A stretch of 64,000 nt of DNA from Flavobacteriales bacterium (GTDB taxonomy: Bacteria > Bacteroidota > Bacteroidia > Flavobacteriales_D > Sanyastnellaceae), in assembly GCA_015665315.1 (NCBI GenBank), contig JADFAK010000095.1, positions 1 through 64,000 of the forward strand, written 5' to 3'. A model generated the notes under the pieces. The model saw nothing but the letters and a program-made list of their open reading frames with translations. It ran no database searches and was not told the DNA's origin. The translations under genes were made by a program, and so were the position numbers. Of the stretch, positions 1 through 64,000 are shown one piece after another. Each line of letters opens with the position of its first letter. Positions within the stretch are counted from its first letter, which is position 1.

Positions 1-1029
1 ATCAACTTTGCCCTCGAGCTTGTCGATTGCTTCTTTGACAATATATAGTCCTATTCCATTCCCCACTCCCGCTTCGGCCGACCTAAAGAACATCTCGAAT
101 ATTTTAGACAAATTTTCACGAGGAATGCCTTTCCCATTGTCTTCGATTTCGATAATCGCGTGTGTTTGATTCGTTTGAATCTTCAAGTCGAATTTTTGTT
201 CTGACTTGTCTTCATCGCGGTATTTGATTGCGTTGCTCACCAAGTTATTCAAGATCATCTTGACACGCAGTTCATCAGAAAAAAATTCGCCTTCTTGTTG
301 GATATCACTATTGAAGCCAACATTCTCGGCGCCTTCAAAATGGCGATAATTCTCGAATACCTCGCTGACCAACAGATCAACATTGATTGATGAGATGATC
401 TCTCCTTTCTTGAGGTTCTGATAATAGTTGATGATATTCTGAACAAAACTATCTAGCTTGTTCACACTCTTTTCAATCATCTGGAAATAACCGATACTCG
501 GTTCTTCCAGGTTTTCGGCCCTAGCCAATTTAATCACACCTAGAATTGACACAAGTGGTGCTCTTAAATCGTGGGAAGCACTGTAAACGAATTTCTCCAA
601 TTCGTTGTACGCCTTTTCCAAAGCAGCTTGCTTCACATACAGTTGCTGCCGCGTTTCATATACCTCGTAGGCATTGTCAATAGATATCTTCAAGTCCTGT
701 TCATTCCAAGGCTTGGCTATGTATCTAAAAATTTGTCCTTTGTTAACCGCATCTATTACAGCCTCGATATCGGCATACCCAGTAAGGAGCATTCGTATAG
801 GCGCAGGAAAATCTGGGATAATCAGCTCAAAAAACTCAACACCGCTAATATTGGGCATCTTTTGATCTGAGATAACGATTTGAATATCGTTCTCCGAAAG
901 TATCTGAACGGCCTCTTGGGCAGTCGTAGTAGTAAAAATCTGGTAATCTCTTCGAAATGCAGCCTTGAATGAAGTGAGATTATTCTCTTCATCGTCTAAA
1001 TATAGGATTCTGATCTTCTCTTTAGTCAT
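1..1029 (-). CDS. Receiver-histidine kinase hybrid (3' end outside window)
   Basis: This is an open frame of 343 codons from ATG at 1029 to the window edge, with no stop, so the C-terminus is missing. Residues 1-120 form a CheY-like receiver with the acidic pair D12/D13, a phosphoacceptor D55 (ISDQKMPN) and K106 in a KPW motif. The TGY...AVNKG pattern is typical of receivers of the RpfG/HD-GYP kind. A coiled linker leads to a HisKA domain with H153 (SASHDLRAP) and a HATPase domain with an N-box (NNLVSNAIKY), a G1 box (DNGKGIP) and a G2 box (GNGIGL) near the edge. Probably only about 25 residues are lost. No membrane segment is seen, so it is cytosolic. It starts 21 bp after the upstream kinase gene and is the last visible gene of the leftward ThiF operon. 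It likely takes phosphate from, or passes it to, that kinase; the partner is inferred. Confidence 0.9.
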   Translation of the reverse strand, partial: MTKEKIRILYLDDEENNLTSFKAAFRRDYQIFTTTTAQEAVQILSENDIQIVISDQKMPNISGVEFFELIIPDFPAPIRMLLTGYADIEAVIDAVNKGQIFRYIAKPWNEQDLKISIDNAYEVYETRQQLYVKQAALEKAYNELEKFVYSASHDLRAPLVSILGVIKLARAENLEEPSIGYFQMIEKSVNKLDSFVQNIINYYQNLKKGEIISSINVDLLVSEVFENYRHFEGAENVGFNSDIQQEGEFFSDELRVKMILNNLVSNAIKYRDEDKSEQKFDLKIQTNQTHAIIEIEDNGKGIPRENLSKIFEMFFRSAEAGVGNGIGLYIVKEAIDKLEGKVD

Positions 1030-1050
1030 ATCAAAGCGGAGAGCTACTTT

Positions 1051-3186
1051 TTACAAGTTAGTAGGCAAAGTTAGAATAAATTCACTACCAATTCCCGAAG
1101 TGGAATTCACCTTAATGGAACCCTTGTGATCATTCACAATCCCCAGAGCAATTGAAAGACCAAGACCTGTTCCTTCGCCAACCTTTTTAGTTGTAAAGAA
1201 AGGGTCAAAAATCTTGGACTGGTCTTCTGGCTTGATTCCATTGCCATTGTCCTTTATTGAAACAACTACATTGTCATCCACCAAGGCGGTAGAAACACTT
1301 ACTAGCCGATCTTCAACAGCTTTATCGGTATAGGTTGTCGCCTGAACGGCATTGTTTAAAATATTCATGAACACTTGGTTCAATTTACCCGGAAAACAGT
1401 GAATTTCCTTAATATTCTCATCATACGAAGTCTCAATTACGCACTTATTCTTGAAGTTTGATCGCAAGATCACCAATGTCGATTCAAGGCACTCGTTAAT
1501 ATCTGCCATCTTCAAAGCGTCTTCATCCAATCGAGAGAACACTCTTAGTCCTTTGACGATCTCAGCAGTTCGCTCCGCCCCATCTGCAATACCATTTAGT
1601 AATTGATCAATCTCCGTTCGCACATAGTCCAATTCAATCTCCTCCTTCAAAGAATTCACTTCGGCGAGTTTGGCGCCAAAATTTGATTCGTCCATTTCGC
1701 CGTAGAGGTCAATGACCTCGAACACATCTTGCACATCTCTTTTGAGCGGACTGATATTGGAAGACACAAAATTGATCGGATTATTGAGCTCATGGGCAAT
1801 ACCTGCTGTCATTTGACCCAAGGATGCCATTTTCTCCGCATCCACCAGTTGGGCTTGTGTTTGTTGTAGATCGTCGATAGCAATTCCCAAGTCATTGTTT
1901 GATTGCTGCAAAGCAGATGTTCGTTCCTCTACTCTTCTTTCAAGAATGACATTTTGCTCTCTCACCATGCGTTCATTCTCTTGCAAGGCTTCTAGTGCTT
2001 GGGCTTGAGATTCTTCTTTTTCTTTTTTGTAAATATTAATCTTATCAGCCAACGCAATTGAAAGTAAAACCAACTCCAGCGCAGATCCTATTTCCATGGA
2101 ATGTTTGGTAAATTGATTATATGGCACAATGCCGTTATCTTTCAATATGAAGAGAATCACACCGATGAGAAAAAATGACCACGCGATTAAAAAGAAATTT
2201 GCCTCCCTAAGGTTCTGACGGGCCAGTATTATCGAGATCGTTAACATATATATTGAAACGAGCATGGCACACACTTGCATCAAGTGATATCCAATAATGT
2301 GATCGAACCATATTCCCGTTATGGCACTGAGAATATAGATTCCGACAAAGCCGTATATCAATTTTGTCATCTGGGGCAACGCTTTCCTGACCTGAAGAAA
2401 CTCTCTTTGAAAAGCCATACCTGTTATACCAGCTAAAGCTGGATAAATGAAAAACTCGATTGATGACAGCCATGGTTGATTGGGATACAAATATTGGGAA
2501 AGCACACCGTGATTGATAAGTTGAGCGAACCCCACGGCCAAAATAAATAAAACATAACTCAAATAGCTTTTGTCCCTAACGGCAACGTAAATTGAAAGAT
2601 TATATAAAGCCATCAATAGAATAATGCCTGCGTAAATGCCAACCCAGAAATTCAATCGTGATGAATGCTCCATCAAAACAGTTTTCTTCCCAATAAAAAC
2701 CGGTAGCTGAATCTGCTCCTTACCTCTAATTTGTAAATAGAACTCTTGAACATTCTGATTTTGCACAGATAGTACAAAAGAAGGAAAAGGACTTTTAATA
2801 TCTCGCTCATTAAAACATTGTTTATCCGAAAATTGCTGGCTGCAAACTTTAGATTCTTCCCTCCAATACAGCCTAACAAAATCTAATGACGGATTCTCAA
2901 TCTGAAATAACAAACCATTTTCACCTGTGTTGTTCAAAACCGAGAACCTGACCCAAAACGTTGAGCCAGAAACACCCAAATTTGGAACGGTTTCTGTGAT
3001 AAGCTCAAATTCTGCACTTTCAACAGAAACTAAATCTAGTAATCCTGATACATCCTCATATAGATACATCTCCAATTCTTGAACCAGAGAATCTCCAATT
3101 TCATTATTTTGCACGTTCCCATAACATCGCACTGAAACCAGAACGACCAATGAAAACAAGTTGAGTATGGACAGTATTTTTTTCAC
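1051..3186 (-). CDS. 7TM-DISM membrane sensor histidine kinase
   Basis: The protein has 711 residues. It opens with a signal-like hydrophobic stretch (about 4-22) and a periplasmic domain of about 25-175 that resembles the 7TMR-DISM extracellular domain. About seven membrane spans follow at 180-385, then a coiled coil (385-455). The HisKA domain carries H465 (GIAHELNNP), and the HATPase domain (about 570-711) has DNGNGI and GTGLGLS boxes. There is no receiver domain. The start codon is GTG, overlapping the stop of the upstream acyltransferase gene as GTGA, so the two are probably translationally coupled. DISM domains usually bind small ligands, often carbohydrates. Given the neighbours, this one might sense the product of the adjacent enzymes, but that is inference. 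Confidence 0.9.
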   Translation of the reverse strand: MKKILSILNLFSLVVLVSVRCYGNVQNNEIGDSLVQELEMYLYEDVSGLLDLVSVESAEFELITETVPNLGVSGSTFWVRFSVLNNTGENGLLFQIENPSLDFVRLYWREESKVCSQQFSDKQCFNERDIKSPFPSFVLSVQNQNVQEFYLQIRGKEQIQLPVFIGKKTVLMEHSSRLNFWVGIYAGIILLMALYNLSIYVAVRDKSYLSYVLFILAVGFAQLINHGVLSQYLYPNQPWLSSIEFFIYPALAGITGMAFQREFLQVRKALPQMTKLIYGFVGIYILSAITGIWFDHIIGYHLMQVCAMLVSIYMLTISIILARQNLREANFFLIAWSFFLIGVILFILKDNGIVPYNQFTKHSMEIGSALELVLLSIALADKINIYKKEKEESQAQALEALQENERMVREQNVILERRVEERTSALQQSNNDLGIAIDDLQQTQAQLVDAEKMASLGQMTAGIAHELNNPINFVSSNISPLKRDVQDVFEVIDLYGEMDESNFGAKLAEVNSLKEEIELDYVRTEIDQLLNGIADGAERTAEIVKGLRVFSRLDEDALKMADINECLESTLVILRSNFKNKCVIETSYDENIKEIHCFPGKLNQVFMNILNNAVQATTYTDKAVEDRLVSVSTALVDDNVVVSIKDNGNGIKPEDQSKIFDPFFTTKKVGEGTGLGLSIALGIVNDHKGSIKVNSTSGIGSEFILTLPTNL

Positions 3187-3926
3187 TTAACAGACAAATC
3201 AAGATTATATGCAACACTCATTTTGAAGGTCTCACCGAAAAATTTCTTCGCATGCAGAGGCTCCTTTCTGAGCTTAACAATCTCACGTTTCGATTGTTGA
3301 TTAGTCGTGGCTAATGTCAACGCATCCATTTTTACAGGGTGCGAGACATACTGATTGGTTGGATAAGGAAAACTGCCATTTTCGCCTAAATCCAGTACGA
3401 TTCTATATCCAACATCTTCAAACATTGGCAATGTGTAATCCGCACAGATTCCCCATAATGACCTGACTCCTATCTGAGAACATATTGCCACAGAGGCACG
3501 AGTAAGAAGCCAGCTTACTTTCATCTTGGCAACTTTTTTGGAATTCCAAAGTCCACACATCTCGCCCGTCCCAAATTGCACATGATCACCATGGATTCTA
3601 TCATTTATTTCTGGTGCCAGATGTCCTATGGCTGCTTGAATTGGTAGATTATAATGCTCACTATAACGTTGTATTCGAATCCCCCCGATTAGTTCTCCAG
3701 AATCCATGTCTCTTGCCAAGACAAGAAAAGTCCCCGGATCTTTGTCCCATCTCCGATTATTTGAAGTTATGCTCGTCACTCCATATTCTTCTAATAACCG
3801 CCTATGGCCAGTTGCATACTCTTGGCACAAAAGTGGGTTATCTATAGCTCTTATCGCCTTAACCTTCAATTGGAAAGATCGAACATCGAACTTTTCTGGA
3901 TTGGTAAACACCTTACTAACTACCAA
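3183..3926 (-). CDS. GNAT-fold acyltransferase, LuxI/autoinducer-synthase-like
   Basis: The 247-residue protein has the order of elements of a GNAT or acyl-homoserine-lactone-synthase fold. An N-terminal alpha region leads to a strand ending LVLARD at about 68-73, a turn with GELIGGIRI (77-85), a long loop, then a conserved acidic motif GEMCGLW (121-127). After this come a helix and a strand with ICADYT and a terminal FEDVGYRIV (169-177). The layout is close to LuxI-type enzymes, but I cannot claim the substrate. The first possible start is TTG at 3926, overlapping the upstream ThiF gene by 11 bp; GTG at 3911 is an alternative. It sits between the ThiF-nitroreductase and the 7TM kinase. It may acylate a compound made or modified by the upstream enzyme. 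It could equally be an ordinary N-acyltransferase. Confidence 0.75.
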   Translation of the reverse strand: MVVSKVFTNPEKFDVRSFQLKVKAIRAIDNPLLCQEYATGHRRLLEEYGVTSITSNNRRWDKDPGTFLVLARDMDSGELIGGIRIQRYSEHYNLPIQAAIGHLAPEINDRIHGDHVQFGTGEMCGLWNSKKVAKMKVSWLLTRASVAICSQIGVRSLWGICADYTLPMFEDVGYRIVLDLGENGSFPYPTNQYVSHPVKMDALTLATTNQQSKREIVKLRKEPLHAKKFFGETFKMSVAYNLDLSVK

Positions 3927-6231
3927 AATTTAATGATTTAGTTTCTAATTTTTCCTCCTTAGCAAAAACCGAATTCAACGGTCTTCTAAAGGACTTTTTT
4001 GGTGGCTTCGCCCTGCTCATCTTTAATATGAATAGTGGCTTTCGGTCAGTAATTCCAAAACTAGCAACCACCAAATTGTAGTATTCTTTAAGAACGGTTC
4101 GTTGCTGAGCAGTGAAGCTCCCTTTTTCCTTTCGCGACCTGTAATAAAGGAAGAGCGGAGCACTAACTGGATGAATTGAAATATCTTCTAGAGTAGCCTC
4201 CAACCAAAATCGTTGCATATCTTTTCCTGCAGAAATGTAATTCTCTAAATCGTCGATTGGAGCCGAGATAAGAGCAAGGGCTGAAGTTGCTCGAAATGTT
4301 CTTTTAGTTAAATCTTCTAATTTTTTCCCATAACCCTCGCCTAAATCTCTTAATTCAGCAATCATTCTGGGATCGCGTGCAACCTCCAGTCCTGCACGTT
4401 CTGCCGCCGTCAGATCGACGGTTTCAAGGTCAATTCCGTCTCCTAAATCTTGGGCTTCCGCTGGAGTCCATCTCATTTCACGAACGAAATCTGCATGTCC
4501 TTGCTCGTGTAATGTCCTTATCCTTTCACATGAAGCAGACTTTTCACCAATCGCCAGAATTAATTTAACATCTGATATGATATGTAAATTTTCAGATCTA
4601 AAATTGTTCAATAAATTGTCTTCAAGTACAATCCTATCACCTAGATTCCGATTGGTAGTTCTAATCTCGATGGCGCTCGAAAGTGGGTCAGTCCTCAATA
4701 TTGAGCTCGCTTTAGTAAATGTAACAACTGCCACAACATTATGCCCACGCACATCCCCTAACCACCTTACTTTGGTCGAATAGCCCAATGTCTCTGCTTT
4801 CAATTTAACATTCTCAATTGCCGCGCCGAACGAAAGAAAACTTCCTCGTTTCTCAAAGTCAAGCAAACTCGCACTTCTTGTTTCGTCATGCAATAAATAC
4901 AAGTTGGTCCCTTTATAATACCAAAACCATGGCTGGCAATTCCCCCCTGAAGGAGCCATGGTCCCCGCCTCCACGATGCTCTTAAGGCTATCATCATCAA
5001 TTTCTACCGCACTATCTAGTTCTGGAATACGCAGTTTATTAATAATTGGAGCTATTCGCTTCGGATCCAGCGATCGGCCTTGTATCTTGATTTTACCAAA
5101 TTCCTGAACTACGTTATCAACTGGACAAATTTCATCTTGCCAATCAACGAAATATCGGCCGGACTTAATTGTACCGTCGATGAGAATTTGTTTTGCAACA
5201 CCAACTGTCACCCCAGAACCAGCAAAAACATCTGATGCCAATTGGGGCCATGTAGACAAGCTTTGACCCACTTCAATCATAGATGCCTTTAGCCTAGCAC
5301 TCATATCATTTGGCTGCAGAATCGGCAGGATATACGGTATTTTTTCTTCATTAGATTCTAGATTCTCAACAAGACTGAGGTCCAAATGATCTAAGAAGCC
5401 ATGAAAAATGGCTCTTTCTGGTTCCTTGTCATACCGTTCCACGTCTAAAACTCCTGCATCACTTGTGCTCATTAGGAGAGGAATGCCCATTGATTGAGCC
5501 CTCAGGCGTAGTTTAATTTTAATGTCCAGGCTATCACATTCATCGATAAGCAGATCGACCATCCCGTTTTCCTGTAATATTCTATCCAAATTTTCCTCTT
5601 TGGCTCCTTCTGTCCATAGGGATATTTTTAGAAACGGATCCAATTCAGCAATTTTTCTAGCCGTTTTTATGGCTTTACTGAGCCCCAAGTCTTTTATCCC
5701 AGCATCAATTCTATTTAGATTAGTTAGTTCAATCTCATCATAATCGACTAGCCGCAGTTCGCCACAAACTCTTTCCATTGCAAGTAGAAAAGCAATGCTA
5801 CTACCCACCGACAACCCAATAACCCCCACCTTCTTAGTCGCGAGAATTTCCCGCTCTTTTGGGGTGATTTTGTACATATTTCGATTGGTACGAGACTCCA
5901 CAAACTCCTCTTCATCGAGGATGTGAACGACATTGTGGTTCCACGGGTAGTATACCCAAACTCCATATTCTTCTATTGGCGTAGCACCAAGATGTTCTGT
6001 AACTTTCTGATGGAGTGCTGTTTCAGCAAGTTTTATGGATGGATTCCGCAATTTAACCAACTCTTGGAGCTGGCCTTTTATCTCATCGAAGACCTCTATT
6101 TTGGGATCCTCTTCGAATAATTTCGTGAATTTCTTGCGATCGGATTCTGCGCTCAATCGAAAGAATAGCGGAGTAATTACGTCATTTTTGACATAGGTCT
6201 TGCTCCTGATAATGCTAGTTAGGTTCGTCAT
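3916..6231 (-). CDS. ThiF/E1-like adenylyltransferase fused to nitroreductase (Rv1355c/MoeY-like)
   Basis: The protein has 771 residues when started at ATG 6231; a TTG at 6261 would add ten. The N-terminal 125 residues are family-specific. A Rossmann ThiF/E1 domain follows at about 130-360, with the nucleotide loop GLSVGSS (139-145), NLNR (171-174), LSKA (184-187) and an acidic IDECDS (229-234). These match the ATP/Mg-binding residues of MoeB/ThiF/MccB. The CxxC zinc pairs and an obvious catalytic cysteine are absent, so adenylation without a thioester step is plausible. A nitroreductase-like FMN domain occupies about 410-740, starting with APSGGNCQPW (426-435). The architecture matches the family named after M. 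tuberculosis Rv1355c (annotated moeY), whose reaction is unknown to me. It is the first gene of a four-gene leftward operon with two kinases. Confidence 0.85.
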   Translation of the reverse strand: MTNLTSIIRSKTYVKNDVITPLFFRLSAESDRKKFTKLFEEDPKIEVFDEIKGQLQELVKLRNPSIKLAETALHQKVTEHLGATPIEEYGVWVYYPWNHNVVHILDEEEFVESRTNRNMYKITPKEREILATKKVGVIGLSVGSSIAFLLAMERVCGELRLVDYDEIELTNLNRIDAGIKDLGLSKAIKTARKIAELDPFLKISLWTEGAKEENLDRILQENGMVDLLIDECDSLDIKIKLRLRAQSMGIPLLMSTSDAGVLDVERYDKEPERAIFHGFLDHLDLSLVENLESNEEKIPYILPILQPNDMSARLKASMIEVGQSLSTWPQLASDVFAGSGVTVGVAKQILIDGTIKSGRYFVDWQDEICPVDNVVQEFGKIKIQGRSLDPKRIAPIINKLRIPELDSAVEIDDDSLKSIVEAGTMAPSGGNCQPWFWYYKGTNLYLLHDETRSASLLDFEKRGSFLSFGAAIENVKLKAETLGYSTKVRWLGDVRGHNVVAVVTFTKASSILRTDPLSSAIEIRTTNRNLGDRIVLEDNLLNNFRSENLHIISDVKLILAIGEKSASCERIRTLHEQGHADFVREMRWTPAEAQDLGDGIDLETVDLTAAERAGLEVARDPRMIAELRDLGEGYGKKLEDLTKRTFRATSALALISAPIDDLENYISAGKDMQRFWLEATLEDISIHPVSAPLFLYYRSRKEKGSFTAQQRTVLKEYYNLVVASFGITDRKPLFILKMSRAKPPKKSFRRPLNSVFAKEEKLETKSLNFGS

Positions 6232-6258
6232 CTTCAGTTGCTGTAATGTTGCAACCAC

Positions 6259-6273
6259 CAAGTTGAGAACTTG
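6259..6273. promoter_or_regulatory. Palindrome upstream of the ThiF operon
   Basis: CAAGTT-GAG-AACTTG is a perfect inverted repeat with 6-bp arms and a 3-bp spacer, lying 28 bp upstream of the preferred ATG at 6231. It falls in the 244-bp divergent region between the ThiF operon and the receiver gene. It could be an operator. The arms are short enough to arise by chance. Confidence 0.35.
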
Positions 6274-6475
6274 TTAATAACTCACGATTGAAGTTTTCCT
6301 AAGTTTTAAACAGTCCTACGTTCACTTTGGGAAATGAATACTTTCGCCAAATCGTATTATCCATGGCATTCTTGCTTCATGTTTAGGCGAACAAACTACC
6401 TAGCTGTAACCAATTCCATTTTTCTCCGTAAACCTGAGCCATGCGCTCCTGTTGAGCCAATTAAATATGCTTTGT

Positions 6476-6943
6476 ATGACAAGTCAGACCAAACCCCGTG
6501 TACTTTACCTTGATGATGATCAGGCGAATCTCAATTCCTTCAAGGCCAACTTTAGGGACATTTTTGAGGTTCATACCTGTGAACAGCCCATCAAAGCTTA
6601 CAATATGATCGACGAGCTTAGTATCCAGGTTGTCGTGGCCGACCTCAACATGCCTTCTATGAATGGTGTAGAGTTTTTCGAATCCATCGCTGCCGACTAC
6701 CCCTATGTTCAACGAATCTTGCTAACAGGCTATTCGGAGCTCGTTCCGGTTGTGGAGGCCATCAACAAAGGGAAGGTCTTTCGTATAAGTACCAAACCGT
6801 TCAAATTGCCCGAAATCAAAGAGATGGTTTTGGAAGCATTTGAAAACTTCAAGACCATGCTGGAGAAAGACGAACTGATCAATAAACTGACACGTCAGAA
6901 CCAACAATTCGAGTTCATTCTACGGCAGCGACTATTGTCATAA
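6476..6943 (+). CDS. Stand-alone receiver-domain response regulator
   Basis: The protein has 155 residues from ATG 6476; TTG 6452 and ATG 6467 are in-frame alternatives. I chose 6476 because the protein then starts like the receiver encoded at 1029 (MTxxxxxRxLYLDD). The receiver has D13-D15 as acidic pocket, D56 (VVADLNMPS) as phosphoacceptor and a lysine in TKPF. The last 30 residues are a short amphipathic helix without a DNA-binding or enzymatic domain. It is followed 60 bp later by a PAS histidine kinase gene on the same strand, its likely partner. The receiver is clearly related to the one at 1-1029, so the two flank the ThiF operon as paralogues. Output is presumably by protein-protein contact or phosphotransfer. 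Confidence 0.88.
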   Translation: MTSQTKPRVLYLDDDQANLNSFKANFRDIFEVHTCEQPIKAYNMIDELSIQVVVADLNMPSMNGVEFFESIAADYPYVQRILLTGYSELVPVVEAINKGKVFRISTKPFKLPEIKEMVLEAFENFKTMLEKDELINKLTRQNQQFEFILRQRLLS

Positions 6944-6972
6944 ATTCCTTCAGTCGAACACGAACGGATCAC

Positions 6973-6980
6973 TATCTTTG
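6973..6980 (+). promoter_or_regulatory. Bacteroidetes -7 element (TATCTTTG) before PAS kinase gene
   Basis: TATCTTTG fits the TAnnTTTG -7 consensus of the major bacteroidetal sigma factor and lies 23 bp before the TTG start at 7004. No convincing TTG -33 box is present at the usual distance. Confidence 0.45.
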
Positions 6981-7003
6981 CAGCTAGTAATCTACACCTG
7001 ACT

Positions 7004-8437
7004 TTGGAAATCGACATTAATCCTTCTAAACTTCTTCTTGCCTCCGGGCTAAAATTTTGGATATGGGAACCTAGTTCCTTTCAAACGGTGTTCATGAGCC
7101 CTGGCTTCAAACGCTCTTTGGAAGAAATGGGCATCTCTATTTCAACTTTTTCCATTAGCCCAAAAGCTCATCTGTCCTCCATTTCATTCGACGACTTGAC
7201 ACGGCTGAAATCCGATTCAGAAATTGAATTACGATTTTCAGAAGATGTTCAACAGCTTTTCAAACTCGAAGTAACTTTCTTTAAGGAAGGAGGCAAAGAC
7301 CTCGCCTGTGGCACGCTGAGGAATATTACTGTCCAACGAAAAACCGAACTTTCATTCGCTCAATTGTTTGAGCGCTACGAATCTATCCTACAGGCCAGTC
7401 TGAACGGATACCTTCTACTGAATCTCGACGGCTACGTCGTCAACTACAACCAAGCATTTGCCAAAATCGTGGAGTTTTCCGAATTGGGGATACACAATAT
7501 GCACCTCTCCGAGTTGTTGAACTTCTCATCTATCTCCATTGAGGATTACTTGGACTCCATAAAGAAACTTGAATCCGCATCGGACGATGCACACATCCAT
7601 TTGCACAATGGGACAGACAAGCATGTCGAATTTTCAGCTCATCTCATTCACTTGCACGATAAAGATCTGATCGCGACTTTCGTCCGTGACACTTCAGATA
7701 TGCATCGCACGCGTAAAAGACTACTCGACGCGATGCGGAAAAGTGAAGAACTGAGCGACTTAAAATCGTCTCTTCTGAACAATGTAACCCACGAATTTAA
7801 GTCACCTCTTCACCGTATTATTGGCTTATGTGAGGTGTTAGAGAAGGATATTGCTGAAAAGTCAAGTCAGCACTTTTTGCACGAAATAAAATCTTCAGGC
7901 GAGCGCTTACTAAATAGCCTAACTGCCATGATGGAAGTTTCAAAAATGGACAGCCTTGACCAAAGACAGGAACTTTCTCCCATCTCCGTTCAACAGGTCA
8001 TTGAAGAAATGATTGAAATGCACATTGCACGTGCACGAGCTAAGGGTCTCATCCTTTCGTTCCATTGCGATGCAGACTTGCCCATAATTGCCGGGGATGC
8101 TTTTCTTCTAAAACAAAGCCTTAAAATTATCCTTGGAAACGCAATAAAATTCACTCAAAAAGGACAAATAGTGATGAGCGCCACTATGGATGACCAACAA
8201 ATTCACATACTGATTTCCGATACGGGCATAGGTATTGACGATGATTTCTTAGCTCATCTTTTCTCTCCCTTTACTCAAGAGTCTAGTGGCCATGATCGAC
8301 TTCATGAAGGATTGGGCTTAGGCCTCTCACTCGTGAAGCGCTACGTCGAAATAATGAATGGGAAAATTGAGATAAAAAGTAGAAAGGGCGAGGGTACTAC
8401 AGCCAAGTTAAGCTTGCCAATTTCTAGTTCAAATTGA
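7004..8437 (+). CDS. Cytosolic PAS-domain sensor histidine kinase
   Basis: The protein has 477 residues, with TTG at 7004 as the likely start; the next ATG is 30 codons on. A PAS-like N-terminal region (about 10-115) and a clearer PAS domain (120-235, with LLLNLDGYVVNYN) precede a HisKA domain with H263 (NVTHEFKSPLH). The HATPase domain (about 355-475) has an N-box GNAIKF, DTGIGI and GLGLGLS boxes. No transmembrane segment or receiver is visible, so it senses a cytosolic signal or partner. It follows the lone receiver gene by 60 bp, though a -7 element lies between them. The pair stands divergent to the ThiF operon and probably belongs to the same signalling locus; the ligand is unknown. Confidence 0.9.
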   Translation: MEIDINPSKLLLASGLKFWIWEPSSFQTVFMSPGFKRSLEEMGISISTFSISPKAHLSSISFDDLTRLKSDSEIELRFSEDVQQLFKLEVTFFKEGGKDLACGTLRNITVQRKTELSFAQLFERYESILQASLNGYLLLNLDGYVVNYNQAFAKIVEFSELGIHNMHLSELLNFSSISIEDYLDSIKKLESASDDAHIHLHNGTDKHVEFSAHLIHLHDKDLIATFVRDTSDMHRTRKRLLDAMRKSEELSDLKSSLLNNVTHEFKSPLHRIIGLCEVLEKDIAEKSSQHFLHEIKSSGERLLNSLTAMMEVSKMDSLDQRQELSPISVQQVIEEMIEMHIARARAKGLILSFHCDADLPIIAGDAFLLKQSLKIILGNAIKFTQKGQIVMSATMDDQQIHILISDTGIGIDDDFLAHLFSPFTQESSGHDRLHEGLGLGLSLVKRYVEIMNGKIEIKSRKGEGTTAKLSLPISSSN

Positions 8438-8969
8438 CGTTGGACTCCCCTTCTTTCATGACTCTATAATGTGCAGCTAAAAGTCCCAAAACCCGACTGA
8501 ATTGATCCATGGCTTGCTGGGTAGGATCACTGATTTCTTGGCCTTTTAGCTTCAACACAAGTAAGCCATATAAGCCCGTAATCAAAGATTCGACATCGCC
8601 TACATCTGACCTATCCATATGGCGTTGAAACTCCTCCATACTCGGCGTTACGGCAACAAATGTTTCCTGGTATTTCTTATTTTTAATTGAGTTGAGCAAA
8701 TTCACGTGCAATTGTTGCAACTCGGCCAATGTATCGACCACTTCCTTAACGTGACCTTTGACTTCACAATCTTGATCTTTCATCGATTGACACAAGTCTT
8801 GAAACCAAACTACTTCGTCGGCCCTTCGCTTTGGCGCCATTGACTCTCCAATGAATCCTCCGTAAATCGAAGCTTCGAATTTTGCTGCCCGGGCCATGTC
8901 TTCCATTTGCCACATAAAGAGCACGTACTCAACTATATTCGTCTGCCTTTTCTGTTCAGCTATTGTCAT
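8424..8969 (-). CDS. DUF4924 family protein
   Basis: The 181-residue protein begins MTIAEQKRQTNIVEYVLFMWQ. This pattern of a helix with NIxEYxLxMWQxED is what I recognise as DUF4924, a family limited to Bacteroidetes and without known function. It is predicted all-helical and soluble, with no signal peptide. Its ATG overlaps the stop of the OmpH-like gene as ATGA (8966-8969), so the two are coupled. Its 3' end overlaps the convergent PAS kinase gene by 14 bp. Confidence 0.85.
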   Translation of the reverse strand: MTIAEQKRQTNIVEYVLFMWQMEDMARAAKFEASIYGGFIGESMAPKRRADEVVWFQDLCQSMKDQDCEVKGHVKEVVDTLAELQQLHVNLLNSIKNKKYQETFVAVTPSMEEFQRHMDRSDVGDVESLITGLYGLLVLKLKGQEISDPTQQAMDQFSRVLGLLAAHYRVMKEGESNVNLN

Positions 8970-9601
8970 TCGCCCTCCATTTCAGCTTTCTTCGAAGCAT
9001 ATTCAGCGTTCAAAATACTTACGATCTGATCGGTAATATCCAAAGATTCACTCGAATATAGAATGCTCGCCAATTGAACATTCTTGTTCATCACGACATC
9101 GATATTGTTCTCCTTCGCATAGCGCTCAACACACTCAGTGACGTCTAGAAATACCTCGGTGTTGAAATCAATTTGGAGTTTTTCAATCTCGTATTGCATA
9201 CTCTGCAACCTTTGCTCTCGCCCCGCCATGTCTTGCATTGCCTTTTCCTGATCAGCCTCTGTCGCTCCCGGCTGTGAAAGATAATCCTGCCATTTCGCCA
9301 TTTCCGTTTGATAAGACTCCATTTCTCGGTTGTACCTTCTCGCTGCAGCTTGCGACTTGTCTTCTAACAAGGGTGTTTCATCAAGTACAAACTGGTATTG
9401 TGTAAGTATAGAATCCTCAAGCACAAAAGCCACTGTAGGCACTCCAGCCCGACCTGGTTCTCTATCTGAATCCAAAAGATCAACGCTTTCACGCGCATTC
9501 ATGGTTCCAAGGTCTTTAGGCCCTTTGTTTTGCTGGGTGAACAAATAAATTACACAAGCCGCTAAAACGACGCTAATTCCCAATGATATCTTGCTCAACA
9601 T
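8966..9601 (-). CDS. OmpH/Skp-like periplasmic protein
   Basis: The protein has 211 residues. Residues 5-23 form an uncleaved-looking membrane anchor followed by a linker. Residues 54-205 show the OmpH/Skp plan: a short strand (VAFVLEDSIL), a long charged coiled coil (about 80-150), then helices and strands ending in DITDQIVSILNAEY. Skp proteins are trimeric chaperones that hold unfolded outer-membrane proteins in the periplasm. A role in envelope protein handling is therefore likely but not shown. It is cotranscribed with the DUF4924 gene downstream and starts 5 bp after the small gene at 9607-9846. Confidence 0.82.
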   Translation of the reverse strand: MLSKISLGISVVLAACVIYLFTQQNKGPKDLGTMNARESVDLLDSDREPGRAGVPTVAFVLEDSILTQYQFVLDETPLLEDKSQAAARRYNREMESYQTEMAKWQDYLSQPGATEADQEKAMQDMAGREQRLQSMQYEIEKLQIDFNTEVFLDVTECVERYAKENNIDVVMNKNVQLASILYSSESLDITDQIVSILNAEYASKKAEMEGE

Positions 9602-9606
9602 AATGC

Positions 9607-9846
9607 TTAATTTGTCTTCGAATTTTCATTTAATCCCCTGCGCATCTCCAAGAACAGACCCATAGTATGATCAAGAAAAGCCGGTGATAAAATCTTTTCA
9701 ATCTCATCCACCGAGCTCACATCATCTTCTTGCCATTTATAAACTTGCTTATATCGCTCAAGTTCAATTTCCAAAATGTACTTTGCATTCCAATGAAAGA
9801 TGCTCAGTCGAAAATGTGGGTGTGGTATTTGTTTTACTAGTCGCAC
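9607..9846 (-). CDS. Small conserved protein of unknown function
   Basis: The frame is open further upstream to an ATG at 9957, but a perfect -7 element (TATCTTTG, 9864-9857 on this strand) lies inside that extension. A start at GTG 9846, giving 79 residues, therefore fits better and removes a 67-bp overlap with the divergent gene. The core begins VRLVKQIPHPHFRLSIFHW. This resembles short bacteroidetal proteins of about 80-100 residues that start near a KQIPH motif. It has no signal peptide or membrane segment. It is the first gene of the run with OmpH-like and DUF4924. Function is unknown. Confidence 0.7.
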   Translation of the reverse strand: MRLVKQIPHPHFRLSIFHWNAKYILEIELERYKQVYKWQEDDVSSVDEIEKILSPAFLDHTMGLFLEMRRGLNENSKTN

Positions 9847-9856
9847 GTAGAAGAGG

Positions 9857-9864
9857 CAAAGATA
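9857..9864 (-). promoter_or_regulatory. -7 element (TATCTTTG) before the small gene
   Basis: Read on the minus strand this is TATCTTTG, ending 10 bp before the GTG at 9846. It decides the start of the small gene, because a promoter inside the longer frame would leave the upstream codons untranscribed. Confidence 0.5.
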
Positions 9865-9890
9865 GTTGTTGTTATCAATTTTATTGAGCC

Positions 9891-10787
9891 ATGAAGGCAA
9901 ATGAATTTTCAAATCGTTTTGTTCGCGACCTATCGTGGATTCTCTGCAGTCCACCACTAATGAAAAGTGTTGTTTTTAACGATGATTCATCAGAAATGTC
10001 GTTTTGGAATCCTCCGCCTTTGAGCGCATTAATTCCTTGGCTGGAATGGCACGATACACATCCTAGACATCTCGAAGAGTATATGGCACTCGATCATTCC
10101 ACTCCAACGGGGAAAATCTTTGAGTTATACCTCCAGTTCTTTTTTACCGAACACCCAGCGTATGAGCTCCTTGACTCTAACATTCAGCTTAGCGAAGAAG
10201 GCAAGACCATAGGGGAGCTGGATCTCATTATCCGTGATCATGTTTCTGAAGAGACTTTACATATTGAAGCAGCCTGCAAGTTTTACCTCTCAAGTAATTA
10301 TAGTAAAAGCTGGAATTCATGGATCGGTCCGAATAGTTCGGATTCCCTCGATAAGAAAATCGACAAACTCTCTCAGCAATTGAATAATATCCATTCGGAT
10401 ACGGCTGCAAAACATTTGCGAAGCTCATCTATTCAAATAAATCGCTCAGTTGCTTTCATGAAAGGCTACTTCTTCCATCACCTCAAACATGTGCATCAAC
10501 CGAGAAACCCTAAAAATAGTTCGCCTAACTATTGCACTGGTGTGTGGATCTACCATTCTGAAATCCCTTCGTTTGACCCGCATCAACAGGTGTGGCATAT
10601 CTTATCTCGAGATCGTTGGTTTGCCCCTATGCTAACCGAAAATCACGGCTCTTCCTTGAAGGATCTTAAGCAATTCATCGAAGACTCTCTTCAAAAACAA
10701 AACCGCCCTGTGTTATTGGCACGGATGTTAGACGGTCATTCCGAAGACCTGAGAATGTTTATTGTGGCAGACAGCTGGCCCTATTGA
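9891..10787 (+). CDS. DUF1853 family protein, nuclease-like fold
   Basis: The 298-residue protein matches DUF1853 by its opening (RDLSWILCSPPL), a conserved TGKIFELYLQ helix (73-82) and the central GELDLI...HIEAACKFYL block (108-133). That block looks like a PD-(D/E)xK-type core: E78, D111 and E126 with A128/K130 in place of the usual ExK. Catalysis is unproven because the lysine is displaced. It carries no signal peptide. Its 3' end overlaps the convergent LytTR regulator gene by 7 bp. The biological role of DUF1853 is not known to me. Confidence 0.75.
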   Translation: MKANEFSNRFVRDLSWILCSPPLMKSVVFNDDSSEMSFWNPPPLSALIPWLEWHDTHPRHLEEYMALDHSTPTGKIFELYLQFFFTEHPAYELLDSNIQLSEEGKTIGELDLIIRDHVSEETLHIEAACKFYLSSNYSKSWNSWIGPNSSDSLDKKIDKLSQQLNNIHSDTAAKHLRSSSIQINRSVAFMKGYFFHHLKHVHQPRNPKNSSPNYCTGVWIYHSEIPSFDPHQQVWHILSRDRWFAPMLTENHGSSLKDLKQFIEDSLQKQNRPVLLARMLDGHSEDLRMFIVADSWPY

Positions 10788-11533
10788 TCCAGCCACTCTT
10801 TGAATTCCTTGGTTCGTTCTCTAGCGACGATGATTTCAAGATCTTCTAACCCACTCAATGTGATCTTCAATCTACTAGTACTCCATTGGTAAATTTCCTT
10901 GTTCGCATCAATAGACACGATGCACGATCTATTCACACGGAAAAATCGAGTGGGGTCTATTAAGCCTGACACCGTCTCCAACGTGTAATCAATATCGTAG
11001 CTCCGTTTAGACTCAGTGAATATGTATGTGCCTTTTTGGAGACTGTAGAACGCCATTACTTCGGCTGCGGGTACAACAACGATCTTCGACCCTGATTTCA
11101 CCATGAACCTCTTCTTAAAACTCCCCGTTTGCCCCATTTGAGCAGAAAGCTCTTCCCATAAACTTGTGTGACTAGGGACAACCATTCTCTTTGCCTTAGC
11201 CAGAGCCACTGACAAATCCTCTGGGGAGTAGGGCTTCAAGAGGTAGTCAACTCCATTTGCCTTAAATGCATCTATGGCATACTGATCAAAAGCGGTGGTA
11301 AAAATAATGGGCACTTCTATTTTAAGCTCTTCGAAGATTTCAAAACTCAATCCATCACCCAGTTGGATATCTGATATGATAACATCCGGCATCGAGGCTT
11401 CGCGCAAATAATTCATAGACTCTTCAACCGACTCCAATCGGGCCTCAATAATTATTTCTGTCGACACTTGTTTTAGGGCACGGACTAGAAAGTTCGCCGC
11501 ACGCTCCTCATCCTCTATTATTACAAGTCTCAT
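10781..11533 (-). CDS. LytTR-family response regulator
   Basis: The 250-residue protein has a receiver (1-120) with E7/D8, phosphoacceptor D55 (IISDIQLGDG) and a lysine in LLKPYSP. A LytTR DNA-binding domain covers about 145-245, with FFRVNRSCIVS as a recognisable segment. It is the output gene of the operon that begins with the TonB receptor at 15666. Its ATG overlaps the kinase stop by 4 bp. The kinase upstream is its obvious partner. It probably binds direct repeats in promoters and may control the receptor operon itself. Confidence 0.95.
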   Translation of the reverse strand: MRLVIIEDEERAANFLVRALKQVSTEIIIEARLESVEESMNYLREASMPDVIISDIQLGDGLSFEIFEELKIEVPIIFTTAFDQYAIDAFKANGVDYLLKPYSPEDLSVALAKAKRMVVPSHTSLWEELSAQMGQTGSFKKRFMVKSGSKIVVVPAAEVMAFYSLQKGTYIFTESKRSYDIDYTLETVSGLIDPTRFFRVNRSCIVSIDANKEIYQWSTSRLKITLSGLEDLEIIVARERTKEFKEWLDQ

Positions 11534-12564
11534 CTACTCTTTGTTAAAACTGGGATTCTCACTATAAATTCCTCGTCCTGGATTATCTCAACTGGGATAT
11601 CGGTGAAATAGGCATAACGTGATTGAATATTTTCAAGGCCAATACCTTTTGACTCTTCAGCCGAAGATTTCAACCGGATTCTATTACGAATTTCGAGCAT
11701 CTCGCCTGAACGGGAAACGTTCACAATCAAGGGCTTATTTTTGCCGATTTCATTGTGTTTGACCGCATTTTCGATCAACAGTTGAAAAGACATAGGGACA
11801 ACATACTCATCCTTCTTCGCCTCCAAATTAAAATTCACTTCCAACGAATTACCAAATCGAATCTCCATGAGGAACACAAAAGTCTTGGCAAAATCGAGCT
11901 CTTCCTGCAAAGGCACTAGCTCCACGTTTCTGCTGTCGAGCACATAACGATATACGTTGCTCAACTTGGCGATAAATTGGACCGCCAAATCGGGATTTTC
12001 GTACACCAGTTCACTCAGCACATTGAAGCTATTGAATAGGAAATGTGGATTGATTTGACTCCGCAAAGACTCATATTTGTAGGTCATCATTTCCGCCTTC
12101 AATCGTTCTGCCTCAGTCTCTTTGTTCTTCCAATTTTTGAAGAAGCCCACTGCGGTCAAAATTCCAGCAATAAGTAGTGAAATCTTAACTGCGAGTACTA
12201 TAGTCTGAATGGCCCAATTGGAAAGATCATCTATTCCCCCGTTGATCATTATTTCGAAAGCTCCGCATACCACCAAAATTGCCAAAGAAGAATAGGTAGA
12301 CAAGACTACAATTCCTAAAATCAACCTCAACAATGGCTTCTCTATCCAGCTCACTTTCTTATCCAAGAAATTGGTCAAGTAGCCATTTCCAAACCACTGC
12401 GTCAGCCAGATCGTCGCCGACCAAAGTGTGGCGAATACAAACACTCTTGCTGAGCTAAAAACCCTGCCATCAGTAAAGTAATAGGCAGCCAATACACTAG
12501 CTATCAAAGCCAGTATCATATGTCCCCACCAGGAACCGAGCAGTTTTGAAAGGAAATTAGACAT
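11530..12564 (-). CDS. LytS-type membrane histidine kinase
   Basis: The 344-residue protein has about four membrane spans (roughly 16-30, 41-58, 78-105, 120-143). A coiled segment and a His_kinase (PF06580-type) domain follow, with H174 in SQINPHFLFNSFN. The HATPase_c-like end carries NAVKHN and GIGLENI. Kinases of this type pair with LytTR regulators, and the next gene encodes one. The 5' end overlaps the 2TM gene by 8 bp, so all genes from 13487 down are tightly packed. It has no large periplasmic domain; the ligand may be sensed in the membrane or through the 2TM protein. Confidence 0.95.
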   Translation of the reverse strand: MSNFLSKLLGSWWGHMILALIASVLAAYYFTDGRVFSSARVFVFATLWSATIWLTQWFGNGYLTNFLDKKVSWIEKPLLRLILGIVVLSTYSSLAILVVCGAFEIMINGGIDDLSNWAIQTIVLAVKISLLIAGILTAVGFFKNWKNKETEAERLKAEMMTYKYESLRSQINPHFLFNSFNVLSELVYENPDLAVQFIAKLSNVYRYVLDSRNVELVPLQEELDFAKTFVFLMEIRFGNSLEVNFNLEAKKDEYVVPMSFQLLIENAVKHNEIGKNKPLIVNVSRSGEMLEIRNRIRLKSSAEESKGIGLENIQSRYAYFTDIPVEIIQDEEFIVRIPVLTKSR

Positions 12565-12838
12565 TTCTATTTTCCTTGTCGATGATCTCCTGTATTCTCT
12601 TCTTCTCCCAGTCTTTACCTAAAAACCTTCCTTTACCAAATACACCAAGCCAGTGAAAGAATACACCTATGCCCCATCCCAAAGTGGGCCAAAAGAACCA
12701 AATATGATCCATGCCCTGAATGAGGTTCATAATGAAAAAGAAAATGTTCACACAAACGAAAACAAACAAATGGCTATAAAATCCGCGTTCCTCGCGGGCT
12801 TGTTTTCGAGCTTCTGCATATTGTCGATTATCAGTCAT
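12557..12838 (-). CDS. 2TM domain protein
   Basis: The 93-residue protein carries the 2TM domain (PF13239-like). A charged N-terminal helix (YAEARKQAREERGFYSH) leads to two membrane spans around 22-40 and 46-66 and a short basic C-terminus. Such domains are often fused to, or encoded next to, LytS-type kinases in Bacteroidetes, and that is the case here. It overlaps both neighbours by 8 bp. It may act as a membrane accessory to the kinase. Confidence 0.88.
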   Translation of the reverse strand: MTDNRQYAEARKQAREERGFYSHLFVFVCVNIFFFIMNLIQGMDHIWFFWPTLGWGIGVFFHWLGVFGKGRFLGKDWEKKRIQEIIDKENRNV

Positions 12839-13487
12839 GACTTTCAGTATTACAAGATGTACTTAAATTTTGAAGTTCTCTCTTCCCCCACGTCGGGTGT
12901 ATTTTGGATACAACAGGATACTCATCAAACTTGTCATGGGCTATCTTCGCTTGTTGACAAAGCTCGGTTATGTCTTTTCCAAAAAACTGGGCCTTCCCCA
13001 TCTCGTTCTGTATCTGCATATACTGAGCTCGCGGGTTATTGGGATCTAACTTCAACGCCTTCCCCACGGCTTGTCCGCTTAACATTCCAAACTTCATTCC
13101 CCGAGTCCCTGGGTCAACTACCAATCGACCACTATAATAAAATGCGTGCATCGTGTGCGCTTCCGACTCATCTGGGGCCAATTCCAGCATCTTAGTGATC
13201 GATTTCTCGGCTTCATCGAGATAAGTATCTTTTGTTTCTCCATCCACCTTATCGATAAAACTCATGATAATAAAACAATGTGCTCGATAGTATGAAGGGA
13301 GCCATTCGCCTTGGGCAACATTGGCAATCCTTTCAAATTGATTGGCAGCTTCCCTGAAATCTGGGGCCGATTGGCATTTCTCAAATTTCACTAGAGCCTG
13401 TCCCATAGCTTTTTCATATTCTGGGCCTCCGGCAAATGATGTTATGCCGACGAATAAAATTCCTACTAAAAGAAGTGTTCTTTTCAT
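12831..13487 (-). CDS. Secreted TPR-like protein
   Basis: The 218-residue protein starts with a signal peptide (about 1-19, ending FAGG). Helical repeats resembling tetratricopeptide units follow, for example around 60-100 and 140-165 (GKALKLDPNNPRAQY). It is presumably periplasmic. It starts 10 bp after the TonB receptor gene and overlaps the 2TM gene by 8 bp. A role linking the receptor to the kinase is suggested only by the operon. Confidence 0.78.
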   Translation of the reverse strand: MKRTLLLVGILFVGITSFAGGPEYEKAMGQALVKFEKCQSAPDFREAANQFERIANVAQGEWLPSYYRAHCFIIMSFIDKVDGETKDTYLDEAEKSITKMLELAPDESEAHTMHAFYYSGRLVVDPGTRGMKFGMLSGQAVGKALKLDPNNPRAQYMQIQNEMGKAQFFGKDITELCQQAKIAHDKFDEYPVVSKIHPTWGKRELQNLSTSCNTESHD

Positions 13488-13497
13488 GACGTTAAAT

Positions 13498-15666
13498 TTA
13501 TTGATCGTTTATCTTATCTAACTGGTTAAGCTGAGAATTCTTTGAAAAGGTGATGAAACACCCTATAAAAAAGAACCTATCTGCTCCGGGCACTATGGCC
13601 TCTTTTGTGTACTCTCCGCTGCTATTCGGCTGATTGGAAAAGGTATATCCAAATTCATTCTTTACCCCCAATACATTCGTAGCAGACGCGAAGAAGATTA
13701 TATTCTGACGATACAGGAAGCTGACATTCATATTCAAACTATTGTAGGCCTTCAAACGCCCTTCATTAAATCCATCTTCGTTTAGATCATTGTATCGACG
13801 CGGACTACCGTACATATACGTTAAGCCAACTTGTGACCTGATTTTGCTGAACCAATGCTTGTAGACAAGCGAAAAATTGTGCTTGCTCACAAATGTTGGA
13901 ACCGCCTCTCCCGGATAATCACGGTAATCTCGTTCACTTTCTAAAAAGGAATAAGACACCCAATAGTCTCCGTTTTTAATTGTGGTCTTGTCCCTCCAGA
14001 AGACGTCCACCCCGTACGCAAATCCCGTTCCCGAATTATCGTAGGTCGTTTGAAAGGCTGGCTTACTAGCGTCGTACTTGACTAAATCGTCGTAATTCTT
14101 GTAGTATGCCTCTGCCCTCAAGGTGCGAGATCCCTTTACGTATTGCGCGCTGAGGATATAATGATCAGCCCGTTCGAGTTTTAAATTCGTCGAATAAATC
14201 AAATAATCATCCAAGGGGTTTTGGTAAAACCAACCGTAAGCAGCACTCACTTGTGTATACTCATTGATTTTATATGCTGTCGACAAGCGAGGTGAAACAG
14301 TCCATTGGTCCAATAACTGAGAATGCTCGCCTCGCCCACCAATTCGAGCCACAATGCGATTGGTTAAATGTACATCCGACTCCATATAGACCGCCTGCCT
14401 ATTCTCAGTGAAGTCTGCTTGGAAGTCAAGGCTGTCAGCCAAATAACCCTGGGCGTATTCCTGGCCAAACATTTCAATTCCTGATCTCAATTTAACGCGC
14501 TCTGCCACCTGCCAGATGGTCGAAACCTTTCCGTGCCACCCGCTTAAATCTTCTCTATATTCATCGGAATTCAATCCTATGCGATCTTCATCAAGAGTAT
14601 ACGATCCGCCAACTTTCAAAATCAACTTATCACTCAAAGGAGTTAGGTAGTTCAGATTGGTAAATGCATTTCGATTTCTCAGATCTACTTTCAATCTATT
14701 CTCCTCGTAATTAGAATTATTCTGCGTTAGAACAAAACTCGACTCCCCCACATTGGTATAGAATTTAAGCATCCCGGCCTTCCCCGTCTTTTGCCGAATT
14801 CCTATCGCACCAGTGGCCGTTTGAACTGGTTTATCCCATGAATAATTTTGTGGTACTACCGCTAGGTATGGACCGAGGTTCAGATAGTTCAGACTTGCAG
14901 TCACAGCACCCCTATCCCAAAGCGCCGTCCCAGCTATATCACCTCCGACCGACATAATCCCTAGGTTGAGCTGTGCTTGTTCGGGCATATCATTCGTATT
15001 CAAGACGAGCGCCGAAGACAAAGCCTGTCCATACTCTGCTGAGTAACCACCTGTACTGAATACTGTACCACTGAACATGAATGGATTAAATCGTCCTCTG
15101 GTCGCCGTATTGGGCGCTGCTGAGTTATACGGTTTGTAGACTAACAGCCCGTCTATATACGTCGCGGTTTCTTCGCTATCTCCTCCTCTCACAAATAATT
15201 TTCCAGATTCACCAACCGTTGATGTCCCCGGTAAAGTTTGCAAAGCACCACTAATATCGCCGCTTGCACCTGCCGTTGTAACTATATCAAGCGGCCTTAG
15301 AACTACGGCTTTCTTCGTATCACTCGCCTCAAAAGCACCAGCGGAAATGGTCGCTGCTTTTAACTCATTAAACCTTTCCTTCAGTTCGATAGTCTCATTC
15401 CAGGAATTCGTAGGTAATACCAAATCATAAAAACGGGATTGAAAACCTAAAAACTCAATGGCTAACTTGAAATCTCCTTCCAAATCAGTTTTGATGACAA
15501 ACTTACCTTCAAGATCTGTAGAGGCGCCATCAAAAGTGCCTTGGATATATACGTTGGCACCTGGCAGCGGCTGGCCCTGATCGTCGATAACCAGACCCTG
15601 GATATTGGATTGTGCCAATACTTGGATTGACAAAAGAGAGCAAACTAGAAAGGTGAATATCTTCAC
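13498..15666 (-). CDS. TonB-dependent receptor, first gene of a LytS/LytTR operon
   Basis: The 722-residue protein starts at GTG 15666 with a signal peptide (about 1-18). A carboxypeptidase-like regulatory domain (22-105, with GLVIDDQGQPLPGANVYI) precedes a plug domain (about 115-235, with GDSEETATYIDG) and a beta-barrel to the C-terminus. No SusD partner is encoded nearby, so import of a polysaccharide through a SusCD pair is unlikely. The four genes that follow encode a TPR-like protein, a 2TM protein, a kinase and its regulator. The receptor may thus be part of a sensing pathway, or be regulated by it. The substrate cannot be read from sequence. Confidence 0.9.
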   Translation of the reverse strand: MKIFTFLVCSLLSIQVLAQSNIQGLVIDDQGQPLPGANVYIQGTFDGASTDLEGKFVIKTDLEGDFKLAIEFLGFQSRFYDLVLPTNSWNETIELKERFNELKAATISAGAFEASDTKKAVVLRPLDIVTTAGASGDISGALQTLPGTSTVGESGKLFVRGGDSEETATYIDGLLVYKPYNSAAPNTATRGRFNPFMFSGTVFSTGGYSAEYGQALSSALVLNTNDMPEQAQLNLGIMSVGGDIAGTALWDRGAVTASLNYLNLGPYLAVVPQNYSWDKPVQTATGAIGIRQKTGKAGMLKFYTNVGESSFVLTQNNSNYEENRLKVDLRNRNAFTNLNYLTPLSDKLILKVGGSYTLDEDRIGLNSDEYREDLSGWHGKVSTIWQVAERVKLRSGIEMFGQEYAQGYLADSLDFQADFTENRQAVYMESDVHLTNRIVARIGGRGEHSQLLDQWTVSPRLSTAYKINEYTQVSAAYGWFYQNPLDDYLIYSTNLKLERADHYILSAQYVKGSRTLRAEAYYKNYDDLVKYDASKPAFQTTYDNSGTGFAYGVDVFWRDKTTIKNGDYWVSYSFLESERDYRDYPGEAVPTFVSKHNFSLVYKHWFSKIRSQVGLTYMYGSPRRYNDLNEDGFNEGRLKAYNSLNMNVSFLYRQNIIFFASATNVLGVKNEFGYTFSNQPNSSGEYTKEAIVPGADRFFFIGCFITFSKNSQLNQLDKINDQ

Positions 15667-15775
15667 GGTTAAGAATTTTGGTGCAAGTTGCCGATTTACT
15701 TAGGTAATTTGCACACGAAAATGCTCAACCGTAGAAAATAACGACCGAATTGTAAAAGACAAGAGTCGAACTGAA

Positions 15776-18304
15776 ATGATTCAGAAATCAATCTCATTTG
15801 CGCAACGCGCTAATCTTAATAACCCAAGGATTGTGTGCTTGTGGTTACTCCTATTCACTCCCTTAGTTTTCTTCTCTCAAGAAGGCTCAAAAGGAGGGCG
15901 TCCGAGAGGAGACAAAGGCCCGGCGATTGGTAAGATCTATGGAAAGTGCATCGATGCAGAGACAAAAGCTGCCGTCCAATATGCCACCATTGCTTTATAC
16001 TCTCAACGTGACTCTACGCTGATTTCGGGAACAGTTAGTGGAAAGGATGGAAGATTCTTGCTTGATGAAGTGGGTCGAGGCCGGTATTATGTACACATTG
16101 AGTTTATTGGCTACAAGCGCTTGGAAAAAGCAGGTATTGCAATAAACAGAGACACAGGAAATGAAGTCGATTTGGGGACACTAAAACTCGAGCAAGATCT
16201 CACGATGCTTAATGCTGCAGAAGTAATTCAAGACAGAAAACAAATGGAATTGCTCATGGATCGAAAGGTTTTTCATGTAGACAACAACGTCAATAATTCT
16301 GGGGCTAGCGCCAATGAAGTTTTGCAGAACATTCCATCCGTAGAGGTAGATATGGACGGTGCTGTTAGTTTGAGAGGAAGTTCAAACGTAAACGTTCTCA
16401 TTGATGGCCGACCTTCAGGATTAACAGGAGCTAGCCGCGACGCAATACTTGACCAAATTCCGGCCGAGGCTATTGATCGCATTGAGATAATCACAAATCC
16501 CTCAGCTAAATTCGACCCCGATGGCACAGCTGGAATCATCAATATAATCCTAAAGAAAAACAAACTAGAAGGTATCCAGGGATCGGTGAATCTCTCCGCT
16601 TCGACAGGCTCACAATTCAATGGCTCATTTGCCTTGAGTAGGCGGACGGAAAAAACCAATATCTACGGTCAGTACAGCTACAGGTACAACGATCAATTCT
16701 CATGGACCGACTCCGATCGCCTCACGTATTTCACTGATTCAACTTATCGTCAGGATCAACAATCCAATGGAATCCGAATTCAACAATCGCATACCGTTAA
16801 AATTGGCGCCGACTTTTACCTCAATCCCAAAAGCACCTTAAGTATTTCTGGCCTTTACAGTCCGCGAGTACGGCAAGGAGAAGACTCGCTATTAACCAAT
16901 GTTACGAGCGACTCAGAATGGGTTGAATACTATCGTCGTGACAACACGAATAATAGTAGATCTAGTAGCTATGATGTGAGCGCGACCTATAAGAAGGAAT
17001 TTCAGCGAAAGGAGAACAATATTGTAGCAGATTTCAGCGCTAGTCGGCAACTGGGCAGCGATGATCAAATTTACTTGCAGAACAACTACAATGACGGTCT
17101 GACAATTATGCCCGATTCTGCATACAGAGAGACTCAAAACTCGGCAAATACCAACGAAACTTATATTGGTGTGATTGATTACACTTGGATGTCGAAAAGC
17201 GATAAAACCAAATTGGAGACAGGGTGGAAAAGTACATTCCGTGTCATGGACAACGATTTGCAGGCCTTCATTCCCGGACAAGAAACTGAGTTGATAAATG
17301 ACACCAACCGAACCAATCATTTCGTTTACAATGAGGATGTTCACGCCCTGTATGCTGTTCTTGGCCAACAACTTGGCAAATTCAGCTTTTCAGCCGGCTT
17401 GCGGGCGGAGCAAGTATTTACAACCTCTGAATTGCAAACGACGAATTCAACTTTTCGCAACGACTACTTCAAACTATTTCCGTCGGGACATTTGAACTAC
17501 ACTTTAAACGACAAAAACCAGTTTCAAGTGAGCTATAGCCGCCGAATTAATCGTCCGCGCACGAGAAACCTCAATCCATTCCCCAACTATTCGGACCCCT
17601 TGAACCTTAGAAAAGGCAATCCATTTCTATTGCCCGAGATTGTTGACTCATACGAACTTACGTGGATGAACACTCCCAATTGGGGTACAATTTCGAGTTC
17701 GATTTACCACCGACAGGTCCATGATATAATACGTCAAGTGCGCGTGGTAGACGAGCTTGGTGTAGCCACTTCTGAGTATCAAAATCTGGCCAGCATGAAA
17801 AATTGGGGCGTCGAACTGGTAACCTCAGGGAAATTGGCTAAATGGTGGACGTTTAACGTTAGTGGAAACTTTTTTTACTCTGCAAACGATGGAAGCAATC
17901 TAGCGAGCGAACTCAATTCTGAAGGCTGGAGCTGGAACACCAAGTTGAACTCGATTTGGAAATGGGGAAAGGGTTGGAATTTGCAATATTCGGCTAATTA
18001 CCGAGCTCCTTTCGTGCATCTTCAAGGGTCGATGTCGCAAATGTTCACGATGGATCTTGGGGCGAAAAAGTCAATTTTAGACAACCGTGGATCCGTTGGC
18101 ATACGAATCTCTGATTTGTTAAACACACGTCAAATGAGCTTCAATAGCCATGGATCAAATTTCGACCAAGACGTCACACGGAAAAGAGAGTCCCGCAATC
18201 TCTATGTTACGTTCAGCTACAAATTTGGAAAACTGGAACAAAAAAGAGGGTCACGAGGAGGTCGTGAAGGTGGTGGAGATGATTTCGAAATGGATGAATT
18301 ATGA
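15776..18304 (+). CDS. TonB-dependent receptor, outer membrane beta-barrel family
   Basis: The 842-residue protein has a signal-anchor region (about 10-36), a Gly/Arg-rich spacer, and a carboxypeptidase-like domain (about 50-140). A plug-like region (150-265, with SSNVNVLIDGRPSG) and a long barrel of the type found in PF14905 follow. Typical features include NPSAKFDPDGTAGIINI and RRINRPRTRNLNPFPNYSDP. The C-terminal tail is rich in Gly, Arg and Asp. It is divergent from the receptor at 13498-15666, with 109 bp between the starts. Members of this family are often in metal- or peptide-related loci; the ligand here is unknown. Its end is 9 bp from the convergent GNAT gene. Confidence 0.88.
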   Translation: MIQKSISFAQRANLNNPRIVCLWLLLFTPLVFFSQEGSKGGRPRGDKGPAIGKIYGKCIDAETKAAVQYATIALYSQRDSTLISGTVSGKDGRFLLDEVGRGRYYVHIEFIGYKRLEKAGIAINRDTGNEVDLGTLKLEQDLTMLNAAEVIQDRKQMELLMDRKVFHVDNNVNNSGASANEVLQNIPSVEVDMDGAVSLRGSSNVNVLIDGRPSGLTGASRDAILDQIPAEAIDRIEIITNPSAKFDPDGTAGIINIILKKNKLEGIQGSVNLSASTGSQFNGSFALSRRTEKTNIYGQYSYRYNDQFSWTDSDRLTYFTDSTYRQDQQSNGIRIQQSHTVKIGADFYLNPKSTLSISGLYSPRVRQGEDSLLTNVTSDSEWVEYYRRDNTNNSRSSSYDVSATYKKEFQRKENNIVADFSASRQLGSDDQIYLQNNYNDGLTIMPDSAYRETQNSANTNETYIGVIDYTWMSKSDKTKLETGWKSTFRVMDNDLQAFIPGQETELINDTNRTNHFVYNEDVHALYAVLGQQLGKFSFSAGLRAEQVFTTSELQTTNSTFRNDYFKLFPSGHLNYTLNDKNQFQVSYSRRINRPRTRNLNPFPNYSDPLNLRKGNPFLLPEIVDSYELTWMNTPNWGTISSSIYHRQVHDIIRQVRVVDELGVATSEYQNLASMKNWGVELVTSGKLAKWWTFNVSGNFFYSANDGSNLASELNSEGWSWNTKLNSIWKWGKGWNLQYSANYRAPFVHLQGSMSQMFTMDLGAKKSILDNRGSVGIRISDLLNTRQMSFNSHGSNFDQDVTRKRESRNLYVTFSYKFGKLEQKRGSRGGREGGGDDFEMDEL

Positions 18305-18313
18305 TGCGGCAGC

Positions 18314-19567
18314 TCAGGATGAAACTTCCTTTTTGTAGGGCACTTTCTGATCGAAGTTCGAAGGCTTGATAAACGAGAAAAGCAATTTCAAAAGATGATT
18401 TGGTGCGGCACTCCTGTGGCGTAAGTAGCACTTCAAATCAACTGGAAAAGCGCCAACCGTACTCTTTATCTCCATGGCAGTCCGACCGAAGCTCACTTTG
18501 TTGCACTTGCGCTTAATGGCCTCTCCGACATATTCATAGAGCATTCTCGAATAAATGGCATATTGATGATTTAGGTCATAATCAATACCTACAAAATGCG
18601 CATCGAGTATTCCATTGTACTCAAAACCCGACATGAAGCCCACGAGTTTATCGTCTAAGAAGAGCCCTTTGAACATAAAGCGATCGTCCATTTTTCGTTT
18701 CAAATTGACAAAAGCTCCCAAATTGAGCTTGCCTACTTTGAAATCAGCCTTGTCGTATACGTGATTGTACAGTGTCTCTATTCGCTCCTCATTGGCCTTT
18801 ATCTCTTCAAAATCAAGTTCTCTCACCTCGATATTGGCCGACTTCTTATAGGCCCCTTTCGCTTTGGTCCGATACTTCGTAGTGAGCGACGCGAGGTAAT
18901 CCTCAAAATTCTCCCACTCCGCTCGAATGGGCATAATCATATTGGGGTCAACAAGAAATTCGGCGTAGCGCTCGTCAGTGAAATTGTGGCAATATTCGAA
19001 TGACTCAGGATAGAAATCTTTGATCAAAACCGCGCTGATCCGATTTTCCCTTGCCTTTTCCTTGTCAGAAATAAGTTCGACAGCCTCCAGAACAGCCCCA
19101 TAGGCCCGATTCTTATCAAATCCATCGCGAAACACAAATCCATGTTCGCCAGTTGCGAAGGCATTTCCTAGAACCATAATGGTAAACCGCAGCGAACCTC
19201 CATTTCGGGATAGTTTGCGCGCGAAAATCGAAAAGAACAACTTGTTGCCCGGCATATTGCTCGAGAAATCGGCGGTCTCGCAGTATGTTATTTGAAACGC
19301 GGCAATTCCAACCAATTCTTCTCCTTCAAAAAAGCAGGCATACCGATATTCCAGCCCACCATCGGCACTTTCCGTGAGGGCTTCGAAATAATCAGTTTGC
19401 AAGAAAATACTTTGATCGGCAGCAATTGAATTCCAGCGCTTTTCGTCGAGTTCAGACAAGGATTCATGGATGCGAATGTCTAATCCCGCAACCGATTTCT
19501 TATACGGCGACCCTTCACTCCCCGCCTCTAAAGACGCCTTAAACTCCTGAAAATTCCTGCATTGCAT
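18314..19567 (-). CDS. GNAT-family acetyltransferase, FemAB/Acetyltransf_6-like
   Basis: The 417-residue protein resembles the large GNAT/FemAB-like proteins. An N-terminal GNAT half has IFLQTDYFEAL and YACFFEGEELVGIAAF. A second half (about 200-400) has a basic LTTKYRTKAKGAYKKS helix and FKGLFLDDKLVGFMSGFEYNG, then the terminal KVSFGRTAMEIKSTVGA motif. Such enzymes transfer an acyl or aminoacyl group to wall, capsule or lipid substrates; the specific one is unknown. The start ATG is only 4 bp past a perfect -7 element, so the mRNA may be leaderless. Confidence 0.75.
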   Translation of the reverse strand: MQCRNFQEFKASLEAGSEGSPYKKSVAGLDIRIHESLSELDEKRWNSIAADQSIFLQTDYFEALTESADGGLEYRYACFFEGEELVGIAAFQITYCETADFSSNMPGNKLFFSIFARKLSRNGGSLRFTIMVLGNAFATGEHGFVFRDGFDKNRAYGAVLEAVELISDKEKARENRISAVLIKDFYPESFEYCHNFTDERYAEFLVDPNMIMPIRAEWENFEDYLASLTTKYRTKAKGAYKKSANIEVRELDFEEIKANEERIETLYNHVYDKADFKVGKLNLGAFVNLKRKMDDRFMFKGLFLDDKLVGFMSGFEYNGILDAHFVGIDYDLNHQYAIYSRMLYEYVGEAIKRKCNKVSFGRTAMEIKSTVGAFPVDLKCYLRHRSAAPNHLLKLLFSFIKPSNFDQKVPYKKEVSS

Positions 19568-19571
19568 TCCA

Positions 19572-19579
19572 CAAAGATA
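19572..19579 (-). promoter_or_regulatory. -7 element (TATCTTTG) abutting the GNAT start
   Basis: On the minus strand TATCTTTG ends 4 bp before the ATG at 19567. With transcription beginning about 7 nt past the element, the mRNA would have almost no leader. Confidence 0.5.
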
Positions 19580-19804
19580 AGGAGGAAGTCATTGGCCATT
19601 TCAGCATTTTGAATAAATTAACCTTCATGATTTAGCCGCTGGCAAATGAGAACCGAAGTGCAATAATCCATCAACTCAAGTAACTACGGAAACACTTTTT
19701 TCTTAGCTATCCGCCCCAATGCAATTCAAAGTTAGAGGAACTGCTGGTCGTACTTATGGCCAGAGATGAATTGCTTTTTGATCTGGACTCAATACATAAA
19801 GAGG

Positions 19805-19812
19805 TAAGTTTG
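19805..19812 (+). promoter_or_regulatory. -7 element (TAAGTTTG) before the DCC gene
   Basis: TAAGTTTG fits TAnnTTTG and ends 16 bp before the ATG at 19829. A TTTTG lies 24 bp upstream (19776-19780), longer than the usual spacing. The rest of the 261-bp gap from 19568 shows nothing else I can identify. Confidence 0.4.
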
Positions 19813-19828
19813 TATCCAATGATGATTT

Positions 19829-20221
19829 ATGGAATCCAGTAGAATAATCTTCTTTGATGGCGTGTGCGGACTGTGCAATAAGTCGGTCGATTTTCTGGTA
19901 CGTGCCGACAAAAAACATCGTTTGAAGTTTAGTCCTTTGCAAGGTCAAACGGCCGATAGATTGATTCCCGACCACTCGGCGTCATTGGAGAGTTTCGTCT
20001 ATTGGAGATCGGGCAAAGTCTACGAAAAATCGTCGGCCATACTTGTCGCTTTGTCTGATATAGGAGGTCTCTGGACTGCATCAAAAATCCTTCTTATCAT
20101 CCCTTCCATTATTCGCAACTGTGTATACATGTGGGTGGCTAAGAATCGCTATAAATGGTTTGGTAAAAACGAAAGTTGCCGGGTGCCTACCCCAAACGAG
20201 CGCGCGCGTTTTCTCGACTAA
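19829..20221 (+). CDS. DCC-type thiol-disulfide oxidoreductase (DUF393)
   Basis: The 130-residue protein has the DCC signature near its N-terminus: IIFFDGVCGLCNKSVDFL, with the DGVCGLC active-site pair. The thioredoxin-like remainder includes the conserved RADKKHRLKFSPLQG and SSAILVALSDIGG. A hydrophobic C-terminal segment (about 85-110) may touch the membrane. The family is assigned to thiol-disulfide exchange by fold; the substrate is unknown. Its 3' end overlaps the convergent membrane-protein gene by 35 bp, a fairly long overlap. Confidence 0.88.
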   Translation: MESSRIIFFDGVCGLCNKSVDFLVRADKKHRLKFSPLQGQTADRLIPDHSASLESFVYWRSGKVYEKSSAILVALSDIGGLWTASKILLIIPSIIRNCVYMWVAKNRYKWFGKNESCRVPTPNERARFLD

Positions 20222-21515
20222 TCAAAGGCAGTCGTTTCCAATCGACGACCAAGAACAACAACATAAGTAAAGCTATCAATGCCGGGACTTTATACCTGAT
20301 TAAGGCGCCGACCACAGGAACCACGGATCCGATAAGCACCCCCATGGAAAGCACCACAGAAAGAAGGAACAAACTCTCACCCTTTCTGATTTCACTGGCC
20401 TTCTTTCGAAATACAACAACTACTGTTATTATCGCCATAGTGAACAGCGACTCGAGCAGTCCTACCAACTGAAAAACCCCCTTGACATCCCGTATGTCAG
20501 GTCGAAAAAAAGTCCGATAAACAGCACTGGGAGAATTGACAATAAACTGCGTTACTGATTCGATTTTTGGTATTTCGATAGCGCTGCCGGCTTGGGTCAT
20601 CCGTGCAACGTTGTAGAAATCTGTTTGTTTCATACCCAGCACATAAATGAGGTCGCCGCCAATAAAAAAATGGTGGGCGTTAAGTGCCACGAGAAACAAG
20701 AGAATATGAACGGCTGGAAATAACCATTTGCGCATAGCGCCAGACCAAAAAATGAAAATCACATAACTAATGATAGCAGGTAAGGCCGAAAGAATGACAT
20801 ACCCTTTAATGGTAAAAAGGAATGCAAACGAAACGAGAAAACCGACATAATATCGCGCAGACCTGCGGCTATTTCTGATCTGAAACAGGCAGTAAACCAT
20901 AATTCCGAAACCCAGAATGAGCGGCCCTTCTTTGAGAACGCCTGATGACCATAGAAGTATGCTTGGGAAACAGATGAACAAGCTGAATGCGAATGTTCGA
21001 AATGATTGTGGAATGGTGTTGGAGATGCTTTTGAAGAGGGCTACCAATCCGATGAAAGACATAAACGAAAAGAAGACTGTATGGACATGATACATGCCGA
21101 AAGAGACGAGTCCGACCAGTACATTTATACGAATAATCGTGGGGTTGTCATGAGCTATACCATAGGAGTAGGAGCTTGTCCAACAATGCATTTCTTCAAA
21201 GTAGGCAACGATTTCGGGAGCATCCATGTTGATGCCAAAAAGGAATTGGAAAAAATGTTGAGGTTCAGACCGAAGCATGTCGACGATGATCATCGCGTCG
21301 TCGAAATATTTGAAAGCATCACTCGTGTTTCGGTAAGGATAGTACCAGGTATAAATCGCCCAGAGGCCAAAACCAGCAAGCAATTTTACACCAAATAAAA
21401 TCTGCATTGCCCTGGAGGACAAACCAGCAATCTTGAAAAAAGAACATTCTCTAATTATCCATAGGAAGGCAACTGCGTAGAAGGCAGTGAGACCGACATG
21501 GATAGCTAGGCTCAT
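20187..21515 (-). CDS. Polytopic membrane protein of unknown function
   Basis: The 442-residue protein has about 10-11 membrane segments. An acidic loop after the second segment (NTSDAFKYFDD, about 63-73) resembles the catalytic-loop position of GT-C glycosyltransferases. It is therefore a candidate for a polyprenyl-phosphate-sugar-dependent transferase or polymer-related protein, but no diagnostic motif confirms this. Its ATG overlaps the stop of the YfhO gene as ATGA, so it is coupled to that gene, another putative GT-C protein. Confidence 0.65.
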   Translation of the reverse strand: MSLAIHVGLTAFYAVAFLWIIRECSFFKIAGLSSRAMQILFGVKLLAGFGLWAIYTWYYPYRNTSDAFKYFDDAMIIVDMLRSEPQHFFQFLFGINMDAPEIVAYFEEMHCWTSSYSYGIAHDNPTIIRINVLVGLVSFGMYHVHTVFFSFMSFIGLVALFKSISNTIPQSFRTFAFSLFICFPSILLWSSGVLKEGPLILGFGIMVYCLFQIRNSRRSARYYVGFLVSFAFLFTIKGYVILSALPAIISYVIFIFWSGAMRKWLFPAVHILLFLVALNAHHFFIGGDLIYVLGMKQTDFYNVARMTQAGSAIEIPKIESVTQFIVNSPSAVYRTFFRPDIRDVKGVFQLVGLLESLFTMAIITVVVVFRKKASEIRKGESLFLLSVVLSMGVLIGSVVPVVGALIRYKVPALIALLMLLFLVVDWKRLPLISRENARARLG

Positions 21516-24190
21516 ACAAGCTGCTGTGAGGTTTCATCTCTATACCACGAGAAGAGTAAGTAGGCCATGGCAGCGAGGACGAGCAAAGACCCAATCAATC
21601 CAATTGTGCTTCCCGTTTTCCATGCGGAAGGCTCGAATTTGAAGGTAATATCGTGCTCCCCAGCCGGAACTTTGAGCCCACGAAGGAGGTAATTTACTCT
21701 CACGTGATCAACAGGCTCGCCATCGATATATGCATTCCATCCATGGTCATAAAAGACCTCAGAGAAAACGGCCAATTGATCGCTCGTTGCCTGAGATTGA
21801 TAGGTAAGTTCATTGGGTTTATAAGTGAGCATCTCAATGTACGACGAGCTATCTACTTGAATAGTAAGATCAAGTTCTTCGCGGTATCTTTCATCGACAG
21901 TTGCCGACTTTGCCGTATTGATCGTTCCGATTTTCTTGATCTCCTCATCGGCATTTTCCACCCAATCAATCGAATCTACGAACCATGCATTTCCATTGGA
22001 ATACGGATTAAAAAGTGCCGCATTTCCATGGTCAACAATCATGTAGCGCGTGTTGAACATATTGAGAATTGGTAGTCGAGAAAAAGCTGCTTGTGGTCCC
22101 AATGTATTGGCCAATGAAACAAACTCTTGAACCTCCGCCATAATGTGGAAATCCAACATTTCCTGGTACCTCTTCATTTTAGCACCATGGTATCCACCCA
22201 AACTCTTGTGGAAGAATGAAGTGCGCCCATCTTGCGTAGGATTGGAGAATCCGCCTTCAGGAGTAACCAATTGATATACGCGGTAATTGGATTGTAAATT
22301 CATGGCTCCAAAAACCTCAGCATCTAAAATAGCGCCGACATTATCGGGCTTTTTACCCGTAAACTCTTTTGATTTTTTATCCCTGACCGTTTCGGCAAGA
22401 CCAGCAAAACCTTCAATCTTCGTCTGCTCTCGATCCATGATCGACATATCTGCAGCCGTCGGTGAAAACGGATATCGTTTCTCCCATTTATTGACAAAGT
22501 GCGTCATGGTTTTCCCGCGCGCATCCTTGTTGAGGTATCTCAAATCGACACTTATCAAATCGAACAATAGAATAATCCCCAGGATAGGCGCGGCTATCTT
22601 TAGGTCAATTTTTCTGAGAATAAGCAGTACAAAAACTGCAGCCACAAGCAATAAGATCATGACCGACCGTTGCATATCTCTTTTGAAGACTACAACTCGC
22701 ATTTTTTCAGTTTCATCAATCAAGTCATCAACCATGCTAAACTCGGTAAGTCCGGCCTGTTGCAAAACGGAGGTGTAATGACTCGTATCACCCGGGTTGT
22801 TGAAATCAAAGAAGGCGGTTGGTTTGACAGTCCATAAAATGAAGAGCAACACAACAAATCCCGTTGTACCGAGGGCGATTTTTTTCAATTTAGGCGTCAA
22901 TTCTGGCTCCTTGATCAAGCGATCCACAGCAAGCATCCCCATTAATGGGAAGATAATTTGGACCGTCACTAGAATCATTTTCGTATCCCTGAACTTGGTG
23001 TACAATGGAATGTTGTCCATGAAAAATTGCTGCAGACCAGTATTTTCTTTCCAACTAAGTATTACGGCTATGATAGTCATGGCTAGAAAAGCCCACCTCA
23101 AGGTCCCTTTGCTCAGCACCATTCCGAGTAGGAACATCAATAACATGGCGGCACCAAAATAGAACGCTCCACCCGTAAAGTCTTGTGACCCCCAGTATTT
23201 GAGTCCGTATTCCAATATTTGACGATACTCTCGGGGAGCATCTTTGGTAAGTTCTTTGTCCTTGCCAAATATTCCGCTTTGTCCACCTTTTGCATTCGGA
23301 ACGAACATGGCGAAAACCTCGCCTTTGCCTAAGCTGTATTCAAGCATGTAGTCGGGAGACAGTCCTTCAGTTTCCTGACTTTCTTTCTCTGATCCATCGG
23401 CATTGATCGTCAGCTCTGTCTTTCCTCGAGTTGATTCAGCGCCATATTCTTTGGTAAGCAGGACATTCGACATCGTAGGAAGAATCGCCAATAGTCCGGC
23501 CACAAGCAACACACCTACACGTTTGAGCATGTCAGGAACTTGCTTGTTCATGACCATCTCAATTGCCAGAGCTATGCCGACAAAGAACAAAAGTATGAGC
23601 AAATAGTATGTCATTTGCGGGTGGTTGGCCGTGAGCTGAAGAGAGAAGAAAAAGGTGGTAAGAATCGCTCCCACAAGGAGTTTCCCTCTATACGCCAATA
23701 TCACAGCACCCAAAGTAGGAGCCATATACGCAATCGCATGAACTTTGGAATTATGGCCTGCACCGAGATACAAAATATTGATGGTCGCAAACCCAAAAGC
23801 TAGTCCGCCGACAATCGCAAGCCACGGATTGATACGCATGCAAAGGCCTAAAATATAAAACCCAATCATGGACAAAAACAAGATACCAATAGGACCTGGA
23901 AGAAAGAGCTTCATTGCCTTATCGGCATAGATCATCATGTTCGACGAATGGACAACGGAAACTTGGTAAGCCGGCATTCCGCCAAAAGCACCATTGGTCC
24001 AAAGCGGCTCTTCACCTTCGGCTGCTCTGAAATCGCGAATTTCTTTGGACATCCCTAAATACTGGGATATATCACCTTGTCGCAGTTCATAGTCCCCTAA
24101 AACAGGGCTAAAATACCAGGCAGAAAGCGATGCGAATAGTATCACCGCAACCAAATGCGGTATGGACTTGACTAATAGTGATTTCATCAT
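21512..24190 (-). CDS. YfhO-family membrane protein
   Basis: The 892-residue protein matches the YfhO family: an N-terminal membrane span, a luminal loop with GDISQYLGM and GGMPAYQ, and about 12 spans over the first 570 residues. A large extracytoplasmic C-terminal domain follows with FSEVFYDHGWNAYIDG (a conserved YfhO motif), and a final membrane helix near 865-885. In Bacillus, YfhO is implicated in glycosylating lipoteichoic acid; bacteroidetal members are probably GT-C glycosyltransferases for cell-surface glycans. Two ATG codons in tandem (24190, 24187) can start it. It lies 67 bp after the DUF4834 gene and overlaps the next membrane-protein gene. Confidence 0.88.
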   Translation of the reverse strand: MMKSLLVKSIPHLVAVILFASLSAWYFSPVLGDYELRQGDISQYLGMSKEIRDFRAAEGEEPLWTNGAFGGMPAYQVSVVHSSNMMIYADKAMKLFLPGPIGILFLSMIGFYILGLCMRINPWLAIVGGLAFGFATINILYLGAGHNSKVHAIAYMAPTLGAVILAYRGKLLVGAILTTFFFSLQLTANHPQMTYYLLILLFFVGIALAIEMVMNKQVPDMLKRVGVLLVAGLLAILPTMSNVLLTKEYGAESTRGKTELTINADGSEKESQETEGLSPDYMLEYSLGKGEVFAMFVPNAKGGQSGIFGKDKELTKDAPREYRQILEYGLKYWGSQDFTGGAFYFGAAMLLMFLLGMVLSKGTLRWAFLAMTIIAVILSWKENTGLQQFFMDNIPLYTKFRDTKMILVTVQIIFPLMGMLAVDRLIKEPELTPKLKKIALGTTGFVVLLFILWTVKPTAFFDFNNPGDTSHYTSVLQQAGLTEFSMVDDLIDETEKMRVVVFKRDMQRSVMILLLVAAVFVLLILRKIDLKIAAPILGIILLFDLISVDLRYLNKDARGKTMTHFVNKWEKRYPFSPTAADMSIMDREQTKIEGFAGLAETVRDKKSKEFTGKKPDNVGAILDAEVFGAMNLQSNYRVYQLVTPEGGFSNPTQDGRTSFFHKSLGGYHGAKMKRYQEMLDFHIMAEVQEFVSLANTLGPQAAFSRLPILNMFNTRYMIVDHGNAALFNPYSNGNAWFVDSIDWVENADEEIKKIGTINTAKSATVDERYREELDLTIQVDSSSYIEMLTYKPNELTYQSQATSDQLAVFSEVFYDHGWNAYIDGEPVDHVRVNYLLRGLKVPAGEHDITFKFEPSAWKTGSTIGLIGSLLVLAAMAYLLFSWYRDETSQQLV

Positions 24191-24257
24191 AATTCTTCGA
24201 ATTGCGGGGCAAGATAATCAATACAAAAAGCCTATCGAAATAGAATCGATGAGATGC

Positions 24258-24545
24258 TTAGTCTTTCACTTCTTCAAAATCTACATACTCTCCATCGGGA
24301 TCACTGGCAGACTTTCCTCCTTTGGTGTTTGGTTTTTCGATGGTTACTTCTCCTTCTTTGGCCTGTCTTCGGCTCGAAGAAGTATTTTGACCTTGTTGAA
24401 ACTGAGATTGGCGGCGGTTCATTTCTTCCATCCCCTTTCGAATAATCATAGGTTTTAGAAGCCTAAAGATAAATCGAAAGCCGTAGTACACAACGATGAT
24501 AATCAACACCGTACGCAGTAAACCCGTCAATTCAAATTGTTCCAT
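24258..24545 (-). CDS. DUF4834 family small membrane protein
   Basis: The 95-residue protein has one membrane span at about 9-30 (LLRTVLIIIVVYYGFRF). A basic, Gln-rich middle and an acidic end (GEYVDFEEVKD) follow. This pattern matches DUF4834, a bacteroidetal family without assigned function. It sits 36 bp downstream of carB in the same orientation. Confidence 0.85.
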   Translation of the reverse strand: MEQFELTGLLRTVLIIIVVYYGFRFIFRLLKPMIIRKGMEEMNRRQSQFQQGQNTSSSRRQAKEGEVTIEKPNTKGGKSASDPDGEYVDFEEVKD

Positions 24546-24581
24546 TTTCCGTTATTTCTACGTCAAAGGTAAGGTTCTCTA

Positions 24582-27398
24582 TTACTTACTTAAGTACAAG
24601 TTTCTTTCAGAATAGATCTTGCGGAAGTATGGGTCTTTCAAATCCTTGATAAATCTAATCGCTTCCCCGGTCGACTTCATCTCAGGCCCAAGCTCTTTAT
24701 TTACGTTGGGAAACTTCTCGTACGAGAACACAGGAATTTTAATCGCATACCCCTCTTTGTGTGGTTTGAAATTGAAATCCTTCACTTTGGCTTCGCCCAG
24801 CATAAGTTTGGTCGCATAATTCACGTAGGGTTCTCTGTAGGCCTTCGCTATAAATGGAACCGTTCGGGACGCCCGTGGATTGGCCTCGATGACGTATACT
24901 ACATCGTCTTTGATGGCAAACTGGATATTGATGAGTCCGACCGTTTCCAAAGCTACCGCTATGGTCTTCACTTGCTCTTCAATTTGTGCCATAATCAAGT
25001 CGCCCAAATTATACGGAGGTAATACACCAAATGAATCTCCCGAGTGAATACCCGCAGGTTCTATATGCTGCATTATGCCCAATATGTACACATCTTTTCC
25101 ATCGCAAATCGCGTCTGCCTCTGCCTCAATCGCACCATCCAAGAAGTGATCCAAGAGGATTTTGTTGCCGGGCAAATCGTGAAGGATATTCACCACATGT
25201 GTCTCCAAATCTTCCCGATTGATCACAATCTTCATCTTTTGTCCGCCAAGAACATAAGAAGGTCTCACCAACAACGGAAAGCCCAGATCATCAGAGAGTT
25301 CCAATGCTTGTTCTGCACTTTCTACTACTCCAAATTTTGGAAACGGAATGTTGTTCGACTCCAACAACGAAGAAAAACTTCCTCGGTCTTCTGCTAAGTC
25401 AAGTGCTCGATAGCTCGTTCCTAGAATTTTAATTCCGTAACGCTCTAGCTTCTCCGCCAATTTTAGGGCAGTTTGACCGCCTAGCTGTACAATAACACCT
25501 ACAGGATCCTCATGGCGAATAATGTCAAAAATATGTTCCCAGAAAACCGGCTCAAAATATAATTTGTCGGCCGTATCGAAGTCGGTTGAAACAGTTTCAG
25601 GATTGCAGTTGATCATTATCGTTTCATAGCCACACTCCTTTGCAGCAAGAACTCCGTGAACACAGCAATAATCAAACTCAATTCCTTGACCAATACGATT
25701 TGGTCCAGAGCCCAATACAACTATCTTCTTCTTATCGCTCTTGATTGATTCGTTCTCTTCGTCAAAAGTTGAATAGTAATAAGGAGTCATGGCCTCAAAC
25801 TCAGCTGCACACGTGTCAACCAATTTATAGACCCTATTGATCTTCAGCTCATCTCTCCTATTGTATACTTCACTCTCAAGGCATTTCAGCAGGTGTGCAA
25901 TTTGTCGGTCGGCATACCCTTTTTGCTTTGCTTCGAACAACAAATCTCGAGAGATATTCGAAACATCAAATTTTGAAATCTCGCCTTCAAGCAAGATCAA
26001 CTCTTCAATTTGCTTCAAAAACCAGAGGTCAATCTTCGTGATTTCATGTATTGTCCTGAACGGGATACCGAGCTTGATCGCGTCATAAATGTGGAATAGA
26101 CGATTCCAACTTGGTCGTCTCAACGAATGTAGGATAGCTGCTTGATCTCGCAACTCCTTTCCATCTGCCCCCAATCCGTTTCTTCCTACTTCCAATGATT
26201 GACAGGCTTTCTGCAGTGCTTCCTGAAAAGACCGACCGATTCCCATCACCTCTCCTACTGACTTCATTTGCAGACCTAATTCACGATCTGCGCCTTGGAA
26301 TTTATCGAAGTTCCATCGTGGAATTTTCACGATAACGTAATCCAAGGTAGGCTCGAAATAGGCCGAAGTAGTTTTGGTAATTTGATTGTCTAACTCATCG
26401 AGGTTATATCCAATAGCCAACTTCGATGCAATCTTAGCAATCGGATAACCCGTTGCTTTGGAAGCCAATGCAGATGATCGAGAGACCCTTGGATTGATTT
26501 CAATGGCGTAGATATCCTCGGCGTCATCAGGGCTTACCGCAAACTGAACATTACAACCTCCTGCAAAGTCTCCAATGGCTCGCATCATTTTGATGGCCAT
26601 ATCACGCATGCGTTGGTAGGTCGAGTCAGATAAGGTCATTGCTGGTGCTACCGTGATAGAGTCGCCCGTGTGAATTCCCATTGGATCAAAATTCTCGATC
26701 GAACAGATAATCACAACGTTGTCATTCTTATCGCGCAGCAACTCAAGCTCAAATTCTTTCCAACCCAATAATGCCTTATCGATCATCACCTCATGAATAG
26801 GTGATAAGTGGAGTCCGCGTGTCAAACTAACTTCAAACTCTTCCGGCGTATGAACAAAAGCCGCTCCTGCACCTCCCAATGTATAAGATGACCGAATGCA
26901 GAGTGGGTATCCAAAATCCTGTGCCACCTCTTTTCCCTCAAGGAATGATTTGGCAGTTGCCTGTCGCGCCATGGGCACCCCGATCCTTTCCATCAAGAGT
27001 CGGAATTCTTCGCGATTCTCTGTAATATCGATCGCCGCGATATCCACTCCAATGAGTTTCACACCATACTCTTCCCACAATCCCATTTCATCGCACTTGA
27101 TGCAAAGATTCAGGGCTGTTTGTCCGCCCATAGTAGGCAAAACAGCGTCGATATCATGTTTCTTAAGGATCTCCTCAATTGACTCTGTCTCAAGAGGCAA
27201 CAAGTATACATTGTCCGCCATAACCGGGTCGGTCATGATGGTCGCAGGATTGGAATTGATGAGGGTTACTTCGATTCCTTCTTCACGAAGTGAACGTGCA
27301 GCTTGGGAACCAGCGTAGTCAAACTCACATGCTTGGCCTATGACAATTGGGCCACTTCCAATGATGAGTACTGAACGGATAGATGTGTCTCTCGGCAT
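24582..27398 (-). CDS. carB: Carbamoyl-phosphate synthase large subunit, lacking the MGS allosteric domain
   Basis: CarB joins bicarbonate, ammonia from CarA and two ATP into carbamoyl phosphate for pyrimidine and arginine synthesis. The 938-residue protein carries both ATP-grasp halves: the first with GSGPIVIGQACEFDYAG and NSNPATIMTDP, the second with GSGPNRIGQGIEFDYCC and NCNPETVSTDFD. E. coli CarB has about 1073 residues. This protein ends just after the second synthetase half (IRFIKDLKDPYFRKIY), so the C-terminal MGS-like allosteric domain is missing. Bacteroidetal enzymes of this length are known, so it is not necessarily damaged. carA is not adjacent. A TATTTTTG element lies 74 bp upstream. 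Confidence 0.97.
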   Translation of the reverse strand: MPRDTSIRSVLIIGSGPIVIGQACEFDYAGSQAARSLREEGIEVTLINSNPATIMTDPVMADNVYLLPLETESIEEILKKHDIDAVLPTMGGQTALNLCIKCDEMGLWEEYGVKLIGVDIAAIDITENREEFRLLMERIGVPMARQATAKSFLEGKEVAQDFGYPLCIRSSYTLGGAGAAFVHTPEEFEVSLTRGLHLSPIHEVMIDKALLGWKEFELELLRDKNDNVVIICSIENFDPMGIHTGDSITVAPAMTLSDSTYQRMRDMAIKMMRAIGDFAGGCNVQFAVSPDDAEDIYAIEINPRVSRSSALASKATGYPIAKIASKLAIGYNLDELDNQITKTTSAYFEPTLDYVIVKIPRWNFDKFQGADRELGLQMKSVGEVMGIGRSFQEALQKACQSLEVGRNGLGADGKELRDQAAILHSLRRPSWNRLFHIYDAIKLGIPFRTIHEITKIDLWFLKQIEELILLEGEISKFDVSNISRDLLFEAKQKGYADRQIAHLLKCLESEVYNRRDELKINRVYKLVDTCAAEFEAMTPYYYSTFDEENESIKSDKKKIVVLGSGPNRIGQGIEFDYCCVHGVLAAKECGYETIMINCNPETVSTDFDTADKLYFEPVFWEHIFDIIRHEDPVGVIVQLGGQTALKLAEKLERYGIKILGTSYRALDLAEDRGSFSSLLESNNIPFPKFGVVESAEQALELSDDLGFPLLVRPSYVLGGQKMKIVINREDLETHVVNILHDLPGNKILLDHFLDGAIEAEADAICDGKDVYILGIMQHIEPAGIHSGDSFGVLPPYNLGDLIMAQIEEQVKTIAVALETVGLINIQFAIKDDVVYVIEANPRASRTVPFIAKAYREPYVNYATKLMLGEAKVKDFNFKPHKEGYAIKIPVFSYEKFPNVNKELGPEMKSTGEAIRFIKDLKDPYFRKIYSERNLYLSK

Positions 27399-27472
27399 TT
27401 TTTTTTTAGCCGCACAAATTCGGCAACTAAATGCTTCCTCTGGCAGTAAACGAGATGGGTGAAATTCGGGGG

Positions 27473-27480
27473 CAAAAATA
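27473..27480 (-). promoter_or_regulatory. -7 element (TATTTTTG) before carB
   Basis: On the minus strand TATTTTTG ends 74 bp before the carB ATG. No good -33 box is visible. Confidence 0.4.
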
Positions 27481-27501
27481 GGGTGGACAAAGCAATCGGT
27501 G

Positions 27502-27521
27502 AAATGTTATTTTCAACATTT
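27502..27521. promoter_or_regulatory. Inverted repeat upstream of the carB -7 element
   Basis: AAATGTT-attttc-AACATTT is a perfect 7-bp-arm repeat whose near edge is 21 bp upstream of the putative carB -7 element, in the region a regulator could occupy. No U-run follows on either strand, so it is not a standard terminator. The AT-rich arms could arise by chance. Confidence 0.3.
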
Positions 27522-27647
27522 AGAGAAAGCTATACACACTAGACCATTTTTCGTGCTCCTTGGCTTGCATTTAAAAGAGTTTTCAGTATGCTCTATCCGC
27601 AGACGACAGAAGTTTATCCATGAAATAGCACGAGATTTGCCGAAGGC

Positions 27648-28481
27648 GTGAACAAAAACAATTTCATATTCAAAGATTACATTCATGAATACCTGACAAT
27701 TGGTGCAGGTGATTCAATGGCACAACATGCTGTTCTTGCCTTTCACGGTTTTGGTCGGAAAGCCGAAGATTTTCTCCTCTTCGAAAAATGTCTAACACCC
27801 AACCAGGTCATTTATTCCTTCAATTTATTGGGGCATGGAAATAGTAAATTTGAAGGTAGTGACATGCGCCGCCTAGACCCCAGCGACTTTGCAGCAATCA
27901 TCTTAGCATTTATCCAATCCAAAGGGCACCAGCGATTTTCCCTGCTGGGATATAGCATGGGCGGAAAAATATGCATGATGCTCCTTCAACGATTAAGCAC
28001 CTACATAGATGGCTTCTTTTTAATCGCTCCCGATGGTGTTAAAATCAACCGGTATTATCGATTTGCCAGCACAACTGCAGTGGGAAAGTGGATTTTTAAC
28101 GGTGTCGTGAATTACCCTGCTCCTGTTTTGCGTTTCGCCGATTTCATGAAATTCATGGGAATCTTCAATGCCAAGCTGCACAAATTTATCTACCTCAACA
28201 TGGAAGATAAAGCTACTCGGGCTTTGGTGCGTGATGTGTGGATCATGTATGCCGACTTCACTCCTGACATCAAACTGGTTCAAGCTCATTTAAACGAGAA
28301 TGACATACACACGGTGTTGATTTATGGACGACACGATAGCGTGATTAAATCATGGCAAGGGGAAAAGCTCAATCAGGGACTAAAAAAAGACTCCTTGCAC
28401 ATATTGGACACAGGCCACCTGCTATTAGAAGGGCGCACAATCTCCTATGTCCAACACAACAATCTTTGGTTTCGTTCTTAA
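27648..28481 (+). CDS. Alpha/beta hydrolase
   Basis: The 277-residue protein starts at GTG 27648; the next ATG is 23 codons on. It has the alpha/beta-hydrolase elements: an oxyanion segment AFHGFGR, a nucleophile elbow LLGYSMGGK (Ser), a late acid in GRHDSVI and the histidine in TGHLLLEG. No signal peptide is seen. It could be an esterase, a lipase or a MenH-like enzyme; the substrate is unclear. The nearest downstream gene on the strand is the GGGP synthase, which has its own promoter. Confidence 0.85.
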   Translation: MNKNNFIFKDYIHEYLTIGAGDSMAQHAVLAFHGFGRKAEDFLLFEKCLTPNQVIYSFNLLGHGNSKFEGSDMRRLDPSDFAAIILAFIQSKGHQRFSLLGYSMGGKICMMLLQRLSTYIDGFFLIAPDGVKINRYYRFASTTAVGKWIFNGVVNYPAPVLRFADFMKFMGIFNAKLHKFIYLNMEDKATRALVRDVWIMYADFTPDIKLVQAHLNENDIHTVLIYGRHDSVIKSWQGEKLNQGLKKDSLHILDTGHLLLEGRTISYVQHNNLWFRS

Positions 28482-28512
28482 CTTTCTACCTCTATTTAAG
28501 CAGCTCAGACCG

Positions 28513-28543
28513 TTGGGAATGGTAGATAATTCGTGTTACTTTG
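28513..28543 (+). promoter_or_regulatory. Promoter for GGGP synthase gene
   Basis: TTG at 28513-28515 and TTACTTTG at 28536-28543 are separated by 20 bp, matching the bacteroidetal -33/-7 layout with one mismatch in the -7. The element lies within the extended reading frame upstream of 28548 and ends 4 bp before GTG 28548, which supports that later start. Confidence 0.5.
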
Positions 28544-28547
28544 CAGT

Positions 28548-29291
28548 GTGAAGGTATTCGATCATATACAATCAATAGCAAGCTCAGGGAAGAAAGGCTT
28601 GGCGGTTCTGTTGGATCCTGATAAATTGGTATCCAAGTCGAAACGCGATCGCCTGTTGAACCTGATCAACGCCAGCCCAGTAGATTTGGTTCTCGTAGGT
28701 GGTAGCTTGATTGTTGAAGACCATTTCGAGACCATCACACGCGCCATTAAGGACGCCTGTAGCAAGCCTTTAGTATTATTCCCAGGAAGCGCCACGCAAG
28801 TTACTCAGAACGTTGACGCAGTTCTATTCCTATCCCTGATCAGTGGTCGAAATGCAGATTTATTGATCGGTCAGCACGTAATCGCAGCTCCCACCATCAA
28901 ACGATTGGGACTAGAACCTATCAGCACGGGATATATGCTCGTAGACTGCGGCAAACCGACAACAGCGAGTTACATAAGTGGCACATTGCCAATTCCATAT
29001 GACAAACCCGAAATCGCTGGGGTAACGGCGATGGCTGGTGAAATGCTTGGCAACAAAATAATTTACCTCGACGGCGGGAGCGGTGCCTCGAGACCTATTT
29101 CTCAGGCTATGATTGGCGCTACGCGCAAATGTGTGAACAGTCCTATTGTCGTTGGTGGAGGAATTCAAAACGAGAAAGATGCCCGCAACGCATGGACAGC
29201 AGGTGCAGATTTTATCGTTATCGGCACGGCGATCGAAGAAAATCCAGACCTACTGTTTGACATCTGCGCCGCAAAGCAAGCCTTCGCCTAA
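28548..29291 (+). CDS. Geranylgeranylglyceryl/heptaprenylglyceryl phosphate synthase (PcrB/GGGPS type)
   Basis: The enzyme joins sn-glycerol-1-phosphate to a polyprenyl diphosphate, forming an ether lipid precursor. The 247-residue TIM barrel shows LAVLLDPDK near the N-terminus, the phosphate-binding FPGSATQ segment, GTLPIPYDKPEIA, YLDGGSGA and the terminal VVGGGIQNEKDARNA...IVIGTAIEENP. Bacteroidetes are known to carry such enzymes, unlike most other bacteria. I preferred GTG 28548 over GTG 28533 because the promoter -7 lies between them. The stop overlaps the convergent TonB receptor gene by 4 bp. Confidence 0.92.
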   Translation: MKVFDHIQSIASSGKKGLAVLLDPDKLVSKSKRDRLLNLINASPVDLVLVGGSLIVEDHFETITRAIKDACSKPLVLFPGSATQVTQNVDAVLFLSLISGRNADLLIGQHVIAAPTIKRLGLEPISTGYMLVDCGKPTTASYISGTLPIPYDKPEIAGVTAMAGEMLGNKIIYLDGGSGASRPISQAMIGATRKCVNSPIVVGGGIQNEKDARNAWTAGADFIVIGTAIEENPDLLFDICAAKQAFA

Positions 29292-31762
29292 AACTCCATT
29301 GTCATATTGAGCAAGAAATTGGTCCCCGCCTGAGGATAGTAAAAATTCTCTGTGATGGTCTCACCAACAACGTAGCTGTATGTGTATCCATTGGACGAAT
29401 ACACCTCATTGAGCACATTATTCACCAATAAATTCAAGGTCAATTTCTTGAAGCAGCAATTCTTCACCACATAAGTCAGGCGTGCATCGCTCACGAAGTA
29501 GGCATCTAGTTTCCGATCTTCATTTGTCGTATTGTCAAGATATTGCTTACCCACATATTTTGACGTCCAACCAATGCTCACCTCCTGGAATTCTGAGTCT
29601 AGCAATTTGTAAGATAATTGACCTGCGGCTATTGTGCTAGGACTAAACGCAATATCAGTCTCAGCAAATTCTGTTGTAATTACGTCATAACCAGATGTGT
29701 AATCATAAAGGACCTGATTGAAATTCTCTATTTTGTTTTCCGAGAAGGTAGCATTGACCCCAAAAGTCAATCTTTCCATTGGCATCCAAGCGACTTCGAT
29801 CTCTACACCCCTGCGATGGCTTTTATCGACGTTCTGACGAATAGGATTACCGACATCGTTCAATTCGCCTGTCAAGACCAATTGATCCTTGTACTCCATC
29901 GCGTATAAATTGGCTCCTAGAAACAATTTCTCCGACTTGCGCTGGAAACCCAACTCCACGTCTTGCATAGATTCGGGCTTCGCGCCGCCCGCAACTCCAT
30001 CGATATAGTCATTTCTTGTCGGCTCTCGATTTCCAACGGCATAGGAGACATAAATCCTACTCTTGCCCATTTTATAGTTGAAACCACCCTTGGGATTCAC
30101 AAAAGCCAAATGCTCATCCACGCCCACCTCTTGTCTATCGCTATCTAGGCCCGACACAGTGTAATCCACGGTTCGGTATTGCACGTCGACAAAAGCTTTT
30201 AAATTCTTGATCAAAGCATAATCGACCCGTGCGTACACGTTGAAATCGTTCTTCTGAGCTTTGTTCAGGTAATACGCATCACCAATATCCGTCCCGTTGG
30301 CAAACTCCATCCAGGTGAGTTCGCCATAGTGATTGCCGTAATACTCATTGTAGGCACCTCCCACGACAACATTCAATTTTTGCTTGTTCCAATTCAAACT
30401 CCAGGTTCCACCAAATAAATCATTCTGCAGCCACCTTCTTCGAATCAAATCGGTCGACTCAATGATTTGTCCGCCAACGGTCAATGGAAGAATTCCATAA
30501 TCTTCAAAATCTTCTCCTGCCTTGAATTGCTCATAAAATCCGCGGCCATAAGTATAGTGACCAGCTACATTCAATTTCACATTTGAGCGTATGTACCACC
30601 CCGCATGCAATTGCACATGATCCTGCGCGTAATCATCTACTTGGTCACGGTACTCGTAGAAGTTATACGTCCGACCCGAATTCAGCAAGTTCTCGGTTTG
30701 AGACTCCGAAAGGCCATTGTTTGCCGCATGGACCAACATAGCTTCTTCATCATTGTTCAGTCTGCTTTCTGGCGTTCCATACCAGCTTTGGTAAGTACGC
30801 TCTCTTCCGCCGAATACAATCGCTTTGACCGAAAACGGTCCATTGTTCCAGTTGGCTTGGGTGTAATAGGAGAACAGATTTGACTCTGCGCGATCGATGT
30901 AGCCATCTGATGAAATTCGCGAAAGGCGTGCCTCGACCGACCAGCCGTTAATTTCACCTGATCCCACCGCAACACTATTTTTCCATGTATTGAAAGAACC
31001 GTATGTATTACTCACCTCGGCAAAGGGTTCGAGTTTCAAGTCATTGGTTTCCACTTTTACCGAACCACCAAAAGCGCCAGCACCATTGCTCGATGTGCCC
31101 ACCCCGCGTTGGATCTGAATGGATGATGCACTGCTTGCAAGGTCTGGAGTATTTACCCAATACACATTTTGTGACTCCGCATCATTCAATGGAATACCAT
31201 TGATAGTGACATTGATTCGAGATGCGTCGGAACCGCGAATTCTCAATCCTGTATAGCCCACTCCTGCACCGGCGTCGGAAGTGACCACCATGGAAGGTGT
31301 AAACCGTAACAGGTAAGGCATATCTTGGGCATTGTTGAACTTCTCAATATCTGACTTCAAAACGTTCTTGTGGGCCACCGGCGTTTCCGCATTTGCCCTT
31401 GTGGCTTCAATAAAAGCAGGTTCATAAAGTAAGAGTGGAATTGCTTCAAGCGGCACTTGATCTCCTGCCAACGCTATATCATAAACCACGTCCTCTCCTT
31501 CCACTGTGACTAGGCATTTGCGCTCGCTATACCCCAATGCTCCTACCAGCAAATAGTGCTCTCCGGTAGGCATTCCCAAGAAAGTATACATTCCCTGAAT
31601 ATTGGTTACAGTTCCTCTTTGGGTGCCTTCGATGCCAATTTGCACACCGATTATAGGCTCTTGGGTTATTGCATCTACGACAGTGCCGCTAATGGTAAAT
31701 TGGGCAATTGTGGGCAGCGACAACATCATTAGACATAGCGCCAAAAATCTTGAAATTCTCAT
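29288..31762 (-). CDS. TonB-dependent receptor, probable thiamin(-precursor) transporter
   Basis: The 824-residue protein has a signal peptide (about 1-20), a carboxypeptidase-like domain (21-100, with GTVVDAITQEPIIGVQIGI), a plug domain (about 125-240, with LRIRGSDASRINVTINGIP) and a barrel of 22 or so strands ending in a terminal phenylalanine (LLNMTMEF). A TPP riboswitch precedes it on the same strand. Genes so controlled are commonly for thiamin synthesis or uptake, so this receptor probably imports thiamin or a derivative. No other thiamin gene is within the window. Confidence 0.9.
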   Translation of the reverse strand: MRISRFLALCLMMLSLPTIAQFTISGTVVDAITQEPIIGVQIGIEGTQRGTVTNIQGMYTFLGMPTGEHYLLVGALGYSERKCLVTVEGEDVVYDIALAGDQVPLEAIPLLLYEPAFIEATRANAETPVAHKNVLKSDIEKFNNAQDMPYLLRFTPSMVVTSDAGAGVGYTGLRIRGSDASRINVTINGIPLNDAESQNVYWVNTPDLASSASSIQIQRGVGTSSNGAGAFGGSVKVETNDLKLEPFAEVSNTYGSFNTWKNSVAVGSGEINGWSVEARLSRISSDGYIDRAESNLFSYYTQANWNNGPFSVKAIVFGGRERTYQSWYGTPESRLNNDEEAMLVHAANNGLSESQTENLLNSGRTYNFYEYRDQVDDYAQDHVQLHAGWYIRSNVKLNVAGHYTYGRGFYEQFKAGEDFEDYGILPLTVGGQIIESTDLIRRRWLQNDLFGGTWSLNWNKQKLNVVVGGAYNEYYGNHYGELTWMEFANGTDIGDAYYLNKAQKNDFNVYARVDYALIKNLKAFVDVQYRTVDYTVSGLDSDRQEVGVDEHLAFVNPKGGFNYKMGKSRIYVSYAVGNREPTRNDYIDGVAGGAKPESMQDVELGFQRKSEKLFLGANLYAMEYKDQLVLTGELNDVGNPIRQNVDKSHRRGVEIEVAWMPMERLTFGVNATFSENKIENFNQVLYDYTSGYDVITTEFAETDIAFSPSTIAAGQLSYKLLDSEFQEVSIGWTSKYVGKQYLDNTTNEDRKLDAYFVSDARLTYVVKNCCFKKLTLNLLVNNVLNEVYSSNGYTYSYVVGETITENFYYPQAGTNFLLNMTMEF

Positions 31763-31805
31763 GACAATAATTTACCCTTGCGCGTTTTGGTTGAGCACAA
31801 GGAGG

Positions 31806-31885
31806 TTCATACTTCCTACCCGGCATTATCCGGTCAGGTTCAAAGGGTCTGATCTCAGCCCGTACAGTTGGGCACCCCTGTGGTT
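31806..31885 (-). promoter_or_regulatory. TPP (THI-box) riboswitch
   Basis: On the minus strand the conserved TPP elements appear in order: GGGGTGCC (31878-31871), GGCTGAGA containing CTGAGA (31858-31853), ACCCTTTGAACCTGA (31848-31834), and GGATAATGCC (31831-31822) followed by GGGTAGGAAG. It lies 44-124 bp upstream of the receptor ATG, so binding of TPP would lower receptor expression. Confidence 0.95.
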
Positions 31886-31932
31886 CATTGATGGAGGTCT
31901 ATGCTTCCACCAATGCTCCTATTGAGACATGG

Positions 31933-31940
31933 CAAAATTA
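31933..31940 (-). promoter_or_regulatory. -7 element (TAATTTTG) upstream of the riboswitch
   Basis: On the minus strand TAATTTTG fits TAnnTTTG and lies 48 bp upstream of the riboswitch 5' end. It is the likely promoter of the receptor transcript, and it is 20 bp from the divergent cysQ element. Confidence 0.5.
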
Positions 31941-31960
31941 GTAAAACATTCTACTTAAGT

Positions 31961-31968
31961 TATCTTTG
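31961..31968 (+). promoter_or_regulatory. -7 element (TATCTTTG) abutting cysQ
   Basis: TATCTTTG ends 5 bp before the ATG at 31974, suggesting a leaderless or near-leaderless transcript, unless ATG 31992 is used. Confidence 0.5.
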
Positions 31969-31973
31969 ACCCC

Positions 31974-32744
31974 ATGAACTATCCTGAAATAATGAAATTG
32001 GCTTTGGCTGCATCATGCGAGGCTGCTGAAGGGATAATTCGCGTGCAAAAAGCGGGCTTTGAAAAGTGGGTAAAATCCGATAAGTCACCTGTTACTGAGG
32101 CCGATTATGAGTCGAATCGCATCCTCATGCAGCACCTCGAACCTTTGAGCTTCCCGATTCTTAGTGAAGAGGAAGAAGACATCGACTACTCAGTGCGAAA
32201 GGACTGGGAAACATTTTGGCTTGTCGATCCACTCGATGGCACCAAGGAATTCATCAAGGGACTTCCAGAATACACTGTTAACATCGCACTTATTCACCAG
32301 GGCGAGCCCGTTTTGGGGGTTATTGCCATTCCCGTCGCCGAGGTGGTGTATTATGGTTATGGTGATCAAGCCTGGAAGGCAAATGTTGTTTCTGGAAAGG
32401 TTGACAACCCACTACCATTGAAACCGCAGCCTGCTGGGAACCTTCTTAAAGTCGCCGCGAGCCGATCACATTTATCGGAAAAGACCTCAACATTTATCGA
32501 AGGTCTTAAAAAGAATGATCGCCAAGTAGAAATTCTGCGGGCCGGAAGTGCCTTGAAGTTTTGTCTAATTGCCGAAGGTGAAGCGCACATTTATCCGCGA
32601 TTTAATCCGTGCATGGAATGGGACACCGCAGCAGGACACGCCATTCTCAAGGCGGTAGGTAAGAATATTATTCAGATGAACAGCGGTGAACAATTGGAGT
32701 ACAATAAAAAGTCATTGTACAGTCCTTCTTTTATCGCTCAATAG
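31974..32744 (+). CDS. cysQ: 3'(2'),5'-bisphosphate nucleotidase
   Basis: CysQ hydrolyses 3'-phosphoadenosine 5'-phosphate to AMP and phosphate, which relieves toxic build-up from sulfate assimilation. The 256-residue protein has the inositol-monophosphatase-family motifs. These are an acidic metal site (ILSEEEEDIDY near 60-69), the signature WLVDPLDGTKEFI (about 82-94), and a C-terminal WDTAAGHAIL. It is probably cytosolic. Its end overlaps the convergent rsgA gene by 7 bp. Confidence 0.93.
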   Translation: MNYPEIMKLALAASCEAAEGIIRVQKAGFEKWVKSDKSPVTEADYESNRILMQHLEPLSFPILSEEEEDIDYSVRKDWETFWLVDPLDGTKEFIKGLPEYTVNIALIHQGEPVLGVIAIPVAEVVYYGYGDQAWKANVVSGKVDNPLPLKPQPAGNLLKVAASRSHLSEKTSTFIEGLKKNDRQVEILRAGSALKFCLIAEGEAHIYPRFNPCMEWDTAAGHAILKAVGKNIIQMNSGEQLEYNKKSLYSPSFIAQ

Positions 32745-33679
32745 TTTACCGTTCGATAGGGACCTTCCTCTTCTTCGTACATGGAAAGGTAGCTTACGTA
32801 CCTTGATTCAGCTATCCGACCTTCCTCAACGGCGAGTTTGACCGCGCAATGGGGTTCAAGTACATGCAGACAATTATGGTATTTGCAATCTGGAAGGAGG
32901 GCAAACATTTCGGGAAAGTGATGATGTAGTTCTTCTTTGGCGATCGTAACAATTCCAAAGCCTTTGATTCCAGGCGTATCAATGATGAATCCGCCTTCTC
33001 CAACCGGATGCATTTCAGCAAAAGTTGTGGTATGTCGGCCTTGTTCGTGCGCATCGCTCACCTCCATGGTCTTGATATTCAGGTCGGGATTGATAGCGTT
33101 GATTAGTGTCGATTTCCCAACTCCGGAGTGTCCCGAAACCATGCTCGACTTGCCGCTCATCATATCGAGTACTTCGTCCACATTGATTCGCTCAAGCGCC
33201 GAAACTTCAAGGCATCGGTATCCAATGTTTTCGTAGAGGTCTTTGATTTTGTTTGTGGCTATCTTCTCCTCCTCACTGTACTCGTCAATTTTATTGAAGA
33301 CGATAGTCACTGGAATATCGTATGCCTTGGCAGCAACAAGAAAGCGGTCAATAAAACCCACCGATGTGCGTGGACGAGCCAGCGTAACCAATAAAAATGC
33401 CTGATCGATATTGCTTGCAACTATGTGCGTCTCTTTCGACAGGTTCACACTTTTGCGGACAATGAAATTCTTCCTTGGTTCGATTGCGACGATAACGGCA
33501 TGGTCTTCCATTTGTTCTTCAGGTTCAATTTGAACCCGGTCGCCAACTGAAATTGGATTGGTGCTTCGAATCCCTTGCATTCGCAATTTACCCCTCATGC
33601 GACATTGCCAATACTTTCCAGCATCGTCGCGCACTTCGCACCATTTTCCCATCGACTTAATAACCACTGCAGTATGCAT
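32738..33679 (-). CDS. rsgA: Ribosome small-subunit-dependent GTPase RsgA
   Basis: RsgA is a circularly permuted GTPase that assists late maturation of the 30S subunit. The 313-residue protein shows an N-terminal OB fold, then the permuted motif order: G4 (FNKID), G1 (GHSGVGKST), G3 (DTPGIKGF). The C-terminal zinc region is CKYHNCLHVLEPHC. The start is ATG 33679. It is divergent from gldA, with 184 bp between. Confidence 0.96.
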   Translation of the reverse strand: MHTAVVIKSMGKWCEVRDDAGKYWQCRMRGKLRMQGIRSTNPISVGDRVQIEPEEQMEDHAVIVAIEPRKNFIVRKSVNLSKETHIVASNIDQAFLLVTLARPRTSVGFIDRFLVAAKAYDIPVTIVFNKIDEYSEEEKIATNKIKDLYENIGYRCLEVSALERINVDEVLDMMSGKSSMVSGHSGVGKSTLINAINPDLNIKTMEVSDAHEQGRHTTTFAEMHPVGEGGFIIDTPGIKGFGIVTIAKEELHHHFPEMFALLPDCKYHNCLHVLEPHCAVKLAVEEGRIAESRYVSYLSMYEEEEGPYRTVNY

Positions 33680-33794
33680 GTGACAAAAGACGGGATTTTT
33701 TCTTGTTCAGCGAAGGCGGGGACCGAGGATAATCAGAATGTTTTGATGATAAAAGCAGACCTGATGTTATTGGCGCTATTTGAACTAGCAAGCA

Positions 33795-33820
33795 ATAGAA
33801 CAGTTCATTCATTGTTCTAT
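33795..33820. promoter_or_regulatory. Inverted repeat overlapping the gldA -7 element
   Basis: ATAGAACA (33795-33802) and TGTTCTAT (33813-33820) are perfect 8-bp arms separated by 10 bp. The right arm shares three bases with the -7 element TATCTTTG, so a bound protein would occlude the promoter. The remainder of the rsgA-gldA gap holds no other feature. Confidence 0.4.
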
Positions 33821-33825
33821 CTTTG
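33818..33825 (+). promoter_or_regulatory. -7 element (TATCTTTG) before gldA
   Basis: TATCTTTG matches TAnnTTTG and ends 38 bp before the gldA ATG. No TTG box is at the normal -33 distance. Confidence 0.45.
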
Positions 33826-33863
33826 AGCCGCAGGTGGAAACACCCTGAAAAATTAGCACAGAC

Positions 33864-34775
33864 ATGTCGATTGTAGTTGAACAAGTAAGCAAATTATACG
33901 GAGAGCAAAAGGCGCTCGATCAAGTAAACTTCACTGTTTCAAGTGGCGAAGTAATTGGCTTTCTCGGTCCGAACGGTGCTGGCAAATCGACCATGATGAA
34001 GATTATTTCTGGCTTCATCCCGCCTAACGAAGGCAAGGTCATGGTATGTGGTCATGACGTCGTGGAAGATACGATGGAAGTGAAGAAAAAAGTTGGCTAC
34101 CTGCCGGAACATAATCCTTTGTACCTTGATATGTACGTCAAGGAATATCTCAAATTCGTAGGCAGCATCTACAAAATCCCCAATTTAAAGCACCGTGTTG
34201 ACGAAATGATTGAGCTTGTGGGGCTGGGACTGGAGCAGCACAAACAAATCGGTGCCCTATCCAAGGGATATCGCCAGCGAGTTGGAATTGCACAAGCTAT
34301 GATTCACGACCCAGAAGTCTTGATTCTCGATGAGCCTACAAGTGGCTTGGATCCAAACCAACTGGTGGAAATTCGCAAGCTCATCACTACAATTGGCAAA
34401 GAAAAGACCGTCATGCTCTCTACACACATTATGCAAGAAGTAGAAGCTATTTGCAACCGTGTACTTATTATCAATCGAGGTAAGGTGGTGGCCGACAAAC
34501 CTGTGACCGAAATACGAGGGGCTTTATCAAGTAAGGGCTACGCCTTGAAGGTTGAGTTTAGCGCTTCGGTGAGCGCCAATGACCTGAAGAAAATTGAAGG
34601 AGTTGTGGGCGCCAAACAAGAAAATGGCAACAACTGGATTTTAGAAATTGCCACCGACGAAGATGTTCGCCAACTGGTTTTTAATTTCGCCGTAGAAAAT
34701 CAAAACTCAGTATTGACCATGCAGCGAATCGAAAAAAGTATGGAAGACGTTTTCAAGGAACTGACTGCCTCTTAA
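33864..34775 (+). CDS. gldA: Gliding motility ABC transporter ATPase GldA
   Basis: GldA is the ATPase that works with the membrane proteins GldF and GldG in gliding bacteroidetes. The 303-residue protein has Walker A GPNGAGKST, a Q-loop region VGYLPEHNPLY, the signature ALSKGYRQRVG, Walker B LILDEPTSGLD and the STHIMQEVEAI switch. The opening and the PEHNPLY segment fit the GldA subfamily better than generic ABC ATPases. gldF and gldG are not in this window. The stop is 1 bp from the convergent methyltransferase gene. Confidence 0.88.
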   Translation: MSIVVEQVSKLYGEQKALDQVNFTVSSGEVIGFLGPNGAGKSTMMKIISGFIPPNEGKVMVCGHDVVEDTMEVKKKVGYLPEHNPLYLDMYVKEYLKFVGSIYKIPNLKHRVDEMIELVGLGLEQHKQIGALSKGYRQRVGIAQAMIHDPEVLILDEPTSGLDPNQLVEIRKLITTIGKEKTVMLSTHIMQEVEAICNRVLIINRGKVVADKPVTEIRGALSSKGYALKVEFSASVSANDLKKIEGVVGAKQENGNNWILEIATDEDVRQLVFNFAVENQNSVLTMQRIEKSMEDVFKELTAS

Positions 34776-34776
34776 G

Positions 34777-35562
34777 TCAAGGCTTAACTGCCACGACATA
34801 CAAATAATCTCCGCGCGCATTTTCATAGTGGCGCATAACATCCTGCACCTTTCCCGACGTGATATCTTCCTGTAATTTCGCCAATCCTTCTGAAACCTCT
34901 TTGGCATTGGCCAAGGAAGAAAACGAAGAAATTCCTCGTCGCACTTCCTCATCAAAATACAAGCTAGGATTGTGCTTGCCCGCATAGAGAAAAAGATCTT
35001 CCAGGTTGGGTTGAATCAAATAACGTTCGCGATAATCATATTTCAAGCCTGCCTTTTCAATGCACTTTTGGATTTGCTCAAAAGCGGGCATTTGCTCAAT
35101 AGAATCTTCGAGCATAACCGGAAAATAGTTATTCAACCAGTAACCTCTCATTTGCTTAGGAGTCGATGTAAACAAGACCAATCTCCCTCCCGGCTTGAGC
35201 ACTCGGCTTACCTCTTTGAAGCCCCTTTCCAAATCTGACCAATGGTGGATGGTGAGTGTGGCCAAGCAGCCATCGAACGATGCTTTTTCGGCAGGGATTT
35301 GCTCGGCCGACCCAATGAGCCAGTCGATTTCTTGGCTCTTATTTCTGGCCAATTTCAACATTTCTTCAGATGGATCCACTCCGGTAAGGGCTACACCTTT
35401 TTTATGTAACTCGATGGTATAGTTTCCTGTTCCACATCCAAGATCCAGGTATCTCCCAAGTGGTTTAGGATCTAAGTGAGCAATTATCCGGGCCAACAGA
35501 GCTCTATCAGCTTTACGCGTCGTGTTGTAATGTTGGCCTATCTTATCGTATTTCGCCTCCAT
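34777..35562 (-). CDS. Class I SAM-dependent methyltransferase
   Basis: The protein has 261 residues from ATG 35562; a TTG at 35586 would add eight. The SAM-binding motif I is YLDLGCGTGNY, followed by an acidic VDPSEEML and the LATLTIHHW region. A C-terminal half of unknown substrate binding follows. It resembles the UbiE/BioC-like Methyltransf_11 group. The substrate cannot be told from sequence, and the neighbours give no help. Confidence 0.82.
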   Translation of the reverse strand: MEAKYDKIGQHYNTTRKADRALLARIIAHLDPKPLGRYLDLGCGTGNYTIELHKKGVALTGVDPSEEMLKLARNKSQEIDWLIGSAEQIPAEKASFDGCLATLTIHHWSDLERGFKEVSRVLKPGGRLVLFTSTPKQMRGYWLNNYFPVMLEDSIEQMPAFEQIQKCIEKAGLKYDYRERYLIQPNLEDLFLYAGKHNPSLYFDEEVRRGISSFSSLANAKEVSEGLAKLQEDITSGKVQDVMRHYENARGDYLYVVAVKP

Positions 35563-35723
35563 TTCTGTCGTATAGGGTTCCTGCAAGGTACACTAGAAAA
35601 GTATCGTTTCACATTTGAGGGACAATAATTTATTGTGAACCTCAACATGACAACTCCGCAATCGGCCCTGAATTAACAATTTGATTATCAATTATTTCAA
35701 TGCTTCATCATATTCATGCAAAC

Positions 35724-35752
35724 AAAAAAGCGGCCCCGATAAACGGAGCCGC
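35724..35752 (-). terminator. Rho-independent terminator of groES-groEL
   Basis: On the minus strand a 9-bp GC-rich stem (GCGGCTCCG / CGGGGCCGC with one G-U pair, 5-nt loop) is followed by six T residues. It lies 26 bp past the groEL stop. Confidence 0.92.
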
Positions 35753-35778
35753 TCTAGTAGTGAATATCGCAGATGAAA

Positions 35779-37428
<1,650 letters not shown>

Positions 37429-37457
37429 TTAAAATTGGATAATGTTAGAGAGGTAAA

Positions 37458-37733
37458 TTATATAATCGCGAAAATATCGCTCTCACGCATGATGAGGTAA
37501 TCAGTTCCTTCGAAAGTAATCTCTGATCCTGAAAACTTCCCATAGAGCACCGAATCACCTACTTTTACAGTCATTGGCTCATCTTTAGTGCCTTTCCCCG
37601 CGGCGACAACAACCCCTTTTTGTGGTTTTTCTTGTGCCGTATTGGGTATGATAATTCCACTAGCAGTTATTTCTTCGGCTTTAGCAGGTTCGATTAGAAC
37701 TCTGTCGGCCAATGGTTTTAAGTTCACAGACAT
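37458..37733 (-). CDS. groES: Co-chaperonin GroES
   Basis: The 91-residue protein is the heptameric lid of GroEL. It begins [16 protein letters not shown] and has the mobile-loop region [15 protein letters not shown] and the [11 protein letters not shown] segment. The upstream 175 bp contain the secG terminator and no clear heat-shock operator. Confidence 0.98.
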
Positions 37734-37849
37734 GTTACACTATAATTTAATAAGGGTTAAACATCAATTTTATTGAATGGCTCCCAACCGACACGAACTG
37801 TGCCAACTGAATTTCAATCCTGAAACACCGACATTAGGTCAGTTTAGAG

Positions 37850-37884
37850 CAAAAAAAATGTCAGCATGATGACATACTGACATT
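37850..37884 (-). terminator. Rho-independent terminator after secG
   Basis: On the minus strand AATGTCAG (12-nt loop) CTGACATT is followed by a run of eight Ts, 24 bp past the secG stop. It ends the miaB-to-secG operon and isolates groES-groEL. Confidence 0.85.
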
Positions 37885-37908
37885 TAATATTGAGGTAAAA
37901 ATATTTTC

Positions 37909-38232
37909 TTAGTTCGTAGGCACTTCGTCAGAGACTTCTGCACCATCTCCACTGTCAGCTTCTGGGGCGACATTTTCCGTCGGCACACCACCATCGCTTG
38001 TTACAACGTTGGTTTTGTAAATAGTCGAAGAGAATAGGCAAAGTACAAACAGAGCCACTACCAAATACCAAGTCGACTTCTCGAGGAAATCAGCTGTCTT
38101 CTGCACACCACCAACTTGGCTAGCACCTTGAAAACCAGTTGCTAATCCACCACCTTTAGGATTCTGCACGAGAATAACCAAAGCGAGTAGAATACAAACA
38201 ACAACGATCAATAACACTATAAACGGTCCCAT
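37909..38232 (-). CDS. secG: Preprotein translocase subunit SecG
   Basis: The 107-residue protein has two membrane spans (about 3-22 and 54-74). Between them is a polar loop with QNPKGGGLATGF, the family signature, and the acidic tail seen in bacteroidetal SecG. It stabilises the SecYE channel during Sec export. It is the last gene of the run from miaB. Confidence 0.93.
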   Translation of the reverse strand: MGPFIVLLIVVVCILLALVILVQNPKGGGLATGFQGASQVGGVQKTADFLEKSTWYLVVALFVLCLFSSTIYKTNVVTSDGGVPTENVAPEADSGDGAEVSDEVPTN

Positions 38233-38251
38233 CTTCTTGAATTACAATTAA

Positions 38252-39379
38252 TTACTTGTTCTTTCCCAGCTTTTTCAACTGGAGTGCAAAATAAATGCTT
38301 TTTTCTGGATATTTCAAGCTCAACAGTTTATAAGCTTTCTTAGCCTTCTCAATTTTTCCTTGTTGAGCATAAATCTTAGCCATCGTTTCGGTCACGAAGC
38401 TATCATCTTCAATCAAACTTTGCTTGGCCAGATCACTAGAAGAATACTCAGGAGCCCTTGAAGGAGTTATCCTCGGACTACTACGTATAAAGGCCTCAAC
38501 AAGTTCGTCAGAAGTCAAATTTTGATTCAATTCTTTTCGATCTTCAACATTGAGAGGAGCCGCATCGTGCTCCATAGGCGCTCCGTACCCTATTTTGGCC
38601 GCACCCGATAAAAGTCGGCGCGCAAATGGAGACAAATCTGCCTCATCATCCAATTCAGGCGCAGAAATGTTGCCAACCTTTGTAGATGCACGCTCTTCTT
38701 CGACGCTTTCTTGAACTTCTTTTTCAATAATCCGGCTTACTGCGCCAGTCAGAATGTCTTTTTCAAGCTCTGGGTCGACCTCTTCAACTTTCCTAGGTAC
38801 CTCTTCAACAACATTTGCCGAAGGCTGAAGAAGCTCGTCCAAGATTTCTTCCTCAACTTCTTGAGTTTCCACTTCCTGAATTAGAACAGGAGCGGGAGGG
38901 TCAATCTCGAATTCCTCAACTTTTGGACTCTCGATAACAGGCACCAATTCTGGCTCTTCGCTTGCCCTTTCCTGAATGTCTTCTTCGACAATAACTCTAT
39001 CTGCTACGATCGGGTCTTTCTGAAGCGGCTGTACCTGATCATTTGCCGAAGGCTCAATCTTTATTTCCTCCTCAACCACCTCAATTTCTGGAGTCGCTAC
39101 AACAGGCTCTGGATCCTGAATTTGTGCTGGATCAACCCCTGAGGAAGCCCCGTGGTCATGTAAAAAATCAAAGAGTACTTGTCGGTCATTGACATGCACT
39201 GAGGCGCGCTGCAACTGCTCCGGGTAGTCAGGATCATTCCCTTGCATCATGCCCTTGGCCTTGAGCAAATGCGCCACTGAAAACCAGGGGTATTTGGCAA
39301 TCAACTCGTCCAATTCAGCTAATTGAGCCTTTGAACTGGAATTTTGCTTCGCAACGGTATATAGAGTATCAGGATTCAT
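38252..39379 (-). CDS. Acidic protein with TPR-like end
   Basis: The protein has 375 residues from ATG 39379, whose first bases overlap the lptE stop (TGATG); TTG and GTG codons 6 and 3 bp upstream are less likely. The N-terminal 80 residues (ELDELIAKYPWFSVAHLLKAKG) and the last 50 (YAQQGKIEKAKKAYKLLSLKYPEKS) are helical and TPR-like. About 200 residues between are highly acidic and rich in Glu, Val and Pro, and look disordered. No signal peptide is found, so it is cytosolic. A protein of this build at this place in the lptE-secG run is known to me only as hypothetical. Confidence 0.8.
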   Translation of the reverse strand: MNPDTLYTVAKQNSSSKAQLAELDELIAKYPWFSVAHLLKAKGMMQGNDPDYPEQLQRASVHVNDRQVLFDFLHDHGASSGVDPAQIQDPEPVVATPEIEVVEEEIKIEPSANDQVQPLQKDPIVADRVIVEEDIQERASEEPELVPVIESPKVEEFEIDPPAPVLIQEVETQEVEEEILDELLQPSANVVEEVPRKVEEVDPELEKDILTGAVSRIIEKEVQESVEEERASTKVGNISAPELDDEADLSPFARRLLSGAAKIGYGAPMEHDAAPLNVEDRKELNQNLTSDELVEAFIRSSPRITPSRAPEYSSSDLAKQSLIEDDSFVTETMAKIYAQQGKIEKAKKAYKLLSLKYPEKSIYFALQLKKLGKNK

Positions 39380-39876
39380 CACCAATTTCCCAGACTATCG
39401 TTGTAAATTGATTGAACTAATTTCTCCATTATCTCGTCCCATAGCACCTGCTCCACCGACAATAAATCCAGTGAACTATCGAAATCGGCGTACTCGGTAA
39501 ATGACTTGTCGAAACTCTTATCTTTCTCGATCGAATTGGTGTAGGAGAGCTTGATCGTAACAGACAATCGGTTGTACGAAGCCGTTTCGTTGCTCTGTAC
39601 GGCCGCTGTATTCACCCGATAATCTATGATTGCACCCGCATAATTGAGATCTCCCTTTTGATCGACCAGTGAAAGAGGAGACTGCTGCTGCAATTGATCC
39701 TTTAGTTTTTCAGTGATTTGCGTGGCAAAATCCTGACTCGCCATCGGAGTCTGCATTCTAAAAAACTCCACCGACACCGATTCGGCGCCGCTAGTATCAA
39801 TTCCCGTAAAGGAATAAACTCCGCAACCAGACCAAGCCAATGAGGTGGCAATGAATATGACGAGCAATAATCTCAT
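39379..39876 (-). CDS. lptE: LptE-family lipoprotein
   Basis: LptE is the lipoprotein plug of the LptD outer-membrane channel for lipopolysaccharide. The protein has about 165 residues from ATG 39876. The open frame continues to a TTG at 39897, which I do not prefer. The lipobox AWSGC gives a lipidated Cys at about residue 18, followed by GVYSFTG. The remainder has the alternating strands of the LptE/LptE-like family. The stop overlaps the next gene. It begins 23 bp after the sigma-54 activator gene. Confidence 0.85.
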   Translation of the reverse strand: MRLLLVIFIATSLAWSGCGVYSFTGIDTSGAESVSVEFFRMQTPMASQDFATQITEKLKDQLQQQSPLSLVDQKGDLNYAGAIIDYRVNTAAVQSNETASYNRLSVTIKLSYTNSIEKDKSFDKSFTEYADFDSSLDLLSVEQVLWDEIMEKLVQSIYNDSLGNW

Positions 39877-39898
39877 GTGAAATGCAAACGTGCGCAAA

Positions 39899-41143
39899 TT
39901 AGGTCAAATTGTATTCTTTTATCTTACGGTACAGTGTTCTCTCCGAAATTCCGAGCTCTTTGGCTGCATACTTTCGCTTGTTCTTGTGTTTGATGAGCGC
40001 CTTCCGAATCAATTCCTTCTCTGTATCTTGAAGTGACAAGGATTCTTCCACGTGAATTTCATGCGGTTCCTCTGAACGGGATTTACCCGGGGGAAGAGCG
40101 TACAACAACCCAGCATCTTCAGGCCATCCTTCTTGATCATCGTCCGAATCTGTAAAAACTTTCTTCATCAACGCAGCTGTATTCTCGTTGGACTCTAAGC
40201 TACCACCGGAGCGAATCAACTGGAGCACCAATTTCTTCACGTCGTTGAGATCGTTCTTCATGTCAAAGAGAACCTTGTATAATAGGTCTCGTTCAGAAAA
40301 ATCATCCGAACTACTCTTTTTATTCACGACCATTGGCGTTCGATTGAACTCTTCGCGGGGTAAAAAGTCCAGAAGCGTTTCGGCATCCACCTTGCGATCT
40401 TGCAAGACAATGGACATTTGCTCCGTGATGTTTTTGAGCTGACGAATATTTCCGGGCCAGGAGTAGCGCTTTAAGAGTTCAACGGCATCGGCATCGAGCT
40501 CAAGAATGGGAATGCGGTATTTTTCGCCAACATCCGTTGTGAATTTTCGAAATAGCAGGTGAACATCTTCGGGTCGTTCTCGCAAACTAGGCATCGCAAT
40601 GGGCACTTGATTCAGACGATAATACAGGTCTTCTCTGAATTTACCGCGTTGAATTGCCTCGGCCATTTTCACATTGGTAGCTGCCACAACGCGCACATCG
40701 GTTTTGATCACTTTCGACGAACCCACACGAATAAACTCCCCTGTTTCAAGAACACGGAGCAATCTCACCTGCGTTTGAATGGGTAAATCGGCTACCTCAT
40801 CCAAGAAAATTGTTCCACCGTTGGCCACTTCAAAATACCCGAGTCTAGTCCCTTGAGCCCCAGTAAACGCACCTTTTTCGTGACCAAACAACTCAGAATC
40901 GATCGTTCCTTCAGGGATTGCACCGCAGTTCACCGCGATATATTCTCCGTGTTTCCTCGAGCTTAATTGATGTATAATTTTGGGCATAACCTCCTTACCA
41001 GTGCCACTTTCACCACTGATCAGCACCGAGATGTCGGTTGGTGCAACTTGGGCCGCAACACTCATCGCACGGTTGAGCAAGGGCGAGCTACCTATAATCC
41101 CAAACCTCTGTTTGATCGACTGAATTTCTACCTCGTTCTTCAT
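39899..41143 (-). CDS. Sigma-54-dependent activator without receiver domain
   Basis: The 414-residue protein starts directly with an AAA+ domain. It has Walker A GESGTGKE (44-51), the sigma-54 contact loop GAFTGA (91-96) and Walker B GGTIFLDEVADLP. After a linker of about 270-380 a Fis-type HTH (KYAAKELGISERTLYRKIKEY) closes the protein. The N-terminal receiver or GAF sensor usual in NtrC-type activators is absent, so it may be active whenever made or controlled by partner proteins. It lies between miaB and lptE on the same strand. Confidence 0.92.
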   Translation of the reverse strand: MKNEVEIQSIKQRFGIIGSSPLLNRAMSVAAQVAPTDISVLISGESGTGKEVMPKIIHQLSSRKHGEYIAVNCGAIPEGTIDSELFGHEKGAFTGAQGTRLGYFEVANGGTIFLDEVADLPIQTQVRLLRVLETGEFIRVGSSKVIKTDVRVVAATNVKMAEAIQRGKFREDLYYRLNQVPIAMPSLRERPEDVHLLFRKFTTDVGEKYRIPILELDADAVELLKRYSWPGNIRQLKNITEQMSIVLQDRKVDAETLLDFLPREEFNRTPMVVNKKSSSDDFSERDLLYKVLFDMKNDLNDVKKLVLQLIRSGGSLESNENTAALMKKVFTDSDDDQEGWPEDAGLLYALPPGKSRSEEPHEIHVEESLSLQDTEKELIRKALIKHKNKRKYAAKELGISERTLYRKIKEYNLT

Positions 41144-41154
41144 TTTCTTAATTA

Positions 41155-42594
41155 TTAGCCATTCGGCAAATGGACAGCCTCACCTATCAATGTGGTTCTG
41201 GTGGCATCTGTTACCATGACATCGACGTAATCACCAGGTTTGAAGTTTTCTTTCGGAAAGACCACGATACAATTTTCACCATTGCGACCACTCATGTGCT
41301 CCTTCGATTTTTTCGATAATTTTTCGGCGATCACTCTATGCACCTTGCCAACCATAGCTTTTGTTTTCTTGCCGGTAAACAGCAACTGTTGGTCAATTAT
41401 TTCCTGCAATCTTCTTCCCTTCACTTCTTCTGGTACGTCATCTTCGAATTTTCTTTCGGCCAAAGTCCGAGGTCTTTCCGAATACGTGTACATATAGGCC
41501 ATATTGAAACCGACTTCATTCATCAAACTCATGGTATCCCGGTGCTGCTCTTCGGTCTCACCGCAAAATCCGGAAATAATATCTGTAGTAATAGCGCAGT
41601 CAGGAATCACATTTCGAATAGCTTCGATTCGTTCTAAGTACCACTCGCGTGTGTAACCGCGGTTCATTTTCTTGAGAATTTCGCTGTTTCCCGACTGAAC
41701 AGGCAGATGGATGTGGTTGGCTATATTTTCGTACTTCTTGACCATGTGGATCACATCATCTGTAAGGTCTTTTGGATGAGAAGTCGAGAATCGAACACGA
41801 AGCTCGGGGCTTATTTGGGCCACCATCTCCATCAGCTGAGCGAAAGTTACGGTTGGTAATTCTTTGTCTTTAATCTCTCCTTTGGCGGTTAGATTCCACT
41901 TATAGGAATCCACATTTTGCCCCAAGAGAATAACCTCTTTGTATCCTTGCTCAAGTAATTCTTGGGCTTCTGCTACAATTGATTTAGGATCTCGGCTTCT
42001 TTCACGGCCTCTGGTAAAAGGAACCACACAAAACGAACACATATTATCACAGCCACGCATGATGGAAATAAATCCAGACACACCATTGCTGTCCAAGCGG
42101 ACAGGGGCAACATCAGCATAAGTCTCCTCACGAGAAAGCAGCACATTGACTGCTTTTTGTCCGCCATGTACTTGATCTATCAAACCAGGAAGCTCTCTGT
42201 ACGCGTCGGGGCCAACTACTAAATCCACCAGTTTTTCCTCTTCCAATAAATTCTCACGCAAACGTTCGGCCATACAACCCAATACGCCTACGACCAAGTG
42301 AGGCTTCTTCTTTTTCAGCGATTTGAAAAATCCCAAACGTCGTCTCACACGTTGTTCGGCATTGTCACGAATGGCGCATGTATTAAGAAGAATAACATCT
42401 GCCTCCTCAGCATCTCTAGTCGTGCTATATCCAGAATCATCAAGAATCGAAGCCACTATCTCACTGTCAGAAAAATTCATTGCGCAGCCATAACTCTCCA
42501 GCAACAATTTCTTTCCAATGACAGAAACACCCTCGCGCATGACAGCTTCTCCTTGTCTTTTTTCGTCTATAACTTTGTTTCCTTCGTTTAGCAT
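41155..42594 (-). CDS. miaB: tRNA-2-methylthio-N6-dimethylallyladenosine synthase MiaB
   Basis: MiaB adds the 2-methylthio group to i6A37 in tRNAs. The 479-residue radical-SAM protein has the N-terminal MTTase cysteines ([27 protein letters not shown]) for one 4Fe-4S cluster. The radical-SAM CDNMCSFC motif (CxxxCxxC) provides the other, and a TRAM-like domain ends it. The start ATG 42594 gives a 28-residue leader before the first motif; ATG 42540 is possible. It opens the leftward operon to secG. Confidence 0.97.
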
Positions 42595-42615
42595 TTCCGC
42601 GTTTTAAGAGGTCGG

Positions 42616-42623
42616 CAAAGGTA
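42616..42623 (-). promoter_or_regulatory. -7 element (TACCTTTG) before miaB
   Basis: On the minus strand TACCTTTG fits TAnnTTTG and ends 21 bp before the miaB ATG. It lies in the 223-bp divergent region shared with topA. Confidence 0.5.
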
Positions 42624-42742
42624 CTCAAATTTCATTGCTCTGCCATATTGACATGATATTGAAACAGGTATTTATTCGTCCGTTAACAAGGTTTAAGACA
42701 AGGCCATTCACGAAAATATATTGACAATGATTTGCAGATGAC

Positions 42743-42774
42743 TTGTCAGAAACGAATGCTTTGCCCTTACTTTG
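42743..42774 (+). promoter_or_regulatory. Promoter of topA
   Basis: TTG (42743-42745) and TTACTTTG (42767-42774) are 21 bp apart, fitting the bacteroidetal -33/-7 layout with one mismatch, and lie 43 bp before the topA ATG. Confidence 0.45.
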
Positions 42775-42817
42775 CAAAACTGCAACGTGCCATATCAGGC
42801 CGTAAGAATTTATAACT

Positions 42818-45130
42818 ATGTCGAAAAATTTAGTGATTGTTGAGTCCCCCGCAAAGGCGAAAACCATCGAGGGATATTTAGGAAAAGATTTCACTGTTAA
42901 GTCAAGCTACGGCCACGTCAGGGATCTTCCAACAAATAAGTTGGCGATTGATGTCGAAAAGAATTTCGAACCTCAATATGAGGTGTCTGCCGACAAGAAA
43001 CAAATCATCAGTGAGCTGAAGAAATTGGCAAAAGCAGCAGATACTGTTTGGCTAGCAACGGATGAGGACCGCGAGGGAGAAGCTATATCGTGGCACTTAA
43101 TGGAAGCACTAAATTTGAAAAATGATCAGGTAAAGCGAATTGTTTTTCACGAGATAACTAAGACTGCGATTTTGAGCGCAATTGAATCTCCCCGCGAAGT
43201 GAATGTGAACCTAGTTCATGCGCAACAAGCCCGACGTGTGTTGGATCGACTTGTTGGATTTGAACTATCTCCAGTACTCTGGAAAAAGGTAAAGCCATCT
43301 TTATCTGCCGGACGAGTTCAGAGTGTTGCGGTTAGGATTATTGTAGAGCGTGAGCGTGAGATCATGGACTTCAAGGGCGAATCTTCGTTCCGCGTGGTGG
43401 CGGTATTCGAGTCAAACGGACAAGCTTTTAAGGCAGAATTGCCACAACGTTTCTCAACTGAGAAAGAAGCTTATGCCTTTTTGGAAGAGTGTAAGGGTTC
43501 TGTTTTTTCGATTGCCGATTTGGAGAAGACTCCAGGCACAAAAAAGCCAGCGGCACCTTTTACCACCTCAACTTTGCAACAAGAGGCAAGTAGAAAACTT
43601 GGGTATTCAGTTTCTCGAACAATGGTGATTGCTCAGAAACTCTATGAGAGTGGAAAGATCACCTACATGAGAACTGACTCGGTGAATCTTTCAGACTTGG
43701 CATTGAATCAAGCCGAGAGTGTGATAGGATCGATGTACGGAAGTGAATATTCGGAACAAAGAAAATACACCTCAAAAAGCAAAGGAGCTCAAGAAGCTCA
43801 CGAGGCCATTCGACCAACCGACCTTTCTGTTAAATCGGTGGATGGGGACAGGAACGAGCAGAAATTGTACGAATTAATATGGAAACGTACAGTTGCAAGC
43901 CAGATGGCCAATGCTAAATTGGAAAAAACGAACGTGAAAATTGCCATTTCCAAAAGCGACGCATTATTTGTCGCCAAAGGAGAAATCATCACGTTTGAAG
44001 GATTCTTAAAGGTATATCTCGAAGGAACGGACGACGATCAGCAGGAAGAGAAGGGAATGCTTCCAGCGCTTACGATAGGCGAAGACCTTGTCGCGAAAGA
44101 TATTTCAGCAACGGAGAGATTTACGCACCACCCAGCACGATATACGGAGGCTAGCTTGGTAAAAAAACTCGAAGAGCTTGGTATCGGACGTCCGTCGACT
44201 TATGCCCCTACCATTTCAACAATTCAAAAGCGAACTTATGTTGAAAAGGAGAGCAGAGAGGGTTCTGAAAGAAAGTATGTAAAGTTAGTATTGGAAGGTT
44301 CGGACATTGTCAAGACCGACGAGACAGAAATAACTGGAGCCGAGAAGAACAAACTTTTCCCCACTGATATTGGCATGGTTGTTAATGACTACTTAGTAGA
44401 GCATTTCAAGAATATTTTGGATTTTAATTTCACGGCTAAAGTCGAGCAAGAGTTTGACATCATTGCTGAGGGACAATTGAACTGGAATGAAATGATCAAG
44501 TCATTCTACGACTCATTCCACACAACCATCGAAAACGCGTTAGAGCACTCCGAAAGAGCAACAGGTGAACGTCTTCTGGGTGTAAGTCCGGATACTGGCA
44601 AGAACATATACGCCCGAATAGGTCGCTTTGGACCTATGATTCAAATGGGAGATGCAGACGATGAAGACAAGAAATTTGCCAGTCTGCGCAAGGAGCAAAG
44701 CATAGGAACTCTTACATTAGAAGAAGCCCTAGATCTTTTCAAACTACCTAGAAAACTCGGGAAATCGGCGAGTGGAGAGGATATCAGCACGGCGATTGGT
44801 CGATTTGGACCGTACGTGAGACAAGGGAAAGTATTTGCTTCTTTACAAGAGGGCGATGATCCACTGACCATTACTTTGGCGCGAGCGGTCGAGTTAATCG
44901 ACGAACGCATAAGTGCAGTCAAGAAAGCGATTTTGAAAACCTTTGACGAGGATGACAGCATCCAAGTATTGGAAGGAAGATATGGCCCATACATCAAGAA
45001 AGACAAGCAAAACATCAAAATACCAAAAGATGTCGAGCCCAAAGATCTTACATATGAGCAAGTGATGGAATTGGTCGAAAAAGCCAAAACAGCACCAAAG
45101 AGAAAAGCAAAGGCTAAGGCCAAGAAATAA
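42818..45130 (+). CDS. topA: DNA topoisomerase I
   Basis: TopA relaxes negative supercoils by a tyrosine-DNA intermediate. The 770-residue protein opens with the TOPRIM segment VIVESPAKAKTIEGYLG and an acidic ATDEDREGEA motif. It contains the catalytic-tyrosine region ITYMRTDSVNLS. The C-terminal third (about 585-750) holds repeated GRFGP/GRYGP segments (IGRFGPMI, IGRFGPYV, EGRYGPYI) of the C-terminal-repeat type and then a Lys/Ala-rich tail. The Cys4 zinc ribbons of E. coli TopA are absent. The stop is followed immediately by the next gene's ATG. Confidence 0.97.
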   Translation: MSKNLVIVESPAKAKTIEGYLGKDFTVKSSYGHVRDLPTNKLAIDVEKNFEPQYEVSADKKQIISELKKLAKAADTVWLATDEDREGEAISWHLMEALNLKNDQVKRIVFHEITKTAILSAIESPREVNVNLVHAQQARRVLDRLVGFELSPVLWKKVKPSLSAGRVQSVAVRIIVEREREIMDFKGESSFRVVAVFESNGQAFKAELPQRFSTEKEAYAFLEECKGSVFSIADLEKTPGTKKPAAPFTTSTLQQEASRKLGYSVSRTMVIAQKLYESGKITYMRTDSVNLSDLALNQAESVIGSMYGSEYSEQRKYTSKSKGAQEAHEAIRPTDLSVKSVDGDRNEQKLYELIWKRTVASQMANAKLEKTNVKIAISKSDALFVAKGEIITFEGFLKVYLEGTDDDQQEEKGMLPALTIGEDLVAKDISATERFTHHPARYTEASLVKKLEELGIGRPSTYAPTISTIQKRTYVEKESREGSERKYVKLVLEGSDIVKTDETEITGAEKNKLFPTDIGMVVNDYLVEHFKNILDFNFTAKVEQEFDIIAEGQLNWNEMIKSFYDSFHTTIENALEHSERATGERLLGVSPDTGKNIYARIGRFGPMIQMGDADDEDKKFASLRKEQSIGTLTLEEALDLFKLPRKLGKSASGEDISTAIGRFGPYVRQGKVFASLQEGDDPLTITLARAVELIDERISAVKKAILKTFDEDDSIQVLEGRYGPYIKKDKQNIKIPKDVEPKDLTYEQVMELVEKAKTAPKRKAKAKAKK

Positions 45131-46300
45131 ATGGATATATCGGTATTTTTCACACCATCGACCGTTGAGCTTGAAGACAGCATTACGGATGGAAAAAATC
45201 GTCTATACAACGTCATCGCCCGACATACCACAGGCCTTTTTCCGGATTTAACTGGAATTAAAGTCGCCTTCTTTGGTGTGCAAGAGGATCGTAAGGGAAC
45301 ACATGGCGCAGGAAGCGCAAATGGCCCTGATGCAGTACGTAAACGCTTGTACCAACTATTCAAGTTGGATGCTGACCTACCAGTGGCCGACTTAGGTAAT
45401 ATTTTTCAGGGTGAGACCTATGGAGACACCCAATTTGCCATTGAACAAACTGTTGAAGCACTGCTCAAGCAAGATATCATCCCTTTGGTCCTAGGCGGGT
45501 CACAGGATCTGACATTGGCCTGCTATAAGGGATATGGCCATTTGGAGCAAACTGTCAACTTGGTGACGATTGACTCACGATTGGACTTCGGGGAACAAGG
45601 CGAGGAATTAAACGATGGAAATTATCTGAACCAAATTGTTCTACACCAACCCAATTACCTATTCAATTACAGTAACATAGGCCACCAACGTTACATGGTC
45701 GATCCCGAGCTACTGGAATTAATGGACAAATTATTTTTCGACACACTTCGATTGGGTGTAGTGAATGAAAATCTTTGGGAATCTGAGCCTATACTAAGGC
45801 AGGCCGATATAGTGAGTCTGGATCTCAACAGTATTCGACGTTCTGATATTCCTGGTTGTCCTAGCGCTGGACCCAATGGATTGTATGCCGAAAAAGCTTG
45901 TCAGATGGCACGCTACTCCGGTATAAGTGACAAATTATCTTCCTTCGGAATTTTTGGGTACGATCCATTGAATGACCCAACAGGAACTGGGGCAGAATTG
46001 GTCGCGGAATTGGTGTGGTGTTTCCTTGATGGAGTTAAAGATCGCAAATCCGACACACCAATTGGAGATAAAAAAGAATTTGTAAAATATACCGTTCATA
46101 GCGAAAGTCATGGACACAATTTGGTCTTTTACAAGAGTGAAAAAAGCGATCGATGGTGGATGGATGTTCCGTATCCCGCAGGGCAAAAAAACAAGTATGA
46201 AAGACACCATCTAGTACCATGTACCTACACTGATTATCAGCGTGCTACCAACGAGGACATCCCCGACCGTTGGTGGAAGACGTATCAAAAGCTTACGTGA
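45131..46300 (+). CDS. Arginase/formimidoylglutamase-fold protein with degenerate metal site
   Basis: The 389-residue protein has the ureohydrolase fold, but its metal ligands are altered. The usual GGDHS is GGSQD (122-126); DAHxD is DSRLD (148-152); SxDxDxxDP is SLDLNSIRRSD (229-239). Both metal-binding histidines and one aspartate are thus changed, so manganese catalysis is doubtful. A C-terminal extension of about 75 residues, Trp- and His-rich, follows. It begins right at the topA stop (no gap) and precedes the T9SS genes with a hairpin between. It may be a structural or binding protein. The annotation formimidoylglutamase would be by fold only. Confidence 0.8.
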   Translation: MDISVFFTPSTVELEDSITDGKNRLYNVIARHTTGLFPDLTGIKVAFFGVQEDRKGTHGAGSANGPDAVRKRLYQLFKLDADLPVADLGNIFQGETYGDTQFAIEQTVEALLKQDIIPLVLGGSQDLTLACYKGYGHLEQTVNLVTIDSRLDFGEQGEELNDGNYLNQIVLHQPNYLFNYSNIGHQRYMVDPELLELMDKLFFDTLRLGVVNENLWESEPILRQADIVSLDLNSIRRSDIPGCPSAGPNGLYAEKACQMARYSGISDKLSSFGIFGYDPLNDPTGTGAELVAELVWCFLDGVKDRKSDTPIGDKKEFVKYTVHSESHGHNLVFYKSEKSDRWWMDVPYPAGQKNKYERHHLVPCTYTDYQRATNEDIPDRWWKTYQKLT

Positions 46301-46311
46301 GTTGGCGACAC

Positions 46312-46369
46312 ACTCCTACAAGGCACTTTTGAACCATGCATTATGTTTGGCAAAGTGCAGGAGTTTTTA
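46312..46369 (+). terminator. Probable terminator between arginase-fold gene and T9SS operon
   Basis: ACTCCT (46312) pairs with AGGAGT (46359), and GCACTTTTG with CAAAGTGC, giving a long imperfect stem with a T-run (TTTTT) after it. It would separate topA and its partner from the secretion operon. Confidence 0.55.
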
Positions 46370-46377
46370 AAAAAAAA

Positions 46378-46405
46378 GTGTTGAGAAAACACAATGATTT
46401 TTTTT
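46378..46405 (+). terminator. Second short hairpin plus T-run
   Basis: GTGTT-gagaa-AACAC followed by AATGA and eight Ts. The 5-bp stem is weak; it may back up the first terminator or be chance in an AT-rich stretch. Confidence 0.3.
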
Positions 46406-46410
46406 AGAAT

Positions 46411-46440
46411 TTTTGGGGATTAAAAATTTTGTTATTTTAG
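46411..46440 (+). promoter_or_regulatory. Possible promoter of the T9SS operon
   Basis: TTTTG (46411-46415) and TATTTTAG (46433-46440, one mismatch to TAnnTTTG) are 17 bp apart, slightly short for the consensus, and 57 bp before the porP-like ATG. Confidence 0.35.
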
Positions 46441-46497
46441 CCACTTCTCGAAAAACTGTTCGAGGGAACCAAACACCTGTAAATACTAGGAAAGAGG

Positions 46498-47448
46498 ATG
46501 AAAAAATGTCTGATCTTACTTCTTCTTGTCGGAGCTTTTGTTGGAACAAGAGCACAACAAGACCCACAATTCACACAGTGGATGTTCGAAAAAATATCGT
46601 TCAATCCGGCTGCAGCGGGCATAGAACAGATGCATTGCATCAGTATGTTTTACCGCGATCAGTGGGACGGTTTTGACCGTGACCCCAAAATTGGCTTGTT
46701 TAATTACGGCGGAAAAGTTGGCGACCTTCCAGTAGGAGTTGGTCTTACATTATTCAGTGAGACACTCGGACAGGAAAGAAACGCCATATTTAAAGTTTCT
46801 GGAAACTACCAATTGGGATTAGCCAACGACAATATCTTATCGATGGGACTTTCCTTCGGTGGATACAACAAGCGTTTGGGTAATTCGTGGATAGCAATTG
46901 ACCCGGTAGAGGATGATATTGCCATCAACAATCAGGAAATAAGTGCTACAAGTTTTGACTTGGGCATCGGTGTGATGTTTGCGAAGAATAATAAATACTA
47001 CGCGGGTATTTCTGCCACTCACTTGACTGGACAAGACCTGAAAGACATGAATATAAAGATGTCCCAGCACTTGTACATTATGGGAGGGTATAATTTTGAT
47101 TTGACTAGTTCATTGCAATTGCGCTCAAACATTTTAGCCAAGTCTGACTTGAATGTAATGACCTTCGATTTAAATGCGAATGTTTTGTGGAATGACATGG
47201 CATGGGCGGGTATCTCTTACCGTTACGGTGATGCGATTGCTCCAATGGCAGGATTCCAGATGGCATGGACAGGAGGATCGGGTTATTCGAAGATCCCACA
47301 GAAAGTAATGATAGGATATTCATATGACGCAACTACCTCTGAAATTAGGACCTATAGTTCTGGTTCTCATGAGATATTTGTAACTTACTGCTTTAATTTA
47401 ATCTCGACTCCGCCACAAAATCGCCACGCGAATCCGAGATTCTTATAA
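46498..47448 (+). CDS. PorP/SprF-family type IX secretion membrane protein
   Basis: The 316-residue protein has a signal peptide (about 1-19, ending TRAQQDPQ) and a beta-barrel. It matches the PorP/SprF family: QFTQWMFEKISFNPAAAG near the N-terminus, GVGLTLFSETLGQ and a terminal strand. In the T9SS these outer-membrane proteins support secretion and attach the substrate or adhesin to the surface. It is the first gene of the porP-gldKLMN order, with an AAAGAGG stretch 0-7 bp before the ATG. The gap to gldK is 102 bp. Confidence 0.93.
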   Translation: MKKCLILLLLVGAFVGTRAQQDPQFTQWMFEKISFNPAAAGIEQMHCISMFYRDQWDGFDRDPKIGLFNYGGKVGDLPVGVGLTLFSETLGQERNAIFKVSGNYQLGLANDNILSMGLSFGGYNKRLGNSWIAIDPVEDDIAINNQEISATSFDLGIGVMFAKNNKYYAGISATHLTGQDLKDMNIKMSQHLYIMGGYNFDLTSSLQLRSNILAKSDLNVMTFDLNANVLWNDMAWAGISYRYGDAIAPMAGFQMAWTGGSGYSKIPQKVMIGYSYDATTSEIRTYSSGSHEIFVTYCFNLISTPPQNRHANPRFL

Positions 47449-47550
47449 TAAATTGAAACATTAGGGGTTATATACTCGTAGTTTAAAACTTAGAAACCTG
47501 CTTCTCTATTATAGGATTTTTAGTACTCACGTTACTAAAGAAAGGAAATC

Positions 47551-48927
47551 ATGAAAAAGTCGTTTTACCTGCTCGTACTGCTGCTGCTCTCTTTGTCCGG
47601 GTGTTTACCTGGCCCAAGCGGTCATGTAGTTGGGGTACACCCAAGGGAAGACTGGGTCCAAGTCAATCCGTACGGAATGAATTACATCCACTTTGGTTCT
47701 TACACAATGGGACCAAGTGATCAAGATGTACCATGGGCTCACAACGCACGGTCAAAAACCGTGACCATTCCCGCATTTTACATTGACATTCACGAAATCT
47801 CGAACAACGAGTATCGTCAATTTGTCTACTATGTGAGAGATTCATTGTATCTCGATGCATTGGCCAACAATGATGATGATCGTTTCTTCTACTCGGAAGA
47901 TGAGTTGGGTCGTGAATTAGATCGATTCATTGACAAAGGTTATGTCCTCAATTGGGAGGAGCAAATCGATTGGGAAGAGGAAGATGTGTTTGATCTTCTC
48001 TATGACGAATTCTTTTTACAAGGATCTGATCGCTTCTACAATCGACGTCAGCTAGACAGCCGAAAACTTCAGTACACCTATTGGTGGATTGATTTCAAAA
48101 GCGCTGCCAACAAGTCGAACAAAGATGAAGAGTACGGCGAGATCAACTCGTTGAATCAACTGCACTCGGTGCGCGGACACAGTGACCGTTCACAGTTCAT
48201 CATTCAAGAGTCGATTAATGTTTATCCGGACACCTTGTGTTGGGTACACGATTTCACGTATGGATTTAATGAGCCATTGACAGAACATTATTTCTGGCAT
48301 CCGGCATATGACGACTATCCAGTTGTGGGTATTTCATGGGGACAAGCGAAAGCTTTTAACGCATGGAGAACTCAGATACTGAACGAGTGGCATATGAGTA
48401 ACGGTGAGTCTATGGTTCAACGTTTTAGAATGCCTTCTGAGGCCGAATGGGAGTTTGCTGCACGAGGTGGGCTGGAATTAGCACCATTCCCTTGGGGTGG
48501 CCCTTATTTGAGAAATATTCAAGGTTGTCCTTTGGCCAACTTTAAACCAATGCGTGGTGACTACGTTGAGGACAATGGATGTTACACCGTACCAACAGAT
48601 TCATATTCACCAAATGACTATGGCTTATTCTGCATGGCTGGAAACGTGTCAGAATGGACCAACACAGCATTTGATGAATCTATCTACGAGTTTTCGCATG
48701 ATATGAGTCCTGAATACGAGTACCATGCAAAAATTGATGATCCACCGTCGTTGAAGCGTAAAGTAATACGTGGCGGATCTTGGAAGGACATTGGGTTTTA
48801 CTGTCAGACAGGAACTCGTTCTTTCGAATACCAGGACACAGCGAAGTCATATATTGGCTTTCGAAGTGTAATGTCTTATCTAGGCCGTGGAAAGAGTGTA
48901 TCCCCAGAGGATTTCAACGCTCCATGA
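47551..48927 (+). CDS. gldK: T9SS ring lipoprotein GldK/PorK
   Basis: GldK forms, with GldN, the periplasmic ring under the outer membrane in T9SS. The 458-residue protein has a lipoprotein signal with C18 (SLSGCLPG). An FGE-sulfatase-like domain follows with EISNNEYRQF, FRMPSEAEWEFAARGG, AGNVSEW and VIRGGSW. The insertion of about 100 acidic residues (YSEDELGREL...) in the middle is usual for GldK. It is followed 74 bp later by gldL. Confidence 0.97.
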   Translation: MKKSFYLLVLLLLSLSGCLPGPSGHVVGVHPREDWVQVNPYGMNYIHFGSYTMGPSDQDVPWAHNARSKTVTIPAFYIDIHEISNNEYRQFVYYVRDSLYLDALANNDDDRFFYSEDELGRELDRFIDKGYVLNWEEQIDWEEEDVFDLLYDEFFLQGSDRFYNRRQLDSRKLQYTYWWIDFKSAANKSNKDEEYGEINSLNQLHSVRGHSDRSQFIIQESINVYPDTLCWVHDFTYGFNEPLTEHYFWHPAYDDYPVVGISWGQAKAFNAWRTQILNEWHMSNGESMVQRFRMPSEAEWEFAARGGLELAPFPWGGPYLRNIQGCPLANFKPMRGDYVEDNGCYTVPTDSYSPNDYGLFCMAGNVSEWTNTAFDESIYEFSHDMSPEYEYHAKIDDPPSLKRKVIRGGSWKDIGFYCQTGTRSFEYQDTAKSYIGFRSVMSYLGRGKSVSPEDFNAP

Positions 48928-49001
48928 TATAACTAAATCGAATTATTTTAGAAAAATAGGCTCCGCTTATTTCTCATCAAAACCAAAAGCAAGATTAAAA
49001 T

Positions 49002-49784
49002 ATGAAACCGGGAAGTAAAAGATGGAAGCAGTTTATGGCCAAATTGTATGGTTGGGGAGCTGCGATTGTAATTATTGGCGCATTGTTCAAGATTGAGCAC
49101 TGGACTGGAGCCTCTACATTCTTGATTATTGGACTATCGACTGAAGCGTTTATCTTCTTCATGTCGGCATTTGAGCCTTTGCATGAGGAACCGGACTGGT
49201 CTCTTGTATATCCTGAACTCGCCACTGGGGAGAGTAGAGATGGATCACACAAGCCTTCTGGCTCATTGACTGAGCAATTGGATGGCATGTTGTCAGAAGC
49301 TAAGATCGGACCAGAATTGATTGAGAGTTTGGGATCGGGTATGCGAGCTTTAAGTGATCAGGCCAAAGAAATTGGTAACATCACTGACGCAAGTGTAGCT
49401 ACAAAAGAATACAGTTCTAGTTTGAGAGGAGCATCTGAAAAAGTATCAGAGCTTTCAGAAACGTACAAAGCAGCTTCTGAATCATTGGTTGGACTTTCTA
49501 GTCAGGCCGAAGCAGGAGCTTCAACTGGAGAACATTTGCGTAAGATGAGTACAAATCTTTCTTCATTGAATGAAATGTATGAATTGCAACTAGCCGAGCT
49601 AGAGCGCACACGTGCAATGTATTCAGGCATGGGCGAGTTGATTTCGAACTTGAACGATTCTGTTGCCGATACGCGCAAGTACAAGGAGAATATCGCCGAG
49701 CTTGCTGAAAATCTACAGTCTCTTAATACGGTTTACAACAATATGCTTAACGCCATGGGTTCTGGTGTCAAGCAGGGAGCCTAA
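49002..49784 (+). CDS. gldL: T9SS motor protein GldL
   Basis: GldL and GldM make the inner-membrane motor, driven by proton flow, that powers T9SS and gliding. The 260-residue protein has two membrane helices (about 16-32 and 38-56). They carry the ionisable residues K30, H33 and E48 that are characteristic of the family's channel. A long cytosolic coiled region follows (about 85-255). It sits 41 bp ahead of gldM. Confidence 0.97.
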   Translation: MKPGSKRWKQFMAKLYGWGAAIVIIGALFKIEHWTGASTFLIIGLSTEAFIFFMSAFEPLHEEPDWSLVYPELATGESRDGSHKPSGSLTEQLDGMLSEAKIGPELIESLGSGMRALSDQAKEIGNITDASVATKEYSSSLRGASEKVSELSETYKAASESLVGLSSQAEAGASTGEHLRKMSTNLSSLNEMYELQLAELERTRAMYSGMGELISNLNDSVADTRKYKENIAELAENLQSLNTVYNNMLNAMGSGVKQGA

Positions 49785-49825
49785 CTAACGAGCGTACGCT
49801 AATCACCTTAAAATTAACGTAACTC

Positions 49826-51541
49826 ATGTCAGGAGAAAAACTATCCCCAAGGCAAATGATGATTGGTATGATGTACCTAGTACTGACTGCCATGCTTGCC
49901 ATGAACATTTCCAAGGAAGTACTCCTTGGATTTGTTAAAGTGAACGACAAATTGGGCCAATCGAATAAGACTATTAATGCTCAGTCGAATTCAATTTGGA
50001 GTTCATTTGAAAATAAATATGCAACGAACAAACAAAAGGTAGGTCCGTTCTACGAAAAAGCAGAAGAAGCCAAGAAAAAGGCTGATGAGATGATCCAGTA
50101 TGTGAAGAACATGCAGGCATTCTCAATTGCTTCTTCAGAAAAGAAACCTGCTTCTTGGCAAGACTATATTGCAAGAAGTGAGGATATGGGAGCGGATACG
50201 GTATTCAATATTTTGAATATTGACAAGAAGGACGAGTATCAAGAGCTTACAGCCAAATTGGTTGGAGCTGATGCTAAAAACCCGAAGACTGCCGATGATA
50301 AAAGTCCATTTACTGCGGCCGATTTAAAGACTAATTTGGAAGGATTTCGAGATTATCTCAAGTCTATCCAAGTGACCAACTTCACTGGCCAAAAATGGCA
50401 GCCATCGCAAAGTTTTGTCAACGGTGTCGACAAAGCTTTCAAGTACGAAGACGCTAAAGAAGGAGAACACGTTAAGAAGTGGGAAGAGATTCAATTCTTC
50501 GATGTTCCTTTGGCTGCGGTAATCGCTTATTTGTCTTCTATCCAATTGGATGTTGAGAACGCCAAAGCGAATATACTTTCGGAGCTGTTAAGCGGTGTAG
50601 AAGGAAAGGACTACAAGTTCACCAACTTGACTCCTCTCGTAATTCCGCAAACGAACTATGTACTACGAGGTGATACCTTCCGTGCAGATGTTCTACTTGC
50701 CGCTTACGATGCCTCGAATGCTCCACAAATTTACGTGGACAGTCAAGACTTCAATGGCGATAGTACAATGTACCAAATAGCTGAAGGCGAACAACCCATT
50801 AAGGTAGGTGCAGATGGTCTTGGAAAATTGACTATCCCTACTGGTTCACTCTCTACTGCTGATCACGCCTATAAAGGTTTGATCAAGTATCGAGGTCCAA
50901 GTGGTGAAATTGAAGATTGGCCATTTTATGTCAATCCTTTTACTGTAGCAGAAGCCAACTTGGTAATTGAACCTACAGCGATGAACGTGTTCTACCGAGG
51001 AATTGACAATCCAGTAGCCATAGCTGTACCTGGTGTTGCATCAGACAAGATTTCAGCTACATGTGCTGGTCACAACCTGAGATCTGGGTCGAAGCAAGGT
51101 GAATGGATTATCAAACCTGGTCAAGGAAAGGAAGCAAATATTAGTGTATCGGCAACTATGCCTGATGGTTCTAAGAAGAGCTTCCCAGTGAAGAACTTCC
51201 GTGTGAAGCCTATTCCTGATCCAGAACCGCGATTTGGTGGTAAAACGCCATCGGATAACTCGATCAAGCGTGATGACTTTGTCATTACTCCTGGTATACG
51301 TGCCGACATGAAGAACTTTGAGTTTGACGTGAAAGTGAGCGTAAAGTCCTTTACTATGGTTTTTATCAAAGGAGGTCAGTACATCGAGCGTAAATCAAAC
51401 TCCAATCAGGTTACTTCAGAAATGAAGGCCATGATGGATAAGGTGAAGCGAGGTGAAAAGGTCTACATTGAGGAAATTATGGTTACGATGCCTGATGGAA
51501 CAACTAGAAAGTTGGCCAATATGGGATTGAAGATCACCTAA
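49826..51541 (+). CDS. gldM: T9SS motor protein GldM
   Basis: The 571-residue protein opens with MSGEKLSPRQMMIGMMYLV, has one membrane helix (about 14-34) and a long periplasmic part of four domains that forms a shaft reaching the GldKN ring. The region GKEANISVSATMPDGSKKSF and the terminal MPDGTTRKLANMGLKI are typical. It precedes gldN by 16 bp. Together with gldL it forms the motor. Confidence 0.97.
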   Translation: MSGEKLSPRQMMIGMMYLVLTAMLAMNISKEVLLGFVKVNDKLGQSNKTINAQSNSIWSSFENKYATNKQKVGPFYEKAEEAKKKADEMIQYVKNMQAFSIASSEKKPASWQDYIARSEDMGADTVFNILNIDKKDEYQELTAKLVGADAKNPKTADDKSPFTAADLKTNLEGFRDYLKSIQVTNFTGQKWQPSQSFVNGVDKAFKYEDAKEGEHVKKWEEIQFFDVPLAAVIAYLSSIQLDVENAKANILSELLSGVEGKDYKFTNLTPLVIPQTNYVLRGDTFRADVLLAAYDASNAPQIYVDSQDFNGDSTMYQIAEGEQPIKVGADGLGKLTIPTGSLSTADHAYKGLIKYRGPSGEIEDWPFYVNPFTVAEANLVIEPTAMNVFYRGIDNPVAIAVPGVASDKISATCAGHNLRSGSKQGEWIIKPGQGKEANISVSATMPDGSKKSFPVKNFRVKPIPDPEPRFGGKTPSDNSIKRDDFVITPGIRADMKNFEFDVKVSVKSFTMVFIKGGQYIERKSNSNQVTSEMKAMMDKVKRGEKVYIEEIMVTMPDGTTRKLANMGLKIT

Positions 51542-51557
51542 TTTAAAAATAGAAGTC

Positions 51558-52418
51558 ATGAAAAAGTTTTTTCTATCGTCGATTTCTGCTGTTGCTCTAC
51601 TTGTCCTAGTAACAGGAAGTGTTAATGCACAAGTGCAAACCGTTTTGGATGGTGCTTATGTCAAAGAGCACAACGCTACTAAACGTGTCGTTGCCTACCC
51701 ACACCTAAGGGAAGCTGATGTCATGTGGGCTCATCGCGTGTGGCGGATAGTTGATTTGAGAGAAAAAATCAATCATCAGTTGTACTTTCCAATTGAAGAG
51801 ATAGAAGACCGTAAAAGTCTTTTTGATGTAATCAAGCATGCTCTTCTCGTGGAAGGTTCATTGACTGCTTATGGCCTCGGACCAACCGAGACCGATGATG
51901 AGTTTCGATTCCCTATGCAACCGACTGGATTGGATTCAATGTTGAATCCAACCGTTACGCGCTACATCGAGGATTTGGATACAGGAGAAAAGACTCCAGT
52001 AACCAATAGCGAGCCCATCAAGTCTATCGATATCACTCAGTACAAGATCAAAGAGGATTGGGTATTCGATAAGCAGCGTTCTGAGCGTTATGTTCGTATT
52101 ATAGGAATTGCTCCTATGATGCAAATGTTTGGCGAAGACGGTGAGTCAAGAGGTTACAAAACCTTGTTCTGGTTGTACTTTCCAGAATGTCGTTATGTAT
52201 TTGCCAACTGGGATGTTTTCAACTTGCAAAATGATGCTCAAAGAAGAACCTTCGAGGATATCTTCCAACAGCGTATGTTTGCCAGTTATATCGTGAAAGA
52301 GTCCAACGTGTACAATCGTGCAATTGCCGATTATGCGAATGGTATGGACGAGCTCTTGGAATCGGAAAGAATCAAGAATGAACTTTTCCTGATCGAGCAC
52401 GATCTATGGCACTACTAG
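51558..52418 (+). CDS. gldN: T9SS ring protein GldN/PorN
   Basis: GldN associates with GldK in the periplasmic ring. The 286-residue protein has a signal peptide (about 1-24, ending SVNAQ). The conserved segments are DVMWAHRVWRIVDLREKINHQLYFPI, RYVRIIGIAPM, FWLYFPECRYVFANWDVFN and the final RIKNELFLIEHDLWHY. It is the last gene before a strong terminator. No gldO copy follows. Confidence 0.97.
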   Translation: MKKFFLSSISAVALLVLVTGSVNAQVQTVLDGAYVKEHNATKRVVAYPHLREADVMWAHRVWRIVDLREKINHQLYFPIEEIEDRKSLFDVIKHALLVEGSLTAYGLGPTETDDEFRFPMQPTGLDSMLNPTVTRYIEDLDTGEKTPVTNSEPIKSIDITQYKIKEDWVFDKQRSERYVRIIGIAPMMQMFGEDGESRGYKTLFWLYFPECRYVFANWDVFNLQNDAQRRTFEDIFQQRMFASYIVKESNVYNRAIADYANGMDELLESERIKNELFLIEHDLWHY

Positions 52419-52438
52419 AATATTAAAATAAGAATTAA

Positions 52439-52466
52439 GGCGCCCCACTACGCGGGCGCCTTTTTT
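52439..52466 (+). terminator. Rho-independent terminator of the T9SS operon
   Basis: GGCGCCC (loop of 8) GGGCGCC is a perfect 7-bp stem followed by six Ts, 20 bp past the gldN stop. It ends the porP-gldKLMN transcript. Confidence 0.95.
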
Positions 52467-52480
52467 ATGCTTGAATTTTT

Positions 52481-54427
52481 ATGGTATCTGTTTCAAACTT
52501 AACAGTAGTTTTTGGAGAGCAAGTCTTATTCGATTCAATCTCCTTCTTTGTCACCGAAAAAGACAAAGTAGGCTTGGTCGGTAAAAATGGAGCAGGGAAA
52601 AGTACCCTGCTCAAAGTAATTGCCGGCTTGCAAAACGCCGATGGCGGTGACGTGAGCATGCCCAATGATGCACTCGTTGGTTACTTGCCCCAAGAGCTCG
52701 CTCTCGCGCCTACTCGAAGTGTTGCTCAAGAGGCGGCTCTAGCCTTCAAAGAACTCAATCAACTAGAAGCAAGATCGCAGCAAATCGCAACTGCCCTGGC
52801 TACCCGAGAAGATTATGAAACAGAATCCTACCACAATCTGATTACAGAACTGAATGACGTAAATGACCGATTGCATATTCTGGACGCCGGAAAATCGGAA
52901 GAGAACATTGCTCGCATACTGAAAGGTCTTGGATTCACCGACGAAGATTTGGACCAGCCACTTTCAACTTTTAGCGGAGGATGGCAAATGCGCGTTGAGC
53001 TCGCCAAATTACTCTTGCAACAACCGCAAGTACTTCTTCTAGATGAGCCGACGAACCATCTTGACATACTAAGCATTCAATGGCTCGAGAACTTCCTCAA
53101 AACGTACTCTGGGGCAATCATTCTCATCTCCCATGACAAGGCCTTTCTAGACAACCTTACGAACCGAACTATTGAAATCGCCAATAGTAAGATTTACGAT
53201 TTCAAATTTGCATACAGCAAGTATTTGGTTGCGCGAGAAGATGATCTTGAGAAGCAATTGCAAGCATACAAGAATCAGCAAAAGTACATTCAAGACACCA
53301 AGGTTCTGATTGACAAGTTCAGGGCGAAGAAAAACAAAGCAGCATTTGCGCAGTCGCTAATAAAAAAACTTGATAAGCTGGAGTTGATAGATGTGGACGA
53401 CTTTCTTCGACCCGCATTCAATTTGAACTTCCCCTCCTCTCCTCGTTCGGGAAAAGTTGCCCTCCAAGCAGAGAATCTATCCAAATCGTACGGACATAAA
53501 AAGGTATTTCAGAATCTTGATTTGATTGTAGCCCGTGGAACAAAACTGGCTATAGTAGGAAAGAATGGCGCAGGTAAAACAACTTTTACCAAAATCGTCA
53601 TGGGCACTGAAAAAGCCGACGGTGACATTACCATCGGTCACAACATTCAAATAGGCTATTACGCCCAGAATCAAGCGGAGAGCCTGGACGGAGAGAAAAC
53701 TGTGCTCCAAACGATCGAAGACGAGTCAACAGAATACATTAAAGCCACACCGAGAGCACTTCTTGGAAACTTCTTGTTTAGCGGTGATGACGTCGAGAAG
53801 AAAGTCAAAGTATTGTCAGGTGGTGAAAAGGCGAGATTGGCCATGTGTAAGCTTATGCTGGAACCTATCAATCTGCTTATTCTCGATGAGCCTACGAACC
53901 ACTTGGACATTCAATCGAAGGAAGTCTTGAAAAAAGCACTTGCGGCGTATGACGGTACCTTAATCGTCGTGAGTCACGATAGAGATTTCTTGCACGGACT
54001 TGCCGACGTGGTGTATGAAGTTACACCTAGCGGAATGAAGGAACATTTGGGAGATATTTACGAATTCCTTCAATCTAAGAATGCAGAAAGCATCGCTCAA
54101 TACGAGGGAGATGTGATGAAAGAAAAGGCCAAGCAGAAAGATCAGAGCTCGCAAAAGCTAGGGTATGATGAACGGAAGGAAAAGAAAAAAGAATATCGTC
54201 GATTACAAAATTTAGTCTCAAAAAGCGAGAGCCGTATCACTGAACTAGAGAAGAAGATCGCCGAGGCCGATAAGGAGATGGCAGGTCTGGACTATAGCGA
54301 TGAAGCGAAGACAGGAAAGCTACTTGCCGAATATGAAAAAATGAAAAAAGAACTCGATTCTACACTTGCGACTTGGGAAGAGGCAGGGCAAGAGTTAGAT
54401 GCCTTCGACACGTCGGTCTTAGAATGA
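52481..54427 (+). CDS. ABC-F family ATPase
   Basis: The 648-residue protein has two ABC domains: GKNGAGKST twice, signatures FSGGWQ and LSGGEK, Walker B VLLLDEPTNHLD and LLILDEPTNHLD. The usual ABC-F linker between domains (about 240-310) is basic and rich in KKLDK. The end (about 560-645) is a coiled coil. There is no membrane span. ABC-F proteins act on the ribosome, in translation or antibiotic protection. This one resembles the housekeeping Uup/EttA-type group, but the exact class is unclear. Confidence 0.92.
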   Translation: MVSVSNLTVVFGEQVLFDSISFFVTEKDKVGLVGKNGAGKSTLLKVIAGLQNADGGDVSMPNDALVGYLPQELALAPTRSVAQEAALAFKELNQLEARSQQIATALATREDYETESYHNLITELNDVNDRLHILDAGKSEENIARILKGLGFTDEDLDQPLSTFSGGWQMRVELAKLLLQQPQVLLLDEPTNHLDILSIQWLENFLKTYSGAIILISHDKAFLDNLTNRTIEIANSKIYDFKFAYSKYLVAREDDLEKQLQAYKNQQKYIQDTKVLIDKFRAKKNKAAFAQSLIKKLDKLELIDVDDFLRPAFNLNFPSSPRSGKVALQAENLSKSYGHKKVFQNLDLIVARGTKLAIVGKNGAGKTTFTKIVMGTEKADGDITIGHNIQIGYYAQNQAESLDGEKTVLQTIEDESTEYIKATPRALLGNFLFSGDDVEKKVKVLSGGEKARLAMCKLMLEPINLLILDEPTNHLDIQSKEVLKKALAAYDGTLIVVSHDRDFLHGLADVVYEVTPSGMKEHLGDIYEFLQSKNAESIAQYEGDVMKEKAKQKDQSSQKLGYDERKEKKKEYRRLQNLVSKSESRITELEKKIAEADKEMAGLDYSDEAKTGKLLAEYEKMKKELDSTLATWEEAGQELDAFDTSVLE

Positions 54428-55456
54428 GTCTTTGTAGGTAGTAATGTACTTCTCCCAACGATCTAGCACCTCCAAATAGTTATCGGGCATCTCTTTTTCG
54501 AAATACATCCACTCACCCGTTGTTGGATGCGTAAAACCGAGGCTAAAGGCATGAAGTGCTTGTCCGGGAAGTAGTTTAAAAGAGTTCTCAATGAACTGCT
54601 TGTATTTCGTAAAAGTGGTCCCTTTTAAAATCTTATCTCCTCCGTATTCTTTGTCGTTGAATAACGGATGTTTGATATGCTGCATGTGAACACGAATCTG
54701 ATGGGTTCGCCCCGTTTCAAGCTGGCATTCGACCAAAGTGACATATCCGTATCTTTTAATCACCCGATAATGGGTGACGGCATGTTTTCCGTAATCGCCG
54801 TCGGGGAAAACGGTCATGACTTTTCGGTTCTTGAGCGACCTCCCCAAGTGACCAGTAACAGTTCCGTCTTCTTCGATATCTCCCCAGACTAAGGCTCTGT
54901 ACTTCCGTTCGATTGTTCGGTGATAAAACTGTTCCCCAAGCTTCATCATGGCCTCTTCAGTCTTTCCTACAACCATCACACCAGACGTATTCTTATCTAA
55001 TCGATGAACCAATCCCGGCCGGGGTTCAGGTTGATTGTCGGAGCTTGGTAAATTACCAAAATGGAAGATTAATGCATTTACAAGTGTCCCTGAGTAATTT
55101 CCATATCCAGGATGCACGACAATTTCGGTTGGCTTATTGAGCACCACAATGGCATCATCCTCATACAATATATCCAAAGGAATATCTTCGGGTATTAGTT
55201 CGAGGTTGCGAACGGGGTAGGGTAACTCAACGGTTAAAACGTCTTCTGGCTTAACCTTGTAATTCGATTTAATGGGTTGACCATTGGCCTTTACGAAACC
55301 GGCCTTGGCAGCCTCTTGAATCTGATTTCTCGATGTATTGGCCAGTCGGTCCTTCAGGAATAAATCTGCCCGAATGGCCGTCTGCCCTGGATCGCAAACA
55401 ATACGATGATGCTCGTATAATTCCTCGTCCCCAATCTCCTCATTTTCTTCGGTCAT
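54419..55456 (-). CDS. rluD: RluA-family 23S rRNA pseudouridine synthase (RluD-like)
   Basis: The 345-residue protein has an N-terminal S4 RNA-binding domain (about 20-85). The RluA catalytic domain has the motif HRLDKNTSGVMVV, which contains the catalytic Asp, and the RTHQIRVHM segment. It makes pseudouridines in 23S rRNA; the sites are assumed from RluD. Its stop overlaps the convergent ABC-F gene by 9 bp. It starts 1 bp after the T9SS cargo gene. Confidence 0.9.
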   Translation of the reverse strand: MTEENEEIGDEELYEHHRIVCDPGQTAIRADLFLKDRLANTSRNQIQEAAKAGFVKANGQPIKSNYKVKPEDVLTVELPYPVRNLELIPEDIPLDILYEDDAIVVLNKPTEIVVHPGYGNYSGTLVNALIFHFGNLPSSDNQPEPRPGLVHRLDKNTSGVMVVGKTEEAMMKLGEQFYHRTIERKYRALVWGDIEEDGTVTGHLGRSLKNRKVMTVFPDGDYGKHAVTHYRVIKRYGYVTLVECQLETGRTHQIRVHMQHIKHPLFNDKEYGGDKILKGTTFTKYKQFIENSFKLLPGQALHAFSLGFTHPTTGEWMYFEKEMPDNYLEVLDRWEKYITTYKDSF

Positions 55457-55457
55457 C

Positions 55458-57344
55458 TTACAGTTTCATCAAGCGTTCGTGAATAACACGTCCATCCTCC
55501 GTTCTTACCTCAAGTATGTAAACTCCTTGAGCTAAGTCTTGGATAGAAATTTGTTGAAGGCCTTGCAAATCACCCCGTGTCATAATCAACTTTCCACTTT
55601 GGTTGTATACACTCAGACTATATGACCCGAGCCCTGTCGGCACTTCAATATTAACATTGTCCGAAGTAGGATTGGGATAAATTCCCACTTGTGCTGCCAA
55701 ATCTTCTTCAACGCTGTTCCAAACAAATGACTTACCCGATTTAAACACTGGACGAATCATGAGTGATCCAGTAATACTCGAAGCTTGCCACGAGGCACCT
55801 ATTCCAAGCTGATAGAATAATCTTCCCGGATTCTGGTTGGTATTCTTGTCGTTTCCGACATTGAGGCTATTGTCTCCTTGCTGTACCCATCCGACGTAAA
55901 TAGTTCCATCTACGCCTATCGGATCATCATATTCGTAATACGCATACTTGTTGTATCCGTGATCGTAGTATTTCGGGTAATTAAAGGTAAATATGGTAGC
56001 AAGCTCCTCCCCTGGCACACCTCCATTGTCATCCCAAGCTCTAAGAATAAAAGATTCGGTGCTCTGATCGTCGACAAAAGGAATCCAGTGGACGAACAAG
56101 CCTAGAAGTGTGTCTTCTTTTGCAAGTTGATACTTCATGGCAATTTTGCCCCCACCTGTAGTCAAGCCATATGCACGTTCGGCCGTTCCATCGTCATAGG
56201 CGTAATAGTTGGTGAAATTCTGTTCGAATGAAATTGTGTCATTCGAGGTAACAATATCGGATGTCTCATGGTAGTAGTTCACAGAGAAAATCGCGCAAGT
56301 ATCATTCACATTTGTATCGAACACGTCATTACCTATGGGGAAGTACGATTGCGGGTTGATGATGTCCACACCGTTGGTAATTGAATAATCGTTGGGATGA
56401 TCCCATGATTGATCTTCGTAATCTATTCGATAACCCGACTGGAAATTAACCGCTGTTTCTGACAAATTTCTTTGAGCCGCTCTGGTTGTGTCCTCCAAAT
56501 AGAGCGCAGGATTTTCCAGAAAATGGGTCCATGGCATAGCTGTAAAATCGCGAAGCAGGGTATTTTCTTCTTCCATGAAAGCTAGGTCCTGAATAGGCGC
56601 GTTCTCGGGATCTACATTTGCGGCAAGCTCTACATAGTCGATGTGCCAGTGATCAACGCTACCGCTCAATGTGGAATAATTTATAAATCGAAATTTGAAA
56701 CCATCTAAGAAATAGGTATTGCCAAATTCCGCATCTTGAATCGGGATAAAAACGCGTTGAAATTCTGCAGGTAAGGTACCACCAGGAATTGACCATCTTC
56801 TGATCCATCCTCCTCCACCGGAGTTGTTCCAAAACTCAACCACAAGCGAATCCTGCTCGTCCGGCTTATTTCCCAAACCTCCTCCTTGGTAGAAAAAAGA
56901 GAGATATACATTATCAAGCGAATCCAATCCAGCTAAATTCAATGGAACAGACGTTAGTGTGTCGGCAGTACCATACGCGTCGGCCGAAACAAAATCGTAC
57001 GGATAGCCATTGCTTTTTAATCCGTCGAAAGTAGCGACGCCAACGGTTGGAGGTTGAATGGGGAAGTTGCTATTGATAAATACATTGTCATCTTCCCAAC
57101 GTTGCCATTCCACAGGAATATCTGGATTATCAGTTGGTAAAGAGTATCGCGAGAAATCGTCAAAAAAGGGAAGAGACATGCTTCCTCCTCCGCGCTGTTG
57201 TCTAGCTTGAAATTGACTCTCTTTCTCGGCGTTTTCAATAAGAGTTGGGTTAACATCTAGATATCTCTCAACTTCCTGAGCTTGACCAAAATTCGATAGC
57301 AATAGAGCGGTTCCTGCAAAAAACCATTTAATTCCCTTTATCAT
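55458..57344 (-). CDS. Secreted protein with T9SS type-A sorting domain
   Basis: The 628-residue protein has a signal peptide (about 1-22, ending GQAQ), an N-terminal RxxxRGGGSMSLPFFDDFS region and long beta-rich middle. A T9SS sorting domain spans the last 75 residues (IYPNPTSDNVNIEV... GVYILEVRTEDG... RLMKL). No catalytic motif was recognised. It should pass through the Sec system and then the T9SS encoded at 46498-52418, and be fixed to the surface. It overlaps the PASTA gene by 17 bp and precedes the RluD gene by 1 bp, so the three form an operon. Confidence 0.88.
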   Translation of the reverse strand: MIKGIKWFFAGTALLLSNFGQAQEVERYLDVNPTLIENAEKESQFQARQQRGGGSMSLPFFDDFSRYSLPTDNPDIPVEWQRWEDDNVFINSNFPIQPPTVGVATFDGLKSNGYPYDFVSADAYGTADTLTSVPLNLAGLDSLDNVYLSFFYQGGGLGNKPDEQDSLVVEFWNNSGGGGWIRRWSIPGGTLPAEFQRVFIPIQDAEFGNTYFLDGFKFRFINYSTLSGSVDHWHIDYVELAANVDPENAPIQDLAFMEEENTLLRDFTAMPWTHFLENPALYLEDTTRAAQRNLSETAVNFQSGYRIDYEDQSWDHPNDYSITNGVDIINPQSYFPIGNDVFDTNVNDTCAIFSVNYYHETSDIVTSNDTISFEQNFTNYYAYDDGTAERAYGLTTGGGKIAMKYQLAKEDTLLGLFVHWIPFVDDQSTESFILRAWDDNGGVPGEELATIFTFNYPKYYDHGYNKYAYYEYDDPIGVDGTIYVGWVQQGDNSLNVGNDKNTNQNPGRLFYQLGIGASWQASSITGSLMIRPVFKSGKSFVWNSVEEDLAAQVGIYPNPTSDNVNIEVPTGLGSYSLSVYNQSGKLIMTRGDLQGLQQISIQDLAQGVYILEVRTEDGRVIHERLMKL

Positions 57345-58149
57345 ATTTCAAATTTAAAGTATCTGGCGCTTGCGGAGAAATGCGCTTGGTGCTTAGGAAA
57401 ACATCGACGTTGCCGCCGATTGTAATTGAATTCTCCCCACCTGGTTTTGGTTCTTGCATATACACTCTCGCCAATGAACTGTCCATCTTTGAAGCGACGT
57501 CTGCAGTATAGAACGGCTGACCTAGTGATAAATTGGCTCTTCCCAGCACTTTTTGGGCACTATCCAATGTCATCCCGTACAAAGATGGTACAGCTACTTT
57601 TTGATTTCCCCTCCTGCCGATAACCAAGGTTACCTTCTCTCCTGGTTTTACAAGTGCGTCTTCTTCCAATTTCTTGCCGTTCTGAGTGACCTTGATAACG
57701 CAGTCATGCAACAGGACGTTGGGCTGAAATGTGGTATCAACCGCAATCCCCTTGTTGTTCAGCTTGATCATGGCTATTTTGAAATTCAACCCTTCCTTGA
57801 TGTTCAGCTTTACGGCTTCTGGGGCGTGCTTGTACACAGTAAGATATACTGAGCGGCCAGATTTCACCTTCACTTCAGCGGAAGGCTCTTGTCGCAAAAT
57901 TGTACCGCCTACACCTTGGTCGGACCACACGGAATCGATAATCAGAAATTCAAGGCTAGACTCCGCGAACTTTTCTTGGGCTTCTTCGATGGATAGATCA
58001 AGGACATTTGGCACTAGGACAAAATCATCGTGACCTGTATACCATTTCAGACCAAACCAAGCCGAAAACACGGCTACCAAAACAAAGAAGATCGCCAGAA
58101 TCAGATTCTTACCAAACGTTTTACTCACTATGAATTTAAGTAGTTTCAT
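57328..58149 (-). CDS. Membrane-anchored PASTA-domain protein without kinase
   Basis: The 273-residue protein has one N-terminal membrane span (about 14-36) and then three PASTA-like repeats of about 65 residues: FVLVPNVLDLSIEEAQEKF near 41, the middle one from about 110, and KVAVPSLYGMTLDSAQKVL near 185. PASTA repeats bind muropeptides or the glycan. In Gram-positives they are fused to Ser/Thr kinases or PBPs, but no such domain is present here. It is likely periplasmic. It starts an operon with the T9SS cargo and RluD genes; a -7 element lies 24 bp upstream. Confidence 0.88.
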   Translation of the reverse strand: MKLLKFIVSKTFGKNLILAIFFVLVAVFSAWFGLKWYTGHDDFVLVPNVLDLSIEEAQEKFAESSLEFLIIDSVWSDQGVGGTILRQEPSAEVKVKSGRSVYLTVYKHAPEAVKLNIKEGLNFKIAMIKLNNKGIAVDTTFQPNVLLHDCVIKVTQNGKKLEEDALVKPGEKVTLVIGRRGNQKVAVPSLYGMTLDSAQKVLGRANLSLGQPFYTADVASKMDSSLARVYMQEPKPGGENSITIGGNVDVFLSTKRISPQAPDTLNLKYDKGN

Positions 58150-58173
58150 GCACTGTGACTAACTGACAACGCC

Positions 58174-58181
58174 CAAAGGTA
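58174..58181 (-). promoter_or_regulatory. -7 element (TACCTTTG) before the PASTA gene
   Basis: On the minus strand TACCTTTG fits TAnnTTTG and ends 24 bp before the ATG at 58149. Confidence 0.5.
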
Positions 58182-58233
58182 GTTATTTGGTATTGTGTAA
58201 TCGTCTTACCCATTTTTTGAAGGCAAAAAGCGA

Positions 58234-60483
58234 TTATTCGCTTTTGTGTGCCATTGCTTCACCAATAACATTATCGTAGATCGCTTTTGCATCATCGATA
58301 AATCCAAAGTGCTTTTCATCAACGACCAATTTGCCTCTTGTTACGTGACCCAACAAGGTTATTTCAACTCCATGTTCAACTACTGTGTCAATGAATTCAT
58401 CTTCGTAGTCTTCGGTTACTGAAACAACGATTCGACTTTGAGACTCCCCAAATAGGAAGGCATCCTCACGAATTTCAGAATCCGTTACGATGTCAAATCC
58501 AAGTCCGCGTGGCATGCCCATTTCACATAGCGTGATGTACAAACCGCCGTCCGACACGTCATGGATGGCATTGACGAGATTGTTTTTAATCAACTCTTTG
58601 ACACAACCTTGCAACGTAAGCTCTTCCTTCATATCAAAGTAGGGAGCTGGTGAATTCAAGATACCATGAATGCTGTGCAAGTATTCAGAAGAATTCACAT
58701 CGTTTCGGGCTGTTCCGAGTAAGAAAATCAAATCTCCTTTGTACTTAAAATCCAGGGTAGCTTGTAAATTCTGGTGAGCTAGGATACCGATCATACCGAT
58801 CGTAGGCGTTGGAAATACGGGAAGCGCACCGCCATCTTCTCCAGCAGTTTGATTGTAAAAGCTCACATTACCTCCAGTCACAGGTGTTTTTAACGCTTCA
58901 CAGGCTTTACCCATTCCTTTGATTGCTCCTTCAAATTGCCAATAAACCTCTGGATTGTATGGATTTCCGAAGTTCAGGCAATTTGTTACTGCCGAAGGCT
59001 CACCTCCAGCGCAAACGATATTTCTTGCCGCTTCAGCAACTGCTATTTCCGTTCCTTTCTCAGGATCATTGTACACGTATCTGGCGTTGCAGTCAACTGT
59101 CATGGCCAAGGCCTTATTGCTGCCCTTGATGTTTACGATAGCCGCATCAGCTGGCTTGTTGGTCGACATATTATTCGTTCCAACCATGGTATCATATTGC
59201 TCCCACACCCAGCGTTTCGAACAGATATTCGGATTGGCTAAAAGCTGACGCGCCACCACTACTAAATCTGAAGGCTCAGCGATTTGATCCAAGGTGAATT
59301 TTTGTCCTTCAGCATAATAAGCCGGCTCCTTCGATTCACGAGTATACACCGGAGCTCCTCCTCCAAGCACTAATGAATCGGCAGGAACTTCTACAACTTT
59401 TTCGCCATGCATGTAAATTCGAAGCATAGGACCTTCAGTCACCACACCAATTTGCACAGCATGCAGATCCCATTTCTCAAAAATATCTTCAACGATCTGC
59501 TCCTTGCCTTTTTGAACTACTACCAGCATTCGTTCTTGAGACTCAGACATCAAAATCTCGAATGGCTTCATGTCGGCCTGGCGCAAGGGAACTTTATCCA
59601 ACTGGATATCCATGCCAACACCTCCTCCAGCGCTCATTTCCGATGTAGAGCACGTAATTCCGGCTGCGCCCATATCTTGCATGCCCACTACTGCATCTGT
59701 TTCGGCCAACTCCATCGACGCTTCAAGTAAAAGTTTTTCCTGAAATGGATCACCTACTTGAACACTTGGTAAATCGTCGGCAGAATCGGCGGAAATATCT
59801 TTGGATGCAAACGACGCTCCTTGAATACCATCTTTTCCGGTAGCCGATCCAACAATGTAAACTGCGTTACCTGGACCTTTGGCTTTCGCCGAAATAACGT
59901 TTTTGGTTTTTACGATTCCCACCGACATCGCATTGACCAATGGATTGACTTGATAGGTTTCATCGAAGAAAACCTCACCAGCTACTACCGGCACACCAAA
60001 AGCATTCCCGTAGTCACCAATTCCTTTCACAACACCCTCCAACAACCATTTGGTTTTGTCGTCATCCAACTTACCAAAACGCAGTGAATTCAACTGAGCT
60101 ATCGGGCGAGCTCCCATAGTGAAGATATCGCGATTGATACCTCCTACTCCTGTGGCTGCTCCTTGATATGGCTCAATCGCCGAAGGATGATTATGTGATT
60201 CAATTTTAAAAGCACAGCCCAGTCCTTCACCAATATCGACAAGTCCAGCGTTCTCTTCTCCGGCTTTAACCAACATATGCGGACCATCCTTTGGGAGAGT
60301 CTTCAATAAATTGATCGAGTTTTTATAAGAACAATGCTCACTCCACATTACGGAGTAAATACACATCTCAGTGAAGTTGGGAGTCCGACCAAGGACTTTT
60401 ATAATATCATTGAATTCAGCCTCTTGCAGGCCCATTTCTTTTGCTTGGTCTAATGTTGCTAGTTGTTCGGTGGAAGTTGCCAT
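58234..60483 (-). CDS. purL: Phosphoribosylformylglycinamidine synthase, small-type PurL
   Basis: PurL converts FGAR, glutamine and ATP into FGAM in purine synthesis. The 749-residue protein is the short form that works with separate PurQ and PurS: it lacks the fused N-terminal and glutaminase domains of the 1,300-residue type. Motifs include VMWSEHCSYKNS, FKIESHNHPSAIEP and VGMQDMGAAGITCSTSEM. purQ and purS are not adjacent. The start ATG is 20 bp past a TACATTTG element. Confidence 0.98.
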   Translation of the reverse strand: MATSTEQLATLDQAKEMGLQEAEFNDIIKVLGRTPNFTEMCIYSVMWSEHCSYKNSINLLKTLPKDGPHMLVKAGEENAGLVDIGEGLGCAFKIESHNHPSAIEPYQGAATGVGGINRDIFTMGARPIAQLNSLRFGKLDDDKTKWLLEGVVKGIGDYGNAFGVPVVAGEVFFDETYQVNPLVNAMSVGIVKTKNVISAKAKGPGNAVYIVGSATGKDGIQGASFASKDISADSADDLPSVQVGDPFQEKLLLEASMELAETDAVVGMQDMGAAGITCSTSEMSAGGGVGMDIQLDKVPLRQADMKPFEILMSESQERMLVVVQKGKEQIVEDIFEKWDLHAVQIGVVTEGPMLRIYMHGEKVVEVPADSLVLGGGAPVYTRESKEPAYYAEGQKFTLDQIAEPSDLVVVARQLLANPNICSKRWVWEQYDTMVGTNNMSTNKPADAAIVNIKGSNKALAMTVDCNARYVYNDPEKGTEIAVAEAARNIVCAGGEPSAVTNCLNFGNPYNPEVYWQFEGAIKGMGKACEALKTPVTGGNVSFYNQTAGEDGGALPVFPTPTIGMIGILAHQNLQATLDFKYKGDLIFLLGTARNDVNSSEYLHSIHGILNSPAPYFDMKEELTLQGCVKELIKNNLVNAIHDVSDGGLYITLCEMGMPRGLGFDIVTDSEIREDAFLFGESQSRIVVSVTEDYEDEFIDTVVEHGVEITLLGHVTRGKLVVDEKHFGFIDDAKAIYDNVIGEAMAHKSE

Positions 60484-60503
60484 GTGCTTCAGAATTTAAG
60501 GTG

Positions 60504-60511
60504 CAAATGTA
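60504..60511 (-). promoter_or_regulatory. -7 element (TACATTTG) before purL
   Basis: On the minus strand TACATTTG fits TAnnTTTG and lies 20 bp before the purL ATG. The 125-bp gap also holds the dtd start side, where I see only a weak TAAATTGC. Confidence 0.5.
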
Positions 60512-60608
60512 CGCCATCCTTATGGAAAAGTCGGCCTGAATTATCAACGTTTAACTCACTACATTCCCTTCCAAAGGTTTTATAAATTGCACAACAAACA
60601 TTTATACT

Positions 60609-61061
60609 ATGCGAGTTGTCCTCCAGCGTGTTTCGAGTGCTTCGGTAACCATTGACAATCAGGTTAAAGGAAAAATTGGTTTGGGTTATCTTCTATTGGC
60701 AGGAATTGAAAGCCGAGATTCGAGTGCGGATATTGAATGGATGGCGAAAAAAATCTTGTCTCTAAGAGTATTCTCGGATGCAGAAGGAAAGATGAACTTG
60801 GATATTGAACAAGTCGGTGGAAGCATCTTGGTCGTAAGTCAATTTACTTTGCATGCGCAAATAAAAAAAGGAACTCGGCCATCTTTCATCAAAGCAGCGC
60901 ATCCCGATCAAGCCATTCCTTTGTACGAGGAATTCATTGAGGTACTTGCCCGCCTATCAACGAAAAAAATTGAAACCGGTGAGTTTGGCGCATCCATGGA
61001 AGTTAATCTGGTAAATGACGGCCCGGTCACCATCCTGCTAGATACACACAACAAAGAATAG
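60609..61061 (+). CDS. dtd: D-aminoacyl-tRNA deacylase
   Basis: Dtd hydrolyses D-amino acids from mischarged tRNAs. The 150-residue protein has MRVVLQRVSSASVTID at the start, the SQFTLHA motif near 78-84 (catalytic Thr region) and NDGPVTILLDT (GPVT cross-subunit motif) near the end. It is cytosolic and dimeric in the family. Confidence 0.97.
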   Translation: MRVVLQRVSSASVTIDNQVKGKIGLGYLLLAGIESRDSSADIEWMAKKILSLRVFSDAEGKMNLDIEQVGGSILVVSQFTLHAQIKKGTRPSFIKAAHPDQAIPLYEEFIEVLARLSTKKIETGEFGASMEVNLVNDGPVTILLDTHNKE

Positions 61062-61066
61062 ATCAC

Positions 61067-63130
61067 TTATTGCACCACCAATCGCTGACTATCGACTACC
61101 GCGCCTTGGCGGTCAATCAATCGAATTAGATACATTCCCGCATCTTCAAATGAGATCTTGCTGAGCGCCAACAATTCATTGCTTTCAAATTCACTGACCG
61201 TTCGGCCCTCCAGCGTTGACACGACGCATTTCATCCCTTCCGTGAGATGTAGAAACTTAATTTGCAAGTCGCGATTCACGGCAATTGGATTGGGAGAAAG
61301 TACAAATCCAATCTGCGGCTTATGCACTACGCTAATACCGTCAGAAAACCTCGTGTTGCCGTCGAAATCCATTTGCCGAAGGCGGTAATAATTGATGCCA
61401 AATAGGGCCTTCGAATGGAGATATTGATACTTTCGTAACTCAAAAGAATCTCCCGCACCTTGCACCATGGCGACTTCTTGCCATTGAGTTGCATCCAAAC
61501 TATGCTCGAGAACAAAGAGTGCATTGTCTTGTTCAGAAACCGTTTCCCACTGAACCAACACTCCTTCATGCAATGACTCACCACCCAAACTCAATAAATC
61601 AACTGGAAGCATGATCGGCTCACAACTCACCTCAGCAGTACCACCAAATTCCAAGGGAACATTCGACGTAACCGACGAATAATTGGAGAAACAAATCAGA
61701 TAAATATCACCAGCTTCGACCCATAGAGGCGGCTCGTAATTTGAAGCATCTCCACCCGCAGGCAAAGCACCTGCCAATCCCGTTCCTCCACTAGCAACCC
61801 CATTCCAATTGCACCGAATAGGCGCCTGCAGGTCTCCTATAATATTGCCACACGTATTCTCATCAAAGGTCCACATAGCCCAGTCATAAAAACCAGCCTG
61901 TGTACCCAGTCCGCCAAAAACAAATTCCAACCAACCTCCAACGGCAATATTGACCGTCATCCAGGTGCTGTTTAATTCTTGACTTTGCAGACAACCATAA
62001 TTGGTTGTACCCCATGGGTTAAAAGACGTAAAACCATCATAATAAGGGTTGCTGACACTGCCTGATGCTGGAATTTCGTAGACACTTCCGTACCCGTTCG
62101 GATCTACATAAAAATCGATATCAGTGCAAACATCAATGGCGTCGTGGCAATCTGAAGCTGTCACAGGTTCGGGAAAATCACAATCTGCCCCACCGATTGC
62201 CACACCAGCGGTTCCTGAAGCACCAGCTGCCAAAGTACCACTGTCAATTACAACTCCAAGCCCATCGGTAATCGTCCAAACGGCACCATTCCAACCATCG
62301 CCAAAAGCGTCGATCATATTGACCGAGTAACAACCTGCCTCCAGACAAATGGTATTCGTTGTGGGAGCGGCTCCCGAAGCTACAGTTCCAAAATCTCCTG
62401 TAACATTCCATGATATTTCACTATCGAAGGACCCTCCCCCCACAGAAATCCAATAATCATCACAGGGCCCACCACTTCCACATGTCCCCGAACCTACGGG
62501 GAAACTTGTTGTTTCGGAAAAGCCATCGACAAGTGTATTGCTCGAAATTACATTTCCGAGCGCATCGGTTATGACAAACTGTCCCCCGTTCCATCCATCA
62601 CCGAAAGAATCTATCATGGATAAGGTGAAGCATCCATCGGCGACACATATTGAACCTGCATACGGAGCAGTACCCGAACCTAAAGTAGTTCCTGAATCAT
62701 CAACCAGACTCCATGATATTTCACTATCAAAAGTACCTCCTCCCACAGAGATGAAATATTCCGTCTCAGCACAAGGCGGTCCACAGCTTCCGCCGTTCAA
62801 TGCCATTGTTTGACTGCTCGAAGAACCCGCCGCCAATGTTCCAGAAAACACCACACCCGAAGTGCCAGTTATTGTGATTACCGCGCCATTCCAACCATCT
62901 CCAAAGGAATCCGACATTACAAGCGTGTAACAATCGGCAGCCAAGCAATAAACGGTGGATACGGGAGCACCACCAGAAGCAACCAAACCTGAAGAACTTC
63001 CAGTAAGAGACCAAGAAATTTCACTATCAAACGAACCTCCTCCAACTGTAATTGTGAAATTAGAGCATTGCGCGCTCGCCTCTGGGGCAACCAGAATCAA
63101 CAATAACGATATGTAGAAGACAAATCTCAT
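61067..63130 (-). CDS. Secreted repeat protein with T9SS sorting domain
   Basis: The protein has 687 residues from ATG 63130, whose ATGA overlaps the stop of the upstream gene; the ATG 33 bp earlier would put 11 residues before the signal peptide. A signal peptide (about 1-20) is followed by three repeats of about 100 residues. Each carries a VGGG(S/T)FDSEISW motif and a D(S/A)FGDGWNG motif. A larger beta-rich domain (about 320-510) and a T9SS-like sorting domain (about 615-687, SPNPIAVNRDLQIKF... GMYLIRLIDRQG) follow. The aspartates suggest calcium binding. It is probably a surface adhesin. The small secreted-protein gene at 63127-63498 is coupled to it. Confidence 0.85.
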   Translation of the reverse strand: MRFVFYISLLLILVAPEASAQCSNFTITVGGGSFDSEISWSLTGSSSGLVASGGAPVSTVYCLAADCYTLVMSDSFGDGWNGAVITITGTSGVVFSGTLAAGSSSSQTMALNGGSCGPPCAETEYFISVGGGTFDSEISWSLVDDSGTTLGSGTAPYAGSICVADGCFTLSMIDSFGDGWNGGQFVITDALGNVISSNTLVDGFSETTSFPVGSGTCGSGGPCDDYWISVGGGSFDSEISWNVTGDFGTVASGAAPTTNTICLEAGCYSVNMIDAFGDGWNGAVWTITDGLGVVIDSGTLAAGASGTAGVAIGGADCDFPEPVTASDCHDAIDVCTDIDFYVDPNGYGSVYEIPASGSVSNPYYDGFTSFNPWGTTNYGCLQSQELNSTWMTVNIAVGGWLEFVFGGLGTQAGFYDWAMWTFDENTCGNIIGDLQAPIRCNWNGVASGGTGLAGALPAGGDASNYEPPLWVEAGDIYLICFSNYSSVTSNVPLEFGGTAEVSCEPIMLPVDLLSLGGESLHEGVLVQWETVSEQDNALFVLEHSLDATQWQEVAMVQGAGDSFELRKYQYLHSKALFGINYYRLRQMDFDGNTRFSDGISVVHKPQIGFVLSPNPIAVNRDLQIKFLHLTEGMKCVVSTLEGRTVSEFESNELLALSKISFEDAGMYLIRLIDRQGAVVDSQRLVVQ
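62180..63067 (-). repeat. Three tandem ~100-residue repeats in the T9SS cargo gene
   Basis: Units at about 62774-63067, 62465-62773 and 62180-62464 encode parallel stretches, each with the motifs VGGGxFDSEISW and DxFGDGWNG, spaced about 40 residues apart. The DNA is recognisably alike (for example, the segment encoding FDSEISW), but each unit has diverged, so the duplication is not recent. Confidence 0.85.
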
Positions 63131-63498
63131 TTCTCTTCCTCGCTGTATTGCTGAAAACCACATTTCTTTGGATCAATGGGCTCAATAAGATCTTGTCCGT
63201 GAATGCCAGAATTCAAACAGTCCACATCAAAACCAATCTCTGTGAAGTAGGCTGTAATGAAGTCTGCCGCTTGTGTCGAACTACAAATTGCCAAGTAGTT
63301 CTTGGTATTGAAATCGGTGCGAGACATGTAAATCTCGTTTGACGCTTTCAAGGTTGAGTCAATGTGAGCGCCGGTATAGTCGCTATTTCCGTGAAATACA
63401 AATTGTACGAAGTACCTATCCTGCGCACATAATTGAGCAGGCAGAAAATAGGACAGCACCCCAAGGAGTATGAGAAATTTTAGCAGACGGTTATACAT
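63127..63498 (-). CDS. Small secreted protein of unknown function
   Basis: The protein has 123 residues from ATG 63498; TTG 63510 is an in-frame alternative. It begins with a signal peptide (about 1-25, ending QLCAQ) and has three cysteines (CSS, DCLNS, KKCGF). No domain was recognised. The stop overlaps the start of the repeat-bearing cargo gene (ATGA), so they are translated together and may act together on the surface or in the periplasm. Confidence 0.75.
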   Translation of the reverse strand: MYNRLLKFLILLGVLSYFLPAQLCAQDRYFVQFVFHGNSDYTGAHIDSTLKASNEIYMSRTDFNTKNYLAICSSTQAADFITAYFTEIGFDVDCLNSGIHGQDLIEPIDPKKCGFQQYSEEEK

Positions 63499-63607
63499 AG
63501 TCAAGGTCAACGAAGTGAATTGTTATCTTTCCGATCCCAAATCACCTACTTGTAAATATACGAATAAAAGCTGGTAAACGTAAGTGAGCCACCAACTCGA
63601 ATAGCCC

Positions 63608-63934
63608 ATGACTATTGAAGAAGCCCAAAAAAAAGTAGATCATTGGATCAACACAATCGGCGTTCGCTATTTTTCTGAACTGACAAACATGGCCATGCTC
63701 ACAGAAGAAGTTGGCGAAGTTGCGAGAATCATCGCTCGACGCTATGGCGAGCAATCGGAAAAAGAAAGCGACAAACAGGTAGATTTGGCAGATGAAATGG
63801 CTGATGTCCTCTGGGTGCTGATTTGTCTGGCAAACCAAACTGGAATCGACCTAACCGAGGCATTTGAAAAAAACATGCAGAAGAAAACCGCGCGAGACGG
63901 CGACCGCCACCTCAACAATCCAAAGATAAATTGA
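63608..63934 (+). CDS. MazG-like nucleotide pyrophosphohydrolase
   Basis: The 108-residue protein has the MazG helical motif: LTEEVGEVARIIARRYGE (ExxE) and LADEMADVLWVLICLAN (ExxxD), which bind magnesium. It probably cleaves (d)NTPs to monophosphates; the natural substrate is unknown. It is a single-domain form, about half the length of full E. coli MazG. It starts 110 bp after the divergent small gene's ATG. Confidence 0.88.
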   Translation: MTIEEAQKKVDHWINTIGVRYFSELTNMAMLTEEVGEVARIIARRYGEQSEKESDKQVDLADEMADVLWVLICLANQTGIDLTEAFEKNMQKKTARDGDRHLNNPKIN

Positions 63935-63935
63935 C

Positions 63936-64000
63936 ATGAAATTCATTCGTTTAACACTGCTTTTACTAGCAACGATCAGCACCATTTGCCTTCAGGCGCA
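63936..64000 (+). CDS. N-terminus of a secreted protein (truncated by window)
   Basis: ATG 63936 lies 2 bp after the MazG-like stop. The 21 visible codons encode a signal peptide (MKFIRLTLLLLATISTICL, then QA). Identity cannot be told; it continues past the window. Confidence 0.7.
   Translation, partial: MKFIRLTLLLLATISTICLQA

Follow-up and report, generated by a model that had tools for sequence, protein, structure and literature searches.

What does a TonB-dependent receptor import, and how is its synthesis set, when its gene lies behind a TPP riboswitch? The locus that raises this question is part of a 64,000-nucleotide stretch of contig JADFAK010000095.1 (a Flavobacteriales bacterium of the family Sanyastnellaceae); this whole stretch, analyzed at its full length, is referred to here as the window.

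The riboswitch, its receptor and their conservation

The minus strand of the window carries a TPP riboswitch aptamer (31796..31889) and, 33 nt beyond it, the start codon (31762) of a TonB-dependent receptor gene (29288..31762). The original prediction had proposed this order and had named an Rfam TPP covariance search as its check; the search bears it out, with cmscan scoring RF00059 at 56.1 bits, above the gathering score of 54.3 (E 2.7e-8), over model positions 1-105, which is the full length of the model. The aptamer is the sole Rfam match at or above the gathering threshold in the window, and the single RF00059 match at E ≤ 10 in the genome to which the window belongs (4.6 Mb, 219 contigs, 99% complete).

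The receptor (824 aa, defined by its ORF and domains) is, by prediction, an OMthi/Omr1-type thiamin receptor. Two of its domains score above cut-off, CarbopepD_reg_2 at residues 24-101 and Plug at 125-233, and the structure model, of modest confidence (pLDDT 66.6), shows barrel-like strands, as for a C-terminal beta barrel; the plug is modelled too poorly for the model to be fit for pocket analysis. The next gene, of the geranylgeranylglyceryl phosphate synthase family (28533..29291, plus strand; ORF and profile matches), is convergent, so the receptor forms a single-gene unit on its own strand. On the other side lies the divergent cysQ (31974..32744, plus strand; NCBIfam 248.6 against a cut-off of 228.8).

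Between aptamer and cysQ are two TAnnTTTG boxes 20 bp apart, matching the promoter element and the nearby cysQ promoter of the original prediction: TAATTTTG (31933..31940, minus strand), the predicted receptor promoter, and TATCTTTG (31961..31968, plus strand), the predicted divergent cysQ promoter, shortly ahead of cysQ, which starts at 31974. Both are pattern matches, and the pattern by itself is uninformative in the window (45 matches against 47.8 expected); it is enriched 5′ of the aptamer in relatives, where 20 of 29 family leaders (shuffle mean 1.1) and 52 of 66 non-family leaders (shuffle mean 4.2) have it no more than 60 nt away. In most relatives that have the box it ends only a few nucleotides from the aptamer, so transcripts probably start at the aptamer. 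The box in the window, 43 nt upstream, is farther away than in nearly all relatives, a distance that leaves space for an additional leader hairpin.

Among 81 genomes of the family, RF00059 matches at E ≤ 0.01 occur in 59 (above the gathering score in two) and the receptor in 73, or 44 of the 46 of good quality. The receptor lies downstream in 29 of the 30 family riboswitch loci fetched, the exception being genome G007, and 22 of the 30 have cysQ next to the riboswitch. Searching from the receptor side, R1, a covariance model built from 22 family aptamers, finds an aptamer in all 30 family receptor loci fetched. Three of these loci are in G011, G015 and G030, genomes that contributed nothing to the model and that RF00059 misses at E ≤ 0.01; the match in G015 is truncated on its 5′ side. 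The comparison outside the family covers the best 80 of 588 candidate receptor loci from named Bacteroidota, with receptors of 41-53% identity. R1 places an aptamer upstream of 78 of these 80, at E ≤ 1e-6 in 66 and more weakly in 12; it finds none upstream of the other two, L144 and L151. By these matches upstream of named relatives' receptors, the coupling of this receptor type to TPP sensing is a general one in Bacteroidota.

A TPP riboswitch upstream of the receptor, here and in its relatives, is the context that defines the OMthi/Omr1 type, and the receptor thereby gains a substrate class: it most likely imports vitamin B1, as thiamin or a phosphate ester. The original prediction had called the arrangement direct evidence for thiamin transport; the riboswitch-receptor link holds within the family and beyond it, and the wording was too strong. 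Its assignment of thiamin as substrate is supported by the riboswitches of relatives, with the cargo widened to include a phosphate ester, and the idea was already known from OMthi.

Thiamin metabolism and a candidate kinase

ThiC was found in none of the 81 family genomes (control 13 of 14). ThiE (PF02581) scored above cut-off in two of the 81, convincingly only in G007, and is absent from the matches in the window's own genome. Thiamin pyrophosphokinase (TPK) was above cut-off in none of the 81 with either of two models, the first of which does detect TPK within the class (29 of 159 genomes); ThiK was likewise above cut-off in none, with a model that is narrow, since only one control genome passes its cut-off. 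ThiL is above cut-off in 77 of the 81, and in the window's own genome at C4:60552-61541 (305.6 bits against 184.15). Judged from this gene content the whole family looks thiamin-auxotrophic, and is predicted to need thiamin from outside and to finish TPP by ThiL. Such apparent reliance on one regulated entry gene would be useful knowledge for cultivation and for the ecology of B1 cross-feeding. In these genomes the step to thiamin monophosphate (TMP) is unexplained by the searches for ThiE, TPK and ThiK.

A receptor that chiefly imports TMP (or TPP), rather than thiamin, would suit a family that has ThiL but no known enzyme making TMP from thiamin or its precursors. We nonetheless think this unlikely: PF04973, the one family searched for the purpose, yielded no inner-membrane carrier identified as one for phosphorylated thiamin, and a PnuC/PnuT-type permease together with a kinase candidate makes thiamin the simpler cargo. 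ThiL neighborhoods from 20 family stretches were also clustered; that of the window's own genome (L089), the one inspected protein by protein, held no recognized transporter.

The PF04973 permease occurs in 78 of the 81 family genomes, the copy in the window's own genome being split across the ends of C180 and C177, and a gene for a NadR-like AAA_28 kinase adjoins it in 16 of the 19 family genomes examined (as 20 stretches, the window's own genome supplying two). The kinase of the window's own genome is at C177:237-749. Because the NadR-like kinase comes after the permease gene, PF04973 was first taken for a nicotinamide riboside system. That reading is weakened by its adjacency to TPP-riboswitch receptors, by locus L113 and by Thiamine_BP-like neighbors.

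Among the best 80 of 588 non-family receptor loci, 33 carry the permease, 35 the kinase, 29 both and six a TPK. In all 35 the kinase lies upstream of the receptor and on the receptor's strand, at most 700 nt from the receptor ORF in 29 of them by a by-eye count; in six Flavobacteriaceae loci it is farther away, with two intervening genes where inspected. L113, from a Flavobacteriales MAG, is of particular interest: a TPP riboswitch (64.6 bits) is followed by a gene for a Thiamine_BP-like protein (29.4 bits against a cut-off of 24.9), the permease and the kinase (L113:5302-5820), after which comes the receptor behind another TPP riboswitch, this one below the gathering score at 46.5 bits. The locus of Algibacter pectinivorans, L148, continues past permease, kinase and receptor with thiC and thiG. 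Thiamine_BP-like genes adjoin the permease in five of the 20 family stretches and in six of the best 80 of 588 named loci. A tree built from 52 permeases unites the main group of family sequences (16) with TPP-linked permeases of Crocinitomicaceae, Cryomorphaceae and L113 (100/99); under the midpoint root, the only one applied, the family permeases of L060 and L061 lie elsewhere and E. coli PnuC falls on the other side.

The kinase itself has the residues of an active enzyme: the GPE..GK P-loop, D73, D112, R121 and R127 are invariant across 14 sequences. Its structure model (pLDDT 93.1) has NadR as the closest solved folds, and this modelled likeness is the main argument that the substrate would instead be nicotinamide riboside; genomic linkage to TPP-riboswitch loci argues for thiamin.

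Three observations run counter to a thiamin reading of PF04973: the NadR-like fold of the kinase, the presence of the kinase in three of the six TPK-bearing receptor loci (best 80 of 588), and the permease motif WxxWxxxN/D, which does not separate the permease types.

For the role of the missing thiamin kinase, the NadR-like kinase is a candidate. In many Bacteroidota, this family included, thiamin may pass from the receptor to a PnuT-type permease, be converted to TMP by the NadR-like AAA_28 kinase in place of TPK or ThiK, and be finished by ThiL; we advance this route tentatively, at somewhat less than an even chance. A limited literature search found, in the parts of the papers that it reached, no description of a NadR-type thiamin kinase.

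Covariation of the pre-start strand with the aptamer

The second part of the question, how the aptamer might act on the gene, was approached with 95 leaders (29 from the family, 66 from named genomes), dereplicated to 62. Across the 95, a C-rich strand located for the most part some 16-38 nt ahead of the start codon is complementary to AGGGG in the 5′ strand of the aptamer, and the complementarity extends into the variable flanks. CCCC is present in 25 of the 62 dereplicated leaders, against a shuffle mean of 11.0 and maximum of 17. Local folds of the pre-start stretch have a mean z of -1.5, and in only 22 of the 62 do they put the C-rich core into the loop of a hairpin.

Of the 95 leaders, an initial duplex test could parse 66 (29 were not parsed), 22 of the 66 reaching p < 0.05, and permutation and anchored tests were therefore added. 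In the permutation test the 62 leaders pair with their own aptamer strand better than with swapped ones (z -5.8, p 5e-5, one of the 95 being unparsed; family p 0.005, others p 0.002), these p values being possibly inflated by related leaders since dereplication was by sequence similarity instead of by tree. None of four control stretches was significant. When only the C-rich core is anchored, the run of consecutive flank pairs is longer with a leader's own partner (2.24 positions) than with swapped partners (1.31; p 2e-4, 51 of 62 leaders), and the 28 leaders with distinct 5′ flanks give p 1.2e-3; multiple pair types are seen at positions 1, 2 and 4. The permutation test gives p 0.019 for seven further receptors, and z -2.3 with p 0.018 (n=21) for riboswitches upstream of other genes; for the two sets together 28 of 30 loci were usable, with first ORFs chosen mechanically and short thiS genes often missed. 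In thiS-type leaders L241 and L242 the complementary strand reaches to within 2 nt of the start codon, a poor fit to the polarity proposed below.

The phylum-wide covariation of a pre-start strand with the aptamer 5′ strand suggests an anti-aptamer switch. In the window its proposed arms, assigned on phylum-level covariation, are the aptamer 5′ strand CACAGGGG (31875..31882, minus strand) and CUCCUUGUG (31796..31804, minus strand). Their pairing shares bases with a competing hairpin, CCUUGUGC/GCGCAAGG (31776..31802, minus strand; local fold -11.8 kcal/mol), which stops 13 nt short of the receptor's start codon and whose stretch (L001) is more stable than shuffles (z -3.9). Taken alone, the anti-aptamer duplex of the window does not differ significantly from shuffles (z -0.85, p 0.20), and the fold that contains it is 9.4 kcal/mol weaker than the best (-48.2 against -57.6).

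This result bears on whether the aptamer might be degenerate, its regulation lost and the receptor constitutively expressed. Together with the non-significant pairing, a score only 1.8 bits above gathering and a P1 helix in which, as aligned, three of five pairs are non-standard would fit such decay; against it, the P2-P5 core is intact in the RF00059 alignment, the aptamer fits the family model R1 well (82.5 bits), and the same-genus relative G006 retains it. We judge degeneration to be improbable.

As to the level of control, a pattern scan found no intrinsic terminator-like site in 31500-32100. The transport operons of B. thetaiotaomicron, including that of OMthi, show no significant change in mRNA with thiamin in the available part of one study (PMC5613172), and of 57 TPP riboswitches surveyed in another six had detected transcriptional activity, Bacteroides being absent among them in the part available (PMC12121620). 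From these three observations we infer that translational control is favored. The unchanged OMthi mRNA could also mean that the riboswitch has little effect in B. thetaiotaomicron. The working mode of TPP riboswitches in Bacteroidota is termed uncertain in the accessible text of PMC5613172, and a limited search, covering parts of the literature, found no description of their expression platform in this phylum.

Proposed mechanism and known systems

Together the above analyses favor the following sequence of events. At high TPP, the 5′ leader of the receptor mRNA would bind TPP and the aptamer would retain its CACAGGGG strand; the freed downstream strand would form the hairpin near the start codon, and receptor synthesis would be low. 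At low TPP, the aptamer would open, its 5′ strand would pair with CUCCUUGUG, the hairpin would be lost and the TonB receptor made. Thiamin, or one of its phosphate esters, would then enter by way of this outer-membrane receptor, and the auxotroph would complete TPP via ThiL. Of this picture, the aptamer, its site and its conservation, the lack of genes for making thiamin and, across the phylum, the covarying strands are observed; the response to ligand, the OFF polarity, translational control and the cargo of the receptor are predictions. For this reading as a whole (a TPP-OFF leader with an anti-aptamer, a receptor importing thiamin or its ester, and an auxotrophic cell with ThiL) we put the probability at about 0.85.

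Import of a thiamin precursor (HMP or thiazole) for salvage, for which the thiM-thiE-thiD-tenA operon behind its own TPP riboswitch in G007 might speak, is very hard to credit where ThiE, the enzyme that would couple the two halves, is convincing in that one genome of the 81 and was not found in the window's own.

The mechanism that we prefer makes two points testable: how TPP riboswitches act in Bacteroidota, and what enzyme turns salvaged thiamin into its phosphate where ThiL is retained but TPK and ThiK are lacking. Two E. coli TPP riboswitches, those of thiM and thiC, are OFF switches that exert control near the translation start; the leader in the window has the same aptamer class, and the same polarity and site of control are proposed for it. 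Unlike those two, its proposed alternative strand pairs with the aptamer 5′ strand, and no masking of a Shine-Dalgarno sequence is claimed.

On the side of the receptor, Rodionov et al. in 2002 reportedly predicted Omr1 thiamin receptors of the outer membrane from TPP regulation in other genomes. The present receptor resembles Omr1 in being an outer-membrane protein likewise predicted from TPP regulation; the specificity of omr1 is marked unclear in the part of PMC12442306 available. OMthi (BT2390) of Bacteroides thetaiotaomicron is TPP-riboswitch-controlled, and its role in thiamin uptake is shown by deletion phenotypes, according to the accessible text of PMC5613172. Both proteins are TonB-dependent receptors with a TPP riboswitch, a likeness drawn from riboswitch context rather than alignment, and OMthi, from what is available on it, occurs together with a complete thi operon and pnuT-tnr3. 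The window's receptor, unlike OMthi, is the only TPP-riboswitch gene found in its genome, lies beside cysQ and belongs to a genome in which no TPK was found.

The core arrangement, a TPP riboswitch with an uptake receptor, is thus of an already known kind; the leads beyond it are the anti-aptamer and the kinase candidate. The latter shares its fold, its P-loop and its pairing with a PnuC-family permease with the ribosylnicotinamide kinase of NadR (8x7f, 1lw7, 6gyf). It differs from NadR in lacking the adenylyltransferase domain, and in that the kinase-permease pair adjoins TPP-riboswitch receptors, in one locus under a TPP riboswitch of its own together with a thiamin-binding protein.

Leader variation

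Between the predicted promoter box (TAnnTTTG) and the TPP aptamer, the minus strand of the window carries an additional leader segment able to form a hairpin (31889-31940). Most relatives lack this segment; there the promoter box directly adjoins the aptamer. At locus L115 the TPP aptamers before the receptor are apparently doubled, in tandem (5692-5865): one is a full match (5692-5789) and the other a partial match (5837-5865), with aptamer-like sequence continuing beyond it. The thiS-type leaders L241 and L242 contain a 9-10 bp complement to the aptamer 5′ strand, and this complement ends 2 nt upstream of the start codon.

Exceptional loci and records

One family genome, G007, carries a thiM-thiE-thiD-tenA salvage operon, downstream of a strong TPP riboswitch (contig C106, locus L036; 69.8 bits). 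This genome resembles its kin in other respects, and the operon may have arrived by transfer or may reflect contamination. In G016 (C88:28806-31498) the receptor reading falls into two pieces and contains one internal TAG: the gene may be broken, or the assembly in error. L117 (PBTY01000009.1) is titled Rickettsiales, and its receptor and permease cluster with Bacteroidota; the assembly is probably mislabelled or mixed.

Gene order around the receptor

The geranylgeranylglyceryl phosphate synthase gene (window 28533-29291) adjoins the receptor in the window's family. Since the corresponding gene in Algibacter (L148:1657-2397) likewise adjoins the permease-kinase-receptor block, the arrangement hints at an ancient common gene order.
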